DNA from: a virus
Direction: 5' to 3' (one strand)
Length of the DNA: 32,448 nucleotides
IMG/VR virus record: IMGVR_UViG_3300031463_000021
Span: 1-32,448 of that record
The position numbers and the translations under genes were made by a program. This document shows positions 1-32,448 of the stretch, in pieces. Below the pieces are notes generated by a model. The model made no database searches, had not been told where the DNA came from, and worked only from the letters and a program-made list of their open reading frames with translations. Positions within the stretch are counted from its first letter, which is position 1; each line of letters begins with the position of its first letter.

Positions 1-37
1 AAAATAGCCGGGGTAGCCTAGCCTGGCCAGGGCGCCA

Positions 38-55
38 GACTCATAATCTGGAGAG
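38..55. other. attL core
   Basis: GACTCATAATCTGGAGAG is identical to 32331-32348. It spans the anticodon loop, the 3' anticodon strand and the start of the variable region. Flanking bases differ on both sides (37 against 32330, 56 against 32349), which sets the outer limits of the crossover. Archaeal integrases commonly recombine within tRNA anticodon loops. Confidence 0.88.
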
Positions 56-412
56 AACAAGGGGCATGCGCCCTATCCCAGAGGTCGCGGGCTCGAATCC
101 CGCCCCCGGCACCAAGCGAAAACCTACGGTTTCCGCGCTTCCCTTGTTGAACGGAGCTTGTTTTGGGTTGTTTTGGTTTAGGGTTTGGAGTAGGGTGAGG
201 AGGGTTTGTAGGTTGTCTATTAGCGTGTGGTCTCCAGATTTGGGACGGTCCCAGGACGGTCCTGTGTATGGTTGTTCTCCAGACTGGGACGGTCCTAATA
301 GAAGAGTTGTTAGGTAGTCGTTTAAGCCCATGTTGGCGTTTTCTGCTTTGTTTCGGAGTAGGTCGGCGACTTCGGTTTTTAGGCATAAGCCTGTCATTCC
401 TTGTTTGGGCAA
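41..412 (-). CDS. Small RHH regulator ending inside the tRNA
   Basis: A 123-residue protein. Residues about 6-40 ([14 protein letters not shown] then an [17 protein letters not shown] helix) fit a ribbon-helix-helix DNA-binding fold. The middle is a linker with two similar GPS...SG(E/D) segments encoded by imperfect direct repeats, followed by a Leu/Asn-rich helix. The last 25 or so codons are antisense to the tRNA gene and the stop lies in the anticodon loop at 41-43, inside the att core. Because the core is shared, the same stop would be kept in the excised circle. It overlaps the upstream gene by 19 nt, so the two are probably co-transcribed. The C-terminal part may not be functional. A role in controlling integrase or lysogeny is inference. 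Confidence 0.6.
54..83 (+). other. tRNA intron at position 45/46
   Basis: CTGG (48-51) can pair with CCAG (78-81) to make the 4-bp central helix of a bulge-helix-bulge element, flanked by the 3-nt bulges AGA (52-54) and AGG (82-84). Cutting after the second base of each bulge removes 30 nt and leaves the standard 5-nt variable loop AGGTC. The outer helices are weak, so this is a relaxed form of the motif. The boundaries are inferred from structure. Confidence 0.8.
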
Positions 413-720
413 GTTTTCACCTCCTTCTGGTTTTTATTTTGGTTGGTGGGATTTTTAAGATGCCGTAAAGAATTTTTTGTAGGGGCAGGCGGGTTTTTGT
501 TTTGGAGGTATAGGTTTCTGAGGATGATTAGTTTGGCTGTGTGGAAGTATCCTGCTTCTCTGAGTTCTTTGTGGGTTGCTGTTATGCCTTTATAGTCTGT
601 GCCCATTGTTCGGGCTTGTTCCTCTTGAAAGAGTTGCTGAGCTTTCTCCCAGATCAGCGGTCTCACTGTGGGCCAGAATTTACCGCGGTTTCTGGTTTGG
701 GATTTGGACAATTTCTTCAT
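394..720 (-). CDS. Hypothetical basic protein
   Basis: A 108-residue protein, rich in Lys, Arg, Gln and Asn, that I do not recognise. Residues about 10-75 look helical and could form a small helix-turn-helix (a [19 protein letters not shown] stretch). The C-terminal 35 residues are low-complexity Asn/Lys/Pro. It sits in a minus-strand run with the 58-residue gene upstream, overlapping it by 41 nt, and the RHH gene downstream, overlapping by 19 nt. The ATG is directly preceded by GAGGT with no spacer, so the start is uncertain. No signal peptide or membrane segment is visible. Confidence 0.5.
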
Positions 721-856
721 ACCTCATGGTTTCTATTTTGTTTTCGATTTCTTTGTCTGGGATGGGAAGGTCTATGATGTAGTCGGCGATTTTTCGGGCT
801 TCGTCAGAGTCTTTAGCGTTGACAATAAGAACGATTTCCACTAAATACTTTGGCAT
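680..856 (-). CDS. Hypothetical 58-residue protein
   Basis: Begins at ATG 854-856 after a GAGGCGGATG stretch that can act as ribosome binding site. The protein starts MPKYLVEIVLIVNAKDSDEA and continues with a helix (RKIADYIIDLP) and an acidic segment, giving a beta-alpha-beta look. Its function is not recognised. It is the first gene of the left-end minus-strand cluster and overlaps the next gene by 41 nt in another frame. That long overlap makes one of the two starts doubtful, but this one has the better initiation context. Confidence 0.5.
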   Translation of the reverse strand: MPKYLVEIVLIVNAKDSDEARKIADYIIDLPIPDKEIENKIETMRYEEIVQIPNQKPR

Positions 857-1053
857 GCTTTCATCCGCCTCAGTTAAGACTTTAGGCTATGCTCAAAAAT
901 GGGTTAGAATCGTTTCAATGTGAAAATTACGATGTGAAAATGACTGTTTTCAGACAAAGGCGCAGACACAGGTGCTTTTCATTATGTACATTTGGCATTT
1001 GAGACTCTGATTTTCAGTGGATAATGTGAAAGATAGCTCCAAGGAGAACGTCA
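857..1053. repeat. Intergenic region with ATGTGAAAAT repeats
   Basis: This divergent gap separates the left minus-strand cluster from the plus-strand gene at 1054. ATGTGAAAAT occurs at 918-927 and 932-941, 14 nt apart, and ATGTGAAA again at 1024-1031 just before the ribosome binding site AAGGAGA of the next gene. The spacing suits a tandem operator, but no regulator can be assigned. Confidence 0.35.
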
Positions 1054-1362
1054 ATGCAGAAACGCAAAGTTTTCATCTTTGTTCCTTGGAAAGCTAATAG
1101 CGGAAAGAGAATGCAAAAAGAGCGAAGACTAAAGCATAGTGCGCCATCTTACGATGTCATTTTTCAGAAAAGGACTACCTCAAGAGTTTACCGCTTAGTG
1201 AAGTTATCTCTTCCTAACGTAAGCACAAATCAAAGAAAGAGAGTCATCGAGACGCTTTTGGATGGAAGAGGCGCAATTGGATTGATAGAGTGGTGGATGA
1301 GAGGAAGTATAGTTAAAAAACCGAAATGGCAATTCTACTGCCTGCTTGTTTTCAAAGCATAG
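1054..1362 (+). CDS. Hypothetical basic protein
   Basis: A 102-residue, strongly basic protein with an AAGGAGA ribosome binding site about 8 nt before the ATG. It begins with a short hydrophobic strand (VFIFVPWKA), then a Lys/Arg-rich region, and ends with an aromatic stretch (WQFYCLLVFKA). The order may be beta-rich ends around a helix (QRKRVIETLLDG). I do not recognise a family. It stands alone on the plus strand and converges with the restriction-modification operon, its stop lying 22 nt from the nuclease stop. It could be cargo linked to that operon, but nothing in the sequence shows this. Confidence 0.5.
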   Translation: MQKRKVFIFVPWKANSGKRMQKERRLKHSAPSYDVIFQKRTTSRVYRLVKLSLPNVSTNQRKRVIETLLDGRGAIGLIEWWMRGSIVKKPKWQFYCLLVFKA

Positions 1363-1384
1363 AGGCACTCTGCTAAGTATGTCT

Positions 1385-3187
1385 TTACATGAAATTCGTT
1401 AGTTTTGCCGATGAAGAGTTGTTTTGTAGCGCCAAATCATAACTTTCGGGAATTGAAACTTCTCCACTCATTATGGAGAAAATGTTATCACTGCCCGTTT
1501 TCCATATGTTCCACTGCTTTCGGTCGCTTGTTATATAAACAAAGTAATCCAGGTCTTTTAAGTCGAGTTCCTTAATATGATATGTCGTGAATGCTCTATT
1601 TGCCCAGAAGCCAACTCCTATTTTAACAGCGGTATTCAGGGAATCTTTTGCAAACCTTGTCTGAAAATCTTTAAGCCCATCGATGTATGCTTGTTCTTCT
1701 TTGTAAAGAGACAAGTTGTCTATGTTTTCTTGAACATCGCCCCGAGAATAAGTGCCGATGTTTTCCTGAAGGCTTGTCACCCTGCTTGGCAGAAATGAGA
1801 TTATGTCAATGTATTCTCGAGGTTGTCGTCTTCCTGTTCCTGGCTCTACGAGTATTCTACGGTCTCCTTGAGCACCAGGATAGCTAACCGCAATTATTCT
1901 AAATCCATTCTTCTTCAAGATGTTGTGAACTGCGATATAGGTTACATCGTCCTCATCTAATGTTGTTCTTTCTTTTATCTGAGTGATTTCGGGGTAACTA
2001 TCAAACACTCTGACATCTGGGCAATCCTGCCATCTCAGCACTATCCTTCTTTGATTATTATCATCTTCAACTGCGAAAAGCGCTGAGTAGGCAAATATCG
2101 TTTTCAATGGCTTGTTTAAACTAAGGAAATTTCTGTGCACGAATTCTGTGAGATCCAATGTGATTGTGCTTGAGCTGCCGCCCCTATATGTTTCCACTAT
2201 TCCCATGAACTCATCACTTTGATAAAGGCCAGATCCGAGTGCAAAGCAATATAGAAAATCGTATGCGTTGACCAGCCCATTTTGTCTAATGTATTCTCTA
2301 ATCTCTTCCTCTTTGGGAACACCTTTATACCATGCATCATTACGCTCATTGAATATCATTTTTGACACAATTGATGGGAACAAGGTTGCATAGTAAGCCA
2401 ACATGCCCCTTTCAGGGTCCATTGCGTGACCAAATCTATTGAGTTTGAGTTCCAATGCTTCTCTGTTCAACACAGGGTCCCTATCGATCCATCGTGTCCT
2501 TGACGTATCAAGTGTCTGGGCGTCGACTTGCTGTGTGCTTTGAAGTTTTTCAATCCACTCTTTGAAAAAGGTTTTCTCCTGCAATGCCGCGACTACTTTA
2601 TTGACCCATTCCTCTGAGAAACCTTCAGCGGTTATGACTTGTAGAATCGTCTTTAATAACCATTCGAGTTCCTCAATCGGCTTTGGGCAGGAAAGATATT
2701 CTGTGTCAACCTCGACCACTCCTTTTTCGTTGCACTTCCACTCGAAGTGAAAATATGGCAAGTCATATCTTTTGAAAATTAAAGAAAACGGTTTGGCATA
2801 GTCAAATTCTACTTGTCCACCATGCTCATATGGAGATTCCTTCTTAGTTGGCGATATTTTAGCGTAGAGACAATTATTTCTGGCTGAAGTTAATAGTCCG
2901 TCAAATCGTTGAAGTTCATGGTCTTCAGTAAAGACAGCTGTTGAAAATTCGATAAAGAGAAGTGGATGTTCTTGGTTGTCTTGTATGATTGTCATCAAGA
3001 TGTCAGGTTTTTTCCAAAAGAATATTGGTGCAAGTTTTCTGCCATAGTACGCATAATTTCCTTTGAGTTTTACTAATTTGACGCGAATTTCGGTTGATAT
3101 TGCTTCAAGAGCTTTTTGTATCATTGGAAGAATGAAATGATTTGCTTGCTCCATACATTCATAGTATAATCTAATTTCTTGAATCAT
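1385..3187 (-). CDS. PD-(D/E)xK-like restriction endonuclease
   Basis: A 600-residue protein, last gene of a four-gene operon with two DNA methyltransferases. Residues 61-62 (PD) and the strand LLFIEFSTA (77-85, E80) give a PD-(x)n-E-x-S arrangement, a plausible variant of the PD-(D/E)xK nuclease site in which the usual Lys is replaced by Ser; E89, D90 and H91 follow. The remaining 500 residues are unassigned and would hold target recognition. The length suits single-chain Type II or IIS enzymes, larger than simple dimeric ones. The AGGTGAG ribosome binding site lies in the 11-nt gap after the upstream methyltransferase. The restriction role rests mainly on neighbourhood plus this motif; the recognition site cannot be predicted. 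Confidence 0.68.
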   Translation of the reverse strand: MIQEIRLYYECMEQANHFILPMIQKALEAISTEIRVKLVKLKGNYAYYGRKLAPIFFWKKPDILMTIIQDNQEHPLLFIEFSTAVFTEDHELQRFDGLLTSARNNCLYAKISPTKKESPYEHGGQVEFDYAKPFSLIFKRYDLPYFHFEWKCNEKGVVEVDTEYLSCPKPIEELEWLLKTILQVITAEGFSEEWVNKVVAALQEKTFFKEWIEKLQSTQQVDAQTLDTSRTRWIDRDPVLNREALELKLNRFGHAMDPERGMLAYYATLFPSIVSKMIFNERNDAWYKGVPKEEEIREYIRQNGLVNAYDFLYCFALGSGLYQSDEFMGIVETYRGGSSSTITLDLTEFVHRNFLSLNKPLKTIFAYSALFAVEDDNNQRRIVLRWQDCPDVRVFDSYPEITQIKERTTLDEDDVTYIAVHNILKKNGFRIIAVSYPGAQGDRRILVEPGTGRRQPREYIDIISFLPSRVTSLQENIGTYSRGDVQENIDNLSLYKEEQAYIDGLKDFQTRFAKDSLNTAVKIGVGFWANRAFTTYHIKELDLKDLDYFVYITSDRKQWNIWKTGSDNIFSIMSGEVSIPESYDLALQNNSSSAKLTNFM

Positions 3188-3198
3188 GATGTACTCAC

Positions 3199-4407
3199 CT
3201 ATTTTTCGTTATTCAGGAGAATTATGTGTTCTTCCTTTGTCTTGTTTCTAAAGGCTGGATTAAAGGATTTACTTGCATAATTCAGGCTGTAGTTGACCTT
3301 ATCCAACAGTTTGAAACCTGTCTTTTCGGCAATTTCGTTGACTACCGCATCTCCTCTAAATAGCTCCTTTCTTATAATGGAATCTCCAACGACTATCACA
3401 AACGGTTTATTAGGTTTCAAGACATGCCTAAACTGTTCGAAACATCTTGTCATGTCCCTTATGTAAGTGTCGATGTTTTCCCTCTGACTTGAGTGCCTGA
3501 GTCTTGAGCCTATTTCATTGAACTTGGCGCGTTCCCAATCTAATTTCAACCAAAACATTCGCAATTTGTGGTAGAGGTAGTAGTCATATGTATTAGGATA
3601 TGGTGGTGATGTGACAATCAAGTCGGCACTATTTTCCTCCAAAAAATCTGCTTCTCTGCAGTCGGCATGATGAGCGACCGCTTGACAGTCGGAGGCTCTC
3701 TTGTTGAATTCTTTCATTCTTTTGCTCATATCTAAGAGCTTGTTTTTGAAAAGGGAAAAAGCGTGTTTTGGTAAGACTTCTTTTTTGACAGCAGCATATC
3801 GTGTTTCGCTTTCTTGATTGGAGACTGAGACTATTATAGAGGAAAATGCCAAAAGAACGAAATTCTTGAACTCTTCTCTAACGCATTCTTGAATGATGGA
3901 TGTTTTAATTATTGCTAACTCCTGCAAGACAGGCTCTTCAAACCAATGGTCTCTGTTGGGAAAATCGGGTATGTCAAAAGAATAGATGCTATTTTCAAAA
4001 GAGCTATCCATGAAGGCTATGAGATTTTGATTCTTATAACGGCTTGCCCAAAAATTATCAAGTCTCTTTTCAATTTTTGCTAATAAAGTAGGAATTGTAT
4101 CCAACTCTTGATCTGTGATTTTTGTGGTCTTAACATTTGCCATGAAAACGCCAAGAGGGTGAATATCAATGCCAAGAGATCGTCGTCCGAGGAGCTTTGC
4201 CTCTACAAGCGTTGTTCCGCTCCCACAATACGGGTCAAGAATAAGGTCGTTCTCGTTGCTCATGTGTTTGATGAAGAAGTTTGGTATTTGGGGTATAAAC
4301 TTTCCCGGAAAAGGGTGAAAATTATGAGTGAGATATGTGGTGTCTTGTGCATGGAGTATAACGTTAAGAATTTCTTCTTTAGGCAACGACATTATGAAAT
4401 CGCCCAT
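3199..4407 (-). CDS. DNA methyltransferase 1 (TSPPY type)
   Basis: A 402-residue SAM-dependent DNA methyltransferase. A THNFHPFPGKFIPQIPNFF segment near residue 30 is typical of these enzymes, followed by the SAM-binding motif DPYCGSGTT (about 58-66) with LGRRSLGIDI after it. The catalytic motif TSPPYPNTYDYYLYHKL lies near residue 265. Ser-Pro-Pro-Tyr is usual for N4-cytosine enzymes, so m4C is the likely product. About 200 residues between the motifs probably form the target-recognition domain. An in-frame ATG at 4392 is an alternative start. It overlaps the upstream methyltransferase by 29 nt (14 nt with the later start). Together the two would protect both strands of an asymmetric site. 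Confidence 0.87.
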   Translation of the reverse strand: MGDFIMSLPKEEILNVILHAQDTTYLTHNFHPFPGKFIPQIPNFFIKHMSNENDLILDPYCGSGTTLVEAKLLGRRSLGIDIHPLGVFMANVKTTKITDQELDTIPTLLAKIEKRLDNFWASRYKNQNLIAFMDSSFENSIYSFDIPDFPNRDHWFEEPVLQELAIIKTSIIQECVREEFKNFVLLAFSSIIVSVSNQESETRYAAVKKEVLPKHAFSLFKNKLLDMSKRMKEFNKRASDCQAVAHHADCREADFLEENSADLIVTSPPYPNTYDYYLYHKLRMFWLKLDWERAKFNEIGSRLRHSSQRENIDTYIRDMTRCFEQFRHVLKPNKPFVIVVGDSIIRKELFRGDAVVNEIAEKTGFKLLDKVNYSLNYASKSFNPAFRNKTKEEHIILLNNEK

Positions 4408-5248
4408 TCTCTGGTGGTTTTCTCAACACGACAAGAAAAGTGTGATTGATATTCACGTAGAAAACAGAAGGATATCCTAATAGTACGAGGCTTCGCTGTT
4501 CATTTTGGTCCCAGATAATCAAGTCGTGATAAAGGAACCCTGCATCTTTTCCGAGATGAGCAATATCAGAATGGAAGTCGATGAAGGGCTTTCCGTTTTG
4601 TGGATCCCTACAATCTTTTACAACCCAGATGTTGTATCCTCCAGGTTTCGTGACTATCATTAATTTTGTCATAACATCTTTTACGGCTTGAAGAAACTCT
4701 TCATAACCAAGATTGCCAAAGTCTCGTGGATCTTCTCCATACTGCTTGACTACCGATTTGTTCAAAGACGCTATCCACGAAGTCTTGTGGGTTTTCTTTC
4801 TGTCGTTTAAAGAACGCAAAATAAAGTTTGCATAAGGTGGAGAGGTGAACATAAGCTGAACACTATTTGGCTCCACCCATCGTAGCATTTCTCTACAGTC
4901 GCCAAGAATCACTTTTTGCTCGGGGCCTTCAATTAACTTTTGTTGACTGAGAATTTCTTTTGCCAATTTTACGAACGTTTCGTATAGCTCTATGCCTATT
5001 CCTCTTCTGCCAAGATTTCTTGCAGCGATAAGAGTGGTACCTACGCCAAGAAATGGGTCCAGAACCAAGTCATTCTTTTTTGTGTACATTTTTATTGCTC
5101 TCTCCGCTAAGGCCACCGAAAACGTGGCTCCATGCTTAAGGTGATACCATTCTCGAGCAGAACTAACTTCACGCGCTGTCCAAACGCTTTTGCTTAGGCG
5201 TGTCCACTCCTTCGGTGTGAGTCCATTAAACCCTACTTTTTCACTCAT
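4379..5248 (-). CDS. DNA methyltransferase 2 (TSPPY type)
   Basis: A 289-residue methyltransferase starting MSEKVGFNGL. Its ATG overlaps the TGA of the upstream regulator (ATGA), which fixes the start better than the longer open frame to 5305. The SAM-binding motif DPFLGVGTT with LGRRGIGIEL lies near residues 63-90 and the catalytic motif LMFTSPPYANF near 132-142. Motif spacing is shorter than in the neighbouring methyltransferase, so recognition probably lies after the catalytic motif. Ser-Pro-Pro-Tyr favours N4-cytosine methylation. Two unlike methyltransferases beside one nuclease is the usual plan for systems with non-palindromic targets. Translation is coupled to the regulator upstream. 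Confidence 0.87.
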   Translation of the reverse strand: MSEKVGFNGLTPKEWTRLSKSVWTAREVSSAREWYHLKHGATFSVALAERAIKMYTKKNDLVLDPFLGVGTTLIAARNLGRRGIGIELYETFVKLAKEILSQQKLIEGPEQKVILGDCREMLRWVEPNSVQLMFTSPPYANFILRSLNDRKKTHKTSWIASLNKSVVKQYGEDPRDFGNLGYEEFLQAVKDVMTKLMIVTKPGGYNIWVVKDCRDPQNGKPFIDFHSDIAHLGKDAGFLYHDLIIWDQNEQRSLVLLGYPSVFYVNINHTFLVVLRKPPENGRFHNVVA

Positions 5249-5469
5249 TTGTTTTTCACCCTGTTGTTGAAGTATATTCGGGCGGGTCCAACTTTCCTTG
5301 AGCATACCTCGCCTTTTTGTTCCATGGCTGTCAGAAAGCCTGCCATAAACTGGCGATTAATGTCTACTGCTTTCGCAATCTCCTTGATGCTGAGCCCAGG
5401 CGTCTTTGCTAATATCCTCTTGATTTTTTCGGATAAATCGATGCTAAGAGAAGGACGATCTGCGCTCAT
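5245..5469 (-). CDS. Winged-helix regulator of the R-M operon
   Basis: A 74-residue protein with a helix-turn-helix in residues about 15-50 (IKRILAKTPGLSIKEIAKAV then INRQFMAGFLTAMEQKGEV) and a short wing (KVGPARIYFNN). The ATG at 5467-5469 is preferred over a GTG at 5493 because it follows AGGGAT and fits the TATA box at 5511-5520. It is the first gene of the restriction-modification operon and overlaps the next gene by 4 nt. By position it may act like a controller protein that times nuclease expression; that is inference. Confidence 0.75.
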   Translation of the reverse strand: MSADRPSLSIDLSEKIKRILAKTPGLSIKEIAKAVDINRQFMAGFLTAMEQKGEVCSRKVGPARIYFNNRVKNK

Positions 5470-5510
5470 ATAGATTATCCCTTGTGCTAACACTAATGAT
5501 ATTTAAGTCT

Positions 5511-5520
5511 GGATATATAA
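5511..5520 (-). promoter_or_regulatory. TATA box of the R-M operon
   Basis: On the minus strand this reads TTATATATCC, preceded by an A-rich stretch and GGC that may be a TFB-recognition element. It lies about 45 nt before the ATG at 5469, leaving a leader of about 20 nt that contains AGGGAT. Confidence 0.55.
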
Positions 5521-5558
5521 GCCTATTTTTAATCAAAGTCTTCAGTTGCCAATCTCTT

Positions 5559-6002
5559 TTAGGCTCTTTTTCGTTGTCTTTTTTCGTGTTCTTCTTTTTC
5601 CTGAATCCATGCTTCGTATCTTTCTAATACGTCGTCAATCTGTCTATGAATAAAGTCTAAAGCTCCTCGATACGGCGAGTCCATTTCCTTAACAGCAGTT
5701 TCAAGCTTCTCATACTTTTCTCTTGGAATTTCCAAGTATTCAAAATCTTCTCTCAGAAACTTCAGGCGCCATCTTGCTGCATCGCGTATAAACTCTTCCC
5801 TCGTTGTGAAACCCAAATGCTTGTTTTTCTCCATAAAACTTTCAATGTCTTCAAGGAGCTCAGGCGGCAGTATTACAGATCGGCTTAGCATGGCTTCTAT
5901 TGCATCTTGGTATGTCTGCATCTTGCCTGTCTGAGCCATAAGCGTCCCAACAGTGGCTGTCAGTTTTTTATGGCTGACATCTGATATTCTTAGCGTTTTC
6001 AT
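5559..6002 (-). CDS. Tandem double-RHH protein
   Basis: A 147-residue protein. Residues 1-40 (MKTLRISDVSHKKLTATVGT then YQDAIEAML) and residues 46-82 (LPPELLEDIESFMEKN then TTREEFIRDAARWRLKFL) each look like a ribbon-helix-helix unit. Two in one chain would let a monomer form a complete DNA-binding module. Residues about 85-147 are a charged coiled-coil tail ending KRQRKRA. The first unit resembles antitoxin-like N-termini, but no toxin gene is adjacent. It follows the RHH-zinc gene with 1 nt between them, so the two share a transcript and probably a regulatory task. Confidence 0.68.
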   Translation of the reverse strand: MKTLRISDVSHKKLTATVGTLMAQTGKMQTYQDAIEAMLSRSVILPPELLEDIESFMEKNKHLGFTTREEFIRDAARWRLKFLREDFEYLEIPREKYEKLETAVKEMDSPYRGALDFIHRQIDDVLERYEAWIQEKEEHEKRQRKRA

Positions 6003-6003
6003 T

Positions 6004-6417
6004 TTATGTCTCCTTGATTTTTTTGCTTATGGGCCAGCCTTTTTCAATTAGGATTTTCCGTACTTTTGGTATGTTTAGGGCAAATTCCACATGGCGGCAG
6101 TTGTCTGTGCCGCAGTATTCGCACAAAACCTTGTCGGGTTTAAAGTAAACGTCTATTATCCTTCCTTTTGACACACCATTGCCAAGACTTCTGTCCAATA
6201 TTCGCACGCCGTTTTCGCTTATGTTGAAGTGTTCAAGCTGTGGCAGTTCAGATGTGGCAACGAGAATTTTCAGTTCTGAGCATTTTTCTCTGACTGCGTC
6301 TGTTACGAAGTCTGCGAGGCTTTTGTAGCCCATTTCAGGATGCGTTTTTATGTATTCTTCGATTAGGTTTATGAGTTCTCTTTGGAGGCTTACGCCGCGG
6401 TACTTGTCCATGGGCAT
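6004..6417 (-). CDS. RHH regulator with C-terminal zinc knuckle
   Basis: A 137-residue protein. Residues about 5-50 (YRGVSLQRELINLIEEYIKT then YKSLADFVTDAVREKCSEL) form a clear RHH domain. A middle segment, about 55-90, may bind a ligand or partner. Residues about 99-110 contain CEYCGTDNCRHVEFAL, a C-x2-C-x4-C-x-H pattern that probably binds zinc. It is read divergently from the RHH gene at 6569 across a 151-bp region, the usual layout of a lysis-lysogeny switch. Such RHH plus C4/C3H proteins are common in archaeal viruses; the DNA target is unknown. Confidence 0.72.
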   Translation of the reverse strand: MPMDKYRGVSLQRELINLIEEYIKTHPEMGYKSLADFVTDAVREKCSELKILVATSELPQLEHFNISENGVRILDRSLGNGVSKGRIIDVYFKPDKVLCEYCGTDNCRHVEFALNIPKVRKILIEKGWPISKKIKET

Positions 6418-6568
6418 TTTACCACACTCTTGCTTTACCTATACGTTAGTCAAGTCTTAATAAATTTTCGGTTCTTCCCTCTGCATTTTTTAGGTTATTA
6501 TAGCGATAAGCCTTAAATCCGTTAGCCACACGCATACCACACAAGTGAGGCGAAAGTGGGGTAAAAAC
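6418..6568. promoter_or_regulatory. Divergent promoter region
   Basis: This gap separates the minus-strand regulators from the plus-strand early operon. On the minus strand TTTATTAA (within 6454-6466) can serve as TATA box for the gene starting at 6417. On the plus strand GTTATTATAG and CCTTAAAT are TATA-like. The ATG at 6569 follows GTGGGGT. No clean palindrome stands out. Confidence 0.45.
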
Positions 6569-6739
6569 ATGCCAGGAGCAAACTACAAAAGCGTATCAAT
6601 CAACGACGAACTCATCGAACGAATAAAACAGCTCATCAACCAGCTTGGAACATACCACAGCGTCGCAGAATTCGTCTCCGAAGCCGTACGCCTAAGGATA
6701 GAATTCCTCGAGAAACAACACAAAACAAAGGAGGCTTAG
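6569..6739 (+). CDS. RHH regulator, first gene of early operon
   Basis: A 56-residue protein starting MPGANYKSVSINDELIERI, with YKSVSIN as the DNA-contacting strand and two helices (ELIERIKQLINQL and HSVAEFVSEAVRLRIEFLEKQ). This is a textbook single-domain RHH protein. The ATG at 6569, behind GGGGT, is preferred over an in-frame GTG at 6545. It is divergent from the RHH-zinc gene and 4 nt ahead of the next gene, whose ribosome binding site AAGGAGG lies in this gene's last codons. It is the best candidate for the operon's own regulator. Confidence 0.8.
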   Translation: MPGANYKSVSINDELIERIKQLINQLGTYHSVAEFVSEAVRLRIEFLEKQHKTKEA

Positions 6740-6743
6740 ATAG

Positions 6744-7385
6744 ATGGAAGTTGAAGAGCTGACTCTACCAAAAGAGCGAGCAGAAGCAGAATTCAACGCC
6801 TTAAGACAAGCCCTCAAACAAAACGCCAAACTACGAAAAGAACAGATCTACAAAGACCAGCATGCCGTTTACGGACATATGCGCTACGGAAAGAAAATCA
6901 TTGTACTCGATGAAAGCTTCCAAAAAGCAGGTCTAAACAAGGACGGAGACCCAAGGCTCGCCATTTGCCGTGCAGACGCTAAACAATGCTACTGCTACAA
7001 ATTCAAAGACGGAAGCGCCGTGTTCGCCGACCAAAGATGGATAACAGTTCCAAGAAAAACATTCGGCGACATCAAACTCCCAGCAGGAACCTTCAAATGG
7101 ATTCCATTAAAACCTGAAATCCCATTAGACAATTGGCAAAACGACATCAAAGGCAACAAAAACATCCAAACACTCGTTCCCATCATTCCAGCCAAAATCC
7201 TCGTCAACGAGGTCAAAGTTTTGCTTAAGAACTATCACATTCTTTGGGAAGTTGAAGAGTGGAAACCTGTTCCACCAAAAGACCCGATCTTGCTGAAGCA
7301 GCTGTCACCAAACGTGTTCGGCGTTCTCGCCACATGGGAGCTTACACCGCTTGAAAGGGCAATAGTGCGAGGGAGAATCCAATGA
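6744..7385 (+). CDS. Hypothetical early protein
   Basis: A 213-residue protein behind a strong AAGGAGG ribosome binding site. Residues 1-40 are a charged helix. The middle is beta-rich with a cysteine cluster (CRADAKQCYCYKF near residues 74-86) and a DxRWI strand. The C-terminal third is mixed (NEVKVLLKNYHILWEVEEWKPV). It ends with ATGA overlapping the next start. No family is recognised. Position in the early operon suggests a role in genome handling, but nothing proves it. Confidence 0.65.
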   Translation: MEVEELTLPKERAEAEFNALRQALKQNAKLRKEQIYKDQHAVYGHMRYGKKIIVLDESFQKAGLNKDGDPRLAICRADAKQCYCYKFKDGSAVFADQRWITVPRKTFGDIKLPAGTFKWIPLKPEIPLDNWQNDIKGNKNIQTLVPIIPAKILVNEVKVLLKNYHILWEVEEWKPVPPKDPILLKQLSPNVFGVLATWELTPLERAIVRGRIQ

Positions 7386-7666
7386 AAGAAATCATTTATG
7401 ACATTGAAGAATTTAAGGCAAAAGTGGATACCGCTAAACCAGTCCATCATTGCGCCATGCGAAAATCAGTAGACCAGCACGGAATTTTCTATCGCATCAT
7501 CTTCCGCATCTATGGAATAGACAAAAACAACGGTCATGTCCTCATTTTTGAGGCCCAAAAGCGAACAACAGTTACCGAGTTGGAACAGCATCCGAAAGAC
7601 TACCAAAAGTTTGTGGAAAAGTTTGCCAAACCTTTGGGTTCCACTGAAGGGATGTGGATACCATGA
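7382..7666 (+). CDS. Hypothetical early protein
   Basis: A 94-residue protein whose ATG overlaps the stop of the gene before it (ATGA), so translation is coupled. Strands around YRIIFRIYGID and HVLIFEAQ, then a helix (LEQHPKDYQKFVEKFAK), suggest a small alpha/beta fold. No family is recognised. Its stop overlaps the start of the next gene in the same ATGA way. Confidence 0.62.
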   Translation: MKEIIYDIEEFKAKVDTAKPVHHCAMRKSVDQHGIFYRIIFRIYGIDKNNGHVLIFEAQKRTTVTELEQHPKDYQKFVEKFAKPLGSTEGMWIP

Positions 7667-7932
7667 GTTTTAGGCTTTCAGGCGATGTGAAGGATAAGGA
7701 ACTTTTCAAAGGCATCGTCGAGGTTGGCGTAAAAAACGGCGGCAGACTGTTCTATCGAGAAGACGCTAACGGAAACATCGTTGAACTCGTTTACTTCAGC
7801 GGGGCGAAACGGGTCAACTATACAGGCGAAATAGACCAACAGTTTGCAGGCATAGTCCGAGCTGAAGGAGCCAAGGTTAAACTCCTCATTTTCAACGAAA
7901 GCGAAGGCATTCTAAAAATCAGTCAGGAATAG
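7663..7932 (+). CDS. Hypothetical early protein
   Basis: An 89-residue protein starting MSFRLSGDVKDKELFKGIVE; the ATG overlaps the previous TGA, preferred over an in-frame ATG three codons upstream. The sequence looks all-beta after a first helix (GGRLFYREDANGNIVELVYF, VKLLIFNESEGILKI). No family is recognised. It belongs to the coupled early operon. Confidence 0.6.
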   Translation: MSFRLSGDVKDKELFKGIVEVGVKNGGRLFYREDANGNIVELVYFSGAKRVNYTGEIDQQFAGIVRAEGAKVKLLIFNESEGILKISQE

Positions 7933-7935
7933 CCT

Positions 7936-8304
7936 TTGAGGTTAAAGGCGGTTGTGAGGTTTTTGCGAAAAAACCAAACTTTCCATACGGGAGAAGCCAA
8001 AATAGACCGCACCTTCAACAGCGACCAAGGACAAGGCAGATTTCAAGGCTTCCCAAAACAGTCAGTTGAAGCTCTATACCGGAAAGAAGACCCATGCGAC
8101 GGAGAAGTCGCGGCGTGCATTTTCGAAGTCAGCACTGATGAGCATTTCTTTCCAGACCGAAAATGGCTGATATGGTTTCCAAAGGGACACGAGCTGAAGG
8201 CAATCTCGGAATCCATAGCAAAAACAGATGAAACAACCGAAGACATGCTTAAACGAGGATGGAAAGGACACCCAATTTCGAAACTGCATAACCTGATGGG
8301 ATAA
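7936..8304 (+). CDS. Hypothetical early protein
   Basis: About 122 residues from a TTG at 7936; a GTG ten codons into the frame region (VVRFLRKNQ) behind GAGGT is an alternative. The central part has alternating strands with KWLIWFPKGHEL near residues 78-89, then an acidic linker and a C-terminal WKGHPISKLHNLM. No family is recognised. It lies 3 nt after the previous stop and 2 nt before the winged-helix gene, so it is the penultimate operon gene. Confidence 0.58.
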   Translation: MRLKAVVRFLRKNQTFHTGEAKIDRTFNSDQGQGRFQGFPKQSVEALYRKEDPCDGEVAACIFEVSTDEHFFPDRKWLIWFPKGHELKAISESIAKTDETTEDMLKRGWKGHPISKLHNLMG

Positions 8305-8306
8305 AC

Positions 8307-8642
8307 ATGGTAAGCAAGGCTTTCATAAAATGCGTTGAACTTGTCGAGGAAATTCTCAGAGAAGGCTATCGACTTCAGATTCCCTCTACATGCGTTGAGA
8401 AGCTGATAAAAGTTCACGTCGGAGCTGACAAGCGGACGATACAGAAGTACATGAAAATGCTCACAGAAGACTTAGGATTTCTGGAGACCACAGCAAGGAA
8501 TCCTTTGGGAATCATCATTTACAGAATACGCATCGAAACCATTGAGCAGTATGTCAGTGAACACTTGAAAGAGAAGCTCAGACAACTGACGCTCTTGGAT
8601 GTACGCCTAAGAGAAGAGGAGGTGAACGCTGAGAAAGTTTAG
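8307..8642 (+). CDS. Winged-helix protein next to repeat region
   Basis: A 111-residue protein. Residues about 10-60 (FIKCVELVEEILREG, VEKLIKVHVGADKRTIQKYM) form a helix-turn-helix with the recognition helix around KRTIQKYMKML, and residues about 55-75 (GFLETTARNPLGIIIYRI) look like the wing. The C-terminal 35 residues are a charged helix. It ends exactly where the repeat region starts, so it might bind those repeats as an initiator or partition protein; that is inference from position. Simple transcription control is equally possible. Confidence 0.62.
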   Translation: MVSKAFIKCVELVEEILREGYRLQIPSTCVEKLIKVHVGADKRTIQKYMKMLTEDLGFLETTARNPLGIIIYRIRIETIEQYVSEHLKEKLRQLTLLDVRLREEEVNAEKV

Positions 8643-8833
8643 TGTGTGCGTGTGCAGAGAGACCAAACAGAGAGACTAAACACGCTCACGTAAAGAGAAA
8701 CGAAGATGAATAACATAGAGATAGGTTAGCGGAGAGGCTATTATTCATCTTAAAGAAGAAGCATATTTCTTAAAGAAACAGAGAGACTATTAGTGTAGGC
8801 GAAAGCGTGCACGCACACACACGCACACACACA
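8642..8833. repeat. Repeat and inverted-repeat region, possible origin
   Basis: GTGTGTGCGTGTG (8642-8654) is the reverse complement of 8818-8830. The 14-nt repeat AAACAGAGAGACTA occurs at 8665-8678 and 8776-8789, and its core CAGAGAGAC also at 8655-8663. AAGATGAATAA (8703-8713) pairs perfectly with 8741-8751 around a 27-nt loop. CACGCT (8681-8686) pairs with AGCGTG (8804-8809). ACGCACACAC is duplicated at 8811-8820 and 8821-8830. The plus strand is strongly purine-rich. Nested inverted repeats with iterons in the largest non-coding gap of the early region suit a replication origin or a structured RNA. Confidence 0.5.
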
Positions 8834-8884
8834 AAACCTTAACATATCTGCAAAACAAAAAATACAAACTATGGTGAAGGAGAA

Positions 8885-9850
8885 ATGAGTGAACGTCTGC
8901 CAGAAGTCAAGTTTCACAGCTATACTCTCCTCGATGGATCAGAACAAGTACTGGTCCAGAAAGTAGGAGACGGATCGATAATAAAGAGATTTGACAAGAC
9001 GCCGATTCCCCAGAAACTGACAGACGTTGTATGTCCACATTTTCTGGAACTGAAATGGGCTTACGGTTGTCCTTATGATTGTGCATGGTGCTTTCTCAAG
9101 GGAACACTACGGCTTCTCAGTACAAGGACAAAGCCTATCGTCAAAGACTACTGTAAAATCCAGAAGCATTTGGAAAGCTTCTTTGAGAACGACGGACACT
9201 CAAGGGAGCTACTAAACACTGGAGAGCTGGCTGATTCTCTAATGACTGAAAGCACCAATAAACCATTTTCAAGATTCGTCATACCACTTTTTGAAGAACA
9301 AGAGCAACACAAAGTCCTGTTCTTGACTAAATCCACCATCATAAAAAATCTTCTCAAAATGAAAAACCACAGTCAAGTTATAGTTAGTTTTAGCCTAAAC
9401 GCACCATCAGTCGCAAGAAAATGGGAGAGAGCACCTTCTGTCGAAAAAAGACTGAAAGCTGCAAAACTCTTGAGCGAAGCAGGCTACGAGACACGCATCC
9501 GTATTGATCCAATAGTTCCCGTTGAAAATTGGCAAAAACAATATCTAAGTATCATAGACTCAATATTCAGCAAGTTTGTTCCGGAAAGAATCACTCTGGG
9601 CTCTTTAAGAGGTCTTCAAAGCACCATCAATAATGCAAGAGACAAATCATGGACAATTTTTATGACAGAAACTTCCAACTGGGGAAAGAAAATTGCTTTC
9701 AACACTCGATTCTTGATCTATAAAACCGTATTGGAATATCTGAGATCTAAGTACAATTACTCGAAGGTTGCTCTTTGCAAAGAAACTATTGAAATGTGGA
9801 CCAAACTTGGCATGGACTACAAGAGTATTCAGTGTAATTGTTTACCTTAG
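8885..9850 (+). CDS. Radical SAM protein 1 (SPL-like)
   Basis: A 321-residue radical-SAM enzyme. Cys62, Cys66 and Cys69 (GCPYDCAWC) form the CxxxCxxC motif that binds the 4Fe-4S cluster. The layout (WAYGCPYDC, then NTGELADSLM, FLTKSTI, RIRIDPIVPVENW, and LCKETIEMW) resembles the spore-photoproduct-lyase-like group (COG1533). The C-terminus ends CNC, two extra cysteines also present in its neighbour. GGTGAAGGAG precedes the ATG. It is followed by a paralogue at 9942, and both converge on a TcmP-like gene. The substrate is unknown; modification or repair of nucleic acid is inferred from the family and the context. All motifs are intact. Confidence 0.82.
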   Translation: MSERLPEVKFHSYTLLDGSEQVLVQKVGDGSIIKRFDKTPIPQKLTDVVCPHFLELKWAYGCPYDCAWCFLKGTLRLLSTRTKPIVKDYCKIQKHLESFFENDGHSRELLNTGELADSLMTESTNKPFSRFVIPLFEEQEQHKVLFLTKSTIIKNLLKMKNHSQVIVSFSLNAPSVARKWERAPSVEKRLKAAKLLSEAGYETRIRIDPIVPVENWQKQYLSIIDSIFSKFVPERITLGSLRGLQSTINNARDKSWTIFMTETSNWGKKIAFNTRFLIYKTVLEYLRSKYNYSKVALCKETIEMWTKLGMDYKSIQCNCLP

Positions 9851-9907
9851 CTTTGCCTAATGAAAATCTCGAAACCGAGTATCCAATTAGTAAAATGTTA
9901 ATTTGTG

Positions 9908-9917
9908 TTATATAATA
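9908..9917 (+). promoter_or_regulatory. TATA box before radical SAM gene 2
   Basis: TTATATAATA lies about 25-30 nt before the ATG at 9942, so the transcript would be leaderless or nearly so. It also lies inside the open frame that extends to 9903, which argues against that longer start. Confidence 0.6.
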
Positions 9918-9941
9918 CTCTGGGTAGGAAACGGATGCAGT

Positions 9942-11015
9942 ATGACTGCCAAAGACAAGAAAAAGCATAGGGAAGCAGCATTAAAGGCTTGGCGAACAAT
10001 AAAACGCCAGAAGAGAGAGAAAGCTACAAAAGACATGCAGAAGTTAACCGAGTTCATAAAGCCAGAAGCCATGCAAAAAATAAAACACCCAGAGATAAGC
10101 GAGTCTTATGAACTGATAGAGCCTGCTTGGAATGGAAACCGCATTGTTGTGCCTTTTCACAAAACCCCTGAAAGCATAGCATGCGGAATGTTCTGGGAAT
10201 TAAGATGGGCGTATGGTTGCCCACTGGACTGCAGCTATTGCTACTTACGAGGAACAACTCGCGGCAAAATGCGCCCTCAATATGTGAGGATTGACCATAT
10301 CCTGGAAGCCTTGGATGAAGCCTTCACTAAAATCCGTTCACCATCAATTTTCAACGCAGGTGAGTTGTCGGATGCTCTTATGAATCCCCAGATAATGGCT
10401 CAAATAGTTGAAAGATTTGAGCAACAGAGTAAGCACAAGATATACCTCCTCACGAAATTTGGAGCGAGAAACATAGAGTTTCTGTTAGACCACCCGAGAA
10501 AACAGGTGATATGCGGTTGGAGCATTAACGCTCCTGCAGTCGCCAAGCTTTGGGAGAAAGCTGCTCCTCCTCCAGAGAAAAGAATTGAAGCTGCCAAACA
10601 GGTTAGCATTGCTGGGTATGACACGAGGATACGCATAGATCCTATTTTTCCGGTCCCTGATTGGCAGTTGCATTATGGTGAATTGGTTGACCAAATACTG
10701 GTCAACCTGAATCCTAACAGAATTATTCTTGGCACGCCAAGAGGGCTCTGGAAAACAATAAAGTATGCTAAAGAAGCATGCGCAGATATGTCTTGGACAC
10801 GTTTCTTCAAAGAGGACACTGGTTGGGGCAAAAAGTTATCTTTTGAGCAGAGGAAGGAAATATACGAGTTTTTCTACAAGAAACTCGATTCAGCAAACTT
10901 TCCTCTGTCCCGAGTATCTATATGCAAAGAAACAGTGGAAATGTGGGATGCTTTAAAATTGCGTTACACGCCTCGAGTCTGTAGCTGTTATGGTAAGACT
11001 GCCTTGCAGACTTAA
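9942..11015 (+). CDS. Radical SAM protein 2 (SPL-like)
   Basis: A 357-residue paralogue of the gene before it. Cys93, Cys97 and Cys100 (GCPLDCSYC) form the CxxxCxxC site. Shared blocks follow in the same order: FNAGELSDALM, LLTKFGARN, SINAPAVAKLWEKA, RIRIDPIFPVPDW, ICKETVEMW and a terminal CSC. It differs by an extra basic N-terminal helix (residues about 1-35, KKKHREAALKAW then KRQKREKATK), which may bind nucleic acid. It has its own TATA box and ends 20 nt from the stop of the convergent TcmP-like gene. Two related copies suggest a heterodimer or successive steps. The substrate is unknown. Confidence 0.82.
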   Translation: MTAKDKKKHREAALKAWRTIKRQKREKATKDMQKLTEFIKPEAMQKIKHPEISESYELIEPAWNGNRIVVPFHKTPESIACGMFWELRWAYGCPLDCSYCYLRGTTRGKMRPQYVRIDHILEALDEAFTKIRSPSIFNAGELSDALMNPQIMAQIVERFEQQSKHKIYLLTKFGARNIEFLLDHPRKQVICGWSINAPAVAKLWEKAAPPPEKRIEAAKQVSIAGYDTRIRIDPIFPVPDWQLHYGELVDQILVNLNPNRIILGTPRGLWKTIKYAKEACADMSWTRFFKEDTGWGKKLSFEQRKEIYEFFYKKLDSANFPLSRVSICKETVEMWDALKLRYTPRVCSCYGKTALQT

Positions 11016-11035
11016 TATCTCCCTCATCTAAAAAG

Positions 11036-12163
11036 TTATTTGCAAAAAGTTATTACGCATCCTTTAGGATAACTAAATTTCTTTTTCCTCTCAGTCACTT
11101 TGATTATCTTTGGCGGGCTATCCTTTTCTAAATACTCTAAAACAGACTTGCGATAGATGAAAGGAGTGCTTGCAATTACGAACTGATGGATCGCATCTTC
11201 TGAAACCGATTTTCCTTTAAACTCATTATAGACCATCTCCGCTGCCTTAGGAATCCAATGAGGCTCCTCGGTATAGTTTATCATGTATGTCTGACCAACA
11301 TCCGTAAAATCGGAAAATGTGTAGGTTCCTCTCCTGTCCACTTTACACATTGCTTCCTTCATGACTTCAAGCCCTCTCAAATGCTTAGTTCCATAAACCA
11401 GATAATAGATAAGCTGATTTTGAGGACCAATCATCCCGAAGCTTCTTACATACTTGGCCCCTCCAACATTCCTCAGTTGCCTTTCATACAAATCTAAGAG
11501 AAATCTCAAGCGCTTATCTGGATCAACCATATCGCAAGCTTGCTTCCATTCTTCGGATGCAAACAATTCATTCAAAACAGGAGCACGCAATTCATCTAAG
11601 AAACGCTTCACGAATCCAGCCATAAACGTGATTAACACTTCACAACTATCATAACTCATCATTCGCCCAATTAGTTTCATGGGAAGACCTGAAAAACCAA
11701 AGGGGTCCAAGAAAGCGAATGTCGGAGCAAGCTTTGCCTCTCTCTTTTCAAGCTCAGTTAACACTTGTTCAAGCGTTGGGGCAAATTCTGCACCTTGTAC
11801 TCTGTACGTTATATTCTTTGGAAGGTTTGGAAAGCGTTTCTTAAGAACTTCAGTAAGCATCTTTGCACGATCCGGGTCTTTCTCGATGAAATAGAAAACT
11901 ATTTCCTTGAAGCGCATTCGCAATGTGTGCTCTACAGCAGTTTGCAACGCTATCACTGGAGACCCATCTTCACCACCCGAGTAAACACCGGGCCCAGCAA
12001 AACCGTCCAAATAGATTATTCTTCCTGCCCAGCTTGACAGGATAGGGAACCACGCTTTTAGGTAGTTCCCTAATATCTCATGCTTGGCTTGAGTGTGCGG
12101 TTCTATGGACCACACTACGGAGGATTCATTCGACAGACCTTTTACCTCCAAAGATAAAATCAT
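11036..12163 (-). CDS. tcmP: TcmP-like three-Cys-motif partner protein
   Basis: A 375-residue protein. YLDGFAGPGVYSGGEDGSP (residues about 51-69) is the hallmark N-terminal motif of the three-Cys-motif partner family, with HEILGNYLKAW before it. FAFLDPFGFSGLP (about 148-160) sits where Rossmann methyltransferases have their catalytic DPxx motif, so a methyltransferase-type fold is likely. The C-terminal 70 residues look like a winged helix ending KKFSYPKGCVITF, usual for this family. The family is named for neighbours with a three-cysteine motif, and here two radical-SAM genes converge on it. The RHH gene at 12224-12394 lies 60 nt upstream on the same strand. The biochemical role is not established. 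Confidence 0.85.
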   Translation of the reverse strand: MILSLEVKGLSNESSVVWSIEPHTQAKHEILGNYLKAWFPILSSWAGRIIYLDGFAGPGVYSGGEDGSPVIALQTAVEHTLRMRFKEIVFYFIEKDPDRAKMLTEVLKKRFPNLPKNITYRVQGAEFAPTLEQVLTELEKREAKLAPTFAFLDPFGFSGLPMKLIGRMMSYDSCEVLITFMAGFVKRFLDELRAPVLNELFASEEWKQACDMVDPDKRLRFLLDLYERQLRNVGGAKYVRSFGMIGPQNQLIYYLVYGTKHLRGLEVMKEAMCKVDRRGTYTFSDFTDVGQTYMINYTEEPHWIPKAAEMVYNEFKGKSVSEDAIHQFVIASTPFIYRKSVLEYLEKDSPPKIIKVTERKKKFSYPKGCVITFCK

Positions 12164-12223
12164 AGTCAGTGGCTTTTTACCCTTGCTGACTACTGATTCA
12201 GTTCTTTCTGCAGATTCTTGGAT

Positions 12224-12394
12224 CTATATTCTTTGGTGTACTTTTTCTGTTATGAGACTTATGCTTCTCGCGTATTCCATGAAAGCCATACGTAAGACCT
12301 CACTCTCCGATTGCCCCAGCTTCTCCGATATTTGTCTGAGAATTTCCCTCTGCTGTCTGCTCAAAACTACTCTTACAATGTCTCTTTTTGGCAC
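12224..12394 (-). CDS. Small RHH protein upstream of tcmP
   Basis: A 56-residue protein from GTG 12392-12394. PKRDIVRVVLSRQQREIL then an ISEKLGQSESEVLRMAFMEY helix pair is a clear RHH fold. It lies upstream of the TcmP-like gene on the same strand, 60 nt away, and divergent from the late gene block that starts near 12483. The palindrome ATTGTACAAT lies 15 nt before its start, a natural place for autoregulation. It could control both the tcmP transcript and the late promoter. The start codon is inferred; there is only a weak GGT upstream. Confidence 0.68.
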   Translation of the reverse strand: MPKRDIVRVVLSRQQREILRQISEKLGQSESEVLRMAFMEYARSISLITEKVHQRI

Positions 12395-12408
12395 TGGATG
12401 ACCACACT

Positions 12409-12446
12409 ATTGTACAATTCAACTTATGTTTTGCATGATATAATCT
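12409..12446. promoter_or_regulatory. Late promoter and RHH operator candidate
   Basis: ATTGTACAAT (12409-12418) is a perfect 10-bp palindrome between the RHH gene and the late block. GATATAAT (12438-12445) is TATA-like on the plus strand, and ATTATATC is TATA-like on the minus strand at the same place, so one site may serve both directions. Palindrome and TATA are 20 nt apart, so a bound RHH dimer could block either promoter. Confidence 0.45.
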
Positions 12447-12482
12447 TAATGGGCAGAGAGCCCAAAAGGTTGGTGCCAGCCT

Positions 12483-13730
12483 CTGCCATGGGAAGAAACA
12501 GAACAGTACATTCGTTCTGGACATCGCAGTCCTGAAGACTTTCAACCGGACAGCCTGCGCACTATTACGCTTTCTGAAGAGGAAGGAATCAAAGCCATAA
12601 TCGGCAAGCCTAAGGGCAAGGATACAACCGAAGTTCAAAGTTACTTGTTTGACCGTTCCAAAACGTGGAATTTGGACAAGACTAAGGAATGGTTTGAACA
12701 GCATCGCGAAGGCTTAAAACCCGTTAGAGAACATGTTAAGGCTATTTTGCCTTTCAAGGTTTTAGAGAAAATTGTTGACAAGCCTCTGCGGATTCGCGGC
12801 ATAGCCATAACCGCTGGCATGAGCCGAAACTTCAACATCTACACGCCAGAAGAGCTGCAGAGCTTCGCCAACAAACTTGTCTCTGCTCCCATCTACGTCG
12901 AGCATATTGCCGTCCCTAACGCCATTGGAAAAGTCGTCAAAACAGACTGGGACGGACAAAACCTCTGGTACGAAGCAGAAGTCTATGACGATGAAGTTGC
13001 AGAAAAAATCCGCAAAGGCTTAATCCAGCATGTCAGCGTTGGAGCCGACTACGAAACCATAGACATCTTGGACAGCAAAGTCCCTCACGGACTGCACAAC
13101 GCGGAGTTAAGTCTTGTAGCTGTGCCAGGCATACCAGAAACGAACATCAAGGTTTTGGAAAAGCTGGTTCCTCCGAATGAAGAAGAATTGAAAAAGCTTG
13201 TTGAGGCGCAAGTAAAGGCAATCCTTGAAGCTGAGCAAAAAAGGCTGAAAGAAGCAGAATGGGACACGGCCTACATCAACGACTTACCCGATTCCGCTTT
13301 CGCCGTGATTTCAAAAGGCGGAACCAAAGACGACCAAAACAAAACCGTTCCCAGAACCCTGCGCCATCTCCCACACCACAAGGCTGACGGTTCATTGGAT
13401 ATTCCGCACCTGAGAAACGCCTTGGCAAGGCTCTCACAAACTGATCTGTCAGCTGAGGAGCATGCTGAAGCCAAACGCCACTTATGTGCTCACGCTAAAG
13501 AATCAGACATTGAAAGCGAGTTCTGCAAAGAAACAGAATCCTGCTCCATAGCTGAGACTTTGCTCAAGAAGCCAACCGAACCGACTATCCCAATAACTGA
13601 AGCAGTAAGAATTCTTGAATCGCTTTTGCCAAGCCCCGCTGTTGAACGCAGCACAATGGGAATGCAAAGAGAATGTCAAGCGATACGTCAAGCAATCTTC
13701 AAACTAAAGGAGAGAATGAAAAATGCCTGA
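12483..13730 (+). CDS. Prohead maturation protease
   Basis: About 415 residues. Homology-like sequence starts upstream of any normal start: LPWEETEQYIRSGHR, then TITLSEEEGIKAIIGKPKG and VQSYLFD lie in the same open frame, which is open back to the TAA at 12447-12449 but has no ATG, GTG or TTG before a TTG at 12645. CTG at 12483 is the best guess. The protease core has His in APIYVEHI (about residue 141) and Ser in HVSVGADY (about 185), the U35/S78-like prohead protease pair. A second domain, about 260-345 (INDLPDSAFAVI, VPRTLRHLPHH, LRNALARLSQTDLS), is common in viral head proteins. It opens the late module. Confidence 0.8.
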   Translation: MPWEETEQYIRSGHRSPEDFQPDSLRTITLSEEEGIKAIIGKPKGKDTTEVQSYLFDRSKTWNLDKTKEWFEQHREGLKPVREHVKAILPFKVLEKIVDKPLRIRGIAITAGMSRNFNIYTPEELQSFANKLVSAPIYVEHIAVPNAIGKVVKTDWDGQNLWYEAEVYDDEVAEKIRKGLIQHVSVGADYETIDILDSKVPHGLHNAELSLVAVPGIPETNIKVLEKLVPPNEEELKKLVEAQVKAILEAEQKRLKEAEWDTAYINDLPDSAFAVISKGGTKDDQNKTVPRTLRHLPHHKADGSLDIPHLRNALARLSQTDLSAEEHAEAKRHLCAHAKESDIESEFCKETESCSIAETLLKKPTEPTIPITEAVRILESLLPSPAVERSTMGMQRECQAIRQAIFKLKERMKNA

Positions 13731-13878
13731 AGATAGAACTTTTTACGAGTTGAGCAAAAAGGAGACTTTGGATAATTCTCAGCTTGCAGAGTGGCTTCGC
13801 CAACTTGAAGATAGAATCCGCAAACTTGAATCACAGTCACAAAAAGTGATCGGGAGTAAATCGGGACGAACCGATTGA
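13723..13878 (+). CDS. Small coiled-coil protein
   Basis: A 51-residue protein, starting MPEDRTFYELSKKETLDN, with a helix (LAEWLRQLEDRIRKLESQSQ) that can form a coiled coil. The ATG overlaps the protease gene by 8 nt and follows AAGGAGAG at a good distance. Position between protease and decoration genes suggests a scaffold-like or head-assembly helper role, by analogy with other head modules. No family is recognised. Confidence 0.6.
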   Translation: MPEDRTFYELSKKETLDNSQLAEWLRQLEDRIRKLESQSQKVIGSKSGRTD

Positions 13879-13907
13879 AACCAAAACCAAAAATGGAGTA
13901 ATAAAAA

Positions 13908-14339
13908 ATGGCTGATGTTTCAGGAAAGACTTGGATGGCAATAGGCGAAACAGACGACCCAAACGCCATAATCGAAACCTTCGAAGCCGCAGCAGCCATA
14001 ACCAAAGGCGACCCAGTCTATCTCTCAGCTGACGACAAGGTTTCGCCCAGCCCGGGCGGAGACGACGCCATAGGCATAGCCACAAAAACCGTGGCTTCAG
14101 GACAGCCCTGTCCAGTTCTAATCCGAGGAAGAGTTAAGGTCAAAGCTGGCGGCGCCATAACCCGAGGAAAAGCAGTTTGCAGTTCTGCCAACGGCAAGGT
14201 CATTCAGCTTGTGGATCAAGCAGTGAATGAAGGCGGAACAGCAACATACACCATATTCTACAACCGCAAACTCGGAACAGCCCTTGAAACCACCACAGCC
14301 GACAATGACTTGCTCTTCATCCATGTGTGCAAGGGATAA
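13908..14339 (+). CDS. Capsid decoration protein
   Basis: A 143-residue, mostly beta-strand protein rich in Ala, Gly and Thr. AAAAITKGDPVYLSADDKVSP and AIGIATKTVASGQPCPVLIR with GGAITRGKAV match the pattern of small head decoration proteins of the DUF2190 type, which cap the capsid lattice. Its position directly before the major capsid gene (3-nt gap) is standard. A TGGAG ribosome binding site precedes the ATG. Confidence 0.77.
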   Translation: MADVSGKTWMAIGETDDPNAIIETFEAAAAITKGDPVYLSADDKVSPSPGGDDAIGIATKTVASGQPCPVLIRGRVKVKAGGAITRGKAVCSSANGKVIQLVDQAVNEGGTATYTIFYNRKLGTALETTTADNDLLFIHVCKG

Positions 14340-14342
14340 GCC

Positions 14343-15296
14343 ATGAAACCCAAACTTTTTGAAAGCCTGATGCAAAAGGACAACGAGTTCAAACTGCTCG
14401 TTGAAAAAGTCAAAGAACGAGCGGTTACGCATCCGTTTCTGAAGCGGTACATGGAAGTCGGAATCAAAGAAGGCTTGTTCAGCGACATGGCAGGCGCCTT
14501 AGGACGCATGCACGACACACTCGTAGAAGCAGCCTACCCAGAACTAATCGGCAGAAACATCATAAACGTAAAGTCGACAACCGAACCGTTAGAACGCTTC
14601 CCACTCGACGAAAAGGCAGTGGCTTACAACTATGCTGAAGGCGCAATCGCAAGGCTCAGCGGCAAAAAAACCAGCACCGTTGACATCCAAACAAACACGC
14701 TTGCAGAAGCCTCCGAAGAATGGACCAGAGAATTCGCAGAAGACGCTACATGGAACGTCATGGACAACATGATCGAAAAAGTAGGCAGAGCCTTGGGCGA
14801 AAACGAAACAACAAAAATCCTCTCGCTGTACGGAGCCATAGCTGATGCGGACTTGGCAGGAGGCGCCCCAATCGCTGGAGGCGGCGCAGCCCTAAGCTGG
14901 AATGGCTTGCTAAAACTTCACAACGCAGTTAGAGGCGAAAACTGGAGACCAACAGTCCTCGCAGTGCACGAAACACAACTACATCAACTACTAAACGATG
15001 ACAAATTCATTCACGCTCAATACTTGCCTTCAGGACAGACAGACTTGGAGCAAGGCATAGTTACAAGTGTCTTAGGTATGCGAGTCCAAGCAAGCACGCT
15101 TGTGCCTAACGGAACCGCTTATGCCATTGACACTCGTGTAGCTGCAGTCATGCTCTTGCGAAGAGACGTAACCGTTGAAGACTGGCAAGACCCAAAAACA
15201 GGCGAATACGGCGTCAGAGCCACAACACGCTTCGGCTTAGGCGTCCTGCGAAGCAAGGGTGTTGCGAAGATGACCAACATAAGCACCTCACTGTAG
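14343..15296 (+). CDS. Major capsid protein, HK97 fold
   Basis: A 317-residue protein. An N-terminal charged helical segment (residues about 1-60) is followed by LIGRNIINVKSTTEPLERFP and KKTSTVDIQTNTLAEASEEWTREF, a spine-helix and beta pattern usual for HK97-type capsid proteins, and by a C-terminal half with LSWNGLLKLHNAV, TVLAVHETQLHQLLND and GTAYAIDTRVAAVMLLRRDV (P- and A-domain like). Size, position after the decoration gene, and the upstream protease support the call. It has no long scaffold region, so the delta function may lie in its first 60 residues or in the 51-residue helper. Confidence 0.88.
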   Translation: MKPKLFESLMQKDNEFKLLVEKVKERAVTHPFLKRYMEVGIKEGLFSDMAGALGRMHDTLVEAAYPELIGRNIINVKSTTEPLERFPLDEKAVAYNYAEGAIARLSGKKTSTVDIQTNTLAEASEEWTREFAEDATWNVMDNMIEKVGRALGENETTKILSLYGAIADADLAGGAPIAGGGAALSWNGLLKLHNAVRGENWRPTVLAVHETQLHQLLNDDKFIHAQYLPSGQTDLEQGIVTSVLGMRVQASTLVPNGTAYAIDTRVAAVMLLRRDVTVEDWQDPKTGEYGVRATTRFGLGVLRSKGVAKMTNISTSL

Positions 15297-15322
15297 CCAT
15301 AGCCATCCAAGGTTAACGCAGA

Positions 15323-15577
15323 ATGGAAAAATACGAAGGCAAATGCCCAAAGTGCGGAAGAATCTACCATTCACAACGCAAAAACGACTTGATAATCTGC
15401 GACTGCTGGCGCCTCTGCCCAATATGCGGAGCCACAATGCAACCTTACACGCCTGACCTAACGCCCAACACGTATGGCAAAGATGGAAAGCGCGACCTAC
15501 AGATTCTAATGGTCTGCAACAACCATTCTCCACCTTTCTATAGCACACAAAAACCCGTAGAGGTTGCCTTAACATGA
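15323..15577 (+). CDS. Zinc-ribbon protein
   Basis: An 84-residue protein. CPKCGRIYH near residue 8, then ICDCWRLCPICGATM near 30-43 and a late MVCNNH supply at least seven cysteines and two histidines, enough for one or two zinc sites of the ribbon or rubredoxin-knuckle type. It lies between capsid and portal genes and overlaps the next gene by 4 nt. Whether it is structural or a late regulator is unknown. Confidence 0.7.
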   Translation: MEKYEGKCPKCGRIYHSQRKNDLIICDCWRLCPICGATMQPYTPDLTPNTYGKDGKRDLQILMVCNNHSPPFYSTQKPVEVALT

Positions 15578-15822
15578 GAAGGCTGTCTGAAAGATTGCAA
15601 CTTGCGAGAATCGTCTTAGCGGAGCTTAGGAGACAGCCTCTATGCCGAACCGAGCTTGAGAAGAGAACAGTTAAGCGGTGTGGCACCCACGGCACCTTTG
15701 AGAGCATATTCGATTTCCTCATCCAAAACGGCTACATTAGAAAAAGTGGAAAGGAACACCGCGCTCCCTACGAGATCACTGAAGAAGGCATCAAGTTTCT
15801 GGGCGGTTTAAAAAGTGAGTAA
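15574..15822 (+). CDS. Winged-helix protein
   Basis: An 82-residue protein with a winged-helix pattern: helix RLQLARIVLAELRR, helix LEKRTVKRCGTHGTFESIFDFLIQNG and wing YIRKSGKEHRAPYEITEEG. It resembles small archaeal PadR- or MarR-like regulators. It overlaps the zinc-ribbon gene by 4 nt and the portal gene by 8 nt, so all are translated together. A DNA-binding regulator inside the head module may sense late expression; that is inference. Confidence 0.7.
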   Translation: MRRLSERLQLARIVLAELRRQPLCRTELEKRTVKRCGTHGTFESIFDFLIQNGYIRKSGKEHRAPYEITEEGIKFLGGLKSE

Positions 15823-17026
15823 CATCGTCAAAAAGCTTATCGAGGCTTTCACCCGCCCCACACGATCAGGCACTGCTTACCCATCCACTCAAACGGTAAT
15901 TGAAACTTCACCAGACATACCGCTTGCAGACATCATGAAGCTTTACGAAAGAGATCCAACTTGCAAAGCATCAGTTGACCTGCTTGCCTCTGCCACAGTT
16001 GGCATGGGCTTCTACACGACGGCAAACGAAAGATACTCTCAAATGGAAAAAGCCAAACAAGCAGTTGACAAGTTCAATGAAGACATCAACCTTGACGCTC
16101 TGCTCAACGACATGGCACGCGTTCTCATCGCTTGCGGAAACGACTTCTGGCTTAGAATCACGCCTGAAAAACTTGCCAGCTTACACAGGCTTCCGATAGA
16201 TGCCATAGAAAAAGTTAAGCAAACCTACATAGGCGAAAGCCTGAAAATACCATACAAAACCGAAGGATACAAGCTCAAACACAACTACGCCGAAGCCGAC
16301 AAGGAACTTGTCCCTCAAGCTGTTATCCATTGGAGAATAAACAACATTGGCAATTCAGGCTTCGGAATAGGCATTCTCCAAGTTCTGCTTCATACGCTTG
16401 TTTTCAACTCAAATAGGCGCCCCAGCTACGCTTGGATGAAAGCCAAAATAGAGCGCATAATGCCCAGCATCTTCGAAAAATACGCTGGACCCGATGTCTT
16501 GACTTTGTTGGAAAACGCAAAGGACGAAGACATCAAAAAGTTTGAGACAGCAATAAGGAACCGTCCAGAAGAAGGAGCATGGCTCTTCTACAGAGGCAAA
16601 GGCGACATAAAACCAGTAATGCTTGACCCAAGAGCCCGCTTCGAATACTACATCGACCACATCATAAACCAATTCTACCTCGGCTGCGAAACCCCACTCC
16701 CACGCCTGTTCAGCACGCCTGGCTTTACAGAAGCCTCAGCAAACGCAGCCTTAGACCTTCAAAACCTGCTCATAAACCCCATACAACGCTACATCAAAAG
16801 GCAAGTGGAAAGAGACATCTTCGACGTAGTTTTGACTCAAGCAGAGTTCAATCCTGCAGAGGCCCAGGTTCGCCTCAACTGGGGCAGCCCAGAAACTCCA
16901 GAGGTTGTTATGGCTGACCTCATAAAGGCTGCAGAATTTGGGCTTATACGCTCAGAAGAGTTCCGCAAGAACGCCACAAAATTCGGCTGGGAACTGTGGC
17001 AAGAAACTGAAAAGGAGGTGAAATAG
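15815..17026 (+). CDS. Portal protein
   Basis: A 403-residue protein starting at GTG 15815. The pattern DIMKLYERDPTCKASVDLLA, GMGFYTTAN, then NLDALLNDMARVLIACGNDFW and LHRLPIDAIEKV matches tailed-virus portal proteins. AVIHWRINNIGNSGFGIGIL and FYLGCETPLPRLFSTPGFTE followed by the long helix SANAALDLQNLLINPIQRYI are the clip/stem-like elements. It forms the dodecameric DNA entry channel and docks the terminase. The gene is separated from the terminase by the whole tail module, an unusual order. Confidence 0.87.
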   Translation: MSNIVKKLIEAFTRPTRSGTAYPSTQTVIETSPDIPLADIMKLYERDPTCKASVDLLASATVGMGFYTTANERYSQMEKAKQAVDKFNEDINLDALLNDMARVLIACGNDFWLRITPEKLASLHRLPIDAIEKVKQTYIGESLKIPYKTEGYKLKHNYAEADKELVPQAVIHWRINNIGNSGFGIGILQVLLHTLVFNSNRRPSYAWMKAKIERIMPSIFEKYAGPDVLTLLENAKDEDIKKFETAIRNRPEEGAWLFYRGKGDIKPVMLDPRARFEYYIDHIINQFYLGCETPLPRLFSTPGFTEASANAALDLQNLLINPIQRYIKRQVERDIFDVVLTQAEFNPAEAQVRLNWGSPETPEVVMADLIKAAEFGLIRSEEFRKNATKFGWELWQETEKEVK

Positions 17027-17196
17027 TGGGATTCCAATTCAAACCGAAACTGGCTGCAATCCTCGCTGTGCTTAACGGTGCATCAGTGGGCTTAGCCTAC
17101 ATAGTCAGCCAGGGCGACATAACAGTAACAATCGTGTGGTTTGCCATAACGACAGGCGTAACAGCAGGACTAAGCTACTACAAAGAACAAGAATAA
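17026..17196 (+). CDS. Small membrane protein
   Basis: A 56-residue protein from GTG 17026, which overlaps the portal stop by one base and follows a strong GGAGGTG site. Two hydrophobic segments, residues about 8-26 (LAAILAVLNGASVGLAYIV) and 33-50 (TVTIVWFAITTGVTAGLSY), give a hairpin membrane topology with a Lys/Glu tail. Small two-segment membrane proteins at this place can be holin-like, but no endolysin is recognised nearby. Another protein of this type lies at 26261. Confidence 0.7.
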   Translation: MGFQFKPKLAAILAVLNGASVGLAYIVSQGDITVTIVWFAITTGVTAGLSYYKEQE

Positions 17197-17353
17197 GCGT
17201 ACGCACCTTTTTTGGTTGGTGATGCTGCCTGTAATTTTGGCAACGGATTGAGGCAGCTAACTTCTACGAGTTTTTCTAATTAAATAATTTGCAGGTTCAC
17301 TCGGTAGTGTATGGTTTTTCAGAAGTGTCTCTTGATTTTTCAAGCATTGAGAG

Positions 17354-17791
17354 TCACTTTTTGTTCTTGTGGCTTTGCTTTAGTGGTTTGTCTTCGTGGT
17401 GAACTGTCTTCCAGTTGCCTTTTTCGTTCTTTTCTTCAACATGATGGCGTTTTCTATTTCCAGCAATATCATAATCCTGTGTTTCTTTTGCTTCTTTACC
17501 CTTTTTACTAATCTTTTCTCTTGACACAAACTTGCGGATTGTTTTTCCCGACTCATTCTTTACTTTTCCTTTCAGAGTCTCTCGCGCTTTGATGTTTTCA
17601 GTGATTATGATGTGCTTATCTACCTTGACATCATCTTTGACGCTGATTTTGTCTTCCACAGTTACCATAACGCTTTTGTGTCCACATGGAGCATATTTTT
17701 TAATTACTTTATCTTCAGTCTCTTCTATTGTTACTTCTCTGAGTTCAGTAACCCCATTTTCAGCACAAACGGGACATACTTCTTTTTCCAT
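17354..17791 (-). CDS. Zinc-binding charged protein (cargo)
   Basis: A 145-residue protein. The N-terminus has CPVCAEN and, 26 residues on, PCGH, forming a C-x2-C...C-x-H zinc site. The rest is a lysine- and glutamate-rich repetitive region with several short beta-type segments (VMVTVEDKISVKDDVKVDK) ending QSHKNKK. The ATG at 17791 is preferred over GTG at 17797 because AAGGAG lies 8 nt upstream. It faces against the late genes in an AT-rich insertion between portal and connector genes, so it is probably cargo with its own promoter. Function unknown. Confidence 0.62.
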   Translation of the reverse strand: MEKEVCPVCAENGVTELREVTIEETEDKVIKKYAPCGHKSVMVTVEDKISVKDDVKVDKHIIITENIKARETLKGKVKNESGKTIRKFVSREKISKKGKEAKETQDYDIAGNRKRHHVEEKNEKGNWKTVHHEDKPLKQSHKNKK

Positions 17792-17959
17792 CAGCACTGC
17801 TCCTTGATCATTTTAATAGTTCTTTAGCTTAAGCTATATGTTTTTGCATTTTCGTTTCTGGTAACCCGGAGAGATGAGTTATAATTTTCTTCAATTGATA
17901 CCTCTTGGGAAATGAGAATTCCGCACTAACTTGTGGGGCACTTGTGAAGTTATTAACCT

Positions 17960-18415
17960 TCAACTGGTTGGCTTATAATCAATATCCATCAAACTTAAGT
18001 AGACAGCTTCACCTGCTTTAAGCTTTTGAATAAGTTCAATTGTCCTTTGTGTATCAAGATGGTACGACAATCCAAAAGCTACACCGATAAATAAATGCAA
18101 CTGCAACACCTGAATCCCGCCAACTTCGAAATTTCTTAGGAATTTCACGTAGCTTTCTGGTATCGCAATTCCATAATGAACCTTCGATCCTCTCTCCTTC
18201 ATCCTTTTCACTATCTCACCGATGGCGATGTTGATGTCCTGACCACTTCGGCTGCGAGTTGGAGTTTCGCCGACCACTTCGATTAGGAATTTCTCTGTAT
18301 TCTTATTTGCGTATATGTCCACGCCTGGACCGTAGCCATCAGGCGAAGCTGAAACATCGTATCCCTCTCTTTCTAAGCGTTCCTTAACGCATTGAATAAC
18401 TTCTGCCTGATTCAT
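17960..18415 (-). CDS. PD-(D/E)xK nuclease-like protein (cargo)
   Basis: A 151-residue protein. Residues about 22-80 read DGYGPGVDIYANK, FLIEVVGETPT and SGQDINIAIGEIVKRMKE, which gives Asp in GVDIYA, Glu in LIEVVGE and Gln in the following helix: the plan of a small PD-(D/E)xK nuclease, with Val in place of the usual Lys. The second half has HYGIAIPESYVKFLRNF and a hydrophobic strand, as in resolvase- or restriction-like folds. It is reverse-oriented cargo with no ribosome binding site, so it may be leaderless. A defence or DNA-processing role is inference; catalysis is uncertain because the Lys is missing. Confidence 0.62.
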   Translation of the reverse strand: MNQAEVIQCVKERLEREGYDVSASPDGYGPGVDIYANKNTEKFLIEVVGETPTRSRSGQDINIAIGEIVKRMKERGSKVHYGIAIPESYVKFLRNFEVGGIQVLQLHLFIGVAFGLSYHLDTQRTIELIQKLKAGEAVYLSLMDIDYKPTS

Positions 18416-18682
18416 GAGCAGCCAGCTCTTATTATCATATTTTTAACTATTATTTATTTACATGTCGTGGGTGGTAGCCCTTGAGAACTTGCTCAACTTT
18501 CATCAATCTGAACCAAAAGTTAGGATAAAATTAGTTAGCACGCATCCAATTCTTCTCCCTTCAAATACTTAGTTCCAATTCATCTATTCCAGAAATTCAA
18601 TTTGAAATCTGCTTTTTAATCTTGAAAATTGCTTAATTTTTGCTTCTTTCTCGATTTATAGGCAGAAAAGGAGACAAACGTC
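18416..18682. promoter_or_regulatory. AT-rich gap after the cargo genes
   Basis: The 267-bp stretch has no convincing ORF and is visibly AT-richer than the late genes around it. The minus-strand promoter of the cargo nuclease should be here (AATATG and AAATAATAG blocks). AAAGGAGAC near its right end is the ribosome binding site of the connector gene at 18683. Confidence 0.4.
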
Positions 18683-19036
18683 TTGGCAAGCGTAACCGTT
18701 GACGATGTTCACGATGTAATCAACATCAGCTCTGCAGATATTCCAGACAACAAAATCTTAAAGATGTTGAAGCGTGCTGAGGTTACGTTGGAGCTTGAGC
18801 TTGGAAAAGAAATCGACCACCAAAATTGCACGGACGCAGAGAAAGAGTTCATAACAATTCTCGCAGCCATCCACGCAATCTGTTACTTGACCGGCGGGTC
18901 AGCGGTAGGCTTAAGCTTCTCTGTTGGAGACCAAAACGTCTCCGTGCTAAGCAATGCTCCGCCCATTGATGTTTTGCGAGCTGAGCTTCAGCGCATGCTT
19001 GAGCGTTTGAAAGGAACATACGTGGGGAGAGTCTGA
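18683..19036 (+). CDS. Head-tail connector protein
   Basis: A 117-residue, mostly helical protein starting at TTG behind AAGGAGAC. VDDVHDVINISSADIPDNKILKML, with a four-helix pattern (LKRAEVTLELELGKEI, CTDAEKEFITILAAIHAICYLTGG) and a C-terminal helix (DVLRAELQRMLERLKG), fits the gp6/gp15-like adaptor proteins that bind under the portal. It resumes the virion module after the cargo insertion. The gene ends 3 nt before the fused connector gene. Confidence 0.72.
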   Translation: MASVTVDDVHDVINISSADIPDNKILKMLKRAEVTLELELGKEIDHQNCTDAEKEFITILAAIHAICYLTGGSAVGLSFSVGDQNVSVLSNAPPIDVLRAELQRMLERLKGTYVGRV

Positions 19037-19039
19037 GTC

Positions 19040-20431
19040 TTGGGAACTGTGCCGGAAGCCTATTACCAGTTTGTCATGGATTATGCACCTTACGTTTACG
19101 TTATTCCGCCTAACATTCCAGACCCAGCATTTGGGAGAGCTGCCTTTGCAGCAGCCTTCGCAATAGACTTTCTCTATGAAGCCTACTCTGCCAAACAATT
19201 TGAAACCAGAAAAACAGAAATCTACAACAAAATCGTGAACCTTGCCGACTGGATTCTAACACAGCAATGCACAGACCCAGCAAAGAAGGCTTATGGCGGA
19301 TTCAAAAGCACAGAAAACAGCACATACTACTACAGCGTAGACGCTTGCCGAGTCATCCCATCACTCTTGAGAGCTTACGAGCTGACAAACGACGCGGATT
19401 ATCTTGATTCCGCCAAACTTGCTGGAGCAACCTTCCTCAAAACAATGCAGGATCAGCAGACCTATGGCGGTTTCGCAAGAGCCGTCACAATCGCAGACGC
19501 ATGGCTCCTGCAAATGGACATCGAATGTCTGTATGGGCTTGTTGGCTTGAAGATGCTCGCAGAAAAATACGACACAGAAAACGCATCCACTTATCAAGAC
19601 ATAATGACTAAAGCAGTTGACTTTCTCAGAGAAGGCTTCGAAAACCTCTGGCTTCACTACGACCCTTCAGATAGCGAATGGCACAGAATCGGACTCAGCG
19701 AAAACGAGATTTATGATGACCCATTCGCCTACGCCTTACTCGGCTTATACGCTTATGAAGGCTGGAGTGTCACATGCCAAAAAGTCTACAACTTCATCAA
19801 CTCTATCCGAGCGAGCGCCCAATACCCAGCTTACAACCCTGCAATTTGCTGGGCAGGCTACATAGATGTCATCAGTCGATTCTCAGCATGCAACTATTAC
19901 GATGCAGTCACAAGCGGAATCCTCTGGAAAATCCGCAAACACCACGACAAGCCAAGCCTCGAATTCAGCATGGAAATCATCGACAAGCACCAAGACCAGT
20001 TCATGTTCTGGGGCGTCAAGCATGCCGACTACAGCTATGTGGAAAATAAGAAGGCTATGGCAACCGTCTGCTGGCTTTCGCTCTTATACCTAAACTATGA
20101 GCCTCCAACGACACGCTTCACTCAGATACTCCGCCAAAACGGAGAAACCATAACCCTATACCCCGTCAAAGAAGCCCAAGACCAAACCACTTATGGCGAA
20201 GGCTTAGACATCAAAGCCATACTTTCACCAGCGAGAGCAGAAGAAATCTTCATAGAACCAGGCTACATACTCAACGACTACCTAACCATGCAGGTTTTCA
20301 CTCCAATCAGGCAACATGATAAGATACGTCGCAAAGGCGTCGACTACGAAGTTTTAGACATTCAAGCCTTCGACTGGAGAGGCGAAACAGTCTACTTCAA
20401 AGCCGCTCTTAGGAGGCTCATCGGGCAATGA
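19040..20431 (+). CDS. Alpha/alpha-toroid fused to head-tail closure protein
   Basis: A 463-residue protein from TTG 19040 behind GGGGAGAG. Residues about 1-350 are repeated helix pairs with Gly-Gly-Phe turns (AYGGFKS, TYGGFARAVT), typical of alpha/alpha-toroid glycan-active enzymes such as six-hairpin glycosidases or lyases; aromatic and acidic residues are abundant but I cannot assign catalytic ones. Residues about 355-463 (RFTQILRQNGETITLYPVKEA then DIKAILSP, FTPIRQHDKIRRKGVDYEVLD) match the beta-barrel stopper/closure protein of the neck. The fusion puts a sugar-binding or enzymatic domain on the virion neck. It overlaps the next gene by 4 nt. Confidence 0.75.
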   Translation: MGTVPEAYYQFVMDYAPYVYVIPPNIPDPAFGRAAFAAAFAIDFLYEAYSAKQFETRKTEIYNKIVNLADWILTQQCTDPAKKAYGGFKSTENSTYYYSVDACRVIPSLLRAYELTNDADYLDSAKLAGATFLKTMQDQQTYGGFARAVTIADAWLLQMDIECLYGLVGLKMLAEKYDTENASTYQDIMTKAVDFLREGFENLWLHYDPSDSEWHRIGLSENEIYDDPFAYALLGLYAYEGWSVTCQKVYNFINSIRASAQYPAYNPAICWAGYIDVISRFSACNYYDAVTSGILWKIRKHHDKPSLEFSMEIIDKHQDQFMFWGVKHADYSYVENKKAMATVCWLSLLYLNYEPPTTRFTQILRQNGETITLYPVKEAQDQTTYGEGLDIKAILSPARAEEIFIEPGYILNDYLTMQVFTPIRQHDKIRRKGVDYEVLDIQAFDWRGETVYFKAALRRLIGQ

Positions 20432-21414
20432 GCAAACTCGAAGACCCAGTAACAACAGTCGTCAGACTTCTCCAAAAGAACATCCGAGTCGTCAAAGAAG
20501 ACGCTTCAATCGCAAGCATATACGTAAGCCGAGAATGGTATGACCGAGAACTCTTCAAAAACCATGACGGACAGATCACGGTTGGCTTAGCTGAAAGCAG
20601 AGACACAAAAATCGAAATGTCTGGACGCATTCGCAGACGATTAGGCAGCCTACGAATCAACGTTTGGGCTACCGACAAACCAGCAACATCAGACAACGGC
20701 AAGCTAATGCGAAACAAAATGGTCGAAGAAGTAAACCGCATCGTGAGACAAAACCGCAACAAACCAAATATGACAGAGTACAACTTCGCTGGATTGGGCT
20801 ATCCAGAAGGCGACCCACACAAGGCTTTCCAAACAGGAGCCTCAACAGAATCTGAGCCAGAACACGCAAGCTGGACAGAGCTAACAAATGAGGAGTATCA
20901 GAAAATATGGTACAGCGACGACCAGAGACACTCTAAATCTCACAACGTCAATGGCGAATATGCCCTGATGCTTTTCCGCTTCAAAATCGAGAGCCGAGAA
21001 AACACTGTCAAGAAGATTGTCTTGACGTTTGAAGGCTACGGCACTGCTCCCGCTGGAAACGGCGTAACCATAAAAGTCTGGAACCATGTGGCTGGCGCAT
21101 GGCAAAACGCTCAATCTGGAACAGGCGGAGCAGACGAAACAATAACCATCACATTGACTTCATACTTGGCAGACTACATTGACAGTGATGGATACGTCTG
21201 GCTGATTGCGAGAACAACTAACCCAAGTGATGGGTCAACACCAGCCATCTTGTATTGCGATTACATGAACTGCTCAATCACGGTTAACGGCATAACGTAT
21301 CTGGACATTGTTAATTTTCGAGATGCAGACCGCGTTGACGTTAAGCCCTTCATTTACAGAACCGAATTCACCCTCAAATCATGGTGTTTTGAAGACATTG
21401 GAGGAGTCTTTTAG
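20428..21414 (+). CDS. Tail terminator with inserted beta-sandwich
   Basis: A 328-residue protein. Residues about 1-135 (VVRLLQKNIRVVKEDASIA, RRLGSLRINVWATD, KLMRNKMVEEVNRIVRQNR) and 288-328 (YLDIVNFRDADRVDVKPF, YRTEFTLKSWCFE) together form a tail-terminator fold. Residues about 140-287 interrupt it with a beta-sandwich (YALMLFRFKIES, KKIVLTFEGYG, VTIKVWNHVAGAW, YVWLIARTTNPSDGST) like carbohydrate-binding or adhesion domains of archaeal surface proteins. The terminator caps the tail tube below the neck. The insertion would face outward, next to the toroid domain of the preceding gene. Confidence 0.7.
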   Translation: MSKLEDPVTTVVRLLQKNIRVVKEDASIASIYVSREWYDRELFKNHDGQITVGLAESRDTKIEMSGRIRRRLGSLRINVWATDKPATSDNGKLMRNKMVEEVNRIVRQNRNKPNMTEYNFAGLGYPEGDPHKAFQTGASTESEPEHASWTELTNEEYQKIWYSDDQRHSKSHNVNGEYALMLFRFKIESRENTVKKIVLTFEGYGTAPAGNGVTIKVWNHVAGAWQNAQSGTGGADETITITLTSYLADYIDSDGYVWLIARTTNPSDGSTPAILYCDYMNCSITVNGITYLDIVNFRDADRVDVKPFIYRTEFTLKSWCFEDIGGVF

Positions 21415-21416
21415 AA

Positions 21417-22286
21417 ATGCCAGAAACATACGGAGCACAGGAATGCCGTGCCTACTTCGTTGAAGAATCAACCTACGGACAAACACCAACAAACCCATCA
21501 ATGCTCGGAATAAGCAGCGAAGACATCGAACCAGCCTTAAACCCAAGTCTAATCAAACTACGAGGAATAGGCTCCAAAGATCTGCAATCCCTAAAGAAAG
21601 GACTGCGAAACCCAACACTGAGAATCCTGCATGTACTGTCAAGCGAGGCACCAATCACTTTCATACAACACGCTCAAACCCTAAACAGCCTCAGCATCCA
21701 AGTGCTCTACTACAAGGGCTTGTTTGCCTCGGCAACCGACATCATAAGCCTACTCTACAAAGGCTGCAGAATCCACAAACTAAGCGTAGAATGCAGCATA
21801 GAAGACATCATAAAAGCCAATGTTGAGCTTATCGGACAGACGGCTGAAACAGGCACAGCAAAAATCACCGGAGCCACCTACGCAGATTATTCAGGAGCGG
21901 TTTCCTACAACGAAAGCTACGTTCAACGCGGAGCAGGCGACGGCTCAGGCTTAACCGTACTCGAAAGAGTGACAGACTGGAAACTCACAATCGAAAACAA
22001 CCTCAAGGCAATTCCAGTAATCCGCTCAACTGACGGCCATCTGCTCAAGTATCTTCCAGCACGTCACCGCAATTTGACAGGCGAGTTAACATTCGAGTTT
22101 GAAAGCAAACAAGAATACGACGATGTCATAAACGACAGCGAATTCAGCCTCAAATTCGGCTTAGGCGGAACAACCAGCGCCCTATTCAAGTACTGCAAAT
22201 GGGAAAAAGTAGCCACGCCAACACGAATCGAAGACCTCGTGGCTCTCAAGGCTTCGTTTGTTTCAAGAGACGTTTACATCAGCTGA
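21417..22286 (+). CDS. Major tail tube protein
   Basis: A 289-residue, mainly beta protein directly after the terminator gene. It starts GAQECRAYFVEESTYGQTP, a phrase usual for tail tube proteins of archaeal and bacterial siphoviruses, followed by alternating strands (RIHKLSVECSIEDIIKANVE, VLERVTDWKLTIENNLKAIP, LTGELTFEFESKQEYD). Proximity to the tail chaperones supports the call. It assembles into hexameric rings of the tail tube. A non-contractile tail is likely because no sheath gene is seen. Confidence 0.8.
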   Translation: MPETYGAQECRAYFVEESTYGQTPTNPSMLGISSEDIEPALNPSLIKLRGIGSKDLQSLKKGLRNPTLRILHVLSSEAPITFIQHAQTLNSLSIQVLYYKGLFASATDIISLLYKGCRIHKLSVECSIEDIIKANVELIGQTAETGTAKITGATYADYSGAVSYNESYVQRGAGDGSGLTVLERVTDWKLTIENNLKAIPVIRSTDGHLLKYLPARHRNLTGELTFEFESKQEYDDVINDSEFSLKFGLGGTTSALFKYCKWEKVATPTRIEDLVALKASFVSRDVYIS

Positions 22287-22302
22287 CATGGAGGCTTTCA
22301 AA

Positions 22303-22515
22303 ATGGCTGTTGAAGTGAAAGTTTTGGAGAATTTTGGTCGAGAGGCTAATTTGCGAAAGAAGTGGCTGAAGATGTGGGAAACGCTTGGAGTCAGGATTCT
22401 CAAGCTTCCCAAATGGATGCAAGACATCGTGCTCGAAGACGTCAACACAGCCATCAGAAACCGAATAGCCACAATGGAGATGATTCAAAACGCAAACAGA
22501 AAACATCGAGCTTGA
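22303..22515 (+). CDS. Tail-region small helical protein
   Basis: A 70-residue protein starting MAVEVKVLENFGREANLRKK, with GGAGG 11 nt before the ATG; an in-frame ATG at 22288 lies before that site and is less likely. It is helical (WLKMWETLGVRILKLP, WMQDIVLEDVNTAIRNRIATME) and sits between the tail tube and chaperone genes. It may be the first tail-assembly chaperone segment. Its last codons overlap the next frame, which has no ordinary start, so the two may be joined by a +1 ribosomal shift. Confidence 0.65.
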   Translation: MAVEVKVLENFGREANLRKKWLKMWETLGVRILKLPKWMQDIVLEDVNTAIRNRIATMEMIQNANRKHRA

Positions 22516-22948
22516 CGAAAGATTCGGCAAAGAATACGCCGGACACTACGTCTTCAGCGAGATCAGCTGGGCTAAACGTAGCAGAATAATTCAGAAACAC
22601 ACCAAATATCACCCATTAACGGGACAAGTAGTGAGCAGCGACTTCATCGCCATACAAGCCGAAACCATATGGGCTTCGCTCAAAGAACAGCCACCAAACA
22701 AACCCATAACACTCGAAAAACTCCTCAACGAAGAGAATGGAATCCCAATAGGCTTAGGGGAACTATTCAGCCAAATCGTCAACAAGCTGAACAGCGTCAC
22801 ACAAGAGGAAACCGCTTTTTTATCAGAGCAATCCGCAGACAAAAGCCAAACTCAACACTCACTGAATTCCGCCTCTGCAAAGAATTCGGGTGGACACCGC
22901 TCCAGCTCGGAAGACAGCCAGCAAAAGCCATCCAGCAATTCATCATGA
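22490..22948 (+). CDS. Tail assembly chaperone G-like product
   Basis: About 152 residues in the frame QTENIELDERFGKEYAG, then FSEISWAKRSRIIQKHT and TGQVVSSDFIAIQAETIWAS, a tail-chaperone pattern. No ATG, GTG or TTG exists before GTG 22631, which would cut the conserved region. ACG at 22490 is the best candidate: GGAGATGA (22476-22483) lies 6 nt upstream. A +1 shift from the preceding 70-residue gene is the alternative. After the slippery site at 22816 this frame becomes low-complexity Ser/Gln/Asn and stops at 22948, so the zero-frame product is the shorter chaperone. Confidence 0.65.
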   Translation, partial: TQTENIELDERFGKEYAGHYVFSEISWAKRSRIIQKHTKYHPLTGQVVSSDFIAIQAETIWASLKEQPPNKPITLEKLLNEENGIPIGLGELFSQIVNKLNSVTQEETAFLSEQSADKSQTQHSLNSASAKNSGGHRSSSEDSQQKPSSNSS

Positions 22949-23025
22949 TTCTGAATGAAATGGACAAGCAAACGGAGGAAGAACGACAAAAAGCGGAGAA
23001 AGAAGCAAAATGGCGGTCGAAATAA
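22490..23025 (+). CDS. Tail assembly chaperone GT-like frameshift product
   Basis: A -1 shift at T TTT TTA (22816-22822) joins the G-like frame to TEFRLCKEFGWTPLQLGRQP, FIMILNEMDKQTEEERQK and a charged end, giving about 178 residues. The GWTPxQL and IxxFI patterns and the helical tail are what T-domain extensions of tail chaperones look like, while the zero frame over the same DNA is low-complexity. G and GT products in a set ratio organise the tape-measure protein and tube in many tailed viruses. The product overlaps the next gene by 16 nt. Confidence 0.66.
22816..22822 (+). promoter_or_regulatory. -1 ribosomal slippery heptamer
   Basis: T TTT TTA fits X XXY YYZ exactly in the zero frame (TTT 22817-22819, TTA 22820-22822). 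AGAGGA at 22804-22809 could act as an upstream Shine-Dalgarno-like stimulator. No strong downstream hairpin is obvious by eye. Confidence 0.68.
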
Positions 23026-23381
23026 CATGCGACATTGAAGGCATAGACGAGTTCAAAGCTGCCATGCAAACCTTTGACACCGGCATGCAGAGGTATGTAT
23101 ATCGACAGTTGGCAAGCTGGGTTGCAGACGTCAAAGCCTTAGCCAAACAGCTCGCTCCAGTCAGAACGGGACACTTGCGAAGCTCCATTTACGCCAAGAT
23201 TCAGGACTGGGTCGCCGAAATTGGTGCAGAAGCCACCTACGCATTATTCGTGGAACTGGGTACACGACACATGCAGGCACATCCCTACCTCTACCCAGCA
23301 ATCCAAGAACACCTGCCAGAACTTGAACAAATAATCCTCGAGGCTTTAGACACAGCAAAAACGGAGGCTGGACTACCATAA
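23010..23381 (+). CDS. HK97-gp10-like neck/tail completion protein
   Basis: A 123-residue protein. LAPVRTGHLRSSIYAKIQ followed by YALFVELGTRHMQAHPYLYP is the hallmark of the HK97-gp10 family: a TGxLRxSI strand and a YxxxVExGTxxxxAxPFL strand. The N-terminus (EITCDIEGIDEFKAAMQTF) is the expected helix start. In many viruses the gene lies next to the connectors; here it follows the chaperones. A GGAGA site precedes the ATG, and the stop TAA shares bases with the possible ATA start of the next gene. Confidence 0.85.
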   Translation: MAVEITCDIEGIDEFKAAMQTFDTGMQRYVYRQLASWVADVKALAKQLAPVRTGHLRSSIYAKIQDWVAEIGAEATYALFVELGTRHMQAHPYLYPAIQEHLPELEQIILEALDTAKTEAGLP

Positions 23382-23929
23382 GCTTCAGAGAAATCGCCGT
23401 CACCATAAGAGCGGTCAACCGCGCAAGCCACGAATTCTCAAAAATCCAATCGGACGCTGAAACCTTAAGCGTGCGCATAAAAAGCCTCGGCACAGCCATC
23501 GCAGGCTTAGGAGCAACAGCCACAGCAATCGGACACATAGCACACCAATTCGGTCTCCTAAACGACCAGCAAGCTCGAGTCTTCAACTCAGCCATGATGG
23601 TCATCTCAGTCATGGGCATGTTCATGCGAACAAGCTGGGGCGTAGCCGTAGCCCAGAAAGTCTATGCTGCTGCCTGCTGGATCGCCACAGCAGCTCAGAA
23701 CGCTCTAAACATTAGCTATGCCACATTTCTGGCTTTAACAGGTGTCGGCATCGCGGTTATCGTTGCAGCAGCCGCAGCCATGTGGTATTTCACCAGTCAA
23801 ATGAACGCAGCCACGGCAAGCGTCAACCAATTCAACGAAGCAACCAGCGCCATGCAAGCACCATCAACATACACAGGACGCAACATCCTCAGAAAAGGCG
23901 AAGAGGACATCTACGCCAAGGGAGACTAA
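23378..23929 (+). CDS. Short tape-measure-like protein
   Basis: About 183 residues if translation starts at ATA 23378, which overlaps the upstream TAA as ATAA where ATGA would be usual and lies 10 nt behind GGAGG. ATG, GTG and TTG are absent before GTG 23471. The N-terminus (FREIAVTIRAVNRASHEFSK) resembles tape-measure starts. Residues about 45-70 and 75-140 are hydrophobic helices (LGTAIAGLGATATAIG, MMVISVMGMFMRTSWGVAVA, LALTGVGIAVIVAAAAAMWY). Tape-measure length sets tail length, so a protein this short would imply a very short tail unless it is truncated. The C-terminal 40 residues are polar. Confidence 0.6.
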   Translation: MSFREIAVTIRAVNRASHEFSKIQSDAETLSVRIKSLGTAIAGLGATATAIGHIAHQFGLLNDQQARVFNSAMMVISVMGMFMRTSWGVAVAQKVYAAACWIATAAQNALNISYATFLALTGVGIAVIVAAAAAMWYFTSQMNAATASVNQFNEATSAMQAPSTYTGRNILRKGEEDIYAKGD

Positions 23930-23932
23930 GCG

Positions 23933-25147
23933 ATGAGCGTAGACATCCCAAAAATGGCACTCGCCTTCGGCTCAATCGCGCCTCCTCAAGCTGACGTTTT
24001 AGAAGCGAGAATCACATTGGCATGCACAGAGGAAGCCAGCAGATTTGAGGTTCTTCTGCAAAACTGGGACAAGAAATACTCTCCAGGCGAAACTAACGCC
24101 ATAAGCGTAGGCGTTGACGGACACATTAACTTAGGCAGAGGAACTAATTGTCCGCAGCTGATCACGTGCAAGGTTGAAGAAGTCAAATTCATGTCTGACG
24201 CGGTTTCGCATTATGTTAAGGTTTCTGGGCGTGGCTGGGATGAACGGCTTTTTCGCGCTCTCGTCACTAAAACCTACATCAGTCAGAAAGGAGAAGCAAT
24301 AGTCAAAGACCTCATGGACACGTACGCTGGCCTAAGCCACAACAGAGGCGGAATCGAGCTTGTAGAGGATACTGACACGACTTATCAACTGCTAAAGTAT
24401 GAAGACACTCCAGTGATGGATATTCTGCAATTCATAGCTGGTAGCGCAGACAAGTCAGGCGTCATTGGCTACGACTTCAGAGTGGCTCCTGATGGTAAGT
24501 TTGAGTTTTTCCAGCGTGGCACAAAGACAAGCCCCGTTAGTCTCAATGAACTCATAGAGAGCATGGAGTATGACAAGGACATTCACAGCGTCAGAAACAA
24601 GATCACGGTCTATGGCGCCCAAAACTACAGGCTGCCAACCGATGGCGATGGCTGGTCAGACGGACAAGCCGACTGGCTCATGAATGACGACGCAGAAGAC
24701 GCACACACTAACACTGCCTATCAACTCGTGGGACAAGTCACGTATGACCCCAGCCCAATAGCCAAAATCATCATTGACACCGTTGAATTACAATGCAAGA
24801 TGAGCGCGGGCTCGGGCAAATACAAGATCACCTATCAGAAGGAAGGCGGACCTGAAACCGTCATAGTCACTGACCAAGCTTTCAACAACACTGAGTATCA
24901 AATGAAGCAGCATGTTCTCACAGGTGCAAACCGCATCATCGGAGATGTAGGCAAAGACGTAACCATAAGGCACTACACACTCACGGACAACGCAGCAGAC
25001 ACAGTCTACTCAAAGAACCACAGAGCAGTAGGAGACATAATCTTTGGAAATTGGCTGGCAACTGAAGGCCAGCTCCACTTTGAGACAACAACAAAGCTCG
25101 TAGGCAATGGAAGCATCAGATGCAATTGCACTGGCGTCTATAACTGA
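23933..25147 (+). CDS. Tail hub/baseplate-like protein, N-terminal part
   Basis: A 404-residue part that ends at an in-frame TGA (25145-25147). PKMALAFGSIAPPQADVLEA, FEVLLQNWDKKYSPGETNAI and VSHYVKVSGRGWDERLFRAL are the beta-rich pattern of tail hub or distal tail proteins; a middle region (VIGYDFRVAPDGKFEFFQRGT, IESMEYDKDIHSVRNKITVYG) is typical of such hubs. From about residue 360 (LHFETTTKLVGNGSIRCNCT) a beta-sandwich begins that is completed only after the stop. A GTG or ATG restart does not follow at once, so the gene is either mutated or read through. Confidence 0.72.
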   Translation: MSVDIPKMALAFGSIAPPQADVLEARITLACTEEASRFEVLLQNWDKKYSPGETNAISVGVDGHINLGRGTNCPQLITCKVEEVKFMSDAVSHYVKVSGRGWDERLFRALVTKTYISQKGEAIVKDLMDTYAGLSHNRGGIELVEDTDTTYQLLKYEDTPVMDILQFIAGSADKSGVIGYDFRVAPDGKFEFFQRGTKTSPVSLNELIESMEYDKDIHSVRNKITVYGAQNYRLPTDGDGWSDGQADWLMNDDAEDAHTNTAYQLVGQVTYDPSPIAKIIIDTVELQCKMSAGSGKYKITYQKEGGPETVIVTDQAFNNTEYQMKQHVLTGANRIIGDVGKDVTIRHYTLTDNAADTVYSKNHRAVGDIIFGNWLATEGQLHFETTTKLVGNGSIRCNCTGVYN

Positions 25148-25879
25148 GGAATCCTTCTGCTGAACCTTCCACAAGAAGCTGACTGCACAGGATTCACTTT
25201 CCTTGACTTTGGCATCTATCTGGGACCAAGTCGAACCGCAAGCCTCAACCTTCTCTTGTATGATTACTCTGGAAAATTCGCCTTCAAATACATGACCGCT
25301 GTCAAAGAACAGTTTGAACAGAAACACATTCCATGCAGCCAAGCAAACGCCAACGAATGGGCTGTCCAATCGGGCTTTGACTGGTCAAGAGTTGCAGCAG
25401 TCAAGTTTTGGACTTACGGAAGCGCAACAGACGACTTCTACATTGACGGCGTCAACTTCAACGGAGCCTTCTTCAAACACACAGAGGAAGACGCGGCCAG
25501 CCAAACAGCCTACGGCAAACGAGAAAAGGCTGAGCATGATGAGGAACTCTTCAGCAACAATGAATGTGAGTTACGCGCCAAAGCTCTGCTTACTTACTTC
25601 AAGGACCCGATTGAATACATAACGCTGGTCTCCCGCGTCATAGACTATGGAACGACTCCCATTCTGCCGGGTGACAAGATCCACATCACAATGCCAAACG
25701 AGAACATAGATGCTGACTGGATCGTGCTCAGCGCGGTCTATTACGTTAACGCCAAAGAGCAGTATCTTGAGATAACGCTGAACCTTGGGCGTCAGAAGCC
25801 ATTACTCGCTGACTATCTATTCGCAGCACGCAGAAAGACCGACCACTTGAGCCGACATAAACAGCCGAGGATGATTTGA
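25148..25879 (+). CDS. Tail hub-like protein, C-terminal part after TGA
   Basis: The same frame continues without a gap for about 243 residues after the TGA: GILLLNLPQEADCTGFTFLD, WSRVAAVKFWTYGSATDDFY and IDGVNFNGAFF complete the beta-sandwich started before the stop, and LRAKALLTYFKDPIEYITLV, TPILPGDKIHITMPN and EQYLEITLNLGRQKPLLADY return to a hub-like fold. A TTG at 25256 is the first ordinary start but would cut the domain. The region overlaps the next gene at ATGA, 25879. The combined protein with the stop read as an amino acid would have about 648 residues. Confidence 0.68.
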   Translation, partial: GILLLNLPQEADCTGFTFLDFGIYLGPSRTASLNLLLYDYSGKFAFKYMTAVKEQFEQKHIPCSQANANEWAVQSGFDWSRVAAVKFWTYGSATDDFYIDGVNFNGAFFKHTEEDAASQTAYGKREKAEHDEELFSNNECELRAKALLTYFKDPIEYITLVSRVIDYGTTPILPGDKIHITMPNENIDADWIVLSAVYYVNAKEQYLEITLNLGRQKPLLADYLFAARRKTDHLSRHKQPRMI

Positions 25880-26277
25880 TGAACAAACAGGTTTTGAAAC
25901 AGTTAAGAGAACTCCGCCCAGGAGCCCTTGTCAAGGTCGAATGGACAGACGCCAGCATAGGCAAAAGCCTAAGCGGAGGCTTGTCAGGGATAGACGTCCC
26001 TGTCGCAAGCTGGGGAATCTTCATCGGCTTATTGGGCGAAAAAAGCAAACACATCATTCTTGGTCAGAACAATTTCCGCTACGCAGACGGACTATACGAC
26101 ATCGACTACACAGCCATACCTCTAAGCTGGACAATAAGCATCCACGTGATTCAAGAACAACATGTACCAGAAAACGAAGCCAAACAACTACTAAGCAGTT
26201 TTCTCATGGGCGGAAGACGCCGATTCCCACAACGCACAAAACAACAGAGGATAGTAAACCATGAGAAACCTGATTAA
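25879..26277 (+). CDS. Hypothetical tail-region protein
   Basis: A 132-residue protein; the ATG overlaps the previous TGA, preferred over TTG one codon earlier, and GAGG lies upstream. LRPGALVKVEWTDASIGKSL, VASWGIFIGLLGEKSKHIIL and YDIDYTAIPLSWTISIHVI form a small SH3-like beta barrel pattern, followed by a basic C-terminus (GGRRRFPQRTKQQR). No family is recognised. It may be a minor tail or packaging protein. It overlaps the next gene by 17 nt. Confidence 0.6.
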   Translation: MNKQVLKQLRELRPGALVKVEWTDASIGKSLSGGLSGIDVPVASWGIFIGLLGEKSKHIILGQNNFRYADGLYDIDYTAIPLSWTISIHVIQEQHVPENEAKQLLSSFLMGGRRRFPQRTKQQRIVNHEKPD

Positions 26278-26518
26278 GAAGGCGTTAACACGCACAATCG
26301 CCCGCAAAGGACCAAGAGGAAAGCAGCAAGTAATAGAGATTCCACCAAGCCAGAAACTTCTTTACGCTGTCTATTTCAGCCTCGGCATGGTCGCATGTCT
26401 AACAGCTCTCGAAACAGTACACCTAATCGTCTTGGGCACATGGAACCCCGAAATCTTCGCAGTGATTTCCGCTTTGATTGGCAACATAACAGGCATTTTC
26501 CTAACACAAAAAACGTAG
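26261..26518 (+). CDS. Membrane protein, holin-like size
   Basis: An 85-residue protein with a very basic N-terminus (residues 1-25) followed by two membrane segments, about 32-55 (LLYAVYFSLGMVACLTALE) and 64-82 (IFAVISALIGNITGIFLTQ). The hairpin topology and size suit a holin or envelope-interacting protein, and the position at the end of the tail module suits lysis. No archaeal endolysin is recognised beside it, so the lysis role is only inferred. Confidence 0.65.
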   Translation: MRNLIKKALTRTIARKGPRGKQQVIEIPPSQKLLYAVYFSLGMVACLTALETVHLIVLGTWNPEIFAVISALIGNITGIFLTQKT

Positions 26519-26591
26519 GGGGGTCGCTGGAACGATAGGGAGGTATCATTTAGGAGGCTTTCTCCGCAAGGCTCGAAGCGTAAAAAATCAA

Positions 26592-26855
26592 GTGAAGAAA
26601 GACACTCAAGAGCTTAGACAAAAGCTACTGACTGAACTGGAAGCCATGTTTGACATTGCCAAGAAAGCTGCATCCGACCCACAGACAAAGCCTAAGCAGG
26701 CTCAGATTTGGGTTCGCATCATGGGCTACCTCGGGCAAGTTATGAACAGCATTTCTGAAAGCTTCGACGAGGCCAAGGCTTTAGAGTATTTTGAAAATTT
26801 GGAGCGCATGATCCGTGAAGCTAAAGGGGATTCTGACCAAAGCCAAACAGCTTGA
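26592..26855 (+). CDS. Small helical protein before terminase
   Basis: An 87-residue, all-helical acidic protein starting at GTG 26592 (KKDTQELRQKLLTELEAMFD, AQIWVRIMGYLGQVMNSISE, LEYFENLERMIREAK). It overlaps the large terminase by 41 nt. Position and helix content suit a small terminase-like or packaging accessory protein, but no helix-turn-helix is clear. The frame is open further upstream without a common start; an ATA at 26535 behind GGGGGT is a possible but unusual alternative. Confidence 0.6.
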   Translation: MKKDTQELRQKLLTELEAMFDIAKKAASDPQTKPKQAQIWVRIMGYLGQVMNSISESFDEAKALEYFENLERMIREAKGDSDQSQTA

Positions 26856-28260
26856 AAACGAATGGCTTGAACAACAGAAAGCCAAACAAACAGAGATCCC
26901 AGAAGACTTCATTCAATTCTGCCAAAGAATGCTTGGCTTGAATCTAACAAAATATCAGATGGAGGCAGCTCGGCTCTTAGAAAAACAGAACGATGTCGCT
27001 TTAAGATGGTGCAGACAAAGTGGCAAAACCCACCTGATTGCTGCTTGGCTCCTACACTATGCCCTACTACATTCTGGTTCGCACATTGCGGTCGTTGGTC
27101 CAAGCTGGCGACAAACAATGATACCCATAACAAAAATCAACTACTTCAGAACAAAACTCCCAGCAGGACTATTCTACAAACCACAAAGAACCATCGTGAG
27201 GCTTAAGAACGGAAGCACAATCCAAGCGTTTCCAAACAATCCCAACAACTTGCGAGGCTTCACACTCCAAATCGTGTACTGTGATGAAATGAATTTCATT
27301 CCAAACGACGAAGAAATGTTTGACGCCATAAGCTTCACATTGGCAACTACAAACGGCAAATTCATCGCAAGCAGCACACCTTGGACAACCGACAGCACCT
27401 TCTGGAAGCTATTCCACGACAACGCCTTCCAACATTTCGCAAAAAGCCACGTAACCTACCAGCAAGCTCTCGAACCGAACGGACCTATAACCGAGAAATG
27501 GCTGGAAAAGAAGAGACACGAGTATGAAGGCGACCCGTGGCGTTGGCGCAGAGAGATGGAAGCGGAATGGGCTGAAGACGAAAACGTCTGGCTCAACCAA
27601 GCCCTCATCACAAGCTGCATAGACAGCAGTTTAGAATACTGCGACTTTGAACAGGCAGTATCAGGCGAGTATTATGAAGGCTTAGACCTTGGCAAATACC
27701 AAGACTACAGCGTCCTCTCAGTTGTCGAAGTAGAAGATACTTCTATAAGACTAATTCACATGCACCGCTTTCCGTTGCGAACACCATACGCAAGCGTGAT
27801 AGGCTACGTTAAGACGCTCTGCGACAGATGGCAAACAATAAACAAAGTCTTAGTCGACATGACAGGCGTAGGAGACTACATAGTCGAAGACATGATAAAT
27901 GCTGGAATAACGGAAACTGAAGGCGTCAAATTCACCCAAGAAACAAAAGAGAAAATGGCACAATGGCTCAAGCAATGCATGGTTGAAAAGAAGCTCCAAA
28001 TTCCTTATGACAGCGACTTGATTGCGGAGTTAAACATTGAACGGTTTGAATTGACAAAAGACGGTAAAATCAAGTTCTCGCACCCAGAAGGCACTAATGA
28101 TGATCGCTTCTGGAGTTTAGCCTTAGCCTGTTACGCATCCAGAACAGAGCCTCCGCCTAAACTTTGGGTTGTGCCACGCACCGCTTCTGCTGGAAAGGTG
28201 AAACTTCAACGGCTACGAAAGAAACTGCAAAAACACCAAGTCACAGGAACAACAAGATGA
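26815..28260 (+). CDS. terL: Large terminase
   Basis: A 481-residue packaging motor. The adenine-binding segment LTKYQMEAARLLEKQND is followed by the Walker A variant WCRQSGKTHLIA (residues about 65-75), and the Walker B LQIVYCDEMNF (151-161) with the catalytic Glu158. The coupling motif SSTPW lies near 186-190. The RNase-H-like nuclease has Asp in YEGLDLGKYQDYS (about 291), Asp in KVLVDMTGVGD (about 348) and NDDRFWSLALA near the end. All catalytic acids appear present. It starts at GTG and overlaps the upstream gene by 41 nt. It lies after the tail genes rather than before the portal, which is unusual. Confidence 0.93.
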   Translation: MKLKGILTKAKQLENEWLEQQKAKQTEIPEDFIQFCQRMLGLNLTKYQMEAARLLEKQNDVALRWCRQSGKTHLIAAWLLHYALLHSGSHIAVVGPSWRQTMIPITKINYFRTKLPAGLFYKPQRTIVRLKNGSTIQAFPNNPNNLRGFTLQIVYCDEMNFIPNDEEMFDAISFTLATTNGKFIASSTPWTTDSTFWKLFHDNAFQHFAKSHVTYQQALEPNGPITEKWLEKKRHEYEGDPWRWRREMEAEWAEDENVWLNQALITSCIDSSLEYCDFEQAVSGEYYEGLDLGKYQDYSVLSVVEVEDTSIRLIHMHRFPLRTPYASVIGYVKTLCDRWQTINKVLVDMTGVGDYIVEDMINAGITETEGVKFTQETKEKMAQWLKQCMVEKKLQIPYDSDLIAELNIERFELTKDGKIKFSHPEGTNDDRFWSLALACYASRTEPPPKLWVVPRTASAGKVKLQRLRKKLQKHQVTGTTR

Positions 28261-29708
28261 GAAGACACGAGTTTTTCCGCATCCGCCAATACAGGCGCAG
28301 ATACGACAAGCGAGAAGGCAAGTTCATAATCGACATAGCCTACGAAACAGCAGCTCCAGAACCAACAGAACGAGTTGTAAACGTGGCTGAAGCCTTCGGG
28401 CTTGGACTCGACCAATGGGAAAAATTCGTAGTCTACGACAATGTGGAGCTGAAAATAGGACCAAAGGACATTGTCTACATAACAGGCGATAGCGGCTCGG
28501 GAAAAAGCGTGCTATTAAAGGCTTTAGAAAAAGACATCAAACAAGACATGCAAGCCACATCAATCAACGTAAAAGACATAAAACCAGACCCCAACAAGCC
28601 ATTAATCGAAACAGTCGGCAAAACCACAGAAGAAGCCTTAGAGCTTCTAAGCAAAGTAGGCTTGAATGACGCTTTCCTCTTCCTAAGAAGCTATGACCAG
28701 CTGAGCGACGGACAAAAATACCGCTACAAGATAGCGAAAATGATTGAAAGCCAAGCCCAATTCTGGATAATGGACGAGTTTGCAGCAACACTCGACCGAG
28801 ACACAGCCAAAATCGTAGCCTACAACCTCCAGAAACACGCAAGACAACAAGGCAAGGCTGTTTTGGCGGCAACAACCCACACAGACTTACTTGAAGACCT
28901 AAACCCTTCAGTGCACATTCACAAACGATTCGGCAAAGAAATAACAGTAAGCTATTACCCAAACGAGCCAGCCAAGGAATGCAGCCTTACAAAGGAAATG
29001 CAGATCACAGAAGGCACGACAGAAGACTGGAGAAAACTTGCAGGCTTCCACTATCGCAGCCACAAGATAGCTGCACCTCGCAAAATCCTCTGCCTCAAAC
29101 GAGATGGCGAGTTATGTGGAGTAATAGTCTACAACTACCCACCACCCACTTGCTTCGGAAGAAGGCTTGTCTTACCTAAGATGTCAATGAAAGAGCTGAA
29201 CGAAAAACTGAGCATAATCACCCGAGTCGTCGTGCATCCGAAATATCGCACGATAGGCTTAGGCACAAAACTTGTCAAGGAAACATTACCGTTGGCTGGA
29301 ACCGAATACGTGGAAATGCCCGCAGTTATGGCGAAATACAATCCCTTCGCAGAAAAAGCAGGAATGCAGAAAATCGCCCAACAGCCACCGCCAAGAGAAG
29401 CTGTAAAAATCGCAGAAACTCTTCATCAACTCGGATTCAACACTCAGCTGCTTAGCAGTGAAGAATACGTATTGAGTAAGCTTCAAACTCTGAGCGACAA
29501 GGAAGTGGCGAAAATTAGAGAAACATTCGTAAGAAACAGTCATGCTCGATTCATGAAATACTTCTTTCCTCATCAGCTGTTTGGAAAAAGGGAAGCCTAC
29601 ACAAAAGAAATAAGAAAAACCAGCCTTGAAAGACTTGCACACTTAATCAAAGTCTGCGGATTCTTAATGCAGACGAAAGTCTACTTATTTTGGAAATCTT
29701 TCAATTAG
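28257..29708 (+). CDS. ABC-ATPase-GNAT fusion protein
   Basis: A 483-residue protein. The ATG overlaps the terminase stop (ATGA), so translation is coupled. ATPase domain: Walker A GDSGSGKSVLLKAL (77-90), signature YDQLSDGQKYRYKIA (146-160), Walker B FWIMDEFAATLD (169-180) and a switch His in AATTHTD (205-210). An acetyltransferase-like domain follows, with the acetyl-CoA loop VVVHPKYRTIGLGTKLVKE near 320-340. The pair matches COG2401, an ABC-type ATPase fused to a predicted acetyltransferase. There are no membrane segments, so it is not a transporter. Coupling to the terminase suggests a role in packaging or genome handling; the substrate is unknown. Confidence 0.85.
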   Translation: MRRHEFFRIRQYRRRYDKREGKFIIDIAYETAAPEPTERVVNVAEAFGLGLDQWEKFVVYDNVELKIGPKDIVYITGDSGSGKSVLLKALEKDIKQDMQATSINVKDIKPDPNKPLIETVGKTTEEALELLSKVGLNDAFLFLRSYDQLSDGQKYRYKIAKMIESQAQFWIMDEFAATLDRDTAKIVAYNLQKHARQQGKAVLAATTHTDLLEDLNPSVHIHKRFGKEITVSYYPNEPAKECSLTKEMQITEGTTEDWRKLAGFHYRSHKIAAPRKILCLKRDGELCGVIVYNYPPPTCFGRRLVLPKMSMKELNEKLSIITRVVVHPKYRTIGLGTKLVKETLPLAGTEYVEMPAVMAKYNPFAEKAGMQKIAQQPPPREAVKIAETLHQLGFNTQLLSSEEYVLSKLQTLSDKEVAKIRETFVRNSHARFMKYFFPHQLFGKREAYTKEIRKTSLERLAHLIKVCGFLMQTKVYLFWKSFN

Positions 29709-29740
29709 ACCTCGCAATAAAGGCTACATTTTTTGGTTAA

Positions 29741-29750
29741 TTTTATAATA
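29741..29750 (+). promoter_or_regulatory. TATA box of the GHKL gene
   Basis: TTTTATAATA lies inside the longest open frame. A start site about 25 nt downstream would be near 29771, after the ATGs at 29733 and 29763, which favours the ATG at 29796 as the true start. Confidence 0.5.
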
Positions 29751-29795
29751 AAGTGCGCTATTATGTTGTCATGTCTATGTGCTGTTAATGGATGT

Positions 29796-31421
29796 ATGGA
29801 AATGGCTGAAGTTATTGAACCTTCAGAACACGAAATTTCAATCGGCGTAGCCATCGTAAAGCAAGTCGTGCAAAACAGAGCTCATCCATTGGATGCTATT
29901 AGAGAGGCAATATCCAACTCGTGTGCAAGAGAAGTCGGCGCATCATATTTCAAAGTAACTATTTTTTACGATGGAACTTATGGGTGGTCTTTTATTTTTG
30001 AAGATGATGGCATAGGAATGGACTATACTGGAGCAAAAGAACCGGAAAAGCAAGGGAGACTTGACCGCTTCTTAAATTTGGCTTACAGCGGTGTGGCTGG
30101 TCTCAAGTCCGATGAGTTTGGATTCAAAGGACTTGGCTCGAAACTAATGTATCTATCCAGAAAATTAGAAATTGAAACCAAAACTGACATGGGCGAAAGC
30201 TACAAAGTCATTATTGATGACCCTATAGGCAAGTTACTGCGAAAGGATAAGCCAGAACTTCCTAAGCCTGTTATTTACAAAAAAGCGCCTGTAAGCTTTG
30301 ATCATGGTACAGTCATAAGGGTATATGGATATGATGGTGGCATAAAATACGATGAGTACGAGAGCGCAGAAAAACTAAAACAGTATCTTTTCTTCAGGAC
30401 ATTGGTAGGCTATACCAGACCAGAAAGACTAAGGGATGGGTTCCCTAAAATCATAGTAAAGACACCCGCGATACCAGACGAGGAAGAACTTAGAACAGGT
30501 TTTCCGTGGATTAAAAAAGAGGGTAACCACGTCGAAGGACAAAAAATCGGCGTGATCAATCCACCAATAACCATCTCAAAGGATGACAAGAAAGGGAACA
30601 GAGTTGCAGTTACCTTGAAAGGCGGATACGCCTTAAAGACAGGCGAATTTGGAATGAGTGATTATGGAATCTTGGATAGCAAAGGTGTTGGACTAACTTA
30701 TGTTTGGAAGGGTATCCCGTATTTCAATTTGGATTTCAATTATTATAAACCTCAAGGATGCGAGCTTTACTATAGGTTCTGTAGGTTTGTGGTGGAATGC
30801 GATGACATTGATACAGATATGGCAAGAAGCCGCATTGTTTCAGATGGCGTCAGAGAACCTCTTTTTACTGCAGCAACAAGAGAAGCCTTCAGGAAAATAA
30901 TGGAAACGGACGATTACAAGGATTGGGTCAAGTACAGACGAGATTTAAGAAGAAGAGAGTTAGGGCAAACCCTGACCCAAAGGAAAGAAGCATTGCTGAA
31001 AGGAGAACAAAAATGGGTTTACTGTGATGGTGAACTAATTCACAAGGAACCAGACAATGAACAGGATGTAAGGGCTTTACTCTGGAAGTTAGAAGCACTG
31101 AAGGCTTTGCAGTTCCATTACTTCAAAACACTGGAGCACACTGCTCAGAGAGGCATAGACGTGATTGCAGATTATCAAGAAAAGGATTTCTCAGAAAGGA
31201 AGCTGTTTCAGGCTGTAGAAGTGGAACATATTTTGGAAAACTATTCGGAACATGACCATGTTCCTGAGCAAACATCCCTTATAATTGCTTGGGACTCCAA
31301 GAATCGGGATAAACTGACAAAAGTTGAAGGGGAATGGAAATATGTTTGGAACTACGGCGGACAAAATTTGAATGTCATCCTTTTGAAATACTTACCAAAG
31401 ATTGAACTAAGATCGAGGTAA
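29796..31421 (+). CDS. GHKL ATPase fused to nuclease-like domain
   Basis: A 541-residue protein. Bergerat-fold ATP site: N-box REAISNS (36-42, Glu37 and Asn41), G1 DDGIGMD (70-76), G2 FGFKGLGSK (108-116). The middle (RVAVTLKGGYALKTG, VYGYDGG) fits the transducer and linker of a GHKL protein of the Hsp90/MutL/MORC type. The C-terminal 89 residues hold GIDVIADYQ (Asp455), AVEVEH (Glu475, Glu477) and TSLIIAWD, the plan of a PD-(D/E)xK nuclease. GHKL-nuclease proteins occur in predicted prokaryotic defence systems. It has its own promoter and converges with the integrase, like a cargo cassette. Target and trigger are unknown. Confidence 0.75.
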   Translation: MEMAEVIEPSEHEISIGVAIVKQVVQNRAHPLDAIREAISNSCAREVGASYFKVTIFYDGTYGWSFIFEDDGIGMDYTGAKEPEKQGRLDRFLNLAYSGVAGLKSDEFGFKGLGSKLMYLSRKLEIETKTDMGESYKVIIDDPIGKLLRKDKPELPKPVIYKKAPVSFDHGTVIRVYGYDGGIKYDEYESAEKLKQYLFFRTLVGYTRPERLRDGFPKIIVKTPAIPDEEELRTGFPWIKKEGNHVEGQKIGVINPPITISKDDKKGNRVAVTLKGGYALKTGEFGMSDYGILDSKGVGLTYVWKGIPYFNLDFNYYKPQGCELYYRFCRFVVECDDIDTDMARSRIVSDGVREPLFTAATREAFRKIMETDDYKDWVKYRRDLRRRELGQTLTQRKEALLKGEQKWVYCDGELIHKEPDNEQDVRALLWKLEALKALQFHYFKTLEHTAQRGIDVIADYQEKDFSERKLFQAVEVEHILENYSEHDHVPEQTSLIIAWDSKNRDKLTKVEGEWKYVWNYGGQNLNVILLKYLPKIELRSR

Positions 31422-31440
31422 AAAAAAGGGAAGCTTTTTG
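31421..31440. terminator. Bidirectional terminator between GHKL gene and int
   Basis: Minus-strand transcripts of the integrase would meet a run of eight T; plus-strand transcripts meet five T after AAGC. Convergent genes and U-rich ends fit archaeal intrinsic termination. Confidence 0.5.
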
Positions 31441-31447
31441 GTAATGT

Positions 31448-32269
31448 CTACGCGATGAGAAGCCCAGCCTTCAACCTAAGTCTCTTGACGTATTCTGCGT
31501 ATTTTGGATAGTATTGTTTGGCCTGCCTGAGCAATATCATATAGTGTTTGGCGCCTATCGTTTTGGGCGTCCGTCCCTCTATGAAGTCTGCTACGCTTTC
31601 TGGTACTCCAAGCTCTATCATCTTGTCAAACGCAAACTTGCGCAAGTATTTGCAGCGAACCACACCTGGAAGCTTTTGCACGTATTTCCCAGCATTCTTG
31701 TCTGTCAAACACTTTTTCTCTTCCTCAGAAAGCTGCTTAAGCAAACGCATCGTGTGCTCTGTTAAAAAGCCGTAGTAGGCTACTTTCGACTTTCTGAACA
31801 TCCCCGCGCAAGCAACGTAGAACCCCTCAGCCTTCTCCACCGCGTCAGCCTTGAAACCGTCAATCAACTTCACTGTCTCTGTCAACCGCAAGCCGCTGTC
31901 TAAAGCCAAGTTAAAAGCTACCCTATGCTTGAGCAAATCCACCTTTTCCACTATCCGCAAAGAACGCACAATCTCATCTTCGCTCGGAATCTTCAAGTCA
32001 ACGCCAATCTCCCGTTTCGGAATAGCTTCTTTCAACGCCTCAATCCACGTTCGCTCAGCGCCCTTAAGCCTTGCAAAGTTGAGCAACGCATGCAAAGCTG
32101 GAATTAACTCGTGCCGTCCGCCGCCAATATTGGCAAAGATGTTAACGATGTCCATAGCCTCTTTAATCCGCTTATCCTTGACGTGCCTATCCAAGCTGCT
32201 AACCAAGCCTTTCGCATAATACTTATTAAGCCCCTTACTCTGAAGCCAAGCAATGAACTCCTCACGCAA
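31448..32269 (-). CDS. int: Tyrosine integrase
   Basis: A 273-residue recombinase from TTG 32267-32269. Arg128 in DSGLRLTETVK, Lys162 region, the K-x-x-R pair K207/R210 in VRCKYLRKFAFDKM, Arg233 and the nucleophile Tyr243 in AKHYMILL are in the order of archaeal tyrosine integrases, where KxxR replaces HxxR. A four-helix core-binding domain takes residues about 1-80 (EEFIAWLQSKGLNKYYAKGL). The same frame is open further upstream into the tRNA fragment (SPDYESLSGHIGLDRNSQHQ then EIDYKG) until a TAG at 32366-32368, so the protein is probably longer in the excised circle. It catalyses integration and excision at the tRNA core. Confidence 0.86.
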   Translation of the reverse strand: MREEFIAWLQSKGLNKYYAKGLVSSLDRHVKDKRIKEAMDIVNIFANIGGGRHELIPALHALLNFARLKGAERTWIEALKEAIPKREIGVDLKIPSEDEIVRSLRIVEKVDLLKHRVAFNLALDSGLRLTETVKLIDGFKADAVEKAEGFYVACAGMFRKSKVAYYGFLTEHTMRLLKQLSEEEKKCLTDKNAGKYVQKLPGVVRCKYLRKFAFDKMIELGVPESVADFIEGRTPKTIGAKHYMILLRQAKQYYPKYAEYVKRLRLKAGLLIA

Positions 32270-32330
32270 GCCCTTGTAGTCAATCTCTTGGTGCTGGGAG
32301 TTTCGGTCAAGCCCAATATGTCCGCTAAGC

Positions 32331-32348
32331 GACTCATAATCTGGAGAG
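32331..32348. other. attR core
   Basis: Identical to 38-55. It lies 61 bp upstream of the integrase start and marks the right end of the element. Confidence 0.88.
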
Positions 32349-32376
32349 TCAAAGGGGCAAGCGCCCTAACCCAGAA
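32347..32376 (+). other. tRNA intron at 45/46 (host copy)
   Basis: CTGG (32341-32344) and CCAG (32371-32374) give the central helix, AGA and AAG the bulges. Removal leaves the same AGGTC variable loop as on the left. Length is 30 nt, as on the left, with several base differences. Confidence 0.75.
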
Positions 32377-32390
32377 GTCGCGGGCTCGAA

Positions 32391-32410
32391 ACACAAGAAC
32401 AAAGCGAGAA
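32391..32410 (+). other. tRNA intron at 59/60 (host copy only)
   Basis: The T stem GCGGG/CCCGC is the outer helix, CTCG (32385-32388) and CGAG (32405-32408) are the 4-bp central helix, and AAA and AAT the bulges. Cutting after the second base of each bulge gives the T loop CTCGAAT found in the left copy. The intron is 20 nt. The left copy has no such insertion. Confidence 0.82.
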
Positions 32411-32448
32411 TCCCGCCCCCGGCACCAAGTGAGAATTTAAAGGTTTAT

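Follow-up and report, generated by a model that had tools for sequence, protein, structure and literature searches.

The tRNA sequences described here are best explained by the replacement of the 3' half of a host tRNA-Met gene with the half that a virus carries in its own attachment site (attP), the loss of a T-loop intron being a by-product; we hold this explanation to be highly probable. The analysed stretch of DNA (the window, 32,448 bases) is one IMG/VR virus record and contains a 32-kb head-tailed provirus with tRNA-Met(CAT) sequence at both ends. The host is an uncultured archaeon of the class Bathyarchaeia. Between the two tRNA copies are the genes for capsid, portal-like and terminase proteins and for a PF16795 integrase, all recognised by phrog and Pfam profile matches. 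The features referred to below are as follows.

1..6, no strand: DNA upstream of the tRNA gene, 6 nt, taken as host (inferred from the attL geometry).
7..114, plus strand: complete tRNA-Met(CAT) gene with encoded CCA (attL), host 5' half and virus-borne 3' half (Rfam RF00005; ARAGORN on the spliced sequence).
38..55, plus strand: 18-nt stretch identical in attL and attR, GACTCATAATCTGGAGAG (alignment of the copies; anticodon loop CTCATAA at 40-46).
54..83, plus strand: 30-nt intron at 45/46 of the virus-borne half, AGAACAAGGGGCATGCGCCCTATCCCAGAG (CTGG/CCAG helix, 3-nt bulges; excision restores a 5-nt variable loop).
14343..15296, plus strand: HK97-type major capsid protein (phrog_267, E=6.5e-14; PF05065).
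26815..28260, plus strand: terminase large subunit (phrog_2, E=9.4e-38; PF03237).
31448..32269, minus strand: tyrosine recombinase (integrase), 273 aa (PF16795 Phage_integr_3, E=1.8e-25; phrog_5127 integrase, E=1.8e-41).
32331..32427, plus strand: displaced tRNA-Met 3' half with CCA (attR), from the anticodon loop on (90% and 93% repeats of the left copy).
32347..32376, plus strand: 30-nt intron at 45/46 of the displaced half (24/30 identical to the left-copy intron).
32391..32410, plus strand: 20-nt intron at 59/60 (T loop), displaced half only, ACACAAGAACAAAGCGAGAA (top match of a blind bulge-helix-bulge scan; the same in contig L008).
32428..32448, no strand: DNA after the displaced half, 21 nt, taken as host flank (AAGTGAGAATTTAAAGG; AAGTGAGAATTT); it is unlike the viral left arm, which contig L092 has exactly.

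Some other genes of the provirus can be mentioned here. The open reading frame at 28164-29708, adjoining the terminase, fuses an ABC-type ATPase domain with a GNAT acetyltransferase domain. Two adjacent related frames (8885-9850 and 9903-11015) are radical SAM-like, the first matching spore photoproduct lyase (PF20903), and two further adjacent frames (3199-4407 and 4379-5305) resemble DNA methyltransferases, the first by a match to N6_N4_Mtase (PF01555) and the second as judged by eye.

The left copy is bounded by GCCGGGG...CCCCGGC A CCA and is matched by Rfam as a tRNA at 7-111 (57.6 bits); its host 5' half has the sequence GGCGCCAGACTC... The two copies meet at the anticodon loop, and the identical 18-nt stretch there is, from the alignment, the probable crossover region. 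An earlier sequence-only reading stated that both halves carry a 30-nt intron at 45/46 and that the right half has an additional 20-nt T-loop intron (59/60) missing on the left. Both statements hold: the former introns occupy 54-83 and 32347-32376, though their sequences differ, and the latter lies at exactly 32391-32410. The intron analysis of both copies, which that reading had recommended, thus gives the 45/46 intron alone on the left and two introns on the right. After in silico splicing the two 3' halves are identical letter for letter, and with the 5' half they yield tRNA-Met(cat) by ARAGORN; within the tRNA, the copies differ solely in their introns. With default and long-intron settings ARAGORN called no tRNA in the unspliced window, since the introns sit outside the anticodon loop, and Rfam reported the left gene only.

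The insert at 59/60 is a predicted archaeal tRNA intron of the bulge-helix-bulge (BHB) type. The T stem (5 bp) adjoins a 4-bp helix, formed by CTCG of the T loop and CGAG at the 3' end of the insert, and there are two 3-nt bulges (AAA and AAT), with the cuts falling between bulge nucleotides 2 and 3. A blind BHB scan of the right copy returned as its best match exactly the 20-nt insert, and shuffled inserts satisfy the helix condition at this place in 0.56% of trials. The description of the motif as a “perfect bulge-helix-bulge” is right as to the geometry of the helix and the bulges but overstated in its adjective, because the inner helix is a single C-G pair; this is a relaxed BHB form and not the strict hBHBh' one. 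The insert is not an assembly slip, since the same intron is found in contig L008 (metagenome 3300042903), which is 99.95% identical to the window over 9.7 kb. Inserts of the same geometry occupy the same place in three Bathyarchaeia genomes (13 nt in G002, 15 nt in G129, 12 nt in G054). Three search patterns, applied to 257 Bathyarchaeia genomes, recovered a single intact gene with a T-loop intron (G002) and two relic halves (G129 and G054), the other matches being non-tRNA sequence. Exact searches of IMG/VR for the T-loop introns, and for the right flank with the consensus of the viral left arm, found nothing beyond L008.

The claim that the left 3' half was supplied by the virus and the right one displaced is supported by several observations. 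The integrase gene is 62 nt from the attR core. L007, L008 and L092 have the same viral right arm beside the integrase, and in each of them it meets a tRNA 3' half at the same position of the anticodon loop. The last of these contigs, which is ~90% identical to the window and belongs to the bin of Bathyarchaeota A05DMB-2, contains in contiguous order the viral right arm, a 3' half lacking the T-loop intron and the viral left arm, which is the arrangement of attP; its 3' half is followed by CCAAGCGAAAACCTACGG, exactly the left arm of the window. Therefore the virus carries its own 3' half, so that the left half of the window is viral and the right half displaced. One may suppose instead that a tRNA remnant of independent origin, or an artefact of assembly, accounts for the right fragment, and single relic tRNA-Met halves do exist (G054, for instance, has two of them upstream of its intact gene). 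We consider this extremely improbable: the junction recurs in three viruses, L008 was assembled independently, the fragment starts exactly at the anticodon loop, and the attP of L092 contradicts the idea.

The attP half of L092 and the chromosomal tRNA-Met of A05DMB-3 (L132) have the same 45/46 intron, with identity over 34 nt, while the downstream flanks differ. This sequence identity suggests that viruses and hosts have recently exchanged 3' halves.

A further observation concerns the integrase gene. From the listed TTG start, its frame stays open through the att core and reaches a stop within the 45/46 intron (window 32270-32376, minus strand), and it is open across the core in both the window and L092. 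An in-frame ATG occurs within the 45/46 intron of L092 (attP) and in neither attR form. A coding region between the integrase start and the att core is not supported, since substitutions are spread evenly across codon positions. The open frame may be due to chance or to a start codon switch driven by integration.

A more serious objection is that the right half and its flank could belong to a second, related provirus, being its attP half and left arm; the T-loop intron would then be virus-borne and would not stem from the original host gene. In an ungapped comparison, 15 of the 31 nt that follow the right CACC agree with the viral left arm (shuffle p ~0.001, a post hoc value), where the best of 47 ordinary host flanks reaches 14 matches, and the left arms beside the tRNA do vary among relatives (L006 and L120). 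Yet local alignment of the right flank with the left arm is not significant (p 0.07), and the left arm of L092 is exactly that of the window over the first 14 nt, where the right flank departs from it. The origin of the introns bears on the same question. When 84,980 species genomes were searched for tRNA-Met genes interrupted by an intron at 45/46, 51 stretches were found, and almost all are labelled Bathyarchaeota. The closest chromosomal intron to the displaced one, at a single edit, is that of Bathyarchaeota isolate Zod_Metabat.546 (L103), which also speaks against a second provirus; the nearest relative of the viral 45/46 intron is the displaced one, at six edits. We regard a second provirus as unlikely.

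For the preferred explanation, the replacement of the 3' half by attP, we propose the following course of events. The attP of the virus would be a complete tRNA-Met 3' half beginning at the anticodon loop, and the integrase would recombine it with the host tRNA-Met gene at this loop; this crossover point is deduced from IntSSV1, as integrases of this family exchange strands around the anticodon loop (PMC8371274). The host 5' half with its promoter would be retained and joined to the viral 3' half, and the host 3' half would be moved to the far end of the provirus. The 45/46 and 59/60 introns of the host would leave together with this half, because both are downstream of the crossover, and the viral set (45/46 only) would come in. 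Since the mature tRNA would stay the same, the swap is presumably neutral for translation. The intron would thus be lost through 3'-half replacement and not through splicing or reverse transcription. The T-loop intron is no obstacle to such integration, and its loss needs no special function, because the crossover is upstream of both introns. The statement that the viral half “removes” the intron is accordingly acceptable in the sense that the intron is absent after integration, but is best understood as a passive process, as the introns travel with the 3' half.

This course of events requires a look at the host gene before integration, and we infer that it originally had both introns. The replacement of a two-intron gene by a one-intron gene, as claimed from the window, is supported by the geometry, by an orthologue in G002 and by a relic in G129, but no contig with the exact empty site of this host was found. 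In G002 (Bathyarchaeota ILS 300; L094, G002:C46:16597-16746) an uninterrupted tRNA-Met directly follows rpiA and has three introns: one of 28 nt in the D loop, one at 45/46 and one at 59/60; the contig ends right after CCA. In G129 the intact tRNA-Met beside rpiA has the 45/46 intron only; ~0.85 kb downstream on the same strand, beyond an FMN-reductase gene, there is a decayed 3' half in which a 59/60 intron of 15 nt is still present. An empty site lacking the T-loop intron in a related strain had been named as possible counter-evidence, and in this respect the result is mixed: the tRNA-Met of L103, which among chromosomal genes is closest to the right half, lacks a T-loop intron; L103, however, is a different species and not the host strain. 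It follows from L103 that a gain or loss of the T-loop intron does not always require the whole 3' half to be exchanged.

The ends of the contigs provide an indirect indication of the gene before integration. Contigs stop k bases into sequence common to two paths, and the largest k in JGI metaSPAdes runs is 127 (PMC7171226). L008 and L007, from different metagenomes, each stop exactly 127 nt past the first base shared with a host 5' half; the same effect is seen in L139 and L113 (one bin), whose last 127 nt are shared exactly. The simplest reading of these ends is that the 3' half, with its flank, was also joined to a host 5' half in the same samples, which would amount to a whole two-intron gene. 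For the window itself the argument was dropped, as its two ends imply different k (118 nt at the right end).

The same data bear on the possibility that the T-loop intron was inserted into the displaced half after integration, when this half was already non-functional. The displaced half is free of selection, and T-loop introns of tRNA-Met are found mostly in displaced or relic halves (the window, G129 and G054), with one intact gene (G002). We nevertheless find a late insertion very unlikely: the BHB geometry is exact and the exons are untouched, the intact orthologue of G002 has the same kind of intron, and the contig-end arithmetic indicates a whole gene with the intron in one sample.

Apart from the window and the relic of G129, there is a case of the reverse direction. 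The genome G008 (L251, G008:C114:38800-52200) contains a 10.2-kb element with an integrase (a weak PF16795 match) and a HerA-like ATPase. Its functional tRNA-Met (~1447-1640 of L251) has three introns, at 37/38 (27 nt, with outer and inner helices of 5 bp), at 45/46 (33 nt) and in the acceptor stem (30 nt), and the displaced half (11702-11790 of L251) has one. The 37/38 intron starts with ATCTGG, a copy of the exon, and therefore leaves the attachment core unaltered. G008 is a case of intron gain driven by an element, in which a one-intron half was displaced and a three-intron gene left behind. It means that replacement alters the intron number in both directions; the functional gene and the displaced half differ in this number in the window (2 to 1), in G129 (as a relic) and in G008 (1 to 3). 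Candidate second copies in G071 and G217 are actually other tRNA genes. Simple 3'-half replacement does not account for G054 (L099 / G054:C23), whose intact gene has two decayed 3' halves of tRNA-Met upstream of it, one of them containing a 59/60 intron.

It is natural to ask whether the loss of the intron was selected, i.e., whether a viral half without the T-loop intron benefits the virus through re-excision, through tRNA maturation or by countering a protective intron. Archaeal tRNA introns have indeed been proposed to guard the genes that contain them against integrating elements (Randau and Soll, cited in PMC3218864; also PMC3293823), and the attachment halves of three related viruses (the window, L006 and L092) lack the T-loop intron. 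On the other hand, this intron is rare in tRNA-Met anyway (one intact gene in the 257 genomes), the element of G008 adds two introns, and integration upstream of the intron needs no removal. We believe a selected removal to be quite unlikely. The idea of protection is itself not supported for introns at 45/46 and 59/60, because the crossover is upstream of them, G008 adds introns, and integrations into intron-bearing tRNA genes do occur: 10 of the 39 tRNA integrations in Thaumarchaeota (PMC6563490). The window, the relic and the gain case together argue that an integrase of this kind is not hindered by introns that lie outside the anticodon loop.

If the replacement took place as proposed, integrating viruses can alter the intron content of an essential gene. 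The origin and loss of archaeal tRNA introns is an old open question, and here two introns would be swapped in one step with the tRNA unchanged. It is tempting to generalise that, in Bathyarchaeia, integrating viruses and plasmids are a main route of tRNA intron gain and loss, that attachment halves pass between viruses and hosts as exchangeable 3' cassettes which differ in their intron sets while specifying the same mature tRNA, and that intron patterns record past infections instead of slow gain and loss; we offer this as a tentative proposal and are more inclined to doubt it than to accept it. With the window, the relic and the gain case at hand, the role of mobile elements as intron carriers is testable by counting attL/attR pairs across genomes.

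The exchange of introns by elements is not a new idea as such. Sugahara et al. (2012) proposed intron gain through the integration of a pNOB8-like element (PMC3293823), and a 2021 review repeats the proposal (PMC8371274). We found no earlier report of intron loss by integration in the open-access literature; the present case is the loss direction, brought about by a virus. Their tRNA-Thr(GGU) of Caldiarchaeum (PMC3293823) is similar in that an element brings a part of the tRNA with another intron set, the displaced fragment is kept, and one-intron and two-intron genes differ by integration. There, however, the change was an intron gain with replacement of the 5' part, and the insert, of 1.9 kb, was interpreted as plasmid-derived, whereas here it was an intron loss with replacement of the 3' half, and the capsid and terminase genes mark the element as a tailed provirus; in addition, the relic and the reverse case come from the same archaeal class.

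The comparison with viruses that use an SSV1-type PF16795 integrase (PMC8371274) is closer in mechanism: the 3' part of a tRNA serves as the attachment site, the exchange takes place at or near the anticodon loop, and the tRNA is restored. In the well-studied cases of this type attP and attB are near-identical (PMC8371274), whereas of the two halves considered here one has an entire intron that the other lacks, and a second intron differs between them at 6 of its 30 bases. The attP of the SSV type splits the integrase gene, while here it lies at the edge of this gene and not clearly inside it. Thaumarchaeal elements likewise enter intron-containing tRNA genes, but the available part of the paper describing them (PMC6563490) reports no change in intron number, unlike what we observe between the two ends of this provirus.
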